Below, piece by piece: positions 1 through 64,000 of a stretch of DNA of 64,000 nt (its first letter is position 1; each line of letters begins with the position of its first letter). Under the pieces are notes generated by a model. The model ran no database searches. It was not told the DNA's origin and worked only from the letters and a program-made list of their open reading frames with translations. The DNA is from Psychrobacter raelei (lineage in GTDB: Bacteria; Pseudomonadota; Gammaproteobacteria; Pseudomonadales; Moraxellaceae), in NCBI RefSeq assembly GCF_022631235.3, contig NZ_CP093310.2, positions 2,418,001 through 2,482,000 of the forward strand, in the 5' to 3' direction. The position numbers and the translations under genes were made by a program.

Positions 1-292
1 CCATCGATTAGTTAGAAGAAAACTGACTGTGTTTTAAGGCAGTTGTCCCAACTCACCAGCACTTATCAAAAACTTAACGGGTACTTCTCATATCGTCTGC
101 TCTAATTTACCAAATTAGGCACCAAAGCAAACCATAATTTATGTAACTTTGTTACTTATCTTGCAGGAAGCCATTATTAACCGAGGTTCTTAATGGCCCA
201 ATTCTGAATGTATACTGCACTGCTTTTGCCGATGGCTTAAGCCCACTTTATAGAGAACTTAAGCCAATGATTAAGCAGCATTGTCGCTAAAA

Positions 293-766
293 TTAGAAGC
301 GGTAGTGTGAGAATGCTTTGTTAGCATCTGCCATGCGGTGAACTTCGTCACGCTTTTTAACAGCACTGCCTTTACCTTCTGAAGCATCACCTAGCTCACC
401 AGCTAGACGGTGTGCCATTGATTTTTCAGAACGCTTAGAAGCAGCATCGGCAAGCCAACGCATCGCTAAAGCTGTACGACGGGAGGGGCGTACTTCCATA
501 GGAACTTGATAGGTTGCACCACCAACACGGCGAGCTTTCACTTCAACCATTGGGCGAACGTTTTCAAGTACTTCTTCAAAGAATGCAACTGGATCTTCGA
601 TGTTACGTTTCTCAGCAACTTGCTCTAATGCACCGTAAACAATACGTTCAGCGGTAGATTTTTTGCCATCAACCATTACATGGTTGATGAATTTAGCGAT
701 GGTTTGGCTACCAAATTTAGGATCCGGTAGGATCTCACGGGTAGCGACGACGCGACGTCTTGGCAT
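293..766 (-). CDS. rpsG: 30S ribosomal protein S7
   Basis: Small-subunit primary assembly protein that nucleates the 3' major (head) domain of 16S rRNA and contacts E-site tRNA and mRNA. The 157-residue product starts [12 protein letters not shown] and carries the family blocks [17 protein letters not shown] and YQVPMEVRP; the length is normal. The ATG at 764-766 is preceded by AAGGA on the minus strand. It follows rpsL by about 150 nt in the usual str-operon order. That gap is where S7 exerts translational feedback in E. coli; whether it does so here is inference. fusA, the usual next gene, is not visible in the 292 bases to the left edge. Confidence 0.98.
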
Positions 767-919
767 AATAAATTTCCTTGTCTTCAGGGTTGTCTGGCAT
801 TCATAACCATATATAAAATATGAGTTAATAATTAAGTGGTTACCAGCCAGCCTTACTGCATGGTGGTATGTCTATTGATGAGACACCAAGCCCATGCATG
901 TTATTTAGTAATTTGCTAA

Positions 920-1294
920 TTAAGCCTTAGGCTTTTTAGCACCATATTTAGAGCGACCTTGCTTACGGTCTTTAACGCCTGCACAGTCAAGTGCGCCGCG
1001 AACAGTGTGGTAACGTACACCTGGTAAGTCTTTAACACGACCACCACGGATTAGTACAACGCTGTGCTCTTGTAAGTTATGGCCTTCACCACCGATGTAG
1101 CTTGATACTTCATAACCTGAAGTTAAGCGTACACGGCATACTTTACGCATGGCTGAGTTTGGTTTTTTTGGAGTGGTAGTATATACGCGAGTACATACAC
1201 CACGGCGTTGTGGGCACGCTTGTAAAGCAGGAACACCAGACTTTTCCTTTAATACTTTACGACCCTTACGAATCAATTGGTTAGTTGTTGCCAT
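920..1294 (-). CDS. rpsL: 30S ribosomal protein S12
   Basis: Decoding-centre protein of the 30S subunit and the target of streptomycin-resistance mutations. The 124 residues contain the near-universal [19 protein letters not shown] block and the [17 protein letters not shown] loop. Both lysines that mutate in resistant strains (K43 and K88 by E. coli numbering) are present, so the sequence predicts the ordinary sensitive form. The start has a clear GGGAGAAGGA ribosome site. It is the first gene of the str operon, transcribed leftward from the promoter at 1454-1482 through a roughly 150-nt structured leader. Confidence 0.98.
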
Positions 1295-1325
1295 AAGGCA
1301 TCCTTCTCCCGTTTATTAAATACAA

Positions 1326-1443
1326 AAAAATGGGTTACTAAGCCCTCGCTACGGTTTGGAGCCAATAGAACATTAAGTTTCTCTAAAAGAAGCTTATCGT
1401 CTTATTGCTTCCTAAAAACTGCTACGATAGCTTACCCATTTTT
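1326..1443 (-). promoter_or_regulatory. Long-range stem in the rpsL leader
   Basis: AAAAATGGGT (1326-1335) and ACCCATTTTT (1434-1443) are exact reverse complements, extended by a further 4 bp (AAGC/GCTT) after a small bulge. In the mRNA the 5' arm lies almost at the predicted transcript start. The 3' arm is followed by a U run about 30 nt before the rpsL start codon, so the helix closes the whole leader. Attenuation or ribosomal-protein control is possible but not shown. Confidence 0.45.
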
Positions 1444-1453
1444 CGGACACTAT

Positions 1454-1482
1454 ATTATATAGACTTATTGTAAAACACTCAA
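1454..1482 (-). promoter_or_regulatory. Sigma70-type promoter of rpsL-rpsG
   Basis: On the minus strand there is a TTGAGT -35 box (1477-1482), a 17-bp spacer and a perfect TATAAT -10 box (1454-1459). The predicted start near 1447 leaves a leader of about 150 nt before the rpsL ATG. This is the best sigma70 match in the gap and the expected place for the str-operon promoter. Confidence 0.7.
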
Positions 1483-1891
1483 GTACATATTGACGCTTAT
1501 AATGGACAATAAATCAATGTTAGGCTGCCTATTTTAGGTCACTTTTAATAACTTTCAAGGGCTAAGCTGTAATATAAGTTTTTTGTGCCACTCACCTTGT
1601 ATACTAAACCTGGATCTATTGGTGACCACTTTGCAGCCATAACAAGTCATATCAATGACTTCAGCCTCGTGAAGTCATATCGAATACTGCTATTTAGACC
1701 GTTACAAAAAAGCCAGTATTTTAAGATTGGCGCCACAGCCATTTACCCTAGCCTACTACGATGTGATTCGTGGTTTGTGATAAACTAAGCACATCGTTTT
1801 AATCAGCCCCTTAGTCTTTATATCCTTATTATAAAGCCCCTGTACACAACTCTTTTAATTTCTCCCATCTTTGATAAATAAGTGATTGCCC

Positions 1892-2404
1892 ATGAGTAAT
1901 TCAAATAATACCGCCGCAGATTTCATTAATCCAAACCAAGACACCCGCATCACCCAAGGCAGCCAAGTAGCGCTACACTTTGAGGTGGCTTTAGAAAATG
2001 GAACGGTTATTGACTCTACCTTTAGCCGCCCAGAGCCGGTACGTTTGACCATAGGCGATGAAAGCTTACTGCCAGGCTTTGAGAATGTACTTAATAACTT
2101 GCGTGCCGGTGATACCCGTACAGCGCATTTAGAGCCGGAGCAAGCTTTTGGCGAGTGGAACAAAGATAATGTACAGACCTTTAGCCGCACTCAATTTGCA
2201 TTGACTGAAGCCAATCCTGAAGTGGGTATGATGATTGAGTTTGAGGACAAGGGAAAAAACACCTTACCAGGCGTTATTAGCAAAGTGACCCAAGAAGACG
2301 TTGAAGTGGATTTCAACCATCCCTTAGCCGGTCAATCGCTACTGTTTAAAGTTCAGATATTTAAAGTGACTCCGCCAGGTCAAGTGGCCGTGCAATTAAT
2401 ATGA
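1892..2404 (+). CDS. fkpB: FKBP-type peptidyl-prolyl isomerase, SlpA/FkpB-like
   Basis: Cytoplasmic prolyl cis-trans isomerase and chaperone of the SlpA type. The FKBP core runs from about residue 25: GSQVALHFEVALENGTVIDSTF, then PVRLTIGDESLLPGFENVL, then an EPEQAFGE segment entering the inserted chaperone flap. It has 170 residues from the ATG at 1892, slightly longer than E. coli FkpB (149), mainly by an N-terminal tail. A TTG two codons upstream is possible but less likely. In many gammaproteobacteria this gene lies in ileS-lspA-fkpB-ispH; here it stands alone, far from ileS-lspA at 33-36 kb. Confidence 0.88.
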   Translation: MSNSNNTAADFINPNQDTRITQGSQVALHFEVALENGTVIDSTFSRPEPVRLTIGDESLLPGFENVLNNLRAGDTRTAHLEPEQAFGEWNKDNVQTFSRTQFALTEANPEVGMMIEFEDKGKNTLPGVISKVTQEDVEVDFNHPLAGQSLLFKVQIFKVTPPGQVAVQLI

Positions 2405-2498
2405 TGCAACTGATCTAAATAAGGACATCAATCATGTGGCCTATTTAGGTATAGCTAAACCGCTAATAAAACATACAACCACGAAAAAGGTATCGATT

Positions 2499-3539
2499 AT
2501 GAAATACACCACCCTCCCACAACTTGGTGACAAGGTTTCCAAAATTTGCTTGGGCACCATGACTTGGGGTCAGCAAAATACCGAAGATCAGGCGCATCAA
2601 CAAATGGACTTTGCATTAAGCGAAGGCGTGAACTTCTGGGATACCGCAGAGATGTATCCCTCACCGCCTGCCAAAGAAAAACAAGGGGATACCGAGCGTT
2701 TTATCGGCACTTGGTTTGCCAAGACCAAAAAGCGTAATGAGGTGATTTTGGCCAGTAAAATCTCTCCCATGGATTTCTTACGCGACGGTCAAACCCGTTT
2801 TAATGCCAAACACATCAGTGACGCAATCGATGGCAACTTAAAGCGGTTGCAAACCGATCATATCGATGTGTACCAACTACATTGGCCTGAGCGTCAGACT
2901 AACTTTTTTAGCACCCGCGGCTATACCGAACAGATGGCGCAGCAAGATTTATCTCAGCTCACTCCATTTTTAGAGACCATCGAGGCCTTAAATGACGAGA
3001 TTAAAAAAGGCCGCATTAGAGCTTGGGGACTCTCCAACGATACCGCTTGGGGCGTTATGCGCTATTTGTGGGAAGCTGAGAAAAATGGCTTAAAAGGTCC
3101 CATCACAGTCCAAAACCCTTATAGCTTATTGAATCGGTTATATGAGGTTGGATTGGCAGAGGTGGCCCATCGTGAGAATGTCGGTCTGCTTGCCTACTCA
3201 CCGCTTGGCTTTGGGGTATTATCTGGTAAATACCTAGACGGTAAACAGCCTGAGGGCGCACGTCTAACCATGTATGACCGCTTCCAACGTTACATCAATG
3301 ACGAAGCCAAGTGGGCCACTGAGCAATATGCGCGTATCGCTACAGATGCCGGTCTAGATATGGCACAAATGGCCTTAGCCTTCGTGAACAGCCGTCATTT
3401 TGTGACCAGTAATATCATTGGTGCCACCTCTATTGAGCAGTTGAAGTCTAATATTGACAGTGTTGATATTGAGCTAAGTGATGATGTGTTGCAGGCCATT
3501 GAGGCGGTGCATACTCAGCAGCCCAACCCCTCACCCTAA
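2499..3539 (+). CDS. tas: Aldo/keto reductase, Tas family
   Basis: NADP(H)-dependent aldo/keto reductase. From the ATG at 2499 (preceded by AAAAAGG) it has 346 residues, the same length as E. coli Tas. It shares LGTMTWG, the catalytic DTAEMYPSPP block (Asp and Tyr of the tetrad), LKRLQTDHIDVYQLHWP (His) and IQNPYSLLNR-type barrel segments. The physiological substrate of Tas is poorly defined; E. coli tas was found by complementing tyrosine auxotrophy. The frame stays open to a GTG at 2436, but there is no ribosome site there. It ends at a strong terminator. Confidence 0.85.
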   Translation: MKYTTLPQLGDKVSKICLGTMTWGQQNTEDQAHQQMDFALSEGVNFWDTAEMYPSPPAKEKQGDTERFIGTWFAKTKKRNEVILASKISPMDFLRDGQTRFNAKHISDAIDGNLKRLQTDHIDVYQLHWPERQTNFFSTRGYTEQMAQQDLSQLTPFLETIEALNDEIKKGRIRAWGLSNDTAWGVMRYLWEAEKNGLKGPITVQNPYSLLNRLYEVGLAEVAHRENVGLLAYSPLGFGVLSGKYLDGKQPEGARLTMYDRFQRYINDEAKWATEQYARIATDAGLDMAQMALAFVNSRHFVTSNIIGATSIEQLKSNIDSVDIELSDDVLQAIEAVHTQQPNPSP

Positions 3540-3562
3540 GCAACATAAACCGATAGTGGCAC

Positions 3563-3598
3563 AAAAAAAGCTCTCAATCAGTGATTGAGAGCTTTTTT
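3563..3598. terminator. Bidirectional intrinsic terminator
   Basis: The hairpin GCTCTCAATCA/GTGATTGAGAGC with an A7 run before and a T6 run after lies between the convergent tas and acyltransferase genes. It can serve both, although it is about 135 bp from the acyltransferase stop. Confidence 0.85.
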
Positions 3599-3678
3599 AT
3601 TATGCAGCGTTTGGTCTTACTTATTGAGTTAACCGACTGATTTAACTGAGCATCTTAACTGAACTGAGGTTTAATGAA

Positions 3679-3719
3679 TTAGCTTCAGTCACTTAGCTTC
3701 AGTCACTTAATTTCAGTCA
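3679..3719. repeat. 14-bp tandem repeat, three copies
   Basis: The unit TTAGCTTCAGTCAC occurs twice perfectly (3679-3692, 3693-3706), followed by a diverged third copy. It is just downstream of the acyltransferase stop codon. Confidence 0.85.
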
Positions 3720-3732
3720 AGCCAATTTATCG

Positions 3733-4605
3733 TTAAGCTTTGAGTACTCGAGCTTTTAGGGTTTCCAAACCTTGCTGCATATGCTGGTATAGCTCCTCAG
3801 TAAGCTCATCTCGGCTTTTATCTGTGGTGCTAATCGGATCAAGAGGTAGAATGTAGGCGGTGACCTGCTCACAGTCCATCACCGTTAAGAAGCTCTTGGT
3901 AAAGGAGGTATCTCCAACAAAAGGTATCTTATCATCCAGCTCACCTTGTGCATTCACATAACAGACCACCAAAGGCTGTACCGGCTTATTGGCATCTATC
4001 GCCGCTTGCAGCAATTTACCATACAAAGATTTGATACGGCTACCATCCGTAGTGGTGCCCTCTGGATAAAACAATACCGAATGGCCTTTTTCCAAAAACT
4101 CAGTGATTTGACCGGCTACCTTACCCGAATCCCCAGAGCCGCGTTTGATAAATAGCGAGCCACAAGCTCGGGCTAAGTTGCCAAAAGCAGGCATAGACTC
4201 AACTTCTGCTTTTGATAAGAAAAAAGCGGGCACCACACTGCCCATCACGGGGATATCCATCCAAGACACATGATTGCCAGCCCACAAGCCTTGAGTATTT
4301 GGCATGGGTTCAACTGCCACCACTTTAATGTTAAAGGCCTCTGCCATTTTGCCACAAAATATCTGATTGTAGCGCAGCACCTTATCACGCTTGGGCTCAC
4401 CGCTCCAGCCATCAATCTTGGTAATGGCACGATAGCCGTTCACCATAGTGCTGGTCATGCCTTTGAGTATCTGTGCCCGTTTAAACTGAGTAGTCACAGG
4501 CTTGGGTAACAGCCGGCTTACCTTATGCTTTCTTAAGCGATGTGGCAAGGTTCGGCCAGAGATTTTGTCTTGCGAGGCTGGTGTCGGTGAGGCGTGGTCG
4601 GTCAT
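3733..4605 (-). CDS. Lysophospholipid acyltransferase, PlsC family (copy 1)
   Basis: LPLAT-superfamily acyltransferase, predicted to acylate 1-acyl-glycerol-3-phosphate or a related lysolipid at the inner membrane. The 290 residues hold block I NHVSWMD (H112, D117), a FIKRGSGD substrate-binding block and the YPEGTTTDG block (E182, G183). The N-terminal ~50 residues are basic and variable. The ATG at 4603-4605 has AAGGA upstream. It lies downstream of a close paralogue in the same orientation, with 330 bp between them. The exact acceptor lipid cannot be read from the sequence, so plsC is not assigned. Confidence 0.85.
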   Translation of the reverse strand: MTDHASPTPASQDKISGRTLPHRLRKHKVSRLLPKPVTTQFKRAQILKGMTSTMVNGYRAITKIDGWSGEPKRDKVLRYNQIFCGKMAEAFNIKVVAVEPMPNTQGLWAGNHVSWMDIPVMGSVVPAFFLSKAEVESMPAFGNLARACGSLFIKRGSGDSGKVAGQITEFLEKGHSVLFYPEGTTTDGSRIKSLYGKLLQAAIDANKPVQPLVVCYVNAQGELDDKIPFVGDTSFTKSFLTVMDCEQVTAYILPLDPISTTDKSRDELTEELYQHMQQGLETLKARVLKA

Positions 4606-4935
4606 AAAAGTCCTTGTTCAAATCTTTCGGATGGCGCACGATGTCATGTTGATACTCAATCATACCCGCATTAAATGCTCAAGTTAGAGGTTAGCATAAC
4701 GCCTACCGTAACTTAATATATGAAGACAAATATATGAATACAATCTTGATCAATTGACCTGTCACGCCTTTTAATCTTCTAGATACTATATCTTTTATGC
4801 CTAATTTTTATGTGACACTTTTACTTAATTTGATGGGGTTTGTGATAATTATCCTACCACACTTTATCTGACCATACGCTCCATACTGTTCACTTTAGTC
4901 TTCAAGGTTGGCAGGATAATTGTGTAACTCTCAGC
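4606..4935. other. Gap between the two acyltransferase genes
   Basis: The only structure I see is an inverted repeat, AATTATCCTACC at 4847-4858 and GGCAGGATAATT at 4910-4921 (11 of 12 pairs), just after the upstream gene's stop. It lacks a T run, so it is not a normal terminator. Confidence 0.5.
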
Positions 4936-5754
4936 TTAATCGGCTTTAGGCTGCTGGGTCAGCACTCGGCTGTGCAGCTCCTGTAAACCTTGTTGCATAT
5001 GCTTTTGTAGCTCGTCGGTAAGCTGAGAACGAGTTTTGCCTGTGGTGCTTAACTCAGCTAATGGCAACACATAAGCGGTCACTGTTTCGCCATCTATTAC
5101 GCCCATCAGACTCTGCTTAAGGCTGATACCCCCATAATAAGGTACGGTGTCATCAAGCTCGCCTTTACTATTGACATAACACAGCACCACCGGCTGTACA
5201 GGTTTATTGGCATCTATTGCAGACTGCAAAAGTTTGCCATGTATTCTTTTTATTTTTTTGCCATCTGTGGTGGTCGCTTCAGGGAAAAACACCACCGAGT
5301 AGCCTTTTTTTAAGAAGGTCGTCATCTGCTCTGCTACCGTTGAAGCATCGCCTGAGCCACGGTTAATAAACAAAGTCCCCGCCACTCTTGCCAGCGGTCC
5401 CATTAGTGGCATCTTTTCAACTTCTGCTTTAGACAAGAAAAATGCGGGACTGACACTACCAATGACCGGAATGTCCATCCAAGACACGTGGTTTGAAACC
5501 CAAAGCGCGTGAGTCTTGGGTAGTGGCTCAACCTCTACAATTTCTACCCCCAGCGCACGCGCTGACTTGCGACAAAATGCTTGGATATATTTAGGTAATA
5601 TGTCACGTGGCGGCTCACGCCAAGCGCCAATCTTGGTAGCAGCTCGGTAACCACCGATGACAGTATCTACCAAGCCCACCACAGTTTTACTGCGTTTGGT
5701 ATTGCGCTGCACTGTCTGCTTTAACGCTTGTCCCAATTTTGATGTGTATTTCAT
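4936..5754 (-). CDS. Lysophospholipid acyltransferase, PlsC family (copy 2)
   Basis: Paralogue of the neighbouring acyltransferase; by eye well over half the residues match across the catalytic half. The 272 residues include NHVSWMDIP (H89, D94) and FINRGSGD. In the usual EGT block the glycine is replaced, giving FPEATTTDG (E159, A160). That glycine is usually conserved in PlsC-type enzymes, so altered activity or specificity is possible but unproven. The start at 5752-5754 has an AAGG site. The pair looks like an old tandem duplication. Confidence 0.83.
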   Translation of the reverse strand: MKYTSKLGQALKQTVQRNTKRSKTVVGLVDTVIGGYRAATKIGAWREPPRDILPKYIQAFCRKSARALGVEIVEVEPLPKTHALWVSNHVSWMDIPVIGSVSPAFFLSKAEVEKMPLMGPLARVAGTLFINRGSGDASTVAEQMTTFLKKGYSVVFFPEATTTDGKKIKRIHGKLLQSAIDANKPVQPVVLCYVNSKGELDDTVPYYGGISLKQSLMGVIDGETVTAYVLPLAELSTTGKTRSQLTDELQKHMQQGLQELHSRVLTQQPKAD

Positions 5755-6341
5755 GATAGTGCCTTTAATGACCTTAGATTAGCCCTATGAATTATGCTAT
5801 GGCTTTTATTTATAAAGGAAAATAGTTTATTCAAAGCTTGATTAGACCCGTATTGATGCGCCAGGCTTTGTGTGTGCTTAGCTATCCTTATCTGCTGGGC
5901 TATTTGGGTAGTTTATCGATTCGCTAAAGCAACTACCTTAGCGGATTTTGATGAAGGCAGATTATAGCAAATATAACCCAATCAGTAATCAATCGTTCAC
6001 TGGTTTTGTAGCAATAACTTAAGCTGGGTCTGATATTTGTATTATTTTGCGCACTACCCCTTTTAATTTGGAGCAAATAGCGTCATTAATAGTCTATAGC
6101 GCATTATAAAATCGCAGTAGTTATGACATAGACATCGGCAAGCCCAGTAAATAAAAGCCAACATACTTAGGCTACTAGATAGGCTACCAGACACTTAGGC
6201 TGCTAGATTCTTTAAAGTGACTTTTTACACAAACAAATCAGCTTTAACAAACAGCTCAGCATAAACAAACAACCGAGCTTTTCGTTACAATAACCATTTT
6301 GGTAACAAGACCATTTAAATTGACAACACAGGTGAATATTT
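5755..6341. other. Divergent intergenic region, acyltransferase / hflX
   Basis: About 590 bp, A/T rich, with no credible ORF. It must hold promoters for both divergent genes, but I cannot assign clear boxes. A 16-bp near-perfect direct repeat (ACTTAGGCTACTAGAT, ACTTAGGCTGCTAGAT) lies at 6165-6180 and 6193-6208. Confidence 0.5.
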
Positions 6342-7787
6342 TTGGATTATTTTGGTAGACATGAAGGTGGCGAACGCGCCATCTTAGTACACTTAGAGGT
6401 TAGACAAATCGCAGACCCTGATGATTTAGAGGAATTTAAATTATTGGTAGACTCTGCAGGTGCGCAGCAATTGGCGGTCATCACAGGGTCAAGACAGAAG
6501 CCGGATGCCAAGTATTTTATTGGTAGTGGTAAAGCACAAGAGATTGCCGAGCAGGTACAGGCGCTTGAGGCAGATATTGTTATTTTTAACCACAGTTTAA
6601 CGCCTTCACAAGAGCGTAACTTAGAGACCTTGCTGCAATGCCGCGTCTTAGATCGTACTGGTCTAATTTTGGATATTTTCGCTCAGCGTGCCCGTACTTA
6701 TGAAGGTAAATTGCAGGTGGAATTGGCTCAGCTTAACCACTTGGCGACCCGCCTAGTACGCGGCTGGACCCATTTGGAGCGTCAAAAAGGGGGGATTGGT
6801 CTACGCGGACCAGGTGAAACCCAGCTTGAAACCGATAGACGCTTGCTACAAATTCGAGTGTCTCAGTTAAAAGCACGCCTCGATAAAGTCAAACAGACCC
6901 GAGCACAAGGCCGAGCCAAGCGTCAAAAATCAGATGTATTGACCATCTCATTGGTGGGCTATACCAACGCCGGCAAGTCCTCTTTATTTAACCGCTTGGT
7001 CGATGAGGATATTTATGCTGCTGACCAGCTTTTTGCGACCTTAGATCCTACTTTAAGACGTATGGACTGGCAAGGCGTGGGCCGAGTGGTCTTGGTCGAT
7101 ACGGTAGGTTTCGTGCGTCATTTACCGCACGAGTTGGTAGAGTCATTCCATGCAACTTTGGAGGAGACGCTAGAGGCTGACTTGTTATTACATGTGATTG
7201 ACTCTTCAAGCCCCGACATGCATGAGCAAATCAAAGCAGTAAAAGAGGTATTGAGCGAAATTGATAACCATGTGCCTGTGCTCAATGTCTACAACAAGAT
7301 CGATATCACTGGTGAGCCGGCACAAATTAACTATAGTGGTCCTGGCGTGCCCAGTCGTGTGTATGTCTCCGCTAAGGCTGACCTTGGCATGAGTATGCTG
7401 CACACTGCCGTACAGCAGTTATTGACCGGTAAACTCAACACGTTTGAGATCACCCTACCCTTCAATGCCGGCAATCTAAAAAATGAGCTATACCGCTTGG
7501 ATGTGGTCGAACAAGAAAGCTATGATGAGCAGGGCCATGAAGTACTTACCCTACGTCTGCCCTCTGATAAGTTGCAGCAATTGTTGGGTCAAGCCAATAT
7601 TGATCCTCTCTCAGTGCTGCCTAAAGACCAAGCTGAGCTGCTGATACCTACTCTTGAGCCTTTTGAAAAACAGCTAAAAGCCGATCAAGAAGCCAAAGCC
7701 GCCCTACTGGATTTAGAGGCAGACTTTGAGGCGCCTGATTTTGAGCCAGCAGCAGATTGGCCTGAAGACGATGATATTCTGCGCTAA
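6342..7787 (+). CDS. hflX: Ribosome-associated GTPase HflX
   Basis: TRAFAC-class GTPase that splits or rescues stalled ribosomes under stress. The 481 residues contain the HflX N-domain (ITGSRQKPDAKYFIGSGKA), the glycine-rich GLRGPGETQLETDRR segment, G1 GYTNAGKSS near residue 205, G3 DTVGF and G4 NKID. The start is TTG at 6342 with AGGTGA six bases upstream; its first residues align with the start of E. coli HflX, and the nearby ATG at 6360 is out of frame. An acidic C-terminal tail of about 50 residues is extra relative to E. coli. It is separated from its usual partner hfq, which is not in this window. Confidence 0.95.
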   Translation: MDYFGRHEGGERAILVHLEVRQIADPDDLEEFKLLVDSAGAQQLAVITGSRQKPDAKYFIGSGKAQEIAEQVQALEADIVIFNHSLTPSQERNLETLLQCRVLDRTGLILDIFAQRARTYEGKLQVELAQLNHLATRLVRGWTHLERQKGGIGLRGPGETQLETDRRLLQIRVSQLKARLDKVKQTRAQGRAKRQKSDVLTISLVGYTNAGKSSLFNRLVDEDIYAADQLFATLDPTLRRMDWQGVGRVVLVDTVGFVRHLPHELVESFHATLEETLEADLLLHVIDSSSPDMHEQIKAVKEVLSEIDNHVPVLNVYNKIDITGEPAQINYSGPGVPSRVYVSAKADLGMSMLHTAVQQLLTGKLNTFEITLPFNAGNLKNELYRLDVVEQESYDEQGHEVLTLRLPSDKLQQLLGQANIDPLSVLPKDQAELLIPTLEPFEKQLKADQEAKAALLDLEADFEAPDFEPAADWPEDDDILR

Positions 7788-7830
7788 GCTTTTTATTTTA
7801 TCTTGACCGAGTGATGATGACATCCAACAT

Positions 7831-7857
7831 AGGAGCCTTTAGGCTCCTATTTTTTTG
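7831..7857 (+). terminator. Intrinsic terminator of hflX
   Basis: AGGAGCC-TTT-AGGCTCCT hairpin followed by ATTTTTTT, 44 bp after the hflX stop. Confidence 0.85.
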
Positions 7858-8191
7858 TCAAAAATTCAATTAATCTGGCTAACAATATTAAAGAATATTA
7901 AAGCATTGATACAAAATATTGGCGAAATATGATCACAAACCTCAAGCTTACCAAACTCTGCCAGAGCTTATAGATTCAGACTTAACATAGCTGTCTGTGA
8001 TTAATTTAGACTAAAGGCGCGAGGATAGCGTGTCGTGCATCAGCAATAATGGTGTATTATAATTAAACATTGAGTAGCATTTATTAGCTATATCAGGATA
8101 TTACGCCTTGCCAAAAATTTATAGTTGCGCCTGTATCTTGCTTATGTAAGCTTGCTCTACATTAGGCCATAGCCAAAATAAAGGATGAGCC
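7858..8191. other. Gap upstream of the CidA/LrgA gene
   Basis: No credible ORF. It includes a perfect 10-bp tandem duplication (AATATTAAAG at 7884-7893 and 7894-7903). The promoter of the cidA/lrgB pair is presumably here but not clearly readable. Confidence 0.5.
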
Positions 8192-8632
8192 ATGCCCTCT
8201 GCTGTCAAAAAAACACTGCCCTTGCCTGTGGCAATCTTACTCACCTTAGCGGTTGTCATTAGTATTCGAGAAGGCTCAGTATGGGTCTGTCAAATGTTAG
8301 GCTATCCCAGTGCAGCGAATATTGTGGGGCTGATTACTTTATTTTCGCTGCTAATGCTGTGGCGTTTTACTCGGGGGCTACCTGAGTGGCTTACTCCGGC
8401 CAGCAATACATTGTTGGTGGATAGTGGGTTTGCTTTTTTGCCAGTATCGGCTGGCGCTGGTCTGTTAATGTTTGGGCTTGGTGATGAGCTTTTGGGTATT
8501 ATAGTGACCATGGTAGTGAGCACCTTACTGCCCTTGTGGGGCTTGGCACGACTCGCCAACTATTGGTTAAGCCGCCAGCCTGAGGGCTCTAATGAGAGCG
8601 ATACCAGCACCTCTTCTACTCAATCAAAATAA
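8192..8632 (+). CDS. CidA/LrgA family membrane protein
   Basis: Small integral membrane protein of the holin-like CidA/LrgA family, associated with murein hydrolase control and metabolite export in other bacteria. Four hydrophobic stretches lie in 146 residues, with the family-like FLPVSAGAGLLMF segment and a polar, Ser/Thr-rich C-terminus. AAGGATG precedes the ATG. It is followed 11 bp later by the LrgB-type partner, and this pairing is the strongest evidence for the call. Confidence 0.82.
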   Translation: MPSAVKKTLPLPVAILLTLAVVISIREGSVWVCQMLGYPSAANIVGLITLFSLLMLWRFTRGLPEWLTPASNTLLVDSGFAFLPVSAGAGLLMFGLGDELLGIIVTMVVSTLLPLWGLARLANYWLSRQPEGSNESDTSTSSTQSK

Positions 8633-8643
8633 GGCCTCAAGCT

Positions 8644-9348
8644 ATGACTTTACTCAATCAAATGCCTGAAGGCACCACGTTGTTGACTGTACTTGCCGCT
8701 TTTGTTCTTACTTTAGTGGCACATGTGATGGCACGTATCTTATCCAAGCGCATCTCAGGGCTGCCCATGGTCATCACAGCCTTGGTACTGGTACTGGTAT
8801 TTTTATATCTATTTAGTTGGGATTACGATCACTATTATGCTGTGGCCAAGCCGGTTTTTGATCATTTATTGGGCTATGTGACCGTACTACTCGCCATTCC
8901 TTTAGCTACGATGAATTTTTCTGGCTTACCAGTAAAAAAACTTAGCATCATAGTGGTGATCGCAAGCTTGGTAGGTGCCCTACTGCCTATGTCTATGGCT
9001 TATGGCTTCTCACTGAGTCACGATACTATTTTAGCCTTCGCAACGCGTTCGGTGACCACCCCTATTGGGCTAAGTGTGGCCGAAATTATTAAAGCACCTT
9101 TGGCCTTAGCCAACTTAATCATCATCGTCTCTGGTTTGCTCGGTGGCGCTGTGGCTCGTGTGTTGTTTAAAAACGTACAAGACGATCGAGCCAAAGGCTT
9201 GGCACTGGGTTTGGCAGCTCATGCCTTTGGTACGGTAGAGGCGTGGCAAATTAGCCATACTGCTGGGCGCTATGCCGCCTTTGGACTGGCGGTAAATGGC
9301 TTAGTCACTGCGGTATGGGTGCCGATATTTTTAGCCGCTATACTATAA
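8644..9348 (+). CDS. LrgB/CidB family membrane protein
   Basis: Partner of the CidA/LrgA protein. The 234 residues form about seven or eight membrane segments, with the LrgB signature regions VLLAIPLATMNF, the RSVTTPIGLSVAE loop and GLALGLAAHAFGTVEAW near the C-terminus. Length is typical. It forms a two-gene operon with the upstream gene. No LytSR-like regulator is adjacent, so control is unknown. Confidence 0.88.
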   Translation: MTLLNQMPEGTTLLTVLAAFVLTLVAHVMARILSKRISGLPMVITALVLVLVFLYLFSWDYDHYYAVAKPVFDHLLGYVTVLLAIPLATMNFSGLPVKKLSIIVVIASLVGALLPMSMAYGFSLSHDTILAFATRSVTTPIGLSVAEIIKAPLALANLIIIVSGLLGGAVARVLFKNVQDDRAKGLALGLAAHAFGTVEAWQISHTAGRYAAFGLAVNGLVTAVWVPIFLAAIL

Positions 9349-9685
9349 AAACGCTCAAAAAGTGAGGGTTAACGCGCCCTAATATCTGGACAAGTTATAC
9401 AGCAGAAGATATTTAGTAACAATATTACTTATTCTTTCTAAACTGCTGTTGATAAGATACCAAAGCCACTAACCGTTAGATATCACATTTTATTAGTGCT
9501 ATATTACGCTGGCTTATTTTATGTTTACCTTAGTAATTAACTTATGAATTAAGCAGGTTTATGGATTAAGCAAGTTTTAGTGGCTTGCTTAAAAGTTAAG
9601 TGCAGGCAGTGTCTGATATAGCACTTGCCCCTTCCTACTGCCTTACCATAAAAAATTATATAGCCTCTAAAAAGTGAAAATACTT
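9349..9685. other. Gap upstream of the SLT-domain gene
   Basis: A/T-rich, no credible ORF. Two near-identical 17-bp tandem units (TTATGAATTAAGCAGGT and TTATGGATTAAGCAAGT) lie at 9542-9575. Confidence 0.5.
9542..9575. repeat. 17-bp tandem repeat, two copies
   Basis: Units at 9542-9558 and 9559-9575 match at 15 of 17 positions, in the leader region of the lytic transglycosylase gene. Confidence 0.75.
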
Positions 9686-10531
9686 ATGACTGAATTGTTA
9701 AATACAGTTTTAGCTCGTTCAGCCAGTTTGGTTGCCACAACGTTATTATGCGCCTCTCCCTTATTGAGCGCTCATGCAGGCAACATGTACGTCTACAAGG
9801 ATGATTCAGGGCAGGTTTTATTGACCAATGTAAAACCTTCAGATAACAGTAAGTTCGCCAAGAAGGTACAAGTCACTTACGCCCCCGCGTCGCAAACTGA
9901 CACCCTTATGCAATCCAATACCCTAACCCTTAATCCACCTAGTTATTACAGTAATAATAGTAATAACAGCAGCTCAAACCTAAATACTATTGGCTCAGGC
10001 AACAATGCCTATGACCATTATATTTTGGCCTCTGCCAATCGAAATGGTATTGATCCTGGCCTATTAAAAGCCATGATGCATACCGAATCCTCTTTTAACC
10101 CCAACGCCCGTTCTCCTGTTGGCGCTCAAGGCTTGATGCAGCTTATGCCAGCCACTGCCCGCCGCTTTTCGGTCATAAATGCTTGGAATCCTGCAGAGAA
10201 TATTGAAGGCGCAGCCAAATATGTGGCTTGGTTAAGTAAGCGCTTTAATGGCAAGATTGAGCACATCTTAGCAGGCTATAATGCAGGTGAAGGCAATGTG
10301 GATAAATATGGCGGTGTGCCTCCGTTTAGAGAGACGCGTAATTACGTTCAAAGAGTGCTCAATCGTTATAATACTTTGTACAAAAATGACAGCTCCTTAT
10401 TTAGAGCTGGTGCAACTACCGTATCTTCAGAAGTGGGCATTCAACGTGCTACGTATGGTGCAGGTGCTACCTCCTTTGGTACCACGAGCAATGGATATAC
10501 TCAAGCATCGTTTGAGACCACCTTACGTTAA
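9686..10531 (+). CDS. DUF4124 plus SLT-domain lytic transglycosylase
   Basis: Exported peptidoglycan lytic transglycosylase. From the ATG at 9686 a signal peptide ends at about SAHAG. A DUF4124-like segment follows (MYVYKDDSGQVLLTNVKP), then an Asn/Ser-rich linker. The SLT domain has the catalytic glutamate in MMHTESSFNPNARS, then GAQGLMQLMPATA and the AGYNAGEGNV block. A GTG at 9674 is an alternative start. It is a short MltC/Slt-like enzyme of 281 residues, with no lipobox, so it is predicted periplasmic. A strong terminator follows. Confidence 0.88.
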   Translation: MTELLNTVLARSASLVATTLLCASPLLSAHAGNMYVYKDDSGQVLLTNVKPSDNSKFAKKVQVTYAPASQTDTLMQSNTLTLNPPSYYSNNSNNSSSNLNTIGSGNNAYDHYILASANRNGIDPGLLKAMMHTESSFNPNARSPVGAQGLMQLMPATARRFSVINAWNPAENIEGAAKYVAWLSKRFNGKIEHILAGYNAGEGNVDKYGGVPPFRETRNYVQRVLNRYNTLYKNDSSLFRAGATTVSSEVGIQRATYGAGATSFGTTSNGYTQASFETTLR

Positions 10532-10593
10532 TCACGCCCATCATTACCTGATGAGATATATCAGTTAAGCCAGATGTATGCGTTAAAACGTCA

Positions 10594-10631
10594 CAAAAAA
10601 AGGACGCCTAATATTAAGGCGTCCTTTTTTT
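10594..10631. terminator. Bidirectional intrinsic terminator
   Basis: AGGACGCCTTAAT-type stem (AGGACGCCTAATATTAAGGCGTCCT) with A7 before and T7 after, shared by the convergent lytic transglycosylase and DUF2789 genes. Confidence 0.88.
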
Positions 10632-10664
10632 GCTTGCCTGTAGGCAAAATTCAAATCTGAGGCA

Positions 10665-10904
10665 TTAAGCGGTAGGATGTAAGCGAACATTAAGATCATC
10701 TATAATTTCTACCCAAGCGGCATCTAGCTTCCACTCTTCTTTCAAAAAAGCGCGCTGTGACTCTGTCCAAAAATCTGCATCTGTCAATGAAGTATTCTTA
10801 TCTAGTGGGTGTTCAGCAATAAATTTATCAATGGCTTCATCAGAGCTATCTAGGCCCAATTGAGCAAATAAATCGTTGATGGTGTATTCTGGTTCGCCTA
10901 ACAT
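10665..10904 (-). CDS. DUF2789 family protein
   Basis: Small 79-residue acidic protein starting MLGEPEYTINDLFAQLGLDS, with LDKNTSLTDADFW and LKEEW segments characteristic of DUF2789, a family known from Acinetobacter, Pseudomonas and relatives without an assigned function. The start has a ribosome site (AAGGAGACC). It is monocistronic, convergent with the transglycosylase gene. I assign no function. Confidence 0.8.
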   Translation of the reverse strand: MLGEPEYTINDLFAQLGLDSSDEAIDKFIAEHPLDKNTSLTDADFWTESQRAFLKEEWKLDAAWVEIIDDLNVRLHPTA

Positions 10905-10976
10905 ATGGTCTCCTTAAAACTTACATTTGGTTTGTTATTTTTGGCTTGCTACGCAATCCTTGGTCTAATTGTTTTC

Positions 10977-11000
10977 CACGCTATCGTTCACGCTATCATT
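10977..11000. repeat. 12-bp tandem repeat, two copies
   Basis: CACGCTATCGTT followed directly by CACGCTATCATT, upstream of the DUF2789 gene. Confidence 0.75.
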
Positions 11001-11109
11001 GTAGCAAAGTCTGCTTCAGGTACTGTGCTATTACTATTTAGAAGCTTTACTGTTATGTAAACCAAGGCTGTTATTTGTCATCTATTTTTAAACCTCTCAA
11101 ACGCCCATA

Positions 11110-11141
11110 AAAAAACCTGTAATTGGATTACAGGTTTTTTT
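11110..11141 (-). terminator. Intrinsic terminator of mdh
   Basis: AACCTGTAAT/ATTACAGGTT stem with A and T runs on both sides, about 45 bp past the mdh stop on the minus strand. Confidence 0.85.
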
Positions 11142-11186
11142 GGTAACAAATAGGCTTAAAATTAAATTAAGCCTCTAGCTGGCTGA

Positions 11187-12170
11187 CTATGGAAGTAAGT
11201 GCTCTACTGCGTCACGCTCTTCGCTAAGCTCTTGCTCAGTGGCTTTCATTTTTTCTTGTGAGAAGTCAGATGAGGTGTCTAGACCTTCAACAATTTTCCA
11301 ATCGCCATTGCTGCAAGTACATGGGAATGAGTAGATTAGACCTTTAGCGATGCCGTACTCACCTTGTGAGTAAACACCCATAGATACCCAATCGTTCTCA
11401 TCAGTACCTAGTGCCCAAGTGCGCATGTGAGCAATGGCAGCGTTAGCAGCAGAAGCAGCTGATGAAGCACCACGCGCTTCAATGATGGCTGCGCCACGTT
11501 TTTGAACGCTTGGGATATAGCTGTTTTCGTACCAGTCACGGTCTACTTGTTCTAAAGCTGGCTTACCGTTCACTGTACACTCAGTTAGATCTGGGTACTG
11601 AGTTGAAGAGTGGTTACCCCAAATGATCATTTTCTTAACATCATTTACGGTGCTGTTGGTCTCTTCAGCAAGCTGCGCCATACCACGGTTGTGGTCAAGA
11701 CGAGTCATAGCAGTGAAGTTACGTGGGTCTAGATCTGGTGCGTTACGCTGAGCAATTAAAGCGTTGGTGTTCGCTGGGTTACCCACAACCAATACTTTAA
11801 CATCACGGCTGGCTACTTCGTTTAAGGCTTTACCTTGAGCTGAGAAGATAGCAGCGTTGGCTTCAAGTAAGTCTTTACGCTCCATGCCTGGACCACGAGG
11901 ACGTGCACCTACCAATAAAGCGTAGTCTGCGTCTTTAAATGCAACAGTAGCATCGTCAGTTTGTACCACGCCCGCTAACAGTGGGAAAGCACAATCTTCA
12001 AGCTCCATAACAACCCCTTTTAGGGCGTCAAGTGCTGGTGTGATTTCTAAAAGCTGTAGAATAACAGGCTGATCTTTACCTAGCATTTCGCCTGAAGCAA
12101 TACGAAACAGCATAGCATAGCTAATATTACCAGCAGCACCAGTAACGGCAACGCGAACAGGTTGTTTCAT
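11187..12170 (-). CDS. mdh: Malate dehydrogenase
   Basis: NAD-dependent malate/oxaloacetate interconversion in the TCA cycle. The 327 residues belong to the LDH-like, cytosolic-type MDH group. The NAD-binding [13 protein letters not shown] is at the N-terminus, followed by the substrate arginines in [11 protein letters not shown], the TRLDHNRG segment and the catalytic histidine in [13 protein letters not shown]. The ATG has GGAGAATTAA upstream. It is a single-gene unit with its own terminator. Confidence 0.97.
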
Positions 12171-12635
12171 TTAATTCTCCTAGTGATTTAGTGAGGTTAT
12201 TATAATGGTTATGACTTACTCGTCATACTTAGGCAACTATTCGTTAGCAGCAATGCTGTTATTTAAATTTTGAGTCTATTGTTAAAATATCAGTAAAAAA
12301 TCAATAAAAGCACCACTTTAACACCACAGTATTGGCAAACTTAATGCAGCCGTTACGGCTTGTCAGTTCGCCAAACGCACCTAATTTGGAATTAACGACT
12401 ATTTGTAATAACTAATAAGAGTTTGGCTTATGCCATCCATTTATCCGCCAAAGCTTGGCTTTAACTGGTCTTTTATCAAAGGGTCAATCCAATTAAAGCT
12501 CAAAATTTAGCGCGGTAAAAGTGTAGCACCTTTCAAAATTTTGCTCAAACCTAATTATGCCAAACCAGAAGATAAATATTTGACACCACATCACTTCTGG
12601 TTGCATCCCTTCATCTTGAACGCTGTTTGGCACCA
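12171..12635. other. Gap between slt-like gene and mdh
   Basis: About 465 bp without a credible ORF. A TATAAT on the minus strand about 30 bp before the mdh ATG may be its -10 box, but no good -35 box is seen. No terminator is evident after the transglycosylase gene. Confidence 0.45.
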
Positions 12636-14726
12636 TTAATAGCCAGCAGGAACCGTCCCCATACGCTGAGTGATAGGCATGTTAGCGCCAAGCAAACTGC
12701 TATAAATGGTGGCATTCTCCATGACCCGTTTGACATAGTTTCGAGTCTCAGGATAAGCGATGGTCTCTACATATTGATCGGCCGCCAATGAGCCATACAC
12801 AGGCTGCCAGCGCTTGGCCTTATTGGGGCCAGCATTATAGCCAGCTGTGGCCAGTACTGGCTGATTATACAATTTGCCCATGATATCACTCATGTACCAG
12901 GTGCCATAGCGAATATTGGTATCCCCAGTATTGGCACGAGTGGCGCTATAAGTCTCACCCAGATTGCGAGCAATGTATTTGGCAGTATCGGGCATGATTT
13001 GCATTAAGCCACTGGCGCCCACACCTGAGCGAGCATTACTGACAAAGCGGCTTTCTTGGCGCATGATGCCATATGCCCAAGCTGGGTCAATACCGACTTG
13101 ACGACTGTAAGTCACCACTTCACTCTGGTGCGGCATAGGGTGTGACAGACTAAAGGCATCTAAACCATCCGTATTGTCAATGGCATAAATAGAACGATCT
13201 AGCCAGCCCATATCGTGGGCATATTTTGCAGCAGCTAAAATCAATTTATTATCCTTGTTGTCACGCGCTTTTTTTACCGCCCAGTTCCATTCACGGTTGG
13301 CATAAGTACGGCTGGCGCTTGAATTATAAAGCGCAAAGGCACGGGCAAAATGCGGATCATTAAGCATACGTGCGGTATCACCGCTTGAAACGTTGGGTAA
13401 AGCGGTAGAGCCGGCATTAAAGCGTTGGCCCACTTTATCCTTTGCAAGCAAGCCGTAGTAATCGCTGCTATTGGCCAAGCGCTGATACATCTGGCGCGCT
13501 AAGCTTTTTTTGCTGCTATCACCCACTTGTTCGTAAGCACGAGCCAACCAGTACTGCCAGATGTTCTCTTTTTGAGTGGCATTATCCATCGTACCAAGGG
13601 CATGGATTAAGTCATCCCATTGGCTAAAGCGGATGGCTGCCATGGCATAGTCTTCTGCCTCTTCATAGTTAAAGCTTACGCCCAAACTTTTACGAAACCA
13701 AGTCACCGCTTCATCATTAAAGCCATCATCGGTGTTGTAGTTCATACGCTTCACACCCACAATACGATAGGCATAATGGCGTGTCTCTTCGTTCAGCAGC
13801 TTCTGAGCACGGTTGTTGTCTTGGTTGATATCATAATCTACTTGAATGGCCGCCTCTCGATAAGATTTATCGGCGATACGACCAATGGCATAAAGATATA
13901 AATATTGATTTTTTACGCTATTGGGCAGACTAGCAAAGCGGCTAATAAATCCAGTAGGATTAAGCTGAATTTCGCTCAGCTCACTATAGGCAATGGGCGT
14001 GCCGAGCGACTGTGATAGGATCATAATATCACCGGTACTGCCCACCCTTAGCATGCGCAGTAACCGCTCTTTGCGATCATTGTTGCTAATCATAGGGTTG
14101 TTGTTCATCTCTGTCGCCAATTGCGAACACAGGGCAGCTTGTTTTTTGGTGGTGAGCCACACCTCAGTCTTAAGCGACATGGCACGCATGGCATCACCGC
14201 CATTATTGAAACCCAAGGCCACCGCACATTTTTCACTGTCATCAGGATTATGGACATAGTTGGCCACTTGACGCACTGCGTTGTAATCCCCCGCCTGCGC
14301 TTTTACCTCAGCATAGTCAGCGGTCAATTTCTCAGCCATAACGCTACCGGCATATTGCTTGGCAAACTGAGTCACCACAGCAGGGTTTAAGGTCGATAAA
14401 TCATTGTTCAAGCGCCAATAGGCCGGATACATAGCAAATAAGCCATTGCCCATCATTTGCTCATACTGATACAAGGCGCCAGAGTCTTTACGATCACCTG
14501 CTGCCATAGCTTCATTAAAATAATTGATGCTGGTGTCATTGGCATAGTTTTGAGTGTTTTCTTGAAAAGACAGCTGCGCACAGGCAATCTGAGTCATGCC
14601 CATTAGACCGAGTAATGAGACAGCAAGTGGCGCTTTGGGCCCCAGCTTATTTACCAAGACATGGCCCGCTTTGGACAAGGTCTGGGTCGTCGAGGTGAGA
14701 GTATCAGTAGAAATATTTTTTAGCAT
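12636..14726 (-). CDS. Lytic murein transglycosylase, Slt70-like
   Basis: Periplasmic soluble lytic transglycosylase. A long helical superhelix (U/L domain) is followed by a C-terminal SLT domain: the catalytic Glu in GIMRQESRFVSNARSGVGA, then GLMQIMPDTAKYIA and ATAGYNAGPNKAKRWQP. A signal peptide ends near QIACAQ. I place the start at the ATG 14724-14726 (696 residues). The frame is open to a TTG at 14813 that has AGGAT upstream, which would add 29 hydrophobic residues, so the start is uncertain. It is the second transglycosylase within 5 kb and not a paralogous duplication of the first. Confidence 0.88.
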   Translation of the reverse strand: MLKNISTDTLTSTTQTLSKAGHVLVNKLGPKAPLAVSLLGLMGMTQIACAQLSFQENTQNYANDTSINYFNEAMAAGDRKDSGALYQYEQMMGNGLFAMYPAYWRLNNDLSTLNPAVVTQFAKQYAGSVMAEKLTADYAEVKAQAGDYNAVRQVANYVHNPDDSEKCAVALGFNNGGDAMRAMSLKTEVWLTTKKQAALCSQLATEMNNNPMISNNDRKERLLRMLRVGSTGDIMILSQSLGTPIAYSELSEIQLNPTGFISRFASLPNSVKNQYLYLYAIGRIADKSYREAAIQVDYDINQDNNRAQKLLNEETRHYAYRIVGVKRMNYNTDDGFNDEAVTWFRKSLGVSFNYEEAEDYAMAAIRFSQWDDLIHALGTMDNATQKENIWQYWLARAYEQVGDSSKKSLARQMYQRLANSSDYYGLLAKDKVGQRFNAGSTALPNVSSGDTARMLNDPHFARAFALYNSSASRTYANREWNWAVKKARDNKDNKLILAAAKYAHDMGWLDRSIYAIDNTDGLDAFSLSHPMPHQSEVVTYSRQVGIDPAWAYGIMRQESRFVSNARSGVGASGLMQIMPDTAKYIARNLGETYSATRANTGDTNIRYGTWYMSDIMGKLYNQPVLATAGYNAGPNKAKRWQPVYGSLAADQYVETIAYPETRNYVKRVMENATIYSSLLGANMPITQRMGTVPAGY

Positions 14727-15263
14727 ATAGACAGTCTTATTATTAAAAGTAAACATTATTAACAGTAAACATAGTGAAATAAAATAAAGCAGCAAAAGGC
14801 CAATAGCATCCAAGCCATCCTAAAATTGTGTGAGCTATCTTAGCAATGTTGCAGTGTTAGGCTTTGGGTTATATCAGTAGCTTTGGGTTATATCAGTAAA
14901 TGTTACGCGACAAAAAAATCCCCAGTGCCATGCCGTGACTCAAAAAAGCAAGATACGCCTTCGTCTAGATTATAGGCAACAATCAAGGCTAGACCAAAAT
15001 GCTTTATGTAAGCTGATGTTGCTACTTTACTTAACCAACTAGCCATCGGCTAAAACTCATTGGGTAAAACCAAGCTTATGCTCATGATGTCAAACAATAG
15101 GATGTTGCTTTAACACTCACCAAAGCACAGCTTATGATATAATATCCTCCCATTATTGCCTCAAAAAAGGCAACACCCTCTTTGCTTGATATATCTCGAT
15201 AACGGTTCGTTGTATCTACCCTATACCTTCTTTTAATCCACACATCACCTTGGACTGCTTAAT
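14727..15263. other. Divergent gap, slt-like gene / miaB
   Basis: No credible ORF apart from the possible N-terminal extension of the transglycosylase. Contains a perfect 19-bp tandem duplication (see 14861-14898). A TATAAT at 15138-15143 may be the miaB -10 box, without a convincing -35 box. Confidence 0.5.
14861..14898. repeat. Perfect 19-bp tandem repeat
   Basis: GCTTTGGGTTATATCAGTA at 14861-14879 is repeated exactly at 14880-14898, in the divergent region between the transglycosylase and miaB. Confidence 0.9.
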
Positions 15264-16736
15264 ATGAGTGCTACTTTATTTGACCCCAAATCTATCGCTG
15301 TCTCAAATCCAGTCGATACCTCAACTCAAGCCAGCTTGGCGCATGCCAGCCAGCCTACGGGACAAGCCAAAAAGAAAGTTTATATTGCCACCCAAGGCTG
15401 TCAAATGAACGTTTATGATTCAGAAAAAATGGGCAACGTTCTAGGTGACTCCCATGACATGGTGGTTACTGATAATATCGAAGAGGCCGATGTGTTGCTC
15501 ATGAACACCTGCTCCATTCGTGAAAAAGCCCAAGAAAAAGTATTCTCTGAGCTTGGCCGCTGGCGTAAGTTAAAAGAAGAAAAACCAGATTTGGTTATCG
15601 GTGTGGGCGGCTGCGTGGCCTCTCAAGAAGGTGACAATATCCAAAAAAGAGCCCCTTATGTGGATATGGTATTTGGCCCACAAACCTTACACAGATTGCC
15701 TGAGCTATATGATAAATCGACGACTCAGCGCAATGTCAAACCCAAAGATCGTATTGGTACGGTCGATGTGTCATTCCCAAGTATTGAAAAATTTGACTTC
15801 TTGCCTGAGCCAAAAGTAGAAGGCTACCGTGCCTTTGTTTCTATCATGGAAGGCTGCTCAAAGTACTGCTCATTTTGCGTCGTGCCTTATACCCGTGGTG
15901 AGGAGCTGTCACGTCCTTTAGATGACGTATTGGCTGAGATTGATAGCCTCGCTGAGCAAGGCGTGCGCGAGATCACCTTATTGGGCCAGAACGTCAATGG
16001 CTATCGCGGTGAAAAAGACGATGGCAGCATCTGCCGCTTTGCTGAGCTGCTACACTATGTGGCCCACGTGGATGGTATTGAACGTATTCGTTACACCACC
16101 AGCCACCCGCTTGAATTCACTGATGACATCATTGAAGCTTATGCTAAATTGCCACAATTGGTATCGCACCTGCATCTTCCGGTACAAAGTGGCTCCAACA
16201 AAATCTTGGCGGCCATGAAACGCAATCACACCATTGATGTTTATATCAATCAGATTAATAAGCTGATGGCTGTGCGCCCTGATATGCACTTATCAAGTGA
16301 CTTTATCATTGGCTTCCCTGGAGAGACAGAAGAGGACTTCTTAGACACCTTAAATTTAGCCAAAGCGCTAGATTTTGATCACTCATATAGCTTTATCTAC
16401 TCAAAACGTCCGGGCACACCGGCTTCAGAGTTACCAGACGATGTAAGCTTGGCGACCAAAAAGGAGCGTTTGGCCATTTTCCAAAAAGTCATTCGGGATT
16501 CAACGCTTAAGAAAACCGAAGAAATGGTGGGCAAAACTCTACGAGTAATGGTTGAGGAGATTGCCGATCGTTATCCTGATCAATTGCTGGGTACAGCAGA
16601 CAACACACGCTCAGTACTGTTTAAAGCCACTGAGCAGCAAAAAACAGACTTGATGGGTAAATTTGTGACGGTCAAAATCACTGACTTTGTAAGCCCGCAT
16701 ATGGTACGTGGTGAGTTGGTGGATATCTTAGATTAG
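15264..16736 (+). CDS. miaB: tRNA-2-methylthio-N6-dimethylallyladenosine synthase
   Basis: Radical-SAM methylthiotransferase that converts i6A37 to ms2i6A37 in tRNAs reading UNN codons. The domains are, in order: an N-terminal MTTase domain with cluster cysteines in [20 protein letters not shown] and GGCVAS; the radical-[18 protein letters not shown] motif; and a C-terminal TRAM domain ending at 490 residues. An N-terminal extension of about 35 residues precedes the conserved core. It ends at a strong terminator shared with the exporter gene. Confidence 0.97.
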
Positions 16737-16774
16737 CTGTTGCTGCGCCGTATCCGCTCAGTAGCATAAAAGAC

Positions 16775-16812
16775 AAAAAACAGCCCAATGACATCATTGG
16801 GCTGTTTTTTAT
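16775..16812. terminator. Bidirectional intrinsic terminator
   Basis: ACAGCCCAAT-GACATC-ATTGGGCTGT hairpin with A and T runs, between the convergent miaB and LysE-type genes. Confidence 0.88.
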
Positions 16813-16828
16813 GATGGCTAATACTTAG

Positions 16829-17503
16829 CTAGATATCCACGCTGACCACTTCCCACAGCAAAGCGGCGGCGATAACTATAAATATCAGGCCACAGATTCT
16901 ATTGAGCCAAAGCAGTCTTGCGCCCTGCCCCAACCAGCCTGAAAGCTTAGTGCCGCCTAAGGTATAGACTATTTGCCAAGTAGTCTCACTCACAAAAAAC
17001 CCTAAAGTCAGCCACACATATTGTGGCCACAGCGGCGCGCTAAAATTAATAAACTTGGGGAAAAAAGCGGCAAAAAACAAAATGGCTTTCGGGTTAGACA
17101 GTGACACCCACATGCCTTGGCGAAATCGCTGGCCGGCAGTTTTTAGACTATTGCTAGCATTCGTTGAACCTGTGTTAGCACTTGTTGACCCTGATCCCTT
17201 GGCAAACTGCACATTATCATCGGCATGTCGCCAAGACTGAATACCCAAATAAATTAGATATAATGCCCCCGCCACCTTCATCACTGTCAGTAGCCAAGGC
17301 AATTTACGGCTGATGATATCAATGCCTAGCAGCGCCGAAATTAATAAGGCAAACAGACCCACACTGAGCCCAGCCAATACCCAAAGTGTCTGTCGCACCC
17401 CATGATTAAGTCCGTATTGAAAGGCCAACAGCATATTAGGACCGGGTGTGGCTGAGATTAAAAAAGTGCTAAAAAAGAACAATAAAAATACAGACAGGCT
17501 CAT
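16829..17503 (-). CDS. LysE/RhtB family exporter
   Basis: Inner-membrane amino-acid efflux protein of the LysE/RhtB superfamily. The N-terminal ATPGPNMLLAFQYGLNHG is diagnostic, followed by LAGLSVGL and, in the middle, FRQGMWVSLSNPKAILFFAAFFPKF. There are about six membrane segments in 224 residues, plus a Ser/Thr/Asn-rich cytoplasmic loop near residues 95-115. The substrate cannot be deduced. It lies 79 bp downstream of the ArgE-like gene on the same strand, so cotranscription is likely. Confidence 0.9.
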   Translation of the reverse strand: MSLSVFLLFFFSTFLISATPGPNMLLAFQYGLNHGVRQTLWVLAGLSVGLFALLISALLGIDIISRKLPWLLTVMKVAGALYLIYLGIQSWRHADDNVQFAKGSGSTSANTGSTNASNSLKTAGQRFRQGMWVSLSNPKAILFFAAFFPKFINFSAPLWPQYVWLTLGFFVSETTWQIVYTLGGTKLSGWLGQGARLLWLNRICGLIFIVIAAALLWEVVSVDI

Positions 17504-17581
17504 GCAGCACGACCTTTGAAATGGGGCTATAAAAACTATTAAATAGGCTATTTAGGCAAACAACCAGTCAGTCTATAAAAG

Positions 17582-18796
17582 TTATTTGCCCTGCAATGAA
17601 AGAAGTAGCTTGTCCAAAAACATATCGCATTTAGTGAGCTGATCAAGTGCCACAAATTCGTTGGCCTTATGTGCCTGCTCGATACTACCAGGGCCACAGA
17701 TTACAGTTGGAATACCGGCATTGGTAAATTGACCACCTTCGGTCGCGTAGGCCACCTTATGACGAGCAGCCGCACCCACTAAGCCGACGATTAATTGCTG
17801 CAAAGCGGCGCTGTCACTGTCGGTCATGGCCGGTACGCTCTCTAATTGCTCAAGCTGAATACCGCTTTGGCTATCTACTTGCTGCATTTGCTGGTTCAGC
17901 TCGCTGATTTTTTGTTCAATCGCGGGCAAAATATCGTGTGTGCCCATCATCGGTAAATTGCGATAATCAAAGGTAAATTGACATAAATTGGGCACAATAT
18001 TGGTGGCCGTTCCACCTTCAATAGTACCGACTGACAAGGTAGAAAACGGCACATCAAATGCGCCATCGGTTGGGCCATTTTTTGCCAGCTGCTCTGCCAG
18101 ATCATCAATAAACCCAATCAATCGCGCCGCATAGCTAATGGCATTCACCCCTTGCGGCGTCAATGAGGAATGGGCTGATTTACCGTGCACTGAGCAGCGA
18201 AATACTGAGATACCTTTATGAGCAATCACCATTTTCATAGATGATGGCTCACCGACAATACAATAATCAGGAGAAATACCGCGCTCCTTTAATTCCTCTA
18301 GCATTAACGGGGCGCCTAGGCAGCCGACCTCTTCATCAAAGGACAATGCCAGATGCAGCGGCTTCGCCAAAACGCCTTGCTTCGACAGTGCCACCGCTTT
18401 AGGCAGTAAATTTAAAGCACAAGCAATAAAGCCTTTCATATCACAAGCGCCGCGTCCATAGAGCTTATCACCTCGAATGACTGCTTCAAAAGGGTCTGAT
18501 TCCCAGTCTTGACCGTCAACTAGCACCACATCGGTATGCCCAGACAACACAATACCACCGTTGATTATTGGCTGCTGTGCATCGTTACCTGCACCAACAG
18601 TCACAAATAAATTGGCTTTGCTATTATCCTCATTAAAAGTCAATACCGGCCCTAGTCCCAAGCTTTCACAGTATGCTTGTATCTGTTGAATAAGGGCTAA
18701 GTTGGAGTGACGGCTCACAGTATCAAGACCAATTAAGCACTTGAGCCAAGCGATACTGTCACGGGGGTAAGTGAGGCTGTGATTTGGCGAGGTCAT
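17582..18796 (-). CDS. argE: Acetylornithine deacetylase (ArgE-like M20 peptidase)
   Basis: M20-family zinc hydrolase, most like ArgE, which deacetylates N-acetylornithine in arginine synthesis. The 404 residues hold the metal-binding VLSGHTDVVLVDG, the bridging Asp in GRGACDMKGF, catalytic DEEVGCLGA, the dimerisation-domain histidine region and CGPGSIEQAHKANE near the C-terminus. No other arg genes are nearby, so a related deacetylase role cannot be excluded. It is followed by an exporter that may share its transcript. Confidence 0.85.
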   Translation of the reverse strand: MTSPNHSLTYPRDSIAWLKCLIGLDTVSRHSNLALIQQIQAYCESLGLGPVLTFNEDNSKANLFVTVGAGNDAQQPIINGGIVLSGHTDVVLVDGQDWESDPFEAVIRGDKLYGRGACDMKGFIACALNLLPKAVALSKQGVLAKPLHLALSFDEEVGCLGAPLMLEELKERGISPDYCIVGEPSSMKMVIAHKGISVFRCSVHGKSAHSSLTPQGVNAISYAARLIGFIDDLAEQLAKNGPTDGAFDVPFSTLSVGTIEGGTATNIVPNLCQFTFDYRNLPMMGTHDILPAIEQKISELNQQMQQVDSQSGIQLEQLESVPAMTDSDSAALQQLIVGLVGAAARHKVAYATEGGQFTNAGIPTVICGPGSIEQAHKANEFVALDQLTKCDMFLDKLLLSLQGK

Positions 18797-18894
18797 GGAT
18801 TTTCCTTACAAAGTTAGCAGGATGCGCCCCATCCACACTCAGACTGGCATTTGGTCTGCTCATAATAGGGGCTCATTGGCCTTTAATTTAACAT

Positions 18895-18930
18895 AAAAAG
18901 CCAGCCCGTTTTTATCTGGACTGGCTTTTT
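18895..18930 (-). terminator. Intrinsic terminator after the YgfB-like gene
   Basis: AAAAAGCCAG and CTGGCTTTTT form a stem with a 16-nt loop, 54 bp past the stop of the UPF0149 gene and before argE. Confidence 0.7.
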
Positions 18931-18983
18931 GCTCGCACTAAAGCTTAACGCCTCAAACTGCGCTGTGGCGTCTTTGAGATTTG

Positions 18984-19640
18984 TTAAGAGGGACGGTTTT
19001 GATTCATAATATCAATCACCGGTGGCATAGGCTTAGGCTTGACACCTTGCTGCTCAAGCTCTTTGGCCGTCTTGGCATCGGGGGATAGACCTGCAATTAG
19101 TGGCAGGCTCATCATAGCTTTGCGAGGGCGAATCGCTAAGCTGACTGGCACCATGCGCACAAACTCATATAAATATAAATACGACTCCTCGCCGCCTTCA
19201 AACTCATCATCAGGCTCAATACGAATGCTGCCAATTTTTGCCAGATCTGAGAACATCACCGTTTCCTCAGCGCTTAAGGTGCAGTCTGTCACCCCAAATC
19301 CGGTCATAAAGCCGTTAGCCCACTGCTTAAGAGCCATCACTCGCTCATATAAGTCATGTTCGTCATCTGGCACTAAGGGTGAGTATTGATAAGCGTCATC
19401 TTTGTCTTTTAACTGAAAAGAGGTATCTTCTGCTTCTTCGGCCAATAAGGTCAGTGCCGCTTCATCTGGAATAGAGAAGCTTAGCTCGGTTAATAGCTGC
19501 TCCCAGTCCTCAATCTTACTGGGCGCATGACACACTGTCATCAGGCCAGTCATCAGCCCGTGCAGCTCACTTATGCTGACATCGGTCCAATCGGCAAACA
19601 CTTTTGACCATTCGTTCCAGCCTGAAATATCGTCATTCAT
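18984..19640 (-). CDS. YgfB/YecA (UPF0149) family protein
   Basis: Cytoplasmic protein of the UPF0149 family. The 218 residues include the typical ISELHGLMTGLMTVCHAP start of the domain, the acidic middle and ANGFMTGFG. E. coli YgfB is slightly shorter. It is divergently placed from a coiled-coil gene and zapA, the same neighbourhood as ygfB/zapA in other gammaproteobacteria, which supports orthology. Its role is not settled; in Pseudomonas aeruginosa YgfB affects beta-lactam resistance genes. The C-terminal extension KPKPMPPVIDIMNQN is unusual. Confidence 0.85.
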   Translation of the reverse strand: MNDDISGWNEWSKVFADWTDVSISELHGLMTGLMTVCHAPSKIEDWEQLLTELSFSIPDEAALTLLAEEAEDTSFQLKDKDDAYQYSPLVPDDEHDLYERVMALKQWANGFMTGFGVTDCTLSAEETVMFSDLAKIGSIRIEPDDEFEGGEESYLYLYEFVRMVPVSLAIRPRKAMMSLPLIAGLSPDAKTAKELEQQGVKPKPMPPVIDIMNQNRPS

Positions 19641-19655
19641 TACACGTACCCTTTT

Positions 19656-19679
19656 GCTTGTTAAGTTGCTTGTTAAGTA
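19656..19679. repeat. 12-bp tandem repeat, two copies
   Basis: GCTTGTTAAGTT followed directly by GCTTGTTAAGTA, just upstream of the UPF0149 start codon on its 5' side. Confidence 0.75.
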
Positions 19680-19864
19680 GTTTTTTAAGTGAGTGGCTTA
19701 TGAAGTGATTAAACTTGGTTTTTTTACCGATTATACAGTCCATCCAAACACATTCATTAACATCCTAATGCTAGATATAATGTGGGCATCTGTGGCATTA
19801 TTAAAGGTACTATTACATAACCTTGCATTTAATTTTTCTCCGACTTTCTCAGAAGTGACTCCCT

Positions 19865-20338
19865 ATGACCCAACCTTTAATTGAAAAACTGCACCACTTA
19901 GATTCTATATTGCACGACATCCGCCAGCGCTATGATGCCTCTCACAATGAATTGCTGTCACTAAAAAACGGGCCACAAATTGACCCCAATGAAGTTGAGC
20001 GCCTACAGCAGCAGCTTACTGAGTCTCAAGCCGCTTATGAGCAGGCCCAGCAAACCCAGCAGCAGCTTGAACAAGAGTTATCAGATACCCGCAGCGCTTT
20101 TGAACAAGCGCAGCAAGAGCATTCAAGCCTTGAGCAAGTCTATAACCAACTTAACGATGAGCATCAAAGTCTGGTTGAAGCGCACACCAATCTAAATGAC
20201 AGCTACAGCAAGCTGCTACAAAAATGTGAGGCGTTAGAGGCGTCCAATCATGCTTTATTAGAAAAGAACCGCTTGGCCCGTGAGCACACCAAAGTCGTTA
20301 TGCACAGATTGACCCTTATTGACCAAGCCGCTGACTAG
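19865..20338 (+). CDS. Coiled-coil protein upstream of zapA
   Basis: 157-residue protein, almost entirely predicted coiled coil and very rich in Gln and Glu (LQQQLTESQAAYEQAQQTQQ and onward), without signal peptide or membrane segment. The ATG at 19865 follows a short ATP-poor leader. Position directly before zapA matches the small TIGR02449/ZapB-like coiled-coil genes found there in pseudomonads, but those are about 70 residues and I see no definite homology. A role as a division-ring cofactor is inference from context and coiled-coil nature. Confidence 0.7.
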   Translation: MTQPLIEKLHHLDSILHDIRQRYDASHNELLSLKNGPQIDPNEVERLQQQLTESQAAYEQAQQTQQQLEQELSDTRSAFEQAQQEHSSLEQVYNQLNDEHQSLVEAHTNLNDSYSKLLQKCEALEASNHALLEKNRLAREHTKVVMHRLTLIDQAAD

Positions 20339-20507
20339 TCATTGTGGCTATGTCGCACATCAGCTTATAACCGTTTGGCTTGAAATTTACACCATAAAAA
20401 AACATTAGTCTGTTCAGTGCCTTTTATGGCCACCGGCTAAATTAACTGTATTTTATTTGACCTTTTTTTGCCTTTTATTTTATTGGTCCATTATTTAAGA
20501 GAACATC

Positions 20508-21023
20508 ATGTCAACTCATAACCCTTCTGATTACGAGTCATTAGACTCTGAACATACTTCTTACACTGACGACGACACGGCCTTTGAAGCAACTAGTGGT
20601 GCTGAGCTAGAAGCCGCGGACTCTGGGCACAACTCTGATATCGAAATTATTACCCCAGATGACCTAACTGATACCTCAAGCGCTTTTGAAAATCAGCCTG
20701 AGCAGACACAAGATGAGGCCCCACAAGAGCCTCAATTCATGCCAGTTGATATTACCATCTTAGAAAAAAATTATACTATTAACTGCCCAGTGGGTGAAGA
20801 AGGCGAGCTGTATTCAGCCAGCCAATTTATCAATAGTTTTATCCAAGATCTACAGGCCAATGCCCCGCAGCTGCCCCAAGAGAATCTATTGGTACTGTGC
20901 TGCTTAAATCTGTATGAAAAAATGCAACAAGCCAAGCTACAAGCAGCCGCTAATGAAAGCGACATCGCGCAGGCCAATGAGCTGTTAGAGCATATGATTC
21001 GTGAGATGCAGCTTAGCGACTAA
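20508..21023 (+). CDS. zapA: Cell division protein ZapA with acidic N-terminal extension
   Basis: FtsZ-ring bundling factor. The C-terminal ~95 residues form a normal ZapA: PVDITILEKNYTINCPVGEE, the ASQFINSFIQDLQ helix, then NLLVLCCLNLYEKMQQAK and a coiled C-terminal helix. The first ~77 residues are an acidic, Ser/Thr-rich, probably disordered extension absent from typical ZapA (about 100 residues). It lies 169 bp behind the coiled-coil gene on the same strand. The next gene is convergent and starts its stop only 6 bp away, with no terminator between. Confidence 0.85.
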   Translation: MSTHNPSDYESLDSEHTSYTDDDTAFEATSGAELEAADSGHNSDIEIITPDDLTDTSSAFENQPEQTQDEAPQEPQFMPVDITILEKNYTINCPVGEEGELYSASQFINSFIQDLQANAPQLPQENLLVLCCLNLYEKMQQAKLQAAANESDIAQANELLEHMIREMQLSD

Positions 21024-21029
21024 AAAGCG

Positions 21030-21479
21030 CTAGTGAGATGGTGGCTTGGTAGACTGTGCATGGAAGTCGGCTTGATGGTCATAGTTACAAAAAAACCAGC
21101 TGGTGAGCTGCTTTAGCGCCTGCTGCTTTTCAAACAGCTGCTTTTGCTGCTGCTCTTTGGCCAATTTAGCGTGCTTTTTTTGTTGACGCGTCAGATTCGC
21201 CTCTAGCGCGTCTTGTTGTAAGCGCTGCTGTAAGTCATCAATCTCAGTTGTTAACTGCTGTATTTTTTGACGCTCAGCATCAGATATGCGGCCCTCAGGC
21301 TTAGGCTCTAATACGCCGCGATATTCAGCCAAGGGATAGCCACATAAGCTACAATCTCTAGGGGTAATCACATCGCCTTCTTGTGGCATAAAAGCTTTTG
21401 GCGGCTTGGGGTACATAAATTTAAAAAACGCCCACATGGCAAGCGCGGTAATTAACAGCGTAAACACAAATGCAAACAT
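21030..21479 (-). CDS. Membrane-anchored CxxC coiled-coil protein, unknown function
   Basis: I do not recognise a family. Using the ATG at 21477-21479, which has AGGA eight bases upstream, the 149-residue protein starts with one membrane segment (FAFVFTLLITALAMWAFFKF). A short proline-rich stretch follows, then a CSLCG dithiol motif near residue 43 and a long Gln/Lys-rich coiled coil ending in a WFFCNYDHQ tail. The frame is open upstream to a GTG at 21527 (165 residues) without a ribosome site. The CxxC could bind metal or be redox active; this is a guess. Confidence 0.7.
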   Translation of the reverse strand: MFAFVFTLLITALAMWAFFKFMYPKPPKAFMPQEGDVITPRDCSLCGYPLAEYRGVLEPKPEGRISDAERQKIQQLTTEIDDLQQRLQQDALEANLTRQQKKHAKLAKEQQQKQLFEKQQALKQLTSWFFCNYDHQADFHAQSTKPPSH

Positions 21480-21877
21480 AACCCATTTCCTAGTTTTGCG
21501 GTCAAAATAGACCCGCTTGGATATCACAATAAAGTTTTGATGTTATACTAAAGGTAATTGTATTTATTTTCGACTACGAAAATCGTTAACAATAGAAACA
21601 CCCAAAACAAGCTGACACGATACTCTATTTAGCAAGATAAAATACAATAAAACTCGATAAATACCCAGATTTAAGCTTGGGCATATGCATTTATGCCGGG
21701 CTGAGTATGACAAACAAAGTAGCCAATAATCTGCAAAATGCAAATGGATTAAGCTACCCCACTAACCTTTATTTAATGCTAATAGCTTGCCTAAAAATGT
21801 GACACCAACAAAACTCAATAAGTTGCATTTGACCGGTGATTATTAGCAATAAGACCCATTACGAATAGGACCCAATA
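21480..21877. other. Divergent gap upstream of nadE
   Basis: About 400 bp, A/T rich, with no credible ORF and no terminator. Promoters for both flanking genes should be here but none is clear. Confidence 0.45.
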
Positions 21878-23536
21878 ATGTCTAATGATAACAGTAGCAC
21901 GGCAGCAAAAGGAAGTTCGCTGAAATTTGCAATGGCACAGTCCCACTTTATGGTCGGTGACATTCAAACCAATATCGATAAAATGCGTAGTTTGGCTATT
22001 GAAGCCCGCGACAATGGTGCTGACGTCATCGTCTTCCCAGAGCTGGCTTTGCTTGGCTATCCACCAGAGGACTTGCTGCTTCGCCCAAGTTTATCAGACC
22101 GCGTAAAAGCTGCCCTTAGCTCACTGAGCGATATTAATGATATCGTAATGATTATCGGCTATCCGCATGTCGATTATCATGGCACCTTTAACTCAGCTGC
22201 CATTATCCAAAACGGCCAACAAAAGGGCTTTTATCACAAGCAGTATCTGCCAAACTATGGCGTCTTTGATGAGCGCCGCTACTTTGACAAAGGCCGCAAT
22301 CAAGTATTATTCGACTACCAAGGCGTGACCATTGGCCTGCTGATCTGTGAAGACTTATGGCAAGAAGAGCCCATCAAGGCTCTAAAAGACCAAGGTGCCG
22401 ACTTAGTGGTTACCATCAATGCCTCGCCATTTGAGGCCGGTAAGCAGCACACCCGTCAAGCCCTATTGAATAAGCGTGCCACAGATAACCAGTTACCAAT
22501 CATCTATGTCAATGCAGTGGGCGGCCAAGATGACCTGGTTTTTGATGGCGGCTCGATGGCCATTCAGGCCAATGGTGGCGTGGCGCATGAAGCCCCTAGA
22601 TTCTTAGAGCACATGCTGTATGCTACTTATGATATAAAAAATCACACTTTTGATAGCCAAGCCAAAGCACCTTTACAGCTCAGCTCAGAGTCTGAGACGT
22701 ATCAAGCCTTAGTGGTGGGTCTACGTGACTATGTCAATCACTCAGGCTTTGAAGGCGTGATTGTGGGCCTATCAGGTGGCATTGATTCGGCACTGACCTT
22801 ATGCGTGGCCGTGGATGCGCTAGGCTCTGATAAAGTATATGCGGTTATGATGCCCTATGAGTACACCTCTCAAATCAGCTTAGAGGATGCCCAGGCTCAA
22901 GCGCGCCGACTCAATGTTTCCTATACGGTATGCCCCATCCATGATGCGGTAGATGGCATGCGTCATACGTTAGCCCCATTATTTAGCAAGGCCAAAGCAG
23001 ATACCACGGAGGAGAACATCCAAGCCCGTGCACGCGGCATGGTACTGATGGCGCTATCAAATAAATTTGGCCATTTAGTCATCACCACAGGCAATAAATC
23101 AGAAATGGCAGTGGGTTATGCCACCTTGTATGGGGATATGGCCGGCGGTTTTGATGTCTTAAAAGATGTGTATAAAACTCAAGTATACGCTCTGGCCAAT
23201 TACCGCAATCGCCTAGAAGATACCAATGTTATTCCTGAGCGTGTTATTACCCGTCCTCCTTCCGCTGAGCTACGTCCAGATCAAGTGGACCAAGACAGCC
23301 TACCCGATTACGACCTATTAGATGCCATTTTAAAAGACTATATCGACAATGACTTAGGCTTTAATGAGATTACTGCTAAAGGCTTTGACCCTGAGGTAGT
23401 GCGTCATGTTATCAAGTTGGTAGATAGAAGCGAATATAAGCGCCGGCAAGCAGCCATTGGCACTAAGATTAGCCACAAAGCGTTTGGTCGTGAGCGCCGC
23501 TATCCCTTAGTTAATGGCTGGAGCATTGAAGGCTAA
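21878..23536 (+). CDS. nadE: Glutamine-dependent NAD+ synthetase
   Basis: Last step of NAD synthesis: amidation of deamido-NAD with glutamine as nitrogen donor. The N-terminal nitrilase-like glutaminase domain has the Glu-Lys-Cys triad in FPELALLGYPPEDLL, HKQYLPNYGVFDE and GLLICEDLW. The C-terminal synthetase domain has the P-loop LSGGIDSALT near residue 300, TTGNKSEMAVGYATLYGD and the C-terminal KISHKAFG. 552 residues is the normal two-domain length. It ends at a bidirectional terminator. Confidence 0.96.
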   Translation: MSNDNSSTAAKGSSLKFAMAQSHFMVGDIQTNIDKMRSLAIEARDNGADVIVFPELALLGYPPEDLLLRPSLSDRVKAALSSLSDINDIVMIIGYPHVDYHGTFNSAAIIQNGQQKGFYHKQYLPNYGVFDERRYFDKGRNQVLFDYQGVTIGLLICEDLWQEEPIKALKDQGADLVVTINASPFEAGKQHTRQALLNKRATDNQLPIIYVNAVGGQDDLVFDGGSMAIQANGGVAHEAPRFLEHMLYATYDIKNHTFDSQAKAPLQLSSESETYQALVVGLRDYVNHSGFEGVIVGLSGGIDSALTLCVAVDALGSDKVYAVMMPYEYTSQISLEDAQAQARRLNVSYTVCPIHDAVDGMRHTLAPLFSKAKADTTEENIQARARGMVLMALSNKFGHLVITTGNKSEMAVGYATLYGDMAGGFDVLKDVYKTQVYALANYRNRLEDTNVIPERVITRPPSAELRPDQVDQDSLPDYDLLDAILKDYIDNDLGFNEITAKGFDPEVVRHVIKLVDRSEYKRRQAAIGTKISHKAFGRERRYPLVNGWSIEG

Positions 23537-23572
23537 CGGGCCCAAAACTGTTCAGTAAATGACCTCTATTAC

Positions 23573-23606
23573 TATAATAAAAGAGCCCTGGTGGCTCTTT
23601 TATTAT
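23573..23606. terminator. Bidirectional intrinsic terminator
   Basis: TATAATAAAAGAGCC-CTGGT-GGCTCTTTTATTATA is a near-perfect long stem between the convergent nadE and yggS genes. Confidence 0.87.
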
Positions 23607-23642
23607 ATGCATAACATGCCAATTTTGCGTCTGTCTCAGCTT

Positions 23643-24359
23643 TTAGTCTCGAGCGCCAAAGATGGCACTGCCCACCCGAACCATAGTTGAACCTTGCTCA
23701 ATGGCGTCGGCCATATCTGCACTCATACCCATACTCAGTGTGTCCCAGTTAGGCAAATCTGGATGTGCCTGCTTAATTTGTTCAAACAATTGCTTGGTGC
23801 GTTCAAAGGCATCACTGCCCTCTTTGGAGGGAATAATCATCAAGCCGCGCAGACACAGATTGCCATAGCCCTTTATAGACGTAATCAAGGCCTCAAGCTC
23901 ATCAGGCAGGCAACCCGACTTACTCTCTTCATGATCAATATTGACCTGAATTAATACATTAAGCTTAGGCAAATGGCTTGGGCGCTGAGCATCTAAGCGC
24001 TTAGCAATAATATCGCGCTCAATGGTGTGTACCCAGTCAAAAGCCTCAGCGATATCTTTGGTTTTGTTGCGCTGAATATGACCAATATAATGCCAAACAA
24101 TAGGGGGTACCGAGCTTACATCCCCATCCTCAGACTTAGTGAGCAGCTTGGCCACCTGATGCTGCTTATCCACCGCCTCCTGTAGGTAGTTTTCACCAAA
24201 GTGTTTCTGACCAGCTTGAGCAAGCGTGACAATCATATCTGCAGGCTTCGTCTTAGAAACCGCCAGCAAGGTGACCGGCTGCCCAGCGCAGTGTTGCCGA
24301 GCCGCCTCAATCTGCTGTGTGACCTGTTGCCAGTTTTGTATCAGTGTTGACTGTGTCAT
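23643..24359 (-). CDS. yggS: YggS/PLPBP family pyridoxal-phosphate homeostasis protein
   Basis: Single-domain PLP-binding barrel protein that balances vitamin B6 and amino-acid pools without known catalysis. The 238 residues contain LLAVSKTKPADMI (PLP lysine in SKTKP), FGENYLQEA, WHYIGHIQRNK, VNIDHEESKSGC and LSMGMSADMADAIEQGSTMVRVG, in the standard order. It is divergent from a pilT-type gene, the same arrangement as in pseudomonads. A 19-bp tandem repeat lies in the shared promoter region. Confidence 0.95.
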   Translation of the reverse strand: MTQSTLIQNWQQVTQQIEAARQHCAGQPVTLLAVSKTKPADMIVTLAQAGQKHFGENYLQEAVDKQHQVAKLLTKSEDGDVSSVPPIVWHYIGHIQRNKTKDIAEAFDWVHTIERDIIAKRLDAQRPSHLPKLNVLIQVNIDHEESKSGCLPDELEALITSIKGYGNLCLRGLMIIPSKEGSDAFERTKQLFEQIKQAHPDLPNWDTLSMGMSADMADAIEQGSTMVRVGSAIFGARD

Positions 24360-24414
24360 AATCTACTCTCTTATTTATTGTAATGGGCGTCGCCTAACTT
24401 GTGTCTGCGTTACC

Positions 24415-24452
24415 ATTATAAGTGGTGCGCTCTATTATAAGTGGTGCGCTCT
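24415..24452. repeat. Perfect 19-bp tandem repeat between yggS and pilT
   Basis: ATTATAAGTGGTGCGCTCT at 24415-24433 is repeated exactly at 24434-24452, in the 157-bp divergent promoter region of yggS and the PilT-type gene. Confidence 0.9.
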
Positions 24453-24516
24453 ATTTTATAAATGAACACAAATACTTGCTCCTAAGTACTCCAAGCTTGT
24501 TATAGTGGGTGTCCAC

Positions 24517-25596
24517 ATGATTCAAGGGATAGATGAGGTGACACACGCTCACGCTTTAGATTCGCTCACTGCGCTACTACGCCATACTCAAAGCTTAAAG
24601 GCTTCAGATCTGCACCTGTCAGCAGGAATGCCCGCCATGCTGCGAATCGATGGGGAGATAACCTCGACCAGTCTACCCGCCTTAACGCATACCCAAATTC
24701 AGCAGTATATTGCCAGCACCTTAAGCCCTGCGCAAATGAGTGAATTTGAACAGCACATGACATTGGACTATGCGTTGGATGTGGCCGATGTAGGGCGATT
24801 TCGGGTCAATATATTTCAGCAGCACCGAGGTATTGCAGCTGTATTTCGTGCCATCCCCGATGCCCTATTGTCTTTACAGCAGCTCGACTTATCCAGTGAT
24901 AATAAGGCCACCTTGCAACAAATAACCCAGCTCAATCATGGGCTGGTATTGGTCACCGGCCCCACCGGCTGCGGAAAATCAACCACAGTGGCCGCTTTGG
25001 TTGATCATATTAACCAAACACGCGCCGCCCACATTCTGACCATCGAAGACCCCATTGAATTTATTTATCACGCCAAAAAAAGCTTAATCAATCAGCGGGA
25101 AGTGGCGCGTCATACCGCAGATTATACGAAGGCCCTACGCTCAGCTTTGCGTGAAGATCCCGACGTTATTGTGATTGGTGAGCTGCGTGATTTGGCCAGT
25201 ATACGTTTGGCGCTTACTGCAGCTGAGACCGGGCATTTGGTACTGGCAACGCTACATACCCGCTCTGCGATTAAAAGCATCGACAGAATTGTGGATGTAT
25301 TTGCGGCCGATGAAAAGGACATGATCCGATTTTTGTTGTCCGAATCGCTACAAGCTGTGATCTCGCAAATATTAATTAAGCGCCCTGAGGGCGGACGAAT
25401 AGCCGCTCACGAGATTATGGTGGCCACCCCTGCCATCTGTAACATGATTCGTCAAAACAAACTGGCACAAATGTATTCCGCCATTCAAACTGGTCACAGC
25501 CAAGGCATGCAGACTCTAGACCAAGCGCTCACCGATCTAATCCAGCGCAAACTTATTAGCCCACATAGCGCTCAGCATCATGCCAAATTGTGCTAG
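24517..25596 (+). CDS. pilT: Type IV pilus retraction ATPase, PilT type
   Basis: Hexameric secretion-type ATPase that powers pilus retraction (twitching). The N-terminal ASDLHLSAGMPAMLRIDG block is PilT-like. The ATPase core has Walker A GPTGCGKST near residue 150, the Asp box ILTIEDPIEF, Walker B VIVIGELRD, and the His box in AAETGHLVLATLHTRSA. The C-terminal AHEIMVATPAICNMIRQNK replaces the usual AIRNLIRE. About 359 residues from the ATG at 24517; GTG at 24505 is an alternative. The divergent yggS supports pilT rather than pilU, though pilU is absent behind it because an IS and fur follow. Confidence 0.87.
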   Translation: MIQGIDEVTHAHALDSLTALLRHTQSLKASDLHLSAGMPAMLRIDGEITSTSLPALTHTQIQQYIASTLSPAQMSEFEQHMTLDYALDVADVGRFRVNIFQQHRGIAAVFRAIPDALLSLQQLDLSSDNKATLQQITQLNHGLVLVTGPTGCGKSTTVAALVDHINQTRAAHILTIEDPIEFIYHAKKSLINQREVARHTADYTKALRSALREDPDVIVIGELRDLASIRLALTAAETGHLVLATLHTRSAIKSIDRIVDVFAADEKDMIRFLLSESLQAVISQILIKRPEGGRIAAHEIMVATPAICNMIRQNKLAQMYSAIQTGHSQGMQTLDQALTDLIQRKLISPHSAQHHAKLC

Positions 25597-25646
25597 GTGA
25601 TAAAAAGCGTGAAAGCGCATCTTGTCTCATTTACCATAAAAAAAGC

Positions 25647-25658
25647 CTGTTTAAAAAC
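25647..25658. repeat. Left target-site duplication of the IS
   Basis: CTGTTTAAAAAC directly before the left inverted repeat; identical to 27052-27063. Confidence 0.92.
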
Positions 25659-25700
25659 TAATGCCAGTCAGTTAAGGCAAAAACTCAATAAAAGTAATAA

Positions 25701-25732
25701 AATAGCCCATCTAATAAGTAGATGGGCTATTT
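25701..25732 (+). promoter_or_regulatory. Hairpin over the transposase start region
   Basis: AATAGCCCATCT-AATAAGTA-type stem: 12 bp perfect (25701-25712 with 25721-25732), 8-nt loop, followed by T's. The first possible ATG (25722) lies inside the 3' arm. An RNA made from outside the element would fold it and hide the start. A transcript starting inside the element near 25710, from the A/T-rich TAAAAT at 25698-25703, would lack the 5' arm. This resembles protection against read-through described for IS10 and IS50; here it is inference. Confidence 0.6.
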
Positions 25733-25736
25733 TACT

Positions 25737-27038
25737 ATGAGACTACAAGACGCTATTAATGAGACGCATAAAAGGACTCCAGACACCCTAGAACAATTTA
25801 GTGAATTAATAGACCCTGAGTGGATACAGCAAGCTTTAGAGTATACCGGCAAAGCGAGCATTAGAAGACGTAAGCTACCTGCCGAACACGTTGTTTGGAT
25901 AGTCATCGGCACAGCTTTATATCGAAACCGTTCAATTTGGTATATCACAGAGCAGATGCGTCTTAATCTAGACTCACAGGCCTGTGTGCCCAGCGCTGTG
26001 GTACAAGCAAGACAACGCCTCGGGCATGAGCCTCTAAAGCAGCTATTTCATCAACTAAGTGCTCACTACCAAACAGAATCACGAGCCCAGCAGCAAGACT
26101 TCATGGGACTTAGCGTCCACGCTGTAGATGGCGTCGTATACTCACTCCCATCCACTGATGAGAATCTTCAGTACTTTAGCTCAAGCAAAGGCAGAACTAA
26201 AGAGGCGCCCTATCCCCAAATGCGTTCAGTATGTCTGATCAATACTGACACGCATGAGGTCATTGACACAACCCTTGCAGATATGGGTCAAGGAGAGATC
26301 ACCTTAGCCCGTCAGCTAAATGTTCAAGACAACAGCATTACGCTCTTTGATAGAGCCTATTTCTCAGCAGACCTACTGATTAGTTGGCAACAAGCCCATC
26401 CAAACAGTCACTGGCTCATGCGGGCTAAAGATAATCTGCGTTACACTGTGATTGAGACCTTTAGTGAAGGGGACTACTTAATACAAATGCCAGTCTCTCC
26501 TCAGGCACAAAAGAAAAATCCAAACCTACCTGCTACTTGGCAAGCTCGATTAATTGAGTGTCGTTATGAGGGCAAGACAAGACGATACATCACCTCTTTA
26601 ATAGATGATAAACGCTTTACTAAGGATAAAGTGGCACAGCTCTACTTGCAGCGCTGGGAGATCGAGATGGCTTTTAGGGAAATTAAGTCTGATTTACAGC
26701 AGGGGCTGTTGTTAAGAAGTAAGCTGCCACAGCTTGTATTACAAGAGTTCTGGGGGCTTATGATTGCTTATAATCTAATAAGACGTTTGATGCGCTATAT
26801 GGCCCTTAGAGCTAAGGTTAGCCCTCTACGAATTAGCTTCCATATGGCGTCTATTACGATTGTTGATCTGTTACGGTTTGCGCCTTTACAGGCTGCAGGA
26901 CTCTTCCCTAAGCTGTTAGATGCAGTTTTAGAGGAGGGAAAATTGTTTGTTATTCCTGAACGTAGAAAGCGATCTTGCCCGAGGGTAGTTAAGGGGAAAC
27001 CACAAAAATATCCCAAAAAAAATACCAGTCAGCGTTAA
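25737..27038 (+). CDS. IS4-family transposase
   Basis: DDE transposase of the element. An N-terminal IS4-type domain (FSELIDPEWIQQALEYTG) precedes the catalytic core: first Asp in VHAVDGVVYSLP, second in ITLFDRAYFSADLL, and the Glu in the family signature Y-(2)-R-(3)-E-(6)-K seen as YLQRWEIEMAFREIK. A basic C-terminus ends NTSQR inside the right end. 433 residues from the ATG at 25737; an ATG at 25722 would add five residues but sits in the hairpin. The frame is intact, so the enzyme may be active. Confidence 0.92.
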   Translation: MRLQDAINETHKRTPDTLEQFSELIDPEWIQQALEYTGKASIRRRKLPAEHVVWIVIGTALYRNRSIWYITEQMRLNLDSQACVPSAVVQARQRLGHEPLKQLFHQLSAHYQTESRAQQQDFMGLSVHAVDGVVYSLPSTDENLQYFSSSKGRTKEAPYPQMRSVCLINTDTHEVIDTTLADMGQGEITLARQLNVQDNSITLFDRAYFSADLLISWQQAHPNSHWLMRAKDNLRYTVIETFSEGDYLIQMPVSPQAQKKNPNLPATWQARLIECRYEGKTRRYITSLIDDKRFTKDKVAQLYLQRWEIEMAFREIKSDLQQGLLLRSKLPQLVLQEFWGLMIAYNLIRRLMRYMALRAKVSPLRISFHMASITIVDLLRFAPLQAAGLFPKLLDAVLEEGKLFVIPERRKRSCPRVVKGKPQKYPKKNTSQR

Positions 27039-27051
27039 CTGACTGGCATTA

Positions 27052-27063
27052 CTGTTTAAAAAC
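27052..27063. repeat. Right target-site duplication of the IS
   Basis: CTGTTTAAAAAC directly after the right inverted repeat; identical to 25647-25658. Confidence 0.92.
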
Positions 27064-27132
27064 AGGCTTTTAGCAATAGGCTTTTAAAAAGGCCAACTCA
27101 GTTATGGGCCAAGCGGCGCTATCACCACCTGC

Positions 27133-27564
27133 TTATTTAGCAGAGTCTTGGCAGTCCTCATTCGGACATAAGCCATAAAGTACCAAGGAGTGACCTGATA
27201 ACCTAAAGCCATGCTCCTGAGCCACTTTTAATTGCTCTTGTTCGATATTCTCGTTATGGAATTCAACAATGGTGCCACACACATCACACACCAGATGGTC
27301 ATGATGTTCTTCTTGAGTGATTTCAAATACTGACAGATTATTTTCAAAGTTATGGCGCTCAACGATACCGGCCTGCTCAAACTGAGTCAGCACACGGTAA
27401 ACGGTGGCTAAGCCCACATCTTCACCTTGCTCGATTAAAGCTTTATAAACCTCCTCGGCACTCATATGATGATGCTCAGCACTTTCTAATAGCTCAAGAA
27501 TCTTGATACGAGGCAAAGTAATCTTTAATCCTGCTTTACGTAAATCCTGATTGGTAAATTTCAT
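27133..27564 (-). CDS. fur: Ferric uptake regulator
   Basis: Fe(II)-dependent repressor of iron uptake genes. The 143 residues show the winged-helix GLKITLPRIKILELLESA, HHMSAEEVYKAL and VGLATVYRVLTQFEQAGIV, then the metal-site HHDHLVCDVCGTIVEF and a C-terminal CPNEDCQ. Length and motifs are those of gammaproteobacterial Fur rather than Zur. It is divergent from bamE, a common arrangement in pseudomonads and xanthomonads. I see no strong 19-bp Fur box in the intergenic region. Confidence 0.95.
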   Translation of the reverse strand: MKFTNQDLRKAGLKITLPRIKILELLESAEHHHMSAEEVYKALIEQGEDVGLATVYRVLTQFEQAGIVERHNFENNLSVFEITQEEHHDHLVCDVCGTIVEFHNENIEQEQLKVAQEHGFRLSGHSLVLYGLCPNEDCQDSAK

Positions 27565-27848
27565 TGCGATCCTTATGACGTTATAATTGATGAACGGAAC
27601 CTAAGATAAGATAACCAATTAATGCAAAATTTAGTTAAATAGTCTCGTAAGTGGTAGGCAATTGCAAGTAATTGACGTATCATTTATCAAAATCCAGCTT
27701 TTATGACATCCGCTGGTCTAACTTTGTTATCTTACCGAAACTTAATATCATTTTATAATTACCAAACTACTGGTAATTCTAGTCACTGTCTTTAATCGCT
27801 ATGACCCAACTCTAGCGATCACAATGGGTAACTCTAAAACGTGAAATT

Positions 27849-28223
27849 ATGAATATATTAAAACACTTACTTTATCCTATCGCTCTTACTGCTACTTTGA
27901 CACTGACCGGTTGTTCTTGGTTTAGCGTATATACCATTGACCTGCCTCAGGGCACTCCGATCACTCAAAGCCAAGCCCAGCAAATCCAACCTGGCATGAC
28001 AAAAAACCAAGTGCTTTACTACATCGGTAGTCCCGCCATGCGTGACTCACTTGCGCCAAATCGTTGGGATTACATCTATGATTATAAGCCAGGCACTTAC
28101 GGTAAACGTGAAGGCAAACAAATAATCAAAAATGCCAGTCAACATCTTATCATTTATTTCGATGATGCCGATACTGTTATAAAAGTAGAGGGTGTTGAGA
28201 GCTTACCACAAACCAAGCCATAA
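27849..28223 (+). CDS. bamE: Outer-membrane assembly lipoprotein BamE
   Basis: Lipoprotein subunit of the BAM complex that inserts beta-barrel proteins. Signal peptide with lipobox LTLTGC (Cys22), then YTIDLPQGTPITQSQAQQI, QPGMTKNQVLYYIGSP and NRWDYIYDYKPG, the SmpA/OmlA signature. 124 residues, normal length. Divergent from fur and convergent with rnfH, as in related genomes where smpA, rnfH and fur are neighbours. Confidence 0.94.
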   Translation: MNILKHLLYPIALTATLTLTGCSWFSVYTIDLPQGTPITQSQAQQIQPGMTKNQVLYYIGSPAMRDSLAPNRWDYIYDYKPGTYGKREGKQIIKNASQHLIIYFDDADTVIKVEGVESLPQTKP

Positions 28224-28424
28224 TATTTATTGCGCCTTGGCCATTAATGTGTCATACGTGCTGTTAACCAAAAAGCTTGGATTAACAGCACTGACTTCAT
28301 ATTCAATAAGCCGACACCATTTGTGGGCTCATGTCTAACTTGCTGCTCTAACTTTATACCCTTAGTTTAGCCTCAAGTATCTCAAAGTTATTTTCTATTC
28401 TTGTTTGATTGTTGTTGCGGCAAT

Positions 28425-28763
28425 TTATTGCACCGCTCTTTTTTTGCGTTTGCGCATGGGATCAATGGTCAGCGGACGATATATTTCTATGCGGTCATGT
28501 GCTTGTAGCTCATAGCTGAGCAGCTTTTTTTGAGAAAACACACCAACCCACCAGTTTTTATTGTCCACTTGGGTATCGTCTTTGTGCGCCTCACACCACA
28601 GCTTTAATTGTGGATACACCTCAAGCCACCCTGCCTGCTGCAGCGCCTGCAATAATAAGGTGCCCGCTTTTACTTGCATCTCAAGATACACCGTGTCAGT
28701 GGGCTGTGCTGGATTGGGCGAGTAAGCAAGACTGATGGGAATAAGACTCATTGATGTGTTCAT
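28425..28763 (-). CDS. rnfH: RnfH family protein
   Basis: Small ubiquitin-fold protein of the RnfH (UPF0125) family, often near bamE. From the ATG at 28761-28763: ISLAYSPNPAQPTDTVYLEMQ, VGVFSQKKLLSYELQAHDRIEIYRPLTIDPM and a basic tail RKRKKRA. 113 residues. Its ATG overlaps the TGA of the upstream permease gene (ATGA), indicating translational coupling. The precise role is unknown. Confidence 0.88.
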   Translation of the reverse strand: MNTSMSLIPISLAYSPNPAQPTDTVYLEMQVKAGTLLLQALQQAGWLEVYPQLKLWCEAHKDDTQVDNKNWWVGVFSQKKLLSYELQAHDRIEIYRPLTIDPMRKRKKRAVQ

Positions 28764-29881
28764 GAGACAAACCAACCTACCACCGCGGCAATAATAAGCG
28801 CAGGCACTAGGATACGAATGGCCACACGCCATAAGTTATAAATGCCTTCTGACTTGAAGTTCAATGATTTGCGCATGTGGCTAATTTTCATCAACCAGCC
28901 TGAGAATATTGCCAAAACCAGAGCACTTAACACGCTTAGCGCAACCAACAGCATCGTCAATACTTTAGGGGTCGCTATCACTACCAATAAGATGGTCAGT
29001 ACTATACTAATGACAGTTGCGATGCCTAATCCAAAACGGCCAAAGCGGGTGGCGATTTGGCTACTGGCGTAATGCATAAAAAATGCCCCGGCTGCCAAGA
29101 CGCCCAGCGCATATACCAAAGCAGTAACAGGCGCAAAGCTGGTGCTACTAAAAATCAGCGCCACACTGCCGATAACCAACTGAGTTAGCCAGATAGGTAA
29201 CACTGTTTTGGTCGCAATCTCTCGCGTATTGCGGCCCGCTTCAGCACTGTGATTAGGGTCACGGCTTACTAAAGGATTATTAAACCAGTAAAGACCTGTG
29301 CCGACACCGACACTGACCAGCGCCAAAGTCACCGCTCTTGCCCACTCTCCTAGGCTGCTCTCAGTCATTATGAGCGCCAATGAAGATAAATTGGGTAGCG
29401 CTGCCATCACAAAAGCAATGGCAATTAGGGCCAAAGACGCAACCAAGGTAGTGGCGCCAAGCAGACTTAATAGTCCCGCTATCACCACCATACCGACCGC
29501 CAACGCATAGCCTGGGATATCCAAGGACATGCCCATTTGTGCCGTTGCTTCAAGCACATTGTTACTGACCGCATTGATACTTAGAGCCGCTACTACCAAG
29601 GACAATAGCACCGTTAGCCAGACAAAGCTGCGCCATATTGGTGTGGTATCTGCTTGGCGGGTCAACTCTTGTATGCCTTGAGCGGGCGTCTTTTGGCTGC
29701 GGTGTGCCAAGCCAATTTCTGCATACAATAGCGGTAGGCCGACCACTACCATGGCCACCAGCCACATCAGCCAGAAGTCTAATTGGCCGGCAGGGCTAGG
29801 AACGAACCATCTAAATAACAATAAAGGCAGTAGTGCAGCAATAAACAAAGAAGCAAAACGGTTTTGCATGCTGATATCCAT
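28760..29881 (-). CDS. NSS/SNF-like membrane transporter
   Basis: Polytopic protein of 373 residues with about ten hydrophobic segments. The GLPLLYAEIGLAHRSQKTPAQGI stretch resembles the TM2-loop region of sodium:neurotransmitter symporters, and YNLWRVAIRILVPALI their C-terminal helix. It is shorter than bacterial NSS proteins (about 440-500) and lacks a clear TM1 sodium-site motif, so it may be a degenerate or divergent member. Coupled by ATGA overlap to rnfH. The substrate is unknown. Confidence 0.6.
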   Translation of the reverse strand: MDISMQNRFASLFIAALLPLLLFRWFVPSPAGQLDFWLMWLVAMVVVGLPLLYAEIGLAHRSQKTPAQGIQELTRQADTTPIWRSFVWLTVLLSLVVAALSINAVSNNVLEATAQMGMSLDIPGYALAVGMVVIAGLLSLLGATTLVASLALIAIAFVMAALPNLSSLALIMTESSLGEWARAVTLALVSVGVGTGLYWFNNPLVSRDPNHSAEAGRNTREIATKTVLPIWLTQLVIGSVALIFSSTSFAPVTALVYALGVLAAGAFFMHYASSQIATRFGRFGLGIATVISIVLTILLVVIATPKVLTMLLVALSVLSALVLAIFSGWLMKISHMRKSLNFKSEGIYNLWRVAIRILVPALIIAAVVGWFVS

Positions 29882-30045
29882 GGATTAAAGTTTGTAATTA
29901 AGAGCAAGCTAATTTAACAACCAGCCAATTTAAAAGTAAGCTAGAGCCTAAAACGTTGGGGCTAATTACGCAATTTAAACCACTAAGTGAGGTTTAAATC
30001 CCAATTTAAGCACAAAATAAGCCAGAAAATAATAACACCCATAAT

Positions 30046-30070
30046 AACAAAAACCCCGAAGAACGGGGTT
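30046..30070 (-). terminator. Intrinsic terminator of the cytochrome c4 gene
   Basis: On the minus strand AACCCCG-TTCTT-CGGGGTT followed by a T run, about 60 bp after the stop. Confidence 0.85.
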
Positions 30071-30128
30071 GATGTTTGATGATATCTTTTAGGCCAAACT
30101 TAATAAGCAAGTAGGTCCTGATATCGGC

Positions 30129-30794
30129 TTAGTGAACCGCACCAATGAACTGTGACAATACTTTGATATCACGGTCAGACAGTCGAGAGGCCACAACCTG
30201 CATCATGCCTTTGTCACCCTCTTTGGCTGAGTCGTTAATACGCTTTTGATCACGTGTTACATCATCTTCACGACCTGCTGCACGGAACGCTTTAAGCTGA
30301 ATGCCTAAGTATTCTGGATGCTGACCGCCAATACGTGGGAAGCCTGCATAACCATTACCTAAGCCTTTAGGATCATGACAACCGGCACAAGCAATAACGC
30401 CGCGCTTTTTATCACCGCCTAAGAACAGCTTGCTACCTTCAGCGGCAGTTGCTGGGTTACCCGCGAAAGCACCCCAAGGTTTTTGCTGTGAGAAATAACC
30501 TGCTACGTTGGCTAAATCCTGCTCAGACAAAGCAGAAATCTGTGCCTGCATGATACCGTTAACACGATATCCGGTTTTAAAATCTCTTAACTGTTTAAAC
30601 AAATAACGCACATTTTGGCCACCCAAGTTTGGCTGAGTAGGCACAACACTAACGCCAGTCATACCATGACAGGCAGCGCAGTTGTTTTCAACAATTTTTT
30701 GACCTGCCGCAACATCATATTTAGGGACAATAAGGGCTGCGCTGGCGCTGATACTGGCAATACATAGGCTGGTGGCAACGAGCAATTTTTTCAT
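30129..30794 (-). CDS. Cytochrome c4-type dihaem protein
   Basis: Periplasmic dihaem electron carrier to terminal oxidases. A signal peptide ends near ASISASA, then two class I haem domains: CAACH near residue 39 and CAGCH near residue 136. Distal methionines are likely in GIMQAQIS and GMMQVVASR. 221 residues, typical of cytochrome c4. It is a monocistronic unit upstream of another cytochrome gene on the same strand. Confidence 0.93.
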   Translation of the reverse strand: MKKLLVATSLCIASISASAALIVPKYDVAAGQKIVENNCAACHGMTGVSVVPTQPNLGGQNVRYLFKQLRDFKTGYRVNGIMQAQISALSEQDLANVAGYFSQQKPWGAFAGNPATAAEGSKLFLGGDKKRGVIACAGCHDPKGLGNGYAGFPRIGGQHPEYLGIQLKAFRAAGREDDVTRDQKRINDSAKEGDKGMMQVVASRLSDRDIKVLSQFIGAVH

Positions 30795-31209
30795 TGTAGT
30801 CTAATCCTACTAAGTCTTTCATGCGGTAGCTAAATAACTATAACCCTTGACCATAACCAAGCTGCTGAAGTAATTACAGTGTCAGCAGCAACAATAATGA
30901 CTGCGTTACGCCAAATTTAGGCCCAAGCGCTCAGCATATGGTTTAAGTTATAATCACTCACAGAGAATAATTAATACCATTATTATATCAATAGTTTTGT
31001 AAAAATAGCTACCCATCCGTGACATATTAGTCAAAGCACAGCAATAATTAGCGCCCATACTACAGCATAAGGGCAATAACACCCAAAAAAGCCCTGATAT
31101 TATCAGGGCTTTAGCTGATAGTCTCAGCATTTTTTAAATAATATTTAGGGTCGATTGTTTTAGTTGTAATTAACTATTGCCCCGTTTTTATTTAAGGCTA
31201 AACAAAGCA
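30795..31209. other. Gap between the two cytochrome genes
   Basis: About 415 bp without a credible ORF. It contains the terminator of the upstream c5-type gene (31088-31112) and presumably the cytochrome c4 promoter. Confidence 0.5.
31088..31112 (-). terminator. Intrinsic terminator of the cytochrome c5-type gene
   Basis: AGCCCTGATA-T-TATCAGGGCT hairpin with a T run in the minus direction, about 100 bp past the stop. Confidence 0.75.
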
Positions 31210-31518
31210 CTACTTGGACATAAATTCAATCAAAGCGGCATAGTCAGCGCTAGACTTACAGTCATTGCAAAGCCCGCCTGCAGGCATTTGTTTTCCACCA
31301 TTTCTAACCGACTGTACCAAAGCTGGCATGCCTTTTTCTGCTTTTAATTTCGCCCAAACCGCAGTATCGCCTGTTTTTGGGGCATTAAGTGCACCGGTAT
31401 CGTGGCAAGCGGCGCAGCTGGCTTCATAACGCTGAGCAACATCGGCATTGCCCAATATAGGGGCACCGCTGAGTAATATCCCGGCTATTAATGGCATCAT
31501 GGCTTTATTAAATTTCAT
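31210..31518 (-). CDS. Cytochrome c5-type monohaem protein
   Basis: Small periplasmic class I cytochrome. From the ATG at 31516-31518, which has AAGGAGAAC upstream, a signal peptide ends near ILGNA. Then come the haem site SCAACHDTGALNAPKTGD, the methionine ligand in GGKQMPAGG and CNDCK, the extra Cys pair typical of cytochrome c5. 102 residues. The open frame reaches 31593, but the extra N-terminus has no ribosome site. Confidence 0.9.
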   Translation of the reverse strand: MKFNKAMMPLIAGILLSGAPILGNADVAQRYEASCAACHDTGALNAPKTGDTAVWAKLKAEKGMPALVQSVRNGGKQMPAGGLCNDCKSSADYAALIEFMSK

Positions 31519-32230
31519 TTTTGTTCTCCTTACCTTCGAATGCACCAGCGTGCTGGCAGACTTTGAGTCAATGTTTCGGCCTAAGGTATTCAATTTGAGT
31601 GATGTCTTGGCTTTAACGGATTCGAGGTATCGTACAAAGGGTTAGAATATCTGAGATTATTTATCGAACAGGATGCTTATGTTATGTGATCGCTTATCGC
31701 ACCCTTTAAAATCAGTAAACAGATATTCACTTAAATACTATTATGAAGGCATTTGTTTAAATTTCAATTAATAACTGACCAGCGTGATAAACTTTTTGTA
31801 ACCCCTCTTTGTGCAAGAGGCTTTGCCGACCTAGTTATTTAATACACTTATAATAGCATTTTATGGCCACTTTTTAGGTCTATAATGTCAATCAATGGGT
31901 TTAATAAAACTAAATATTAACACCTTATATTTTATTTTTATTAAATACTGTGCTTTTCAAAGTTACATCCGAGCAAAAAAAATAACACTTTTGACGGGTA
32001 ACTCAGCACTGACATGCCTCATTATTCAAGCTATAAAGGGGGGCTATTATCATTCAAGCGTAAGACTGGTTATAATGGGGATAGTTATAAATTTGAGCTG
32101 ACTGCCCACTTATCTGCCTTTATAGGTAACTATTCTTATATACTTGCCTTTTATTGAATATCTAATTTGCCTTTATTAACTGTTAGTATGTATCTATTTT
32201 TATTATTTAGTTCAAAACTTGAGACACCCT
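31519..32230. other. Divergent gap, cytochrome c5-type / engB
   Basis: About 710 bp, very A/T rich. A 68-codon frame at 31895-32101 has no ribosome site and no protein-like composition, so I treat the region as non-coding. Promoters for both neighbours are expected. Confidence 0.5.
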
Positions 32231-32929
32231 ATGGCTAATGCACCAAAGACCAAAAAACCCAAAGCACCTCAATATATTGCGCCAGAATCGGCTTCTGACT
32301 TATCACATTTGTCTCCCAGAAAGCGCTTAGAACAAACTGAGTTTTTGATGTCAGCGCCTACTTTTAAGCTGTGTCCACCTGACACCGGCTATGAAGTGGC
32401 TTTTGCTGGCCGCTCAAACGCAGGCAAATCTTCAGCCATCAATGTATTGACCAATCAGCGCCAATTGGCCCGCTCTTCAAAGACACCGGGACGCACCCAG
32501 ATGATTAACTTCTTTACCATAGGTAATGAAGAAGCACGGTTGGTGGATCTGCCAGGTTATGGCTATGCCGCTGTGCCTGAGAAAATGAAGCTGGTATGGC
32601 AAACTGAACTTGAAGAGTACTTAGTGTCACGTGAGAGCTTGGCAGGTTTGGTACTGTTAATGGACAGCCGCCATCCGCTAAAGTTCTTCGATGAGCAGAT
32701 GCTACGCTGGGCCAAAGATGGTGAACTACCTGTGCATGTTTTACTCACTAAAGCCGATAAGTTTAAATACGGTCCGGCCAAAAACATCTTATTACAGACC
32801 AAACGAGAGCTTGAAAAACTCGATTTGCCCTTTTCGATTCAGCTTTTCTCCTCTCTAAAAAAAGAAGGTATCGATGAGCTGTCTGAAGTCATGGGCCGCT
32901 GGTTAAGAATTGATGGCCAAGCTGAGTAA
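32231..32929 (+). CDS. engB: Ribosome-biogenesis GTPase EngB (YsxC/YihA)
   Basis: Essential TRAFAC GTPase of 50S assembly. The 232 residues have an N-terminal basic tail, then [19 protein letters not shown] (G1), [13 protein letters not shown] (G2), [16 protein letters not shown] (G3), LLTKADKF (G4) and the C-terminal [12 protein letters not shown] (G5). The ATG at 32231 is preferred over an upstream TTG. It stands alone upstream of ileS. Confidence 0.95.
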
Positions 32930-33197
32930 ATCTACAACCTGAATTTTGTGCCAATTACCCTTAAGCTAGGTTTTATTTTATAATGAGGATGTTTTGACTC
33001 ATTTATGTGGCCAGTGGCCTATGATTTGATATTTAATAACGCTGGCCCAACCTATTTAAACATTGACCTATTGAGATTAAGGTAGCGCTCATAGCCTGCG
33101 CCATAGCTTCAAAGCTTTTCATATTTTATAGCCCCCTTTGAAGGTATTGAGCGTATATTTTAACTTTTGTTTTAACTTAACATATAAGACGGCTTCT

Positions 33198-36038
33198 ATG
33201 ACTGATTCAACGACTTCAACCCCCGATTACAAAGACACGCTAAACCTTGCAGACACAGCCTTTCCAATGCGAGGTAACTTGGCCAACCGCGAACCTGATT
33301 GGCTAAAAGCTTGGGAAGCAGATGATGTGTACGGCAAAATTCGTCAAGCAAAAGCCGGACGTGAAAAATACATTTTGCACGATGGCCCTCCATACGCCAA
33401 TGGCCAAATTCACTTAGGCCATGCAGTAAACAAAGTCTTAAAAGATATTATTGTTAAGTCCAAAACACTTTCAGGCTTCGATGCGCCTTATGTACCGGGC
33501 TGGGATTGTCACGGTCTGCCTATCGAACAAAAAGTAGAAGCTAAAGTCGGCAAAGTGGGTCAAAAAGTATCTGCCACTGAATTTCGTGGCCTATGCCGTG
33601 AATATGCACGTAGCCAAGTTGAGCTACAAATGGCTGACTTTAAGCGTCTGGGCGTATTTGGCGACTGGAATAACCCTTATCTGACCATGAACTTTCACCA
33701 AGAGGCCAACATTGTACGCGCCTTAGGTAAGATCTACGCCAATGGCTATGTCACCCGCGGCATGAAGCCTGTAAACTGGTGTCTAGATTGTGGCTCATCA
33801 CTGGCTGAGGCGGAAGTGGAGTATGAGGATAAAACCTCAGATGCTATCTATGTGGCTTTTGACTTAGTGGACCCAAGTCAAGTTTTGCCAGAGGGCAATA
33901 ACGACAAAACCTCAGCGGTTATTTGGACGACTACCCCTTGGACCTTGCCGGCCAACCAGGCCATCGCGGTCAGCGCGGAGGTTGAATACAGTGTGGTGAA
34001 GACCAGCAAAGGCAACCTTATTATTGCCAGCGAACTGGTGGATAGCGCCCTACAAGCCTTTGGTCTAGACAACCAAGGCGTTATCACCACCCTAAGCGGC
34101 GATAAACTAGAGCTGATAAAAGCGCAGCACCCGCTTATCGCTGAGCGTCAAGTGCCCATCATTTTGGGCGATCATGTGACCACTGATAGTGGTACTGGCC
34201 TAGTGCATACAGCACCTGCACATGGTGCCGACGACTATATTGTCAGCCTACGCTACAACCTATCTGTCGTAAACCCTGTGGCGGGCAATGGCGTGTATTT
34301 AGACACCGCCAAAGTCTTCGTGGGCGAGCATATTTATAAGGCTCAGCCAAAGATTATTGCCCAATTACATGACAGCGGTCATCTGCTAAAACATTATAAG
34401 ATGGAGCACAGCTATCCGCATTGCTGGCGCCATAAGACCCCTATTATTTTCCGTGCCACACCGCAGTGGTTTATCCGCATGGACCATCAAGTAGCCGGTC
34501 GCAATAATACCTTACGTGAGCAAACTCTGACCGATATTCCAAACGTCACTTGGACACCGGCATGGGGGCAGAACCGTATCGAATCTATGGTCGCAGGCCG
34601 CCCTGATTGGTGTATCTCACGTCAGCGTACTTGGGGCGTCCCTATTCCCTTCTTCACCCATAAAGACACCGATGAGCTGCACCCTAATACGCTTGAGCTG
34701 ATGGAAGACATTGCACAGCTGATCGAAAAAGGTGGCGTGGAAGCTTGGTTTGATGCGGATGCCAAAGATTTCATTGGTGATGATGCCAATGACTATGTCA
34801 AATCGACCGATACTTTAGATGTGTGGTTTGACTCAGGTACCACACACTTTGCCGTGTTAGAACAAGATGATGCGCTGGTCAATCCAGCCGATATGTATCT
34901 TGAAGGCTCAGATCAGCATCGCGGCTGGTTCCAGACTTCGTTACTAACCTCAGAGGCGATGTATGGCCGAGCGCCGTATAAGCAAGTGTTGACTCACGGC
35001 TTCGTGGTGGATGAAAATGGCCGCAAGATGAGTAAATCTTTGGGTAATATCATCAACCCCCAAGATGAGATCAACAAGACCGGCGCTGATATGCTACGTA
35101 TGTGGATCGCCTCAAGTGATTACCGCTATGAGATGAATGCTGGTAAACAGGCGTTCAAAGGCGCAACTGATATGTATCGTCGTATCCGTAATACTGTGCG
35201 CTTCTTACTGGCCAATACCGATGACTTCAATCCAGAAACTGACAGCCTAGAGATGGATGAGCTGGTAAGCTTGGATAAATACATCATGCTGCGTGCCCAA
35301 AAAGTGCAGCAAGCTATTATCACCGCTTATGATGCGATGGACTTTCACCAAGTGACTCAGCAAGTGACCGCGTTTTGTTCACAAGACTTGGGTGGTTTTT
35401 ATTTAGACATTATCAAAGACCGTCAGTACACCACCATGGCGCAGGGTAAACCTCGCCGCTCAGCACAAACGGCCATGTATCATATTGCTCATGCCTTGCT
35501 ACGCTGGATTGCCCCTATCTTAAGCTTTACCGCTCAAGAAGCTTGGGAAGCCTTACTAAAAGAGTGTGCAACAGGCGACAACGCTTATGTATTTACTCAA
35601 GAGTGGTATCAGCTGCCTGACTTTAGCATGCAAAAAATCAGTGAAGCGGACTGGGCAATTATCTTAGAGGCCAAAGACGCGATTAACAAGGTTATCGAGG
35701 GCGCCCGTGAAGCCAAGTTGATTAACGCCAACTTATCAGCGGCCGTCAGTATTTATACAGATGGTGATGTCTATAGCAGTCTGGCCAAGCTAGAAGATGA
35801 GCTGCGCTTTGTATTAATCACCAGCTCAGCGGCGCTGCATAAGCTTGATGACAATACCGTAGGTAATGAGACGGAGCTTGACAACCTACGTGTGGCGGTG
35901 ACCCCAGCCGAAGGCACCAAGTGTGTGCGCTGCTGGCACGTGCGTGATGATGTGGGCACCGACCCAAGTCATCCTGAAATTTGTACCCGCTGCGTCAGCA
36001 ACATCCAAGGTCCAGGCGAGGTTCGTCATTATGCCTAA
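33198..36038 (+). CDS. ileS: Isoleucyl-tRNA synthetase
   Basis: Class Ia synthetase that charges tRNA-Ile. The 946 residues show the HLGH form of the HIGH motif at about 72, the CP1 editing domain ([16 protein letters not shown]), KMSKS at about 610 and the C-terminal zinc site [12 protein letters not shown]...CTRC. This is the bacterial type-1 (mupirocin-sensitive) form. The start at 33198 is supported by the normal N-terminal sequence; the frame extends 20 codons further upstream. Its stop codon overlaps the start of lspA by 8 bp, so the two form an operon. Confidence 0.97.
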
Positions 36039-36639
36039 GAATTCAGGCAATACCCAGTCAAGCTCTGATGCCGTAGAGACCAAGCCGGCCTATGCGACAG
36101 CCACGCCAGGGCTTAGCAAGCGCCCCAGACTGATTGCCAATGGGCCTCGAGCGCTGATGTGGTATTTGTTATCGCTACTGGTTATTGGTCTTGATCAGTG
36201 GACCAAGTGGATTGCCAATACCAAGCTTAATTTCCATGAGCCAGTACCGGTTATTGAGCCGATTTTAAATTGGACTTTGGCGTATAACTATGGCGCCGCT
36301 TTTAGCTTTTTGGCCGATCAAGGCGGCTGGCAAAAATGGTTTTTTGCTGGCTTGTCGTTGGCGATGTCTGTGTTTTTGGTGGTTTATCTGACCCGCGCCC
36401 CGCGCCAAGCCAAGCTGCTTAACGTGGGTCTGGCACTTATCTTAGGCGGTGCTATTGGTAATTTAATTGATCGGGTGCGCATCGGTAAGGTCATTGACTT
36501 TATCCATGTGCATTATGCTGATGTGTGGCATTACCCCATCTTTAACATCGCCGATATTGCAATTTGTGTGGGTGTGGCCATCGTGGTGATAGATATGCTA
36601 TTTTTAGAGGGCAAACGCAACACCAAATATCAGGCTTAG
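36031..36639 (+). CDS. lspA: Lipoprotein signal peptidase II
   Basis: Aspartyl protease of the inner membrane that cleaves prolipoproteins after lipidation. Four membrane segments. The catalytic blocks are [34 protein letters not shown] (first Asp region) and [11 protein letters not shown] (second Asp). 202 residues; about 35 N-terminal residues are an extra hydrophilic tail. The ATG lies inside the end of ileS. fkpB and ispH, usual next genes, are absent here. Confidence 0.95.
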
Positions 36640-36641
36640 GC

Positions 36642-36669
36642 CCGGCTACGCTTTACCGGCTACGTTGCA
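36642..36669. repeat. 14-bp imperfect tandem repeat
   Basis: CCGGCTACGCTTTA followed by CCGGCTACGTTGCA, immediately after the lspA stop. Confidence 0.7.
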
Positions 36670-36706
36670 ATAATTAGTTAGCTTTATTTACGCGTTAGTT
36701 TTTACC

Positions 36707-36745
36707 AAAAGCAGCAAGCCCGCTTATAGCGGGCTTGCTGCTTTT
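36707..36745. terminator. Bidirectional intrinsic terminator
   Basis: A perfect 17-bp stem (36707-36723 with 36729-36745) and 5-nt loop between the convergent lspA and DUF1294 genes. Confidence 0.92.
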
Positions 36746-36759
36746 TGCTGCGGCAGTTG

Positions 36760-37164
36760 TTATAAACGCGAGAGATCACCGCCTGAGATAAGATATAACA
36801 AGCCTGCCAAATTAATGAGCACTGTTAAATAATATCTCAGGCGAAACTTGGGCTTTTGGGTTTTATGACGCAGCTGATGTTGAGCGATCATAGCACCCAC
36901 CCAGCCTCCAAGCAGGCTCAGTACATGCAGTGTACTTTCAGGAATACGCCAGTTATGCTGCTGCGCCGCTTGCTTGTCTTTGGCATAGACAGCATAAGTC
37001 AGCACACCGATAACCACATACCAGCCTAACACATGCCAGCCAATACTGCCCTTGAATACTAATAAGCTTAGCACCCCATAAAATCCAAGCCCCATAAATA
37101 GCGGCTGCTTAGATTGAGGGCTGCGATGAGATTGGCTGCGCTTTTTTATCGAAGTTTTTTTCAT
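36760..37164 (-). CDS. DUF1294 family membrane protein
   Basis: 134-residue membrane protein with the DUF1294 hallmark segment YAKDKQAAQQHNWRIPESTLH followed by LLGGWVGAMIAQHQLRHKTQK. A basic N-terminus precedes three hydrophobic segments. In other bacteria this domain is often fused to a cold-shock domain; here it is alone. Function unknown. Confidence 0.85.
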   Translation of the reverse strand: MKKTSIKKRSQSHRSPQSKQPLFMGLGFYGVLSLLVFKGSIGWHVLGWYVVIGVLTYAVYAKDKQAAQQHNWRIPESTLHVLSLLGGWVGAMIAQHQLRHKTQKPKFRLRYYLTVLINLAGLLYLISGGDLSRL

Positions 37165-37371
37165 TTAAGCCTTGTTGTTCTACTGTATTTTGTATTGAAA
37201 TCAAGCTTGTATATCATTGCTGTCATCACCATAAATATCTATACCTGCCCGTTGATACGTTTGTCGTGGCCTGTGTATTAGCTTTTGCACTACGGTGCGG
37301 CAACAGTGATCATCACCGATATTTGTTATTCTAAGTATATTGTAGCAAAAACCATTTTTTGCCTATCCTTT

Positions 37372-37404
37372 GTTTATAGCGTGTTTATAGCGTGTTTATA
37401 TCGC
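37372..37404. repeat. 11-bp tandem repeat, three copies
   Basis: GTTTATAGCGT twice, then GTTTATATCGC, in the promoter region of the FAD oxidoreductase gene. Confidence 0.8.
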
Positions 37405-37450
37405 CCCTTTGATTTGGCGGCGCTAACCTTATTATCTAGACCTGACTATA

Positions 37451-39190
37451 ATGATACCTCCAAATATAATGACCACATCTATGCAAAATCATATTGGCGC
37501 ATCGCATAATCCTTTAGCCTCCATCTCGCCGACTGCACCTTCTGCCTTGATACCACTAAAGGTGGGGATTATAGGTGGCGGGGTAGCAGGCTCCACCATT
37601 GCCATTCGCTTGGCGGCGCTGGGTGTACAGACCTATTTGTTTGAAACCAAAGCCAGTTTGATCGATGGGCCCCCTATGTGTCATTTACATGCTGGCGGTA
37701 ATTTGTACCGGGAAATCCCAGACGCAGATTGTGTGGCACTGCTAAAGCAGTCCATTGATATGCTGCGTATGTATCCGCACAGTATAGATGTGCGCCCCAC
37801 AGTCATTGCCATCCCCAAGCGTGATGACGGAAACCCCAATGACTTGTTGTCCAGATTGCAGCTGCTCACTGCTGAGTATCAGGCAATGATTACCGCCGAC
37901 CCCGCCAACAAAGTGCTTGGTGAACCCGAAGAATATTACCGCTTATACGACCGTCAGCGCTTAGAGCAGCTTATGGCCTCTGAGACACTGACGCCAAAAT
38001 CTATGGATCAATGGGTAGCAGCGGCAGCGCGGCAATTGGATCTTAATAAACTTAAGTTTCCTATTGTGGCAGTCAATGAGTATGGTTGGAATATCTTCCG
38101 ACTGGCAGCTTCAGCACAAACGGCGCTAAACTATTATCCCAATGCACATCTCCTACTCAATACTCAAGTGGTGGACGTCACTGAAGTGGCCTCTACAGCT
38201 CAAGTGCAAGTAGCTCATAACCGCAGTGATCAGGATGAACCTAAAACTGCCCTTGATGAGATAACCCATCGAAATGCACGCTGGGAGATTCATTATCACA
38301 CGCTTGAGCATTGTGACCAACACAGCAGTGACCATCCGCTAGATAATACCGGGCCAAATCAGCAGCACTCGATACAAGTAGATTATTTAATCAATGCCTG
38401 CGGTTTTAGAACCGGCATTATTGATAATATGCTTGGCGTGCCGGCGCAGCGTATGGTGGAATTTAAAGCCTCTTATGTCACCCATTGGCCACAACCAAAC
38501 ACCGACACTTATGAGTCAGATGCTATTGATAATCTTGCCCACTGTATTGGCTCAAGCAGTTACACTCACTTACCGGAGATTATCATTCATGGCAAGCGAG
38601 GCACTCCGCATGGCATGGTACAGCTTACCCCTTATCCAGAAGGCTATTATCAAATCCACAGCATGAATAAAGCCGTGACTTTATTTAATGATGGCTTGGT
38701 AGCGACCACCGATAATGATGCCCAGCCTGAGCTTGAGCCTAAATACTTAGACTTTATCGATGAGGGATGGAATCCCAATACCTTACACAAGCGCAGCCAA
38801 CGTGCCATTGATCAGGTCAGCGAGTTTGTGCCGCAGTTTGCTACCGCCAAACCCACAGAAAATGCCTTATATGGTGGCCAACAAATCCCAGGCGATAATG
38901 ACACGCTACGTGTCGCTGATGTGAGCTTATACCCTGAGCTGGCCTATGCACGAGCAGAAAACGTTAAAGCCTCCTCTGCTCTTGAAGCCTCAGATGATAT
39001 CGTGGCTCAGTTGATTGCCCAAGGCTTGATACAGCCCCAGCCTGAATGTGAGTTAGCTCGGCAACAGCATCACTGGTCCTATCTGGCCCTCACCCAAAAG
39101 CAAGACATTGATCGCTTGGCGCTAAAGTTTGCAAAAATGCGCGCCTTTCCGCCAGCTATGTCAGGTGTGGTGACTCCCCTATCACGCTAA
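37451..39190 (+). CDS. FAD-dependent oxidoreductase, unknown substrate
   Basis: Rossmann-fold flavoprotein of 579 residues. The dinucleotide-binding GIIGGGVAGSTIAIRLAALG is near residues 39-58, followed by FETKASLIDGPPMCHLHAGG. A late INACGFRTG motif is typical of DAO-like FAD proteins. I cannot place it in a defined enzyme family. There is no signal peptide or membrane segment. The start is uncertain (ATGs at 37451, 37469 and 37481, none with a good ribosome site). It is monocistronic and ends at a very strong terminator. Confidence 0.72.
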   Translation: MIPPNIMTTSMQNHIGASHNPLASISPTAPSALIPLKVGIIGGGVAGSTIAIRLAALGVQTYLFETKASLIDGPPMCHLHAGGNLYREIPDADCVALLKQSIDMLRMYPHSIDVRPTVIAIPKRDDGNPNDLLSRLQLLTAEYQAMITADPANKVLGEPEEYYRLYDRQRLEQLMASETLTPKSMDQWVAAAARQLDLNKLKFPIVAVNEYGWNIFRLAASAQTALNYYPNAHLLLNTQVVDVTEVASTAQVQVAHNRSDQDEPKTALDEITHRNARWEIHYHTLEHCDQHSSDHPLDNTGPNQQHSIQVDYLINACGFRTGIIDNMLGVPAQRMVEFKASYVTHWPQPNTDTYESDAIDNLAHCIGSSSYTHLPEIIIHGKRGTPHGMVQLTPYPEGYYQIHSMNKAVTLFNDGLVATTDNDAQPELEPKYLDFIDEGWNPNTLHKRSQRAIDQVSEFVPQFATAKPTENALYGGQQIPGDNDTLRVADVSLYPELAYARAENVKASSALEASDDIVAQLIAQGLIQPQPECELARQQHHWSYLALTQKQDIDRLALKFAKMRAFPPAMSGVVTPLSR

Positions 39191-39210
39191 AACTTGTGAC
39201 ACCAAAAGAT

Positions 39211-39253
39211 AAAAAAAGGGCGGCTTATTTAACGAATAAGCCGCCCTTTTTTT
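39211..39253. terminator. Bidirectional intrinsic terminator
   Basis: A perfect 19-bp stem (39211-39229 with 39235-39253), loop TAACG, A7/T7 at the ends, between convergent genes. Confidence 0.93.
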
Positions 39254-39269
39254 GGGGTGCTGAGTGATA

Positions 39270-39962
39270 TCAGATCTTGTGAGTAGCCACAGGATCATCA
39301 ATGTGCACGTACTGATTGAGCAAATCAATGGCCTCATCAATGCGGTTACACACCACCAGTCTTTCTAAGTCTTGCTGCTTCATAAACCCTTGCTCAGTGG
39401 TGTGATTAAGGTGCGCTATCAGGGGATCATAAAATCCATTGATGTTTAGAATAATCATAGGTTTTTCGTGCTGATACAACTGGCGCCAAGTGGCAATCTC
39501 CATAATCTCTTCAAGAGTGCCAAGTCCTCCTGGCAGGGTGATAAAGGCATCAGCGTACTCTGCCATAATTGCTTTTCGGGTGTGCATGGTATCGGTCAAA
39601 TGAAGACGCGTCAGCCCTTTATGAGCAATCTCATGATCCAGCATAAAGCTTGGTATCACGCCCACCGCTTGCGAGCCACCTTCAATGACGGTATCAGCCA
39701 CAGCGCCCATTAGTCCTATACTTGCGCCGCCATAGACCAAACCCATGTCATTTTTTGCTAAGGCAGTACCCAGCTCTCTAGCCGCTGCTTCATAAACTGG
39801 GCTATTGCCCATGCGTGACCCACAGTATACCGCCACAAGACGCTGCTTGATTGAGGCTTTGTCTACGACCTGTGTCACATGCTCAACATCTTTACTGGTT
39901 ATGGTGGTGCTATAGCTCATGTTCGTTGCGCTATTCGCTTGAGTGTTTAAGGATTGTGTCAT
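39270..39962 (-). CDS. LOG family protein (TIGR00730)
   Basis: Rossmann-fold protein of the LOG/'lysine decarboxylase-like' family, which hydrolyses nucleoside 5'-monophosphates to base and ribose 5-phosphate; plant and bacterial members release cytokinins. The 230 residues contain VYCGSRMG, YGGASIGLMG and the diagnostic PGGLGTLEEIMEIATWRQL. About 35 N-terminal residues are extra. Substrate in this organism is unknown. Confidence 0.88.
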   Translation of the reverse strand: MTQSLNTQANSATNMSYSTTITSKDVEHVTQVVDKASIKQRLVAVYCGSRMGNSPVYEAAARELGTALAKNDMGLVYGGASIGLMGAVADTVIEGGSQAVGVIPSFMLDHEIAHKGLTRLHLTDTMHTRKAIMAEYADAFITLPGGLGTLEEIMEIATWRQLYQHEKPMIILNINGFYDPLIAHLNHTTEQGFMKQQDLERLVVCNRIDEAIDLLNQYVHIDDPVATHKI

Positions 39963-40201
39963 AAATAAGTGCCATGTTAAGAATTAAATATCGGTATAAA
40001 TAATCAGATGAACCATAATAACATAGTCTGTAATAACACAATTTATCACTGTGTTCTGATTTAGTTTATCGGCTGTACAAAACGGCAAATTAGGTGACTT
40101 GTCTGTCTACATTGATCACACTATAACCCATAAAAATTGAGTATTATAAGTAACTATTAACTCTATCTTAACTTAAGACACTCACTTACAGGGCAGTTAT
40201 T

Positions 40202-41167
40202 ATGAGTACATCTCTTGAGAAAACCACCAATATTAACGATTTAAAGCATCAAGCCGTTAATACCACTGACTCAAACTCACCCAGCACCTTAATCATTATG
40301 ACGGAGCGTAATCAGCCACTTACCGCCACGCTGTATTTGCCTGAGCAGACCTTAGCTGATGACATCAAAAACGCCATTATGATAGCGCCAGCCACCGGCA
40401 TTAAACGCTGGTTTTATAACAGCTTTGCCACCTATCTTGCCAGTCAAGGCTTTGGGGTGATTACTTATGACAATGAAGGCATTGGTGACTCATTAACCTC
40501 TGCGCTCTCTAAATGTGATGCGTCATTAATCAGCTGGGGACGTCACGATGCCACCGCCGTACTAGATGCCTTGCAGCAACAATTTCCAAACGCCAAATAC
40601 CATCTGGTGGGTCACAGTGCAGGCGGTCAACTTATTGGCTTAATGCCCAATTATCAAGCACTGTCCTCTGTATTCAACGTGGCCTGCTCCTCAGGCCGTA
40701 TTAAGAATATGGAGCTGCCTTTTAAGGCACAAGCTATGGTCTTTATGGACGCCGCCATTCCGCTAGGCAATCTTATCTTGGGCTACACGCCCTCTGATAA
40801 ATTTAATATGGGTGAGCCACTGCCGCGTGGTGTGGCCAAGCAGTGGCGTGATTGGTGTAATGGCAAAGGCTATATCAAGACCGCCTTTGGCAAAACTGTA
40901 TTTACCCATTATTATGATGAATTAGATACCCCCTCACTATGGCTTAACTTCACCGATGATGACATTGCCAATGCCAAAAACGTGGACGATATGCTCGCTG
41001 TATTTACAGCCATGCCAGCCAAAAAACGTATGATAAGCCCCAAGGAATTTGGCTTAAACCACATCGGCCATATGAAATACTTTAGCAGTAAAACCCATGC
41101 TAAAGCGCCCAAGCTTTGGCAAATGGCAACCGACTGGATTGTAGAGCATGGTGATGTATCGGCTTAG
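40202..41167 (+). CDS. Alpha/beta hydrolase
   Basis: 321-residue cytoplasmic alpha/beta-fold hydrolase resembling the COG4757 group. The nucleophile elbow is VGHSAGGQ near residue 140, preceded by VITYDNEGIGDS; a late LNHIGHMKYF supplies the probable catalytic histidine. No signal peptide. Esterase/lipase-type chemistry is expected, but substrate is unknown. It ends at a terminator. Confidence 0.8.
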   Translation: MSTSLEKTTNINDLKHQAVNTTDSNSPSTLIIMTERNQPLTATLYLPEQTLADDIKNAIMIAPATGIKRWFYNSFATYLASQGFGVITYDNEGIGDSLTSALSKCDASLISWGRHDATAVLDALQQQFPNAKYHLVGHSAGGQLIGLMPNYQALSSVFNVACSSGRIKNMELPFKAQAMVFMDAAIPLGNLILGYTPSDKFNMGEPLPRGVAKQWRDWCNGKGYIKTAFGKTVFTHYYDELDTPSLWLNFTDDDIANAKNVDDMLAVFTAMPAKKRMISPKEFGLNHIGHMKYFSSKTHAKAPKLWQMATDWIVEHGDVSA

Positions 41168-41198
41168 CATGGCTCGCACAAGTTAAGATTAATGCCAT

Positions 41199-41236
41199 AA
41201 AAAAGCTTTCTGGCTGCCGCTTAGAAAGCTTTTTTT
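41199..41236 (+). terminator. Intrinsic terminator of the hydrolase gene
   Basis: AAAAAAGCTTTCT and AGAAAGCTTTTTT form a stem with an 11-nt loop and T8 tail. Confidence 0.85.
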
Positions 41237-41389
41237 TGTCTCTGCTGTAAGCTGGCACTCTCGCTTTATCGGTGAGTATTGCCACATTTAATCTCGATAA
41301 GATGCCAAGTATCATTTCGGTAAGTGCTTGCTATGATAGATACACCCTATACCATGGCGCTTGTTATACTCGCCATATCACTTTAATAA

Positions 41390-42424
41390 ATGCCCATTAA
41401 TATAACTGATATAACTGATATGACTGATATTCGCGCTTCACAGATATCCTTGCAGACATCTGAGCCATGGCAGCAGTATAAGCGCCCTTTTGTTCGCGAC
41501 TTGGCCTTTGCGCTTGCCTGCCCTGATGCATTGACCCACTGGATATCCCCCAACTCAAATCTGGTATCGCCTAAGATTGATGTACATCCGCCTGATTTTT
41601 GGTACACACAATACACCACTTATGCTGAGCGCTTGCATCACTTAGATAACACCACAGCTTATCAGGAGTTAACACGTTATCTTATGTCACGGCCAAGCCC
41701 TTATCGTCTGGGCTTTCACTTTGAGGGGTTGATGCATTTTTGGTTAGAAGATGGTTATCGCCTGCAATTACACCCCTATGAGGTCGTCGCTCATAATGTT
41801 CAGCTGTATAACGGCATGCAGACCACCGGCGAGCTGGATTTTATTTTGCACAATAAAGACACCAATGAGATAGAGCACTGGGAGCTGGCAATAAAGTTTT
41901 ATCTAGGCTCTGCACCTTATGGCTTTGCCAATTGGGTCGGTATCAATAATAAGGACACTCTTGAGCGCAAATTGACGCATATGCAGACCAAGCCGTTTCG
42001 TAGTCTATGGGTAGATTTGGATTTTTATGAAAAGGTAAAAATTGATAAACGTTACGTGGTGATGAAGGGGCGGTTTTTCCGTCCCAATGAGGCCAGTTTT
42101 GTACGTCCACAATGGCTAAATGAGCACTTCCCCTTACACACTTGGTATCAGGTTGACAGTGAAGCTGAGCTTGACGCCTTAGCGATGCCCAATTTGCGGC
42201 CAGCACATTATATTGAGTGGATTACCAATCGCCCCTTTTATGAGGCCGGATTTTTGACTCAAGGTAGGCCATTGCTACTCGACCCCACGCTTAATAAGGC
42301 TGAGCTGAGTCGGCGCCATCACCGTTTGGCCCAGTGGCCGTATAGTCCGTTACGCCTTGAACACATTGATACCAATTTATATTTTAATGAGCAGCAGCCC
42401 GTGGTGTTGGTAAGACCGAAATAA
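41390..42424 (+). CDS. DUF1853 family protein
   Basis: 344-residue soluble protein with the DUF1853 core GFHFEGLMHFWLEDG, TTGELDFILHNKD and HWELAIKFYLG, a set of acidic and aromatic residues reminiscent of nuclease-like folds, though no activity is established. The N-terminus is uncertain: the first codons come from a 9-bp tandem repeat (ATAACTGAT twice, then ATGACTGAT), and an ATG at 41420 just after it is an alternative start. Convergent with bamB. Confidence 0.85.
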   Translation: MPINITDITDMTDIRASQISLQTSEPWQQYKRPFVRDLAFALACPDALTHWISPNSNLVSPKIDVHPPDFWYTQYTTYAERLHHLDNTTAYQELTRYLMSRPSPYRLGFHFEGLMHFWLEDGYRLQLHPYEVVAHNVQLYNGMQTTGELDFILHNKDTNEIEHWELAIKFYLGSAPYGFANWVGINNKDTLERKLTHMQTKPFRSLWVDLDFYEKVKIDKRYVVMKGRFFRPNEASFVRPQWLNEHFPLHTWYQVDSEAELDALAMPNLRPAHYIEWITNRPFYEAGFLTQGRPLLLDPTLNKAELSRRHHRLAQWPYSPLRLEHIDTNLYFNEQQPVVLVRPK

Positions 42425-42454
42425 GTACCATGCATGACAGCTATAACCATAACT

Positions 42455-42480
42455 CACAACCCACAACCCACAACCCACAA
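42455..42480. repeat. 7-bp tandem repeat CACAACC
   Basis: Three full copies and a partial fourth, between the DUF1853 stop and the terminator. Confidence 0.85.
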
Positions 42481-42484
42481 GTAT

Positions 42485-42522
42485 AAAAAACCCTCTTTAA
42501 CGGCGGTTAAAGAGGATTTTTA
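42485..42522. terminator. Bidirectional intrinsic terminator
   Basis: CCTCTTTAAC-GGCG-GTTAAAGAGG stem with A6 before and T run after, between the convergent DUF1853 and bamB genes. Confidence 0.85.
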
Positions 42523-42569
42523 AAGCAACTGATTATTTAAATCCGTTAATTAAGCTGAATAAGCTGCCA

Positions 42570-43766
42570 CTAACGGGCCATGCGCCATACGCTAACTTGA
42601 CCTGATTTGGTTTGAGTCAATAGATAGCCTGAAGCTGAGGTGAGCTTATTAATAGCGCCTTTAGTCTGAGTGCGGCTAACAATACGGCCATCTTCTGGCG
42701 ATAAGAAGTGCACCACACCGTCCAAGTCACCAATAGCAATGTAGTTACCCACACGCTCAGGGTTACTGAGCTGACGATACGCTAGGTCATCATTTTCCCA
42801 TAATAATTCACCAGTTTGACGGTTGTAAGCTTTTACCTTACCGTCTAAAGTGGTGCTGATCACTGCTCTGTCCGTCACAGCCAAGCTGTTTTTACTGGCG
42901 GCCTCTTGCAAAAAAGTAACCTGACCGCTTGCTAAGTCTGCGGCCAACAGCTGGCCACTATAGCTGACTGCCAATAGCTGACCTTGATCGACTGTAGGGG
43001 TACCATCGATATCCGTCATGCGCTGAATTTCACTGGCGCCTGAAGGGATTCCCACACGGCGGTTCCATAACGGAATACCGGCCTCAATATCAACAGCGTG
43101 CAAACGGCCATCTGCACCGCCTAGCAGCGCGGTACGCTGATCTAGCAAGGTAGGCTTCGCACTGCCACGCACACTGATGCTTGGTGTTTGAGTGGTGAAT
43201 TTCCAAATCGACTCACCGGTTTGCAGTGACAAGCCATGCATCACGCCATCATTGGCAGAAAGCAGCACTCGATTATTGTGAATAAGCGCCGGTGCTAGTA
43301 CGGTACCACTTAGCTTGTTTTGCCATTTGATGCTGCCATCTGCAGTATTTAAGGCCACCACACGTGCAGATTTCGTGGTCACTACGGCAGTTTGACTGGC
43401 GCCGTCAAATGCCACGCCGCCCACGATATCCTCTTTTAAGTCAGTGCTCCATAACGCCTGACCATTAAGACCATAGCTGGAGACTTTGCCTGAGTTTGAA
43501 GCAGCTACGATTTGTTTACCATCAAATCCCACCTCAAAGCGGTTGACGTCCGCAAGCTTTGAGCGGCCGCTAACATTGGTCTGTAGCACTGGCTCCACCA
43601 CATTAACAGACTGCTCTAGCTGCACCAATTTGGTGGGCTTATGCTGTTCAGGCTTAATGGTTTTGCCACAAGCAGAAACCAAGGCAATAGACACACATAA
43701 AAGACTAATTTTAGAAGCTTGTGCTATAACACCGGCTCGTGAGTTTGGGGTTTTGTTGTTCTGCAT
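42570..43766 (-). CDS. bamB: Outer-membrane assembly lipoprotein BamB
   Basis: WD/PQQ-like beta-propeller lipoprotein of the BAM complex. Signal peptide with lipobox LVSAC (Cys33), then repeated propeller blades with motifs such as LNTADGSIKWQNKLSG, VDIEAGIPLWNRRVG and YNRQTGELLWEND. 398 residues, usual length. Last gene of a minus-strand cluster, behind yfgM; der, which commonly follows, is missing. Confidence 0.95.
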   Translation of the reverse strand: MQNNKTPNSRAGVIAQASKISLLCVSIALVSACGKTIKPEQHKPTKLVQLEQSVNVVEPVLQTNVSGRSKLADVNRFEVGFDGKQIVAASNSGKVSSYGLNGQALWSTDLKEDIVGGVAFDGASQTAVVTTKSARVVALNTADGSIKWQNKLSGTVLAPALIHNNRVLLSANDGVMHGLSLQTGESIWKFTTQTPSISVRGSAKPTLLDQRTALLGGADGRLHAVDIEAGIPLWNRRVGIPSGASEIQRMTDIDGTPTVDQGQLLAVSYSGQLLAADLASGQVTFLQEAASKNSLAVTDRAVISTTLDGKVKAYNRQTGELLWENDDLAYRQLSNPERVGNYIAIGDLDGVVHFLSPEDGRIVSRTQTKGAINKLTSASGYLLTQTKSGQVSVWRMAR

Positions 43767-43921
43767 ATTAGATCAGCTCAATTGGTTAAAAGTCATAGCA
43801 CACTAAAAAACGGCTTTAGGGTTTTTGGTACTAATCTTATTGTTGTGTATGTTATAACAAATTCGGTTGTAAACAAAAAGTCCAATGGCCTATTATTGTA
43901 CTTACTTATTGTAACGCAGGC

Positions 43922-44764
43922 TTACTGAGCCTGACCTGCCTCACCTTGTGCATCCGACGCTTGAGCGGCTGCCAGCTGCGAGAGCGCGGCTTCAAGAGCA
44001 GCATCTGATTCACCCTCTGCAGGCTGCTCCACATTCTCAGGCATATTCACAACAGGAGTCGTCGGTTCAATGGCTTCAGGCGTTACCCCTAAGCTTTCAA
44101 GCTTTAAGCGCAAAAACGGACGCTCTTCATGACGCTTAGACAAAAGGCTCCATGCGTTTTGATAGGCACGCAGCGCTTTTTCATCTTCTTTTTGAGCCAG
44201 ATAAATATCACCCAATAGCTCTTGCTGAGTCGCTTCAAAGGCCACAGGCACATCGGTAGATGCTTGAGTTAATGCGCCATCGATATCCCCATCACTCAGT
44301 AGCACAGAGGCATAACGAAGCTGGGTTAACGCATGAAGACCTGGGTCTTTAACATCAATCTCCATCGCCTTTTTTAAGGCCGCAGCGGCGGTTTTATAAT
44401 CTTTTGCATCCACAGCATTACGCGACTTAATCATCAGCGCTTGCCAAGCATAAATGGTTGAACCATGCTTGGCCACAAGATCATCAATGTCTGAGTTGAG
44501 CTTTTTGCTGGCGGCGGCATCGGCATCTACTTGTGGCGCACCCATTAGCTCATCATTGGCCGTCTCAATAGCCGAGTACTTATCGGCAGCTACAGTATCG
44601 GCTTTTAGACCCGAGTTTTGTAGATAGGTCCAGCCAAAGTAACCAATTAATGCCAATAAAATAGCACCTATGATATAGCCGGCAGCCTGCTTTAGCTTGT
44701 CCATTGAAGGGGTCTCACCGCTGTTGTTCAAGTCTGGTGAAGTGGGCGTGGGACGTTTGGCCAT
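43922..44764 (-). CDS. yfgM: YfgM-like TPR membrane protein
   Basis: Inner-membrane protein with one N-terminal segment (YIIGAILLALIGYFGWTYLQ) and periplasmic TPR helices, of the YfgM family that associates with the Sec translocon and periplasmic chaperones. 280 residues; E. coli YfgM has about 206, the excess being an Ala/Gln/Glu-rich C-terminal tail. Lies between hisS and bamB, the canonical position. Confidence 0.9.
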   Translation of the reverse strand: MAKRPTPTSPDLNNSGETPSMDKLKQAAGYIIGAILLALIGYFGWTYLQNSGLKADTVAADKYSAIETANDELMGAPQVDADAAASKKLNSDIDDLVAKHGSTIYAWQALMIKSRNAVDAKDYKTAAAALKKAMEIDVKDPGLHALTQLRYASVLLSDGDIDGALTQASTDVPVAFEATQQELLGDIYLAQKEDEKALRAYQNAWSLLSKRHEERPFLRLKLESLGVTPEAIEPTTPVVNMPENVEQPAEGESDAALEAALSQLAAAQASDAQGEAGQAQ

Positions 44765-44851
44765 AAATCTACCTAATATATTAATAACTAAATATTTAAA
44801 TTGCGGCGTACTGCCGAAATCTCAAAACAAGGAGCAATAACTGCTTGGTGA

Positions 44852-46162
44852 TTATAGACGAAAGTTTTCGGCGCTGTGTAGCCATAATTTATCTTGGCTC
44901 ACCTGCTCACCAGTGTGCATGGTCTTGACACTAATGGTGCCATTTTCTACTTCATCTTGCGCTAAAATCACAGTTAACTGAGCCCCTGATTTGTCGGCTT
45001 TTTTCATTTGCGCCTTTAGACTGCTGGCACTGGCCATTTTCACTCGCAGATCACTACGTGCCTGTCTTAACGACTGAGCATACAACAGTCCCTGCTGGTA
45101 TAAGTCGGGATGCACCACAACGAATACATCACAAGCAGGTTGTGCTTGAATAGGGTTCACGGCTTGTACCAATAACAATAAGCGCTCAAGACCCATAGCA
45201 AAGCCGACGGCGGGTTCTGATTTGACCGCTTTGGCTTTGTCTTCTGACTTACCGATAGATTTGAGCTGACCGATAAGTCCATCATAACGACCACCGGCAC
45301 AAACTGTGGCCTGCGAGCCGAGCTTGTCAGTGACCCACTCAAATACGGTTTTGTTGTAGTAATCCAGCCCGCGAACCAAGTTTGGATTGACTACATACTC
45401 GATGCCTAAGGCGGTCAAATACGTCTTTAGCTGCTCAAAGTGCGCTTGACTGTCTTCGCCTAAGAAGTCAGCCAAGCGAGGCGCTTCCATTAATAAAGCT
45501 TGGGTGTTTGGATCTTTGCTGTCTAAGATACGCAGCGGATTGGTGGTCAATCGGCGCTGACTGTCTTCATCTAACTGCTCTTTTTTGGTCTGTAAAAACT
45601 CAACCAACGCGCTGCGATAGGCTTTGCGCTCATCAAGCTCCCCTAAGCTGTTAATCTCTAAGCTAAGCTCATGATCAATGCCTAAGCGCTGCCACATTAA
45701 GTAGGTCATGGCAATCAGCTCAGCTTCCACATCCACATGCTCACTACCAAAGGCCTCCACCCCTAATTGGTGAAACTGACGGTAGCGGCCTTTTTGCGGC
45801 TGCTCATAGCGGAACATCGGACCCATGTACCAAAGCTTCGGACTGTCGCCGCGCAATAAGTTATGCTCAATTACAGCACGGACAGCACCAGCGGTGCCTT
45901 CTGGACGTAGGGTAATGAGGGTCGGCGGATCAGACTTATCGGTGAAGCTGAACATCTCTTTTTCTACGATGTCTGTGGCATCGCCAATGGCGCGTGCAAA
46001 CAGCTGTGTCTCCTCAACGATAGGCAAACGAATCTCTTCGTATCCGAACTGATCTAGCGCTTGTTTTAACATCGCCTCTAGTTGTCGCCACTCGCTACTG
46101 GGGCGACTGGTGGCGGTCTCTACCTGCAAAATATCGTTAAACCCTTTGATTGATTTGATCAT
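44852..46162 (-). CDS. hisS: Histidyl-tRNA synthetase
   Basis: Class II synthetase that charges tRNA-His. The 436 residues contain motif 2 ([24 protein letters not shown]), the His-specific [15 protein letters not shown] and CAGGRYDGL, and motif 3 [14 protein letters not shown]-terminal anticodon-binding domain follows. Normal length; about 105 bp separate it from ispG, upstream in transcription. Confidence 0.96.
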
Positions 46163-46266
46163 ACTTATTGCCCAGATTATTTTTTTGAGAAACGCTTATC
46201 TTGCGTTTTATAAGAACAAAGCAGCCATTCGCAAAATGGCCACGTTACATTAGCCCAAAGTGCTCG

Positions 46267-47391
46267 CTACTGGCTACCATCGACACGTAGGATTTCATTG
46301 GCAGCTTGTTTTTCGGCCGCCGCCACACGCTCACGTACCATTTTTTCGATATTGTCTACCAAGGTGTTGGTATCAATGAGGTGGCTCTTCTCACCTTGCA
46401 AATACACCAGTGAATTGGGGGATGCACCCACCACCCCGATATCTGCCTCTTTGGCTTCACCAGGCCCATTCACCTTACAACCGATAACCGACACATCCAT
46501 CGGCACCCGTACATCTTCTAAACGGGCCTCTAACTGATTCATCACCCGAATCACATCGAACTCTTGGCGTGAACAGCTGGGACAGGCAATAAAGTTAATG
46601 CCGTTGGCACGAATATTAAGTGACTTTAGAATATCAAAGCCAATTTTAATTTCATCTTCAGGCTCGGCTGCCAATGAAATGCGGATGGTGTCGCCGATGC
46701 CGTCTAATAACAAACCGCCTAGAGCAATGGCAGATTTGACCGTACCGGTACGATAAACACCTGCCTCGGTTACGCCTAGGTGTAGTGGATTATCAATTTG
46801 TTGCGATAACAAACGATAAGCATCTAAGGTCAAAAACACATTACTGGCCTTCACCGATACCTTATATTGATCGAAGTTTAAGCGATCTAAGATGTCAATG
46901 TGACGCATGGCCGACTCGACCATGGCCTCACCGGTAGGCTCGGTGTATTTGCGCTGAATCTCTTTTTCTAATGAACCGGCATTGACCCCGATACGAATGG
47001 GAATATTGTAATCACGGGCACAGGCCACCACTTCGCGCACTTTGGCATCATTACCAATATTGCCTGGGTTAATGCGCAAACAGTCTGCACCCGCTGCCGC
47101 CACAGCCAATGCAATCTTATAATCAAAATGTACATCAGCAATCAAAGGGATATTGACCCGCTTTTTGATTTCGGCAAAGGCAGCTACCGTGTCCATGGTC
47201 GGTGTTGAGATACGCATCATATCGGCTCCTGCATCCACACAGCGCTCAATCTGCGCGACTGTAGCATCCACATCACAGGTGTCCGTATTGGTCATGCTTT
47301 GTACGCTAATGGGGGCATCTCCACCGACTGCCACATCACCGACATAGATTTTTTTGGTTTGACGACGTTTTATTGGAGAGGGAGTTGACAT
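46267..47391 (-). CDS. ispG: 4-hydroxy-3-methylbut-2-enyl diphosphate synthase
   Basis: Iron-sulfur enzyme of the MEP isoprenoid pathway (GcpE) that converts MEcPP to HMBPP. The barrel begins [20 protein letters not shown], with [10 protein letters not shown], the INPGNIG segment and the C-terminal cluster cysteines in [11 protein letters not shown] and [17 protein letters not shown]. 374 residues from the ATG at 47389-47391; an ATG at 47415 would add eight. Sits between rodZ and hisS. Confidence 0.95.
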
Positions 47392-47522
47392 AAGACTTCT
47401 CAGTTGACTGGACATTTATAAAAAGCGTATTACAAGGTAGGTCGGCCAGCAGCGCATAAACGTCTATGTCGCTGCCGCTTTTATTTTTAAAGCTTGCCAA
47501 AAATAAAGATGATAAAGACCTC

Positions 47523-48368
47523 TTATGGCGCTAGGCTAAAGTTGGCTTTATTGTCTTGAGCAAAATCGTTTAGCTCAATGGGCTGACCATTTAAATTCAA
47601 GGCCACATTTGAAACTTGATCAATTTGAATTTTAAAGGGTGCTTTACCCGCAAGCTTGTAGCTACCTGCAGACTGATTGCCGCTTAATAAGGTATTACCT
47701 GTGGCATCTACCACATTTAGCTGCGTATTGGCACTGACTGTCAAATCCAAATTGGCATCAGTGGTGTTGCTTGCCACCGCTGAGCCTGTATTATCTAAGG
47801 CACTACCGCCACTGACCACAGCGGTATTAATGGCAGCGCCTGCCGACTGTTCGCTGTCTGATAGGTCATCGACCAAAGCGTTGTCATCGGTTTCAACAGC
47901 AGTCGCATCTTGCGCATTAGAGACGGTGCGAATTAAGAATACCGCCAACACAATCAGACCGATAACCCCCAGCACCAATAAAGGATTGATACGAATAGAG
48001 CGTCGGCCTTCGCGTTGTAATGTACCCATAGGCTTAAGTGGCGACTCAATATCATCGACACTCTTTTTCTTTAGCTCATCGGGATAGTTACGGTTAAAGC
48101 TATCAACGATTTGGTCGGGATCTAAACCTAAAAACTTAGCGTAATTAATCACAAAACCACGCGCAAAAGCTGCTTGAGGCAACGATCTAAAATCTTCAGC
48201 TTCAATGGCTTCTAAATGACGGTTTAGAATAAATAGCTCGGCAGCCACATCATCTATGCTCAGATTTTTGTTGATGCGAGCCTGCTTGAGTCGATTACCA
48301 AATGAGCCGACATTTTGGTTGGATGTGTCTAAATTAGCGGTTGACGGGTCTTTTTTATCTATGTCCAT
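47523..48368 (-). CDS. rodZ: RodZ-like helix-turn-helix membrane protein
   Basis: Cytoskeletal cell-shape protein linking MreB to the membrane. An N-terminal Xre-type HTH (FGNRLKQARINKNLSIDDVA) is followed by YAKFLGLDPDQIVDSF, a basic stretch, one membrane segment (LLVLGVIGLIVLAVFLI) near residues 132-148, a Ser/Thr/Asp linker and the periplasmic DUF4115 domain (LDLTVSANTQLNVVDATGN). 281 residues. Located between pilW and ispG as usual. Confidence 0.9.
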   Translation of the reverse strand: MDIDKKDPSTANLDTSNQNVGSFGNRLKQARINKNLSIDDVAAELFILNRHLEAIEAEDFRSLPQAAFARGFVINYAKFLGLDPDQIVDSFNRNYPDELKKKSVDDIESPLKPMGTLQREGRRSIRINPLLVLGVIGLIVLAVFLIRTVSNAQDATAVETDDNALVDDLSDSEQSAGAAINTAVVSGGSALDNTGSAVASNTTDANLDLTVSANTQLNVVDATGNTLLSGNQSAGSYKLAGKAPFKIQIDQVSNVALNLNGQPIELNDFAQDNKANFSLAP

Positions 48369-48472
48369 GATGCCTCTGGGTTACGAATCCAAACTTTTAG
48401 CTTTTTGGCTTCTTTACTATGCGAAAAGTCAGCTCAAAGCTGTCGCGAATGTTGTCTTTATAAGGATAATTT

Positions 48473-49291
48473 TTATCTTACTGCCGGTTTTATAGGTATT
48501 CCGATTGTATCTTGTAGCGCTTTAAGCCTAACCCCTTGTCTTATCATACGAGGGGTTTGGGCGTCGTCACCTAGCTGCAGATGCATCTCATTATACAAAT
48601 TTTGGGCATAAGCCACCTCACCACTGTCTAATAAGAGATCAACCAACTCTAAATGTGCGCTAACATTGCCGCGATCAAGCTCAAGTACTTGCACCCAAGC
48701 TTGGCTGGCCAATTGGGTGTCGCCAAGCTGCCGTGCAGTAAGGCCTAGGTTTTGTAACGCCTTTATACGTCCCTCATACCCTAAGGCTAAGCCAGCTATT
48801 TTAAATTGCGCCAGCGCCGCTTGATACTGGCCACTTTGGGACAAATACACCCCATAGTTATTATGCGCCGGCATAAAGCTTGGGTCATGCTTGATCGCTT
48901 GACGAAAAAATCTGTCTGCCTGAGCCCAATTGTGCGCACTGCCCTCACGCTGTAGTAGCAGTGCCTGCATATCATAAGCGGGCGCATAAGCCTTATCCGC
49001 CTCAAGCGCTCTATTAAGCTGGCGCTGTGCGGCATCTAACTGGCCTGTATTTAAATACTGCGCCGCCATCTGTGTTCTTATGTCGGCCACTTGCCTACTC
49101 GCAGTTGGCGCACTATGAGCAGGCCCATTTACGCCTGTCACTGAGCCGATAGACTGGCAGCCTATCATTAAAAGCAGTACGCTAAGCAGCAAGCTTGCAT
49201 AACACAAACGGGTCAATCTAAAGTGCGTCAGGCGCAACCTACTATGGGCACTCGATGAGTTAAAGCCATACTGCTGCCTGCTGGTTGTCAT
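48473..49291 (-). CDS. pilW: Type IV pilus stability lipoprotein PilW/PilF
   Basis: Outer-membrane TPR lipoprotein needed for assembly and stability of the PilQ secretin. Signal peptide with lipobox LMIGC (Cys45), then about six TPR units starting QVADIRTQMAAQYLNTGQLDAAQRQLNRAL. 272 residues. Position between rlmN and rodZ is conserved in pseudomonads. The gene is called pilF in Pseudomonas and pilW in Neisseria. Confidence 0.9.
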   Translation of the reverse strand: MTTSRQQYGFNSSSAHSRLRLTHFRLTRLCYASLLLSVLLLMIGCQSIGSVTGVNGPAHSAPTASRQVADIRTQMAAQYLNTGQLDAAQRQLNRALEADKAYAPAYDMQALLLQREGSAHNWAQADRFFRQAIKHDPSFMPAHNNYGVYLSQSGQYQAALAQFKIAGLALGYEGRIKALQNLGLTARQLGDTQLASQAWVQVLELDRGNVSAHLELVDLLLDSGEVAYAQNLYNEMHLQLGDDAQTPRMIRQGVRLKALQDTIGIPIKPAVR

Positions 49292-49491
49292 CGATATCCT
49301 TATAAAGGGCTTGCGCCAATTGCACCTTAATGGCTAAGCGTTAATATACCATCCTGTAAACAGTATTGTAACGACCTAGCCTAGATTGTGCACCTAAAAC
49401 ATATAAACTTTTTATCATAATGCAAGCAGGCTTAAGGTTTCAAGTGCTTAAAGACTAATAAATACTCATGACAGTTAATCTATTGCCGCTA

Positions 49492-50703
49492 CTAACCCTC
49501 GCTTTGCTGCTCATTGGCTGCAAGCTGTTTAATACTTTGCTGCCATTTTGCCGAGCGGCGGGTTCTGTCTGCCACCTGCCCGACCAGCTGACCACAAGCT
49601 GCATCAATGTCATCGCCACGAGTTTGACGAATAGTACACACAAACCCTGCATTATTTAAGATGTTGCTAAAGGCATGGATGCGATTGTTACTTGAGCGGT
49701 CATAAGGCGCATGCGGGAACGGATTAAATGGAATTAAGTTAATCTTACTGGGTAGGCCGTCTAATAAGGCCACCAACTGCTGTGCATGCTCATCGCTATC
49801 ATTGACGCCCGCTAGCATCACATACTCAATGGTCACATGTTTTTTGTGGCGCGGATTGTTGTCATGGACATACGCCTTGGCCGCAGCGATAAGCTCACTT
49901 AGTGGATATTTTTTATTAATGGGCACCAGCTCATTGCGCAGCTCATCATTGGGCGCATGCAACGAGATGGCTAACGCCACATCAATATCCTTGTAAAGCT
50001 CATACATCTTGGGCACAACCCCTGAGGTCGATAAAGTCACACGGCGCTTTGATAACCCATAAGCATGATCTGAGAGCATCAGACCCATAGAGGACACCAC
50101 AGGCGTATAGTTCAACAGCGGCTCGCCCATGCCCATCATCACCACGTTGGTCACATTGTTTTGCCACTCGGTGCTATCAACCCCTTCCATATACGACGCA
50201 TTGGCCACCCAAAGCTGACCGATGATTTCGGCAGCGGTCAAATCCCGCTCAAAGCCTTGTTTGCCAGTACTACAAAAGCTGCAATCGAGCGCACAGCCCA
50301 CTTGCGATGAGATACACAGGGTTTTTCGCCCATTGACCTTGCTGTCATCAGCAGGAATCAATACGGTCTCAACCAATGAGCCGCCAGCCACTTTAAACAC
50401 CCATTTACGTGTACCATCTTCGCTAAACTCTTTGTGCACCACTTCAGGCAGCTCAATACACGCCTGCTCGCTTAACTTCTCACGCAGACCCTTGGATAAG
50501 TTGGTCATTTGTGCAAAATCTGTGACCCCATGCTGATAAATCCATTTCATAACCTGAGTGGCACGAAATGGCTTTTCACCAATGTGTTTAAAATACGCAC
50601 CCAATTGCTCTTGGTTCATACCCAAGATATTGGTTTTGGTCGGGGCATTAGGATGGAATGTAGCGGGCGTGCTGTCTGCAGGCTGCATGGGGATTTTGGT
50701 CAT
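49492..50703 (-). CDS. rlmN: Dual-specificity RNA methyltransferase RlmN
   Basis: Radical-SAM enzyme that methylates C2 of A2503 in 23S rRNA and A37 of some tRNAs. The 403 residues include the cluster motif [21 protein letters not shown], the catalytic Cys in [20 protein letters not shown] and the RlmN C-terminal RTRR. A non-conserved ~20-residue N-terminal tail is present. A 200-bp gap separates it from pilW. Confidence 0.96.
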
Positions 50704-50889
50704 GATGACTTATCTAACCTAAGTTGGATGTGTGGATGGGTATACAGATGATCAATCAAGGCTGATTGATAAGAGGTTGTCACTCTATTTGACGTATTAT
50801 AACTTAATTTGATGACTTATATTGATACAAGCCTCTATGTTATCAAGATGTTATCAAGCCCGACATACACTGGCTGTGAATTAACAATG

Positions 50890-50926
50890 AAAAAACGGCT
50901 AAGCACTCAGCTCAGCCGTCTTTTTG
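50890..50926 (-). terminator. Intrinsic terminator of ndk
   Basis: ACGGCT and AGCCGT with an extended loop, followed in the minus direction by a T6 run; about 75 bp past the ndk stop. It separates ndk from rlmN. Confidence 0.7.
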
Positions 50927-51001
50927 TTAGGCTAATGCCCAACGGGTGTGATAAATACGGTGTTATACATGCATTGTCTAACACTGACAACATAAGTCAA
51001 A

Positions 51002-51433
51002 TTAACGAGTACGGTCTAGCACTTCGTTGTCGCTGAAGAAATAAGCGATTTCACGTTTTGCTGATTCAGCAGAGTCTGAACCATGTACAGCGTTTTCATC
51101 AATGCTTGAAGCGAAATCTTTACGGATTGTACCTTCAGCAGCTTCCGCTGGGTTAGTGGCACCCATGATTTCACGGTGCTTAGCGATGGCGTTTTCGCCC
51201 TCTAATACAGACACAACCACAGGACCTGACGTCATGAAAGATACTAGGTCATTGTAGAATGGACGTTCTTTGTGCTCAGCATAAAAACCGCCAGCTTTTT
51301 CGTCGTCAAGATGTAGCATTTTTGCGCCAACAATCTTAAGACCCGCTTCTTCAAAACGGCTGTAAATAGCGCCGATGTGGTTGCCGCCTACAGCATCAGG
51401 TTTGATGATAGATAAAGTGCGTTCGATAGCCAT
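51002..51433 (-). CDS. ndk: Nucleoside diphosphate kinase
   Basis: Transfers the gamma-phosphate between NTPs and NDPs. 143 residues from the ATG at 51431-51433, which has AAGGAGCTT upstream: [15 protein letters not shown], the active-site block in [18 protein letters not shown] (catalytic His) and a C-terminal FSDNEVLDR. Typical length. The open frame extends 25 codons further upstream but that sequence is not NDK-like. Confidence 0.97.
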
Positions 51434-52273
51434 GATTAAGCTCCTTAAATTAAGTGAAGGGATTGCAAATAAAACAGGGTATAAAAGACACAGCCACTTT
51501 AGTAGCACTTATGCCTTTAAACTGCGCTTATTATAACGGCTCAGCTTCTAAATGATAGGAAAAAATAAATCTCGTTCGCAAAATAGAAACAATTAGACAC
51601 CAAGACTTAACTTTTATGTCTTATTTTTTAGCCGATTTTAGGGGTTGGCTGCAGTCTTGCTGTGTTTAAATCACCTCACTATTTTGACCCAACTATCACA
51701 TAACCTTGTGCTAATCTTGCGCTAACCTTGCTGTTATTTTATAGCCTCTAAATTTTAACCAAAATACGGGACGAAAGTGCGCCTAAAATTAGGTTTCAGA
51801 GCAAATATTAGCTATAATTGGCGCCGTATAATTAAGGCCCAGAGAAAGCTGACTGATGACGCATCACTGCCCTAATGATTTAGTGGATTTGGTTGAGAGA
51901 GAACAACCGCATATCCGCCCTAATTTCACCCACTGAGTTAATAGCAAAACCTGTAACAGCACTAGCCATATCATTTAATCCGTCCCATTCTATCCCGTCT
52001 CCTATTTATATGTATGCACAGAGCTTTTGGTTCTTGGCAGGGAGGACTATTTATATGATTTTTGGCGCAATAAATAAAGGTGAAAGGCCGGTATTCATAA
52101 TGAACAAGTCAGTACTAAAAGCTCATATGCAAACCTAACGATTAAAAAACGTATTACAAACCTTGATACTAACGCTTAAATACTAACGCTTAAATACTAA
52201 CCGCTTAAATACTAACCCCTTAAATACTAACCCCTTAAACTAACATATCAATAAAAGTGACAAAGGATATTTC
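51434..52273. other. Long gap between ndk and the GltB-like gene
   Basis: About 840 bp with no convincing gene. It holds a degenerate 11-bp triple repeat (51702-51733), a 5-copy tandem repeat (52167-52239) and a 41-codon minus-strand open stretch around 51885-52007 with protein-like composition that could be a remnant of a decayed gene. Confidence 0.5.
52167..52239. repeat. 14/15-bp tandem repeat, five copies
   Basis: TACTAACGCTTAAA twice (14 bp), then TACTAACCGCTTAAA and TACTAACCCCTTAAA twice (15 bp), followed by a partial CTAAC. It ends about 35 bp before the GltB-like start codon. One-base length changes suggest slippage. Confidence 0.93.
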
Positions 52274-54019
52274 ATGCCACAATCTCAAACTGCCCCACGT
52301 ACTAAAGCACAAAGCATTGAACGTAATGAGCGCCAATACCAAGTGGGCGTACTAAAAAGATATGGCCTATTAATAGGTGTCTCATTAATTACTGTTATTG
52401 CCGTGTTATTGTCGATTTGGTGGTTGGCCCTTTTGGCTGGTGTGCTGGTCATGGTCGGTATCTATGACTTATTACAATCCAAACATGCCGTGCTATACAA
52501 CTACCCTATTGCCGGTCATATCCGCTACTTTTTGGAAAGCTATCGCCCTGAGATTCGCCAGTACTTTATTGAAAATGACAAAGAGGAAGTGCCTTTTTCA
52601 CGCCAGCAGCGCGCCTTGGTCTATCAGCGTGCTAAGAATGTCAGTGATACAAATGCATTTGGTACGCTAGATGACTTATATACTCAAGGCAAAGAGTGGT
52701 TTTTACAATCTCAAACCAGCCACCCTCTAGATGTAGAGGATTTTCGCATTATCGTGGGGAATGAGCACTGTAAACAGCCTTATTCTATGTCGGTATTTAA
52801 CATCTCAGCGATGAGCTTTGGTAGTCTATCAGGCAATGCGATTATGGCATTGAACCAAGGCGCTAAAATGGGCGGCTTCGCTCATGATACCGGAGAGGGC
52901 GCCATCAGTCCTTATCACCGCAAGTTTGGTGGCGATCTAATTTGGGAGCTGGGCACGGGCTACTTTGGCTGCCGTGATGATCACGGTAACTTTAATCCAG
53001 AGCTGTTTGAGATGCATGCCAAAGAAGATCAGGTAAAAATGATTGAGGTTAAATTATCTCAAGGCGCCAAACCAGGCAAAGGCGGTGTCTTACCGGCCGA
53101 AAAGATTACAGAAGAGATTGCCCAAACTCGCCGTATCCCAATGGGAGAAGACTGTGTATCGCCCTCTACCCACTCAGCCTTTAGTACTCCGCGCGAGCTG
53201 GTTCATTTTTTACAGCAGCTGCGTGAGTTATCTGGTGGTAAGCCTGTGGGCTTTAAGCTATGTATTGGTCAGCCTTGGCAGTTTATGGCAATAGTCAAGG
53301 CCATGATTGAAGAGGACAACTATCCTGACTTTATCGTGGTAGATGGCGCAGAAGGTGGTACGGGCGCTGCTCCTGTAGAGTTTATGGACAGTGTGGGTAT
53401 GCCATTAATTGACGGCTTTTTATTTGTACACAACACCCTAGTGGGCGCAGGTATTCGTGATAAAATAAAAATCGGTGTCAGTGGTAAGATTGTCTCAGCC
53501 TTTGATATTGCCAAAATGTTGGCACTGGGGGCAGACTGGTGTAACTCGGCGCGCGGCTTTATGTTCGCAGTCGGCTGTATCCAATCTCGCTCTTGTCATA
53601 CCAACACCTGTCCGACCGGTGTGGCAACCCAAGATCCGTATCGCGAAAAAGCACTGGACGTGCCCAGCAAGTCTGAACGTGTGGCAAGCTTCCATAAAAA
53701 CACGCTAAAATCACTGGCCAACTTCGTCGGCGCTGTGGGTCTATCGCATCCTTACGACTTACACCCTTATCATGTGGCACGTCGTATGGATGATGGCTCC
53801 ATCAAGCTATTGTCTAGATGCTTTTACTTTATAGATGAAGGGGCATTATTGACCATGAATGCCCGTTCAGAGATTTATAATCAGATGTGGGTAATGGCAG
53901 ATCCCGATAGCTTCAAAGCCGATAACGAAGCCTATATTGCTTATAATGAAGACTCACGTCACACCCATAAAAATGCGGCGGTGGACACTGAGCACTTAGT
54001 ATTCCCAACCGATATGTAA
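52274..54019 (+). CDS. FMN-binding glutamate synthase-like protein
   Basis: Membrane-anchored relative of the glutamate synthase large-subunit FMN domain, without the glutaminase domain. Two membrane segments lie near residues 29-70. The GltS barrel follows: SAMSFGSLSGNAIMALNQGA, GFAHDTGEGAISPYH, VVDGAEGGTGAAPVEF, and the 3Fe-4S cysteine block GCIQSRSCHTNTCPTG. 581 residues. The reaction of these stand-alone proteins is not firmly established. An ORF for a lipoprotein begins 20 bp after the stop. Confidence 0.88.
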   Translation: MPQSQTAPRTKAQSIERNERQYQVGVLKRYGLLIGVSLITVIAVLLSIWWLALLAGVLVMVGIYDLLQSKHAVLYNYPIAGHIRYFLESYRPEIRQYFIENDKEEVPFSRQQRALVYQRAKNVSDTNAFGTLDDLYTQGKEWFLQSQTSHPLDVEDFRIIVGNEHCKQPYSMSVFNISAMSFGSLSGNAIMALNQGAKMGGFAHDTGEGAISPYHRKFGGDLIWELGTGYFGCRDDHGNFNPELFEMHAKEDQVKMIEVKLSQGAKPGKGGVLPAEKITEEIAQTRRIPMGEDCVSPSTHSAFSTPRELVHFLQQLRELSGGKPVGFKLCIGQPWQFMAIVKAMIEEDNYPDFIVVDGAEGGTGAAPVEFMDSVGMPLIDGFLFVHNTLVGAGIRDKIKIGVSGKIVSAFDIAKMLALGADWCNSARGFMFAVGCIQSRSCHTNTCPTGVATQDPYREKALDVPSKSERVASFHKNTLKSLANFVGAVGLSHPYDLHPYHVARRMDDGSIKLLSRCFYFIDEGALLTMNARSEIYNQMWVMADPDSFKADNEAYIAYNEDSRHTHKNAAVDTEHLVFPTDM

Positions 54020-54039
54020 TCTTGTTTAAAGGCCCCTTT

Positions 54040-54969
54040 ATGACCCTAACCCAGCTCACACTCAACTTGCGTAAACCTTCCTTGGTGATGAGCCTGGTGT
54101 TAGGGACATTATTGGCCTTAACCGGCTGCAAACACGAAGAGCTTGATGATTTCATTCAAAGCGTCAAGGGCGCCGCTGACTCTGACGAGCAGTTTTGTCA
54201 CTCAAGCTCACAGCCTTTTAATCATGCTTTATGCAGTATTTCACAAAGCCAGCTATCGCAAGCACAAGCGCCTTTATCGCTGCGCTTATTTTGGAAATCT
54301 GGCCAGTGGCAAGCGGGTGAAAATCAGCCACAAGCCGCCATTGTCGATCAAGATAAATCTCATGAGCCGCTTTATAAGTTTGATACCCTGATTAAAGATT
54401 TGCCCAAAGACAGCGAGCTGAAGTTTGCTGCCAATGCAGGTATGTATGATGGCAACTTTGCTCCTATTGGCTATACGGTCATCCAAGGCCGACAGATATT
54501 ATCGCTCAATTTAAAGCAAGGAGGTGGTAATTTTCATTTATTACCCAATGGCGTATTGTGGTGGGATAAGGCCAATCACGTGCATATCACAGAAAGCACA
54601 CAGCTTGATGCGATGCTAAAAAGTGGCGAAGCCAAACCTTGGTATGCTACCCAATCTGGCCCTATGCTGGTGATTGATGGTCATATCCATCCCAAGTTTA
54701 ATAATGATAGCACCTCCAAAAAAATCCGTAATGGTGTGGGGGTCTGTGACGGCAGTCAAATCCATTTTGTGACCAGTCGTGAGCCGGTCAACTTTTATCA
54801 GTTTGCCCGTTTTTTTAAAGAGGATCTGCACTGCGATAATGCTCTGTTTTTAGATGGTGGGGTGGCTTCCGCTTTGTACGCGCCGGATGTTGCTGCTCAA
54901 GAAGAAAAAAACATGGGGGTCATGGTGGGACTTATTGAGACCCATCCTGACTCACAACATGATCAGTAA
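54040..54969 (+). CDS. Phosphodiester glycosidase-like (NAGPA/DUF2233) lipoprotein
   Basis: Predicted outer-membrane lipoprotein of 309 residues: signal peptide with lipobox LALTGC, then a NAGPA-type domain with FAANAGMYDGNFAPIGYTV, a GPMLVIDGHIHPKF block and the C-terminal DNALFLDGGVASALY. The family includes enzymes that remove GlcNAc from phosphodiester-linked sugars. The ATG at 54040 has AAAGG upstream; a TTG at 54022 is an alternative. Probably cotranscribed with the GltB-like gene. Function here is unknown. Confidence 0.82.
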   Translation: MTLTQLTLNLRKPSLVMSLVLGTLLALTGCKHEELDDFIQSVKGAADSDEQFCHSSSQPFNHALCSISQSQLSQAQAPLSLRLFWKSGQWQAGENQPQAAIVDQDKSHEPLYKFDTLIKDLPKDSELKFAANAGMYDGNFAPIGYTVIQGRQILSLNLKQGGGNFHLLPNGVLWWDKANHVHITESTQLDAMLKSGEAKPWYATQSGPMLVIDGHIHPKFNNDSTSKKIRNGVGVCDGSQIHFVTSREPVNFYQFARFFKEDLHCDNALFLDGGVASALYAPDVAAQEEKNMGVMVGLIETHPDSQHDQ

Positions 54970-55166
54970 CCCTCACGGGCCAACTAAGCGCAATAGCCCA
55001 CCCTTTCTTCATGGATTTTTGCTACAATGTGCGCTAAATTTTACCCTCTATTTAATAGTCGTACTTAACCTCATATCCAAGGGTCGTTTTTATTGATTGT
55101 TATTGATGAGCGATCTTCCACTTTATTTTATTACCTTAAATCACATCAAATTAAGAGAGACAAATC

Positions 55167-56258
55167 ATGGGCTTTAATTGTGGCATCGTGGGCTTACCAA
55201 ACGTTGGAAAATCAACTTTATTTAATGCGTTAACCAAAGCGGGTATTGCCGCAGAAAACTTTCCATTTTGTACCAAAGATCCTAACGTCGGTATCGTACC
55301 TGTACCTGATCCACGTCTAAACAAACTGGCCGAAATTGTAAAGCCTGAGCGTGTATTGCCGACCACTATGGAATTTGTGGATATTGCTGGTCTGGTAGCT
55401 GGCGCATCACAAGGTGAAGGGATGGGTAACCAGTTCTTAGCCAATATCCGTGAGACCGATGCGATCGCTCACGTGGTACGCTGCTTCGATGATGACAACG
55501 TCATCCACGTAGATGGCCGTGTCAGCCCTATTGATGATATCGAAACCATCAATACTGAGCTGGCTTTGGCTGACTTAGAAGCCGTTGAGCGTGCTATTGT
55601 GAACTTGACTAAAAAGGCTAAGGGCAATGACAAAGATGCTCAAGCCACCCTTGATGTGTTCAAAAAAATCGAACCTTTATTGGCCGAAGGCAAAGCTGCG
55701 CGCGGTGCCAACTTAGATCAAGATGAGAAAAAGCTGATTAAAAGCTATGGCCTAATTACTTTAAAGCCCACCATGTATATTGCCAACGTCAGTGAAGATG
55801 GATTTGAGAACAATCCTTATCTTGACGCTGTTCGTGACTATGCGGCCAAAGAAGAGGCAATCGTATTGCCTTTATGCAACCAAATTGAAGCAGAAATCTC
55901 TCAATTAGATGAGGCAGATAAAGCCGACTTCTTAGAGGGCATGGGCATGGAAGAGGCAGGTCTTGACCAAGTCATTCGCTTGGGCTACAAACTGCTCGAT
56001 ATGCAAACCTACTTCACCGCTGGTGTTAAAGAAGTACGTGCTTGGACTGTGAAAGTGGGCGCCACGGCACCTGAAGCGGCTGGGGTTATCCACACTGACT
56101 TTGAGCGCGGCTTCATTCGTGCCGAAGTGATTGCTTATGAAGACTTCATTGAGCATGGCGGCGAAAAAGGCGCAGCTGCTGCCGGTAAGTCTCGCTTAGA
56201 GGGCAAGACCTATATCGTCCAAGATGGCGATGTGATGCACTTTAGATTTAATGTGTAG
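55167..56258 (+). CDS. ychF: Ribosome-binding ATPase YchF/OLA1
   Basis: Obg-related P-loop protein that prefers ATP over GTP and binds ribosomes. The 363 residues start [20 protein letters not shown], contain [20 protein letters not shown], and end in a TGS domain ([13 protein letters not shown]). Normal length; AGAGAG precedes the ATG. pth, a common upstream neighbour, is absent. Confidence 0.97.
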
Positions 56259-56345
56259 CTTTAGCTTTACGCTGATAAAAAGTAAATAGCAGCTCACGTT
56301 ACTTAGGGTAAAAGACTCTTTATTTTGCCCTAATGCTGAGACCTA

Positions 56346-56380
56346 AAAAAAGCCGACCTTGTAAATAACTCAACGGTCGG
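56346..56380 (+). terminator. Intrinsic terminator of ychF
   Basis: AAGCCGACC and GGTCGGCTT form a stem, with an A7 run before and a T-rich tail after, about 90 bp past the stop. Confidence 0.82.
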
Positions 56381-56399
56381 CTTTATTTTACAATATTAT

Positions 56400-56414
56400 T
56401 GTTATAATATAACA
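56400..56414 (+). promoter_or_regulatory. Zur-box-like palindrome over a -10 box
   Basis: TGTTATA-A-TATAACA is a perfect 15-bp palindrome and equals the core of the Zur operator of gammaproteobacteria (GTTATAATATAAC). The embedded TATAAT (56403-56408) suggests the site overlaps the -10 element, the classic position for repression. It lies about 80 bp before the histidine-rich lipoprotein gene and after the ychF terminator. Zur regulation is inferred. Confidence 0.7.
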
Positions 56415-56495
56415 TACTATTGTGGCTGTATTTTCGGCTGGATCTAACCCAGCCTGTTATCGCTAACTTGCGTTTGCTATTTTATAGGATTTTTT

Positions 56496-57113
56496 ATGTC
56501 ACCTTTGTCTTTTTACCATCGATTGACTTTAGCCTCTGCTACTCAAATGACAGGTGGTCGTTTGAGCGGTTTATTACTACTTAGCGCCTGTCTAGGCTTG
56601 ACGGCTTGCCAGCCTAATGAGCCCTCGAATGCCCCCAACACCGATACCCAAGAGCAGCATGAACATTCTGAACATGACGATCATCAGACTGATCACGCAG
56701 AGCATGGCCATGACGAACATGACGAACAGGCTCATGACGAACACGATGAGCATGACCATGAGGCAGCCGCTCATCATCACGACCATGCCGACCAGCCACG
56801 TATCACCTTTAAGTGTCAGCCTGAAGGCGACATTAGCGTCTACTATCATAACGATGATGAGCCAAAGACCGCCCACCTACTGCTAGATGGCCTAGAGTAT
56901 GACTTAGTTGAAGACAGCAACCTGCCCGCACAGACTTATATCAGCAGCCTTGGTCTAGATGACAGCCACGGCTTAGTGTGGCAAGTACAAGATAAGCAGG
57001 CGAGCTTATTTTCAGTGCCTACCGCACTTGCTAAAGCCAAATCAATTAACGACCAAGCTCATCTTGAACAGCAAAATAAACTATACAACTGTCAGCAAAC
57101 CGGCCAAATGTAG
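56496..57113 (+). CDS. Histidine-rich lipoprotein with MliC-like domain
   Basis: 205-residue predicted lipoprotein: lipobox LTAC (Cys38), a linker (about residues 50-100) with 16 His among Asp/Glu, then a ~100-residue beta-rich domain. It starts FKCQPEGDISVYYHNDDEPK, with LLLDGLEYDL and GLVWQVQDKQASLF, and ends in YNCQQTG. The layout, with paired cysteines (107 and 199), resembles MliC-type lysozyme inhibitors. The linker looks zinc-binding, and the upstream palindrome at 56400 agrees. AGGA precedes the ATG. Homology to MliC is by eye only; no family is certain. Confidence 0.75.
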   Translation: MSPLSFYHRLTLASATQMTGGRLSGLLLLSACLGLTACQPNEPSNAPNTDTQEQHEHSEHDDHQTDHAEHGHDEHDEQAHDEHDEHDHEAAAHHHDHADQPRITFKCQPEGDISVYYHNDDEPKTAHLLLDGLEYDLVEDSNLPAQTYISSLGLDDSHGLVWQVQDKQASLFSVPTALAKAKSINDQAHLEQQNKLYNCQQTGQM

Positions 57114-57264
57114 CCGCTCTCTGATAAACAATCACAGATAAGCGAGCTATAAAATGAGCGGTGGGTGGTTTTAGTGCCCGGTGATAAAAAATAGCACATA
57201 AGACGGGGCATGGGTTTTTCTGGTATGCTAATTAACACTGTTTTTTTTGTTGATTTGGTGACTT

Positions 57265-58770
57265 ATGACCCAGCCTGTTGATTTTACTGCCCACCCTCAC
57301 TTAGTAGATACCCCGAAGCCTGAGCGAGTCTCTGCCAATAAGCGCTGGTCGTACCTATTTACCGACCGCCGCTTGGGCAGTATTCAAAAACGCCCCTCCC
57401 AAGAAAAATCACGCACGCCGTTTCATAAAGACTATGACCGCTTAATCTTTTCGCACTCATTTCGGCAACTCAACCAAAAGACTCAAGTACACCCACTGAC
57501 CAATCAGATGGGCATTCATACTCGGCTTACCCATTCACTTGAGGTGTCGAGTATCGGCCGCTCCTTAGGCATGATGGCTGCCGAAAAGCTGCAAGACAAG
57601 CTACCTGAAGGCTTGCCGCGTGGGGTTAGCGTCGCTGATGTTGGGGTAATTGTACAGGCAGCCTGCTTAGCGCATGATATCGGCAATCCACCCTTCGGCC
57701 ATGCCGGCGAGTATGCCATCCGTGACTGGTTTAATCAGCCCAGTCAGCAACAATTCTTAAGTCATTTAACACCGGCTGAGCGCTTAGATTTGCAAGGCTA
57801 TGAAGGCAATGCTCAAGGTTTTAGGCTCCTAACTTGTAATGAGCATCACCCTGATCGTGGTGGCATGCGCTTGACTTGCGCGACCTTAGGCGCCTTTATG
57901 AAATACCCGTGGCTGGCCAAACACAGCAATCAGCTACAACATAACCAGAGCGCTGCTTTATCTGCTCAAAGTGCAGAGCCTTTTACGCCACCGGCCCCTT
58001 TTATCAGTGCCCTAAATATCAAAAAATATGGCTGCTTTAATAGTGAAGCCCCTTTACTCGATAAGTTGGCCGGACAACTTAGGCTGCCCTATTCACAAGA
58101 ACACGATGGCTACGCCCGCCATCCCCTAGCCTACTTGCTAGAAGCTGCTGATGATATCTGCTATGCGCTGATTGATTTAGAAGATGGCATTCATCTTAAT
58201 ATGGTGGATTATCAGCAAGTTGAGCCGCTGATGCTGGGTTTGATTGGGTCACGTGGGGCACCGCCTGAAGTACTAAACAATGCGCCTGTAGGCCAAAAAC
58301 TGGCAGCCTTGCGGGGCCGGGCCATGATGCGCTTAGTAGATAAGGTCACCCAAGCCTTTGTTACCCATGCCGATGCCATGTTGGCCGGCGATATGCGCGG
58401 CAGTTTATTTGATCACTGTGAGCCCAGTGTCAGTGAAGGCATTGCTCAGGCCAAAGCATTGGCCTCTACCCAAATATTCGCCCATCCCAGCAAGATTCGG
58501 ATGGAGCTTATGGCCAATCGCTGCCTACAAACCCTACTGGATGCCTTTATGCCATTGGCATTACTGCCCCTAACCCAGCAGCCACCACACTTTGAGCAAA
58601 AGCATTTATTACATCTACTCAACCAACATTTACATACCCTAAATCGACAGCTTAGTGAAAATGTATATGATAATTCATTAAACATTTTAGACTTTATTAC
58701 CGGAATGAATGACCATGAAGCCTACCGTTTGGCGCAAGATTTAAATGGTATTGGTGATAAGGTATGGTAG
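57265..58770 (+). CDS. dGTP triphosphohydrolase-like protein
   Basis: HD-superfamily dNTPase, removing triphosphate from dGTP or other dNTPs. The 501 residues contain SRTPFHKDYDRLIFSHSFRQLNQKTQV, the first His in HTRLTHSLEVSSIGR, the HD pair in CLAHDIGNPPFGHAG and the later YLLEAADDICYALIDLEDG. Similar in size to E. coli Dgt (505). Shorter bacterial relatives have broader specificity, so dgt is not assigned with certainty. Confidence 0.9.
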   Translation: MTQPVDFTAHPHLVDTPKPERVSANKRWSYLFTDRRLGSIQKRPSQEKSRTPFHKDYDRLIFSHSFRQLNQKTQVHPLTNQMGIHTRLTHSLEVSSIGRSLGMMAAEKLQDKLPEGLPRGVSVADVGVIVQAACLAHDIGNPPFGHAGEYAIRDWFNQPSQQQFLSHLTPAERLDLQGYEGNAQGFRLLTCNEHHPDRGGMRLTCATLGAFMKYPWLAKHSNQLQHNQSAALSAQSAEPFTPPAPFISALNIKKYGCFNSEAPLLDKLAGQLRLPYSQEHDGYARHPLAYLLEAADDICYALIDLEDGIHLNMVDYQQVEPLMLGLIGSRGAPPEVLNNAPVGQKLAALRGRAMMRLVDKVTQAFVTHADAMLAGDMRGSLFDHCEPSVSEGIAQAKALASTQIFAHPSKIRMELMANRCLQTLLDAFMPLALLPLTQQPPHFEQKHLLHLLNQHLHTLNRQLSENVYDNSLNILDFITGMNDHEAYRLAQDLNGIGDKVW

Positions 58771-58894
58771 TCTAAGCACACAACCTGCCCGCTTGCATGA
58801 TTTTGTTGTTGGCTTTAAGGCGTACCTATTCGTTCAACTAGAGGCAGCTTGCCTCGCCTAACCTTTTGTTTATTAGCCACGAGAGTGTTTTATC

Positions 58895-59602
58895 ATGACC
58901 ACCCCTAACACCCTTAATTTAAATACCCGCGAACAAAAAAAGATGCAGACCCGACAAGCATTTTTTAACGCGGTGCTTGATTTGTGTATGATGGGTCAAT
59001 CCTTTGCCTCCATTAGTTTGCGCCAAGTGACTCGTGAGGTGGGGGTTGTGCCTACTGCCTTTTATCGTCATTTTGATGATATGGAAAATTTGGGCAGAAG
59101 CTTAGTAGAAGAAGAGCTTGGTGAAGCCTTATCTACCTTACGTAATGGTTTGCAAATGGGGCGCACGCGCAGCTTTGATCGTCAAATTGCCCATAGCATT
59201 CAACTATTTTTTGCCTCGATTGATGAGCACCCTCGCTATTGGCAGTTTTTAGTCAGTGAGCGCTTTGGTGGCTCAGAGTCAGTGCGCAACGCCATTGCTG
59301 CCCAAATTAAGCTATTTGCTAAAATTATGGGCGAAGATTTAGGCATACAGCCGGCGTTTAGTCATATCAACTCCGAAGACAGACGCTTGTTGGCTGAGGC
59401 TGGGCTCAATTTATTTTTGACGTGGATTATTGATTGGCTGGATCTGACCTATTCACAAGCACACGATGAAGAAAGCGACTTAATAGGCGTCAGTGCTAAA
59501 AAAGATTTGATGCTTAGACAATGCACACGCCAAGCACAAATGCTGTTCTATGGTGCAGAGAATTGGCGCTCTAATGAGGCCACCTTGTTGCCTAATGATT
59601 AG
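58895..59602 (+). CDS. TetR-family regulator, FabR-like
   Basis: 235-residue repressor. HTH in FASISLRQVTREVGVVPTAFYRHFDDMENLG, then a ligand domain with SERFGGSESVRNAIAAQI and LNLFLTWIIDWLDL, resembling FabR, which senses acyl chains and controls unsaturated fatty-acid genes. No fatty-acid gene is adjacent, so the target is inferred only from similarity. Convergent with a second TetR gene. Confidence 0.8.
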   Translation: MTTPNTLNLNTREQKKMQTRQAFFNAVLDLCMMGQSFASISLRQVTREVGVVPTAFYRHFDDMENLGRSLVEEELGEALSTLRNGLQMGRTRSFDRQIAHSIQLFFASIDEHPRYWQFLVSERFGGSESVRNAIAAQIKLFAKIMGEDLGIQPAFSHINSEDRRLLAEAGLNLFLTWIIDWLDLTYSQAHDEESDLIGVSAKKDLMLRQCTRQAQMLFYGAENWRSNEATLLPND

Positions 59603-59665
59603 TGCCTAATCGGTAAGCGATAATATCTGATAGGTTAGGACATCTGCGATCATCTACCCTGCAAG

Positions 59666-59698
59666 AAAAAGCCCTTTAATCGTTAAAGGGCTTTTTTA
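59666..59698. terminator. Bidirectional intrinsic terminator
   Basis: AAAAAGCCCTTTA and TAAAGGGCTTTTT with a 5-nt loop, between the two convergent TetR genes. Confidence 0.9.
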
Positions 59699-59715
59699 CC
59701 GCATACTTTATAACA

Positions 59716-60396
59716 CTAAGAGGCCTGCGACTGCATATGAGCTTCACTTTCTGAATCAATCTGATTGACCAGATCGACCATGTCATCGTCCTCTTCATCC
59801 AAGCTTGGATACTGTTTGGGTAAATCCAGCATTTGCTGTATTAATGCCACTCGAAGCGTATCACGACGGCCTAAATAACGTTGATAAAAGCTTGAATTAA
59901 GCAAGCTTGCCCCGCCTTGCCCTATCGCCCAAATGGTCGATAAGTAATCGCGGGTACTTAGACCACTGTTTTGGGTTTGTAGATATTGACTGCTAATATC
60001 AATAAGGCGTTTCATACGCGCCCGTCTAATCTCATACAACTCACCAAACATACGGTTTAGGCCTTGTGCAGAGGCGGCCAGACGCTCTTCTATCTGATTA
60101 AAAAGCAGGGCTTTTTGCGGATTCATAAGCTGCTGCAAAATCATACGTGACACACCCGCTGAGGCACTGTCGTCAATCTTGTTAATGTCAAACAACTGCT
60201 CTTCATAACGAATAATTATGCGCAGATACAGCTCATCTTTACTAGAAAAATGCTTATACAGCGTACCCTTTGCTAAATCTAGCTGATCGGCCAGACTGTC
60301 TAAAGTAATGTCACCACTTCCTGCTTCAAGTAAGAGCTGCTCAGCGGTAGCCAAGATCTTCTCTTCACGGTTCTTGAATTGCTGCTGCCTACTCAT
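59716..60396 (-). CDS. TetR-family transcriptional regulator
   Basis: 226-residue regulator with N-terminal HTH in DITLDSLADQLDLAKGTLYKHFSSKDELY and an all-helical ligand domain; acidic C-terminal tail. It is directly downstream of tatD (about 120 bp). A TetR gene near tatD is also known in Pseudomonas. Ligand and targets unknown. Confidence 0.88.
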   Translation of the reverse strand: MSRQQQFKNREEKILATAEQLLLEAGSGDITLDSLADQLDLAKGTLYKHFSSKDELYLRIIIRYEEQLFDINKIDDSASAGVSRMILQQLMNPQKALLFNQIEERLAASAQGLNRMFGELYEIRRARMKRLIDISSQYLQTQNSGLSTRDYLSTIWAIGQGGASLLNSSFYQRYLGRRDTLRVALIQQMLDLPKQYPSLDEEDDDMVDLVNQIDSESEAHMQSQAS

Positions 60397-60518
60397 GCAA
60401 ACTCCTAACCTTGTATAAACTTTGATGAATAATATCTACTCGAACCGGCCTGTAATCACATAGGCCAAAACACAAGATGATTATGACTGAGTGGTCATAA
60501 GCTCATAGGATACCCATT

Positions 60519-61307
60519 TTATGAGCATTGTGCCAGTAAATCCTCGAAATTTTTTGTGGTTAATGCGCCAACCTCTTCTGCACTTATCCCAAACAAATCA
60601 CCCAAACAAGTTGCGACATAAGGCACATAAGCCGGCTCATTAGACTTACCACGCTTTGGCACTGGCGCCAAATAAGGGCTGTCAGTCTCAATAAGCAGTC
60701 GATCTTTTGGCACTTTTAACGCCGCATCACGCAAGCTTTGCGCATTTTTAAAGCTCAAGATTCCTGAAAATGAGATATAAAAACCCAAGTCTAAGGCTTT
60801 TTTTGCAGTCTCCCAGTCCTCTGTAAAGCAGTGGATAATACCATGCTCAGCTTTTTCTGCTTTTAAGATATCTAAGGTGTCATGCTTAGCTTCACGAGTA
60901 TGTACCACAAGCGGTTTTTTTAACTGCTGACTGGCCGCAATGTGACGCGCAAGGCTTGCTTGCTGCTCTTTTTTATTCTCATCACTCCAGTAATAATCCA
61001 GACCCGTCTCGCCGATGGCCCACACATGATCAGGTGCTGCCATCTGAACCAAACGCTCAACGGTAGCAGCCTGTAGCACCTCCAAGTCCTCACAAGGATG
61101 GATGCCCACACTCATGCCCAGATTAAGCTGCTCATCGCCGAACTGGGTAATAATGTCATAAATCTCATCATATTCTGCAAAATCGCACATGATGGCCATA
61201 GCTCGGCTCACATTGGCCTGCTTCATGGCCGTAATAACACCCTCTAATTTGCCATCGTGCGGTGTCAAATCCAAACGGTTTAAATGACAGTGACTATCGG
61301 TAAACAT
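60519..61307 (-). CDS. TatD-family metal-dependent hydrolase
   Basis: TIM-barrel amidohydrolase-like nuclease. The start FTDSHCHLNRLDL, GIHPCEDLE, AIGETGLDYYW, HTREAKHDTLDIL, IHCFTED and ETDSPYLAPVP contain the expected His/Asp/Glu metal ligands. 262 residues from the ATG at 61305-61307; a GTG two codons upstream is an alternative. DNase/exonuclease activity is the family role. Confidence 0.93.
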   Translation of the reverse strand: MFTDSHCHLNRLDLTPHDGKLEGVITAMKQANVSRAMAIMCDFAEYDEIYDIITQFGDEQLNLGMSVGIHPCEDLEVLQAATVERLVQMAAPDHVWAIGETGLDYYWSDENKKEQQASLARHIAASQQLKKPLVVHTREAKHDTLDILKAEKAEHGIIHCFTEDWETAKKALDLGFYISFSGILSFKNAQSLRDAALKVPKDRLLIETDSPYLAPVPKRGKSNEPAYVPYVATCLGDLFGISAEEVGALTTKNFEDLLAQCS

Positions 61308-61459
61308 ATACACTCTTTTTTTAGTAAAATGGGATGGCTTCTAGCAGCCAATAGTGTCTATTATCGTTATTAACAGGTCAAATTCAAGGCAGCCTCAGTA
61401 ACTAATGTTTAAATTTAACCTCATTCATCCTGAAGTTGGTTTTAACTACGGTGTGATAC

Positions 61460-62251
61460 TTAAGCTGGCGTGATAGACACAATACACAGCGTTGAGTCAG
61501 AGCAGTTGTGTGTCGATGACTGCATTTGAAAACCAATGTCATAGTGCTTATAGCGCATAAAATAAATGCGCTTTGTATCTTGTTGACGATAAGCTGGACG
61601 AGGGTCTTGGGCAATTAAACCGGTAATAATCAGTTTGTCTTCTGAGTCAATCCCACTACCTGCTTGCTGACATAAGTCGTCAAGCTGTGACTCAGCCTGA
61701 GGGCTTAAAACGACAGGTTTTAGCTTGGGTTTATCAGGCGCAAACCCACTGACCGCATCTGTCAGCGCGTCACTATAAGCAATATAGGGCTTAATATCGA
61801 TAATTGGTGTGCCGTCGACCATATCAGCGCCCGTTATATGCAGCCGCACTGCCCCTGACACTACCTCAACCTTCACCAACTTTACTACCGATAACCCCAA
61901 TTGCGACGGGCGGTACGTGCTGCGTGTGGCAAACACCCCAAGCTTAGTATTGCCGCCCAATCTTGGCGGACGAACTTTGGGTTTAAACCTATGGCCTGAC
62001 TCAGCGTTGTCTTGAGGGCTATTTAAATGATTGTGGTGGGTATGCCAGCTGATCCACAGATGACTAAAGTCTTCAATGCCAAGAAAGGCCTCAGGCATAT
62101 CATACGGCGTCACCATCTCAATGACACTGGGCAACGCCACAAGATTGGGCTGGCGGGGAATACCAAACTTCTGAGACAACGCAGAGCGGTGATAGCCGAT
62201 AATCGGCAAGGTTATCTGCTGCGTATCTGGGTGAAAATCATCTTGTGACAT
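61460..62251 (-). CDS. trmO: tRNA (N6-threonylcarbamoyladenosine-N6)-methyltransferase TrmO
   Basis: SAM-dependent methyltransferase that makes m6t6A37 in tRNA-Thr. The TsaA-like barrel starts IIGYHRSALSQKFGIPRQPNL, followed by FSHLWISWHTHHN, LGVFATRSTYRPSQLGLSVVKLV, IDIKPYIAYSD and the C-terminal DPRPAYRQ. 263 residues, close to E. coli TrmO (235). Confidence 0.92.
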   Translation of the reverse strand: MSQDDFHPDTQQITLPIIGYHRSALSQKFGIPRQPNLVALPSVIEMVTPYDMPEAFLGIEDFSHLWISWHTHHNHLNSPQDNAESGHRFKPKVRPPRLGGNTKLGVFATRSTYRPSQLGLSVVKLVKVEVVSGAVRLHITGADMVDGTPIIDIKPYIAYSDALTDAVSGFAPDKPKLKPVVLSPQAESQLDDLCQQAGSGIDSEDKLIITGLIAQDPRPAYRQQDTKRIYFMRYKHYDIGFQMQSSTHNCSDSTLCIVSITPA

Positions 62252-62734
62252 ACTGTCTTTAACACCTTGTGGTTGATTTCGATGGCTAATCGCTGACTCA
62301 TGTTAGGCTTAATCACGCTAACGCCTCGCCTTGACTCTATTTTAATACATTATTTGAATCTGAACGGACATCAAACCGCACAGTAATCGTTGAGGCATAC
62401 CCTCGCAAGGCAGAATATCCTTAACTCATTGACCAAAAATACTGGCTTATAATTTTTTTAACATCCGTTATTCCATTTTATTATGATGCTTTAATGCATT
62501 TTTACACTTATTGCCGTTATGATAAGCAATAATTTGTTATGATGTGCAGCTTAAAAATTATGCCTGAACTCGCCGCGATGTGAACCGCTGTTGGCGAACT
62601 GTCATCAGGCATCTATTTATCTCAGCGGCCACATGGCTCTGAGGCGTCATAAATTATTATGACCAGTTGTTAAACCTTATCTATTAGAGCTCACTTTTAA
62701 ACTCTTCTCGCCATCATTATTTATTGAGGCCTTT
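62252..62734. other. Divergent gap upstream of fpr with structured leader
   Basis: No credible ORF. In the 62560-62662 part three consecutive hairpins can be drawn (see the separate entry). Promoters of trmO and fpr are not clear. Confidence 0.5.
62560..62662 (+). ncRNA. Possible structured leader of fpr
   Basis: Three inverted repeats in a row. First, ATGCCTGA (62560-62567) with TCAGGCAT (62605-62612), enclosing TCGCC/GGCGA. Second, CTCAG-CG-GCC-ACAT-GGC-T-CTGAG (62620-62642). Third, TCATAA-ATTA-TTATGA (62647-62662). They lie about 70-175 nt upstream of the fpr start. I recognise no Rfam class. It could be an untranslated regulatory leader, an independent small RNA, or chance pairing. Confidence 0.4.
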
Positions 62735-63508
62735 ATGTCAAAATTTCATACCGAAACAGTGACTTACGTACACCACTGGAATGACTCATTATTTACTATC
62801 AAAACCACTCGTGATGCCGGCTTACGCTTTCGTAACGGTGAATTTGCTATGATTGGTATCATGGTAGATGGTAAGCCGCTGATGCGCGCTTATTCTATCG
62901 CCAGCCCAAATTACGAAGAGCATTTGGAGTTCTTTTCAATTAAGGTACAAGACGGCCCATTAACTTCGCGCTTACAGCATATTAAAGTGGGCGATGAGCT
63001 TATTATCAGTAAAAAACCTACCGGCACGTTGGTAGTCGACGATTTATTGCCCGGCAAAAATCTGTATATGCTCTCTACCGGTACCGGTCTTGCACCCTTC
63101 TTATCTTTGTCTCGTGACCCTGAGGTCTATGAGAAGTTTGATAAAATTATTCTTTGCCATGGCGTGCGTAAAGTTGAAGACTTAGCTTATCGCGAAATGT
63201 TCGAAGAGACCTTACCTAATGATGAGTTATTTGGTGAATGGTATCGTGAAAAGTTTATCTACTATCCGACGGTTACTCGTGAGGACTTCCGCAATACCGG
63301 CCGTATCACTGATTTGATGCGCTCAGGCAAGTTGTATGAAGACATCGGTTTACCACCTATCAATAAAGAAGATGACCGCGTTATGATCTGTGGTAGTATG
63401 CCTTTTAACGCTGATATTTCTGAGATTTTGGATGCTGCAGGCTTAACGGTTTCTCCACGTATGGGCGTGCCTGCTGATTATGTGGTTGAACGTGCTTTCG
63501 TAGGTTAA
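62735..63508 (+). CDS. fpr: Ferredoxin/flavodoxin-NADP+ reductase
   Basis: FAD enzyme that moves electrons between NADPH and ferredoxin or flavodoxin. The 257 residues contain the FAD-binding LMRAYSIASPNYEEHLEF, the NADP-binding LYMLSTGTGLAPFLSL and MICGSMPFNADISEIL; the C-terminus AFVG matches the short, Azotobacter/Pseudomonas-type reductases. GAGG precedes the ATG. Alone, with a structured upstream region. Confidence 0.95.
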   Translation: MSKFHTETVTYVHHWNDSLFTIKTTRDAGLRFRNGEFAMIGIMVDGKPLMRAYSIASPNYEEHLEFFSIKVQDGPLTSRLQHIKVGDELIISKKPTGTLVVDDLLPGKNLYMLSTGTGLAPFLSLSRDPEVYEKFDKIILCHGVRKVEDLAYREMFEETLPNDELFGEWYREKFIYYPTVTREDFRNTGRITDLMRSGKLYEDIGLPPINKEDDRVMICGSMPFNADISEILDAAGLTVSPRMGVPADYVVERAFVG

Positions 63509-63541
63509 TAGCCCTTGGCGTAAAAATAGCATTAAAACTTC

Positions 63542-63569
63542 TTGACCCTATTTCAGAAGTTGCTATAAT
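63542..63569 (+). promoter_or_regulatory. Promoter of tRNA-Leu
   Basis: TTGACC (63542-63547), a 16-bp spacer and a perfect TATAAT (63564-63569), 60 bp before the mature tRNA. Confidence 0.8.
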
Positions 63570-63628
63570 ACGCATCCTAGCTTATCTACCCACTTATTGA
63601 ATTCAATAAGATCAAGCTAACCCTACAT

Positions 63629-63715
63629 GCCGGTGTGGTGGAATTGGTAGACACGACGGATTCAAAATCCGTTGCCTTTAAAAGCGTGTCGGTTCGAGTC
63701 CGACCACCGGTACCA
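63629..63715 (+). tRNA. tRNA-Leu (CAA anticodon)
   Basis: 87 nt with acceptor GCCGGTG paired to CACCGGT (one G-U), anticodon loop TTCAAAA giving CAA, a long class-II variable arm, the T-loop GGTTCGAGTCC and an encoded CCA. It reads UUG codons. An intrinsic terminator follows directly. Confidence 0.97.
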
Positions 63716-63723
63716 TATACGAA

Positions 63724-63752
63724 ACCCTCGCAGAGTCTGTGAGGGTTTTTTA
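63724..63752 (+). terminator. Intrinsic terminator of tRNA-Leu
   Basis: CCCTCGCA and TGTGAGGG form an 8-bp stem (one G-T) followed by a T6 run, 8 bp past the tRNA. Confidence 0.85.
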
Positions 63753-64000
63753 TTGCCTGTCTTGTATGTCCATATTTCAACCTCTTTATCCGCAGTACTT
63801 AACCAAAAAACAAAGCCTTTTTTAGAAAATATCAGCTTTCGTTAGTAATTTTAAAGGTATGAGCAGCTAGGTTTTGAAAGCAACGTAAACAGCTCTGCAA
63901 TTTCTGATCGTGTTAAGCTGCAAAGTTAAGATAAAATAGAGATAACCCAGTGGCTCGATTCTAACTCATGACATTGGTATAGATGAGTTGAGGCCTGGCG

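Follow-up and report, generated by a model that had tools for sequence, protein, structure and literature searches.

The window, by which we mean the whole stretch of 64,000 nucleotides that was analysed, stems from a Psychrobacter close to P. sanguinis (nearest named protein 94% identical) and carries, at 56496..57113 on the + strand, the reading frame of a 205-residue histidine-rich lipoprotein that is preceded by a putative binding site for the regulator Zur. We consider it highly probable that Zur controls this gene, as predicted, and the explanation that we favour for the whole, with moderate confidence, is that of a single-gene Zur target encoding a zinc-capturing lipoprotein that is made in zinc starvation. 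Under one predicted Zur box the lipoprotein unites a probable zinc-capturing segment with a predicted lysozyme-inhibitor fold, and as a candidate it is small, conserved and open to testing in both Psychrobacter and Moraxella, including M. catarrhalis. A sequence-only reading of the same DNA had proposed a zinc-responsive operator, zinc scavenging in the envelope and perhaps protection against lysozyme; that proposal is partly supported, the case being strong for the regulation, plausible for zinc and weak for lysozyme.

The operator and its surroundings

The lipoprotein gene is flanked by ychF upstream (recognised by eye) and by an HD-domain gene downstream (Pfam HD; called dgt by eye). A probable ychF terminator was recognised by eye at 56350..56391 (+ strand; stem AAGCCGACC/GGTCGGCTT, loop of 16, T-rich tail), a stem that was not listed by the hairpin scan, which allowed loops of 3-8 only, and the lipoprotein gene therefore probably has a promoter of its own. 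Behind this terminator, at 56400..56414, lies the Zur-box-type operator TGTTATAATATAACA, a perfect 7-1-7 palindrome (0 mismatches; no strand assigned) at a distance of 81 nt from the ATG at 56496; a perfect 15-bp palindrome overlapping TATAAT about 80 bp before the lipoprotein is indeed what had been read from the letters. The TATAAT, at 56403..56408 (+ strand) inside the box and with a TG one base before it, is a possible extended -10 at which we would place the promoter, and a repressor bound at the box would cover it. Scanning the region for promoters gave about as many hits as chance would (2 against an expected 1.9), and the hexamer listed at this place was another one. As read by eye, AGGA at 56486..56489 (+ strand) likely acts as the ribosome-binding site of the lipoprotein gene, ahead of its ATG at 56496.

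In the excerpted text of a study on Acinetobacter baumannii (PMC3516566) the gammaproteobacterial Zur box is given as AATGTTATAWTATAACATT, and the core 15 bp of the box at 56400 are identical to a site of this type. According to the same excerpt, a probe of the A. baumannii znuA/zur promoter was bound by purified Zur in the presence of zinc and released by EDTA; the 15-mer TGTTATAATATAACA is identical to the core within this EMSA probe. To judge from the sequence, Zur would be expected to bind at 56400 as well.

The exact 15-mer occurs in a single copy in the 3.17-Mb genome, with four further sites at one mismatch. When the upstream regions of 43 genus loci were shuffled (mononucleotide shuffling), a perfect box was never obtained, a box with one mismatch in 0.05% and a box with two in 0.55% of the cases; about 6% of shuffled Psychrobacter regions give a box at ≤3 mismatches. 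The window itself contains 5 sites at ≤3 mismatches (one counted on both strands) against an expected 3.55, which is not unusual, and six relatives contain 21 sites at ≤1 mismatch against 10 for a reversed control pattern. Because of these control counts and the ordinary number in the window, lone, imperfect and unconserved Zur-type sites are weak evidence; the case for the predicted operator at 56400 is made by the perfect site together with its company and its conservation.

Zur-type boxes in the genome and in the genus

The genome encodes zur (PF01475) and znuA (PF01297) with one common box between them, which deviates from the exact pattern at two positions (one if the centre base is left free); znuC and znuB lie behind zur (by eye). 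Between two divergent genes for ZnuD-like TonB receptors (match to the solved ZnuD, 4rdr, E 4.9e-71 and 4e-16) we found a perfect palindrome of 29 bp with a Zur box at its centre (one mismatch; L062, G000:C1:3050000-3062000, positions 6963-6991). The called frames of both receptors reach or cross this palindrome, so that their true starts are probably located further in. Boxes with one mismatch were also recovered at a tonB-exbB-exbD-PepSY set beside a YceI gene (Ton/Exb by eye) and by a gene of the Nm-ACP family. The predicted signal of the 56400 type marks the standard zinc-starvation genes in this genome. In a pattern scan of six relatives, a perfect box between zur and znuA turned up in the five that were viewed at this place (all but G108); G043, where the site was located via the Zur protein, has one too.

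Several further observations concern other genes. The Nm-ACP gene (L061, G000:C1:2569500-2577000, 2870-3310 on the minus strand; PF24574, E 7.8e-36; solved relatives the Neisseria adhesins 5my7 and 6gq4) has its one-mismatch Zur-type box at 3500, about 200 bp upstream. Another one-mismatch box lies between a convergent GAF-type gene and tgt (by eye; L064, 4204, G000:C1:2508203-2508217) and has no obvious target. The own genome has another His-rich, lipoprotein-like frame, with a DUF305 domain, some 1.5 kb past the box at the tonB/YceI genes (L060, 6017-6850), and in genome G102 a GTP cyclohydrolase I gene (L170; PF01227) has a one-mismatch Zur-type box upstream.

Clear orthologues of the lipoprotein (at least 70 bits in a family profile search) were recovered from 47 of the 80 genus genomes, our own included, and all 47 are preceded by the box, which is perfect in 40, has one mismatch in 6 and two mismatches in the remaining one (G108, 269 nt before the start). 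These counts combine 43 loci parsed in one scan (36 perfect) with four perfect boxes read separately, at L073, L080, L081 and L040 (G085). Mean column identity in 22 non-redundant upstreams, drawn from the 41 of 43 with enough flank, was 0.97 in the box vs 0.63 in the flanks (40 nt on each side), with both half-sites kept and the centre base variable. The commonest form of the box is TGTTATATTATAACA (30/43), in which TATAAT is not present on the + strand. As a control we took 26 of the 33 genus genomes without a clear orthologue: the best match in the 400 nt after ychF had at least 3 mismatches in all 26, ychF being present in each of them and dgt being the first following same-strand frame in 25. 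The lipoprotein gene and its putative box come and go together. Of 58 genus loci with the gene (a count that includes some genomes twice, owing to overlapping searches), 56 have it flanked by ychF and dgt, and the other two are cut by contig ends. The genomes without it include G008, G105 and G137, whose YchF is 98-99% identical to that of the window; the protein is thus dispensable and not essential. In genome G164 the orthologue (L108) is split over two frames and its box is still perfect.

The sequence-only reading had tied its interpretation of the palindrome as a Zur box to two checks, namely a scan of the own genome for a zur gene and similar boxes at zinc genes, and conservation of the box before orthologues. 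The first retrieved zur itself and boxes at zur/znuA, the ZnuD-like receptors and tonB-exbBD, the second a box at ≤2 mismatches before every genus orthologue, and the interpretation stands as a prediction.

The His-rich linker and the barrel domain

The protein starts with a signal peptide and a lipobox, LTAC (56496..56609, + strand; lipobox by eye), as expected of a bacterial lipoprotein, and the presumed lipidated Cys38 is invariant in 27 of 27 aligned sequences. Residues 50-97 (56643..56786, + strand) form an acidic linker with 19 Asp/Glu and 16 His, exactly the number of histidines that had been counted before in these 48 residues. Relatives with such a linker have 9-25 His from the lipobox Cys to the first Cys of the domain; the number of His per His-rich frame ranges from 11 to 34 in Psychrobacter (44 distinct frames) and from 12 to 29 in Moraxella (15 frames), in a survey that left frames with <8 His uncounted and missed L108. 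The composition of the linker makes zinc binding likely. His-rich linkers are found in efflux and storage proteins too, and such low-complexity linkers can have other roles.

The C-terminal residues 102-205 (56799..57110, + strand) were predicted by AlphaFold2 (pLDDT 91.4, pTM 0.85) to form an eight-stranded barrel of the MliC/PliC fold, in which C107 and C199 likely make a disulfide. The best matches among solved folds are PliC, PhiA, MliC and ACP, which bears out both the MliC-like domain with two spaced cysteines recognised earlier and the structural comparison with MliC/PliC suggested for it. Fold comparison was needed because the A2 profile, when searched against PDB sequences, gave no MliC match but only weak unrelated ones. 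With the Pfam model for MliC (PF09864) the domain scores 12.9 bits, below the cut-off of 22, and the whole protein has no match at E ≤ 1; two relatives without His linker (L054 and L059) score 34.3 and 44.4 bits.

MliC proteins use the inhibitory motifs SGxxY and YxxxTKG against lysozyme, and both are absent from the window protein. Among 44 distinct frames from Psychrobacter a single one has SGxxY, and among 15 from Moraxella none does; the string [TS]KG is found in 2/44 and 5/15, respectively, where it lies off the aligned place of the motif except in relative L109, which has SGAKY and SKG. The own genome encodes a separate canonical MliC (L196; SGARY and a TKA variant) that has no Zur box, and a canonical MliC is present in 79 of the 80 genus genomes. 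Together these findings weaken the earlier suggestion that the lipoprotein may also protect the wall against lysozyme. MliC genes in general were rejected as Zur targets: in 28 of the 30 best-scoring canonical loci, the 350 nt searched contain no site at ≤2 mismatches. One of the two others is a canonical MliC lipoprotein of G108 (L165/L203, contig C9; PF09864, 2.4e-10), preceded at a distance of about 300 bp by a perfect Zur-type box; besides G108, one other locus of the 30 is within 2 mismatches of the box.

A string AHL, AHI, AHA or VHL, as around H127 of the window protein, occurs in 39/44 distinct Psychrobacter and 13/15 distinct Moraxella frames and is missing at that place in canonical MliC domains and in those of the g9 relatives described below. 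H117 lies across a predicted hairpin from H127, and the strand positions alone would allow a metal site there.

Known systems, proposed role and relatives

The lysozyme inhibitor PliG of E. coli is specific for g-type lysozyme and, like the window protein, is an envelope protein of the lysozyme-inhibitor type. It is periplasmic and its gene pliG is directly repressed by Zur, according to PMC4219657 (also listed in the review PMC6103462); the window protein differs in its lipid anchor, as predicted from the lipobox, in its His-rich linker and in its predicted fold, which is of the c-type (MliC/PliC). With MliC/PliC (PF09864; PDB 3f6z, 3oe3) it has in common the predicted eight-strand barrel and the conserved Cys pair and, with MliC, the membrane attachment that the name of the latter denotes, whereas the long His-rich linker, the absence of the inhibitory motifs, the Pfam score below the cut-off and the Zur box set it apart. 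The similarity to the Neisseria adhesin complex protein ACP (PF24574; 5my7, 6gq4) and to Brucella PhiA (7dsg) is weak in sequence, at 12-20% identity to the domain, counted over the aligned part only. ZrlA of A. baumannii is, like the window protein, a Moraxellaceae lipoprotein; the excerpt of PMC7812711 describes it as Zur-regulated, tied to the cell wall and an M15-type D-Ala-D-Ala carboxypeptidase, whereas the window protein has no M15 peptidase match in Pfam at E ≤ 1, and a ZrlA-like peptidase identity was rejected. Identity with Vibrio ZrgA (NF047873), a factor for zinc uptake whose operon is preceded by a predicted Zur site (PMC9817125, in excerpt), was rejected as well, as NF047873 aligns to the linker only (20.2 bits against a cut-off of 185, E 3.6e-4).

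The open-access literature searched yielded no paper that describes Zur targets of Psychrobacter or the lipoprotein gene of Moraxella, nor one on a His-rich lipoprotein that has an MliC-type barrel and is controlled by Zur. For the combination of linker and inhibitor-like domain, which the earlier reading called not a standard annotation, pliG is a partial precedent, being repressed by E. coli Zur (PMC4219657). Already known are thus a gene of the lysozyme-inhibitor type that Zur controls in E. coli and, in A. baumannii, a wall lipoprotein regulated by Zur, ZrlA (PMC7812711, as excerpted). Taken with pliG, our results suggest that proteins of the lysozyme-inhibitor type were recruited to zinc-starvation regulons on more than one occasion. 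Excerpts of A. baumannii papers tie zinc starvation to cell-wall integrity (PMC7812711, PMC11834433), and in Psychrobacter and Moraxella a link between the two would appear to run via the lipoprotein, as predicted from sequence and model.

In the explanation that we favour, Zn-loaded Zur would, at plentiful zinc, occupy the palindrome across the -10 region, thereby blocking transcription; at scarce zinc, Zur would be released and the lipoprotein made alongside the ZnuD-type receptors, TonB-ExbBD and ZnuABC. The protein would probably be anchored in the outer membrane, and its flexible His/Asp/Glu linker may capture envelope zinc and hold it for uptake by ZnuD/TonB/ZnuABC, to which it might be handed off. 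The MliC/PliC-type barrel, with its usual lysozyme-binding motifs lost, might serve as a scaffold or dock on another partner. Whether zinc capture is the main role of the lipoprotein we regard as an even question.

Doubtful, in our estimation, is the alternative that the gene encodes, under Zur control, an inhibitor that acts on a peptidoglycan lyase, either the host's or the cell's own, in which case zinc starvation would signal host or stress, the MliC-type domain would block lysozyme or a lytic transglycosylase and the His linker would be secondary. The near absence of SGxxY from both genera, the Pfam score and the ubiquity of a canonical MliC that mostly lacks a box argue against it. Some room for inhibition of a peptidoglycan enzyme by the barrel is left by the ACP-family genes, which have a box at ≤1 mismatch in 5 of 20 genus loci (the five best-scoring, 76-100% identity) with the lipoprotein missing from 4 of those 5 genomes, by the repression of pliG (PMC4219657) and by the report, in the excerpt of PMC11834433, that a zigA mutant of A. 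baumannii starved of zinc is rescued when a lytic transglycosylase is lost. Rather improbable is a zinc-gated guard of the wall, a Zur-induced protein whose His linker would sense or carry zinc and whose altered barrel would inhibit the own lytic transglycosylases or host lysozyme by a new surface; if true, the turnover of the wall in these two genera, and so in M. catarrhalis, would be coupled directly to the zinc status of the envelope. We think it very unlikely that the protein buffers zinc (or copper/nickel) at metal excess: the His-rich linkers of efflux and storage proteins and the His-rich DUF305 lipoprotein elsewhere in the genome would be in line with this, but a Zur-type box common to uptake genes predicts expression at low zinc, not at high. 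That the palindrome is merely a strong extended -10 promoter (TGnTATAAT) with incidental symmetry is hardly credible, for although TGTTATAAT is an exact fit and Moraxella keeps the left half better, both halves are kept in the 22 Psychrobacter upstreams, the commonest form lacks TATAAT on the + strand, similar palindromes occur at the zur, znuA, ZnuD-like and tonB genes, and the probe to which A. baumannii Zur bound contains the identical 15-mer (PMC3516566, as excerpted).

The Moraxella relatives (group g10) have kept lipobox, His-rich linker and domain. The protein is present in M. catarrhalis (P0132, 141 member sequences; among the matches listed, the best 120 of 151), and UniProt labels some Moraxella members C-type lysozyme inhibitor domain or MliC-like (among the best 120 of 138 matches, in a search that scored the 7997 candidates with most words in common). 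Their boxes are weaker, at ≤3 mismatches in 15/15 and ≤2 in 10/15 loci (from 15 of the 18 g10 genomes that were hit), part of the match being also an extended -10 motif; near the Moraxella zur genes the best matches have one to three mismatches (11 loci). The gene adjoins ychF in 8/15 Moraxella loci vs 0/2 of the g9 loci. The four g9 relatives (a further genus of the Moraxellaceae) have the MliC-type domain but lack both the His-rich linker and a box at ≤3 mismatches, and in the two whose neighbours were viewed the gene is found at another locus. In a search across 145 genomes of the order the own genome was the sole match at E ≤ 1e-8; the 21 order genomes listed include four others of the own family, without match, and 124 were not listed. 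A search of contigs with the single protein retrieved one locus, from the Pseudonocardiales, which aligned to the His-rich part only (residues 41-93).
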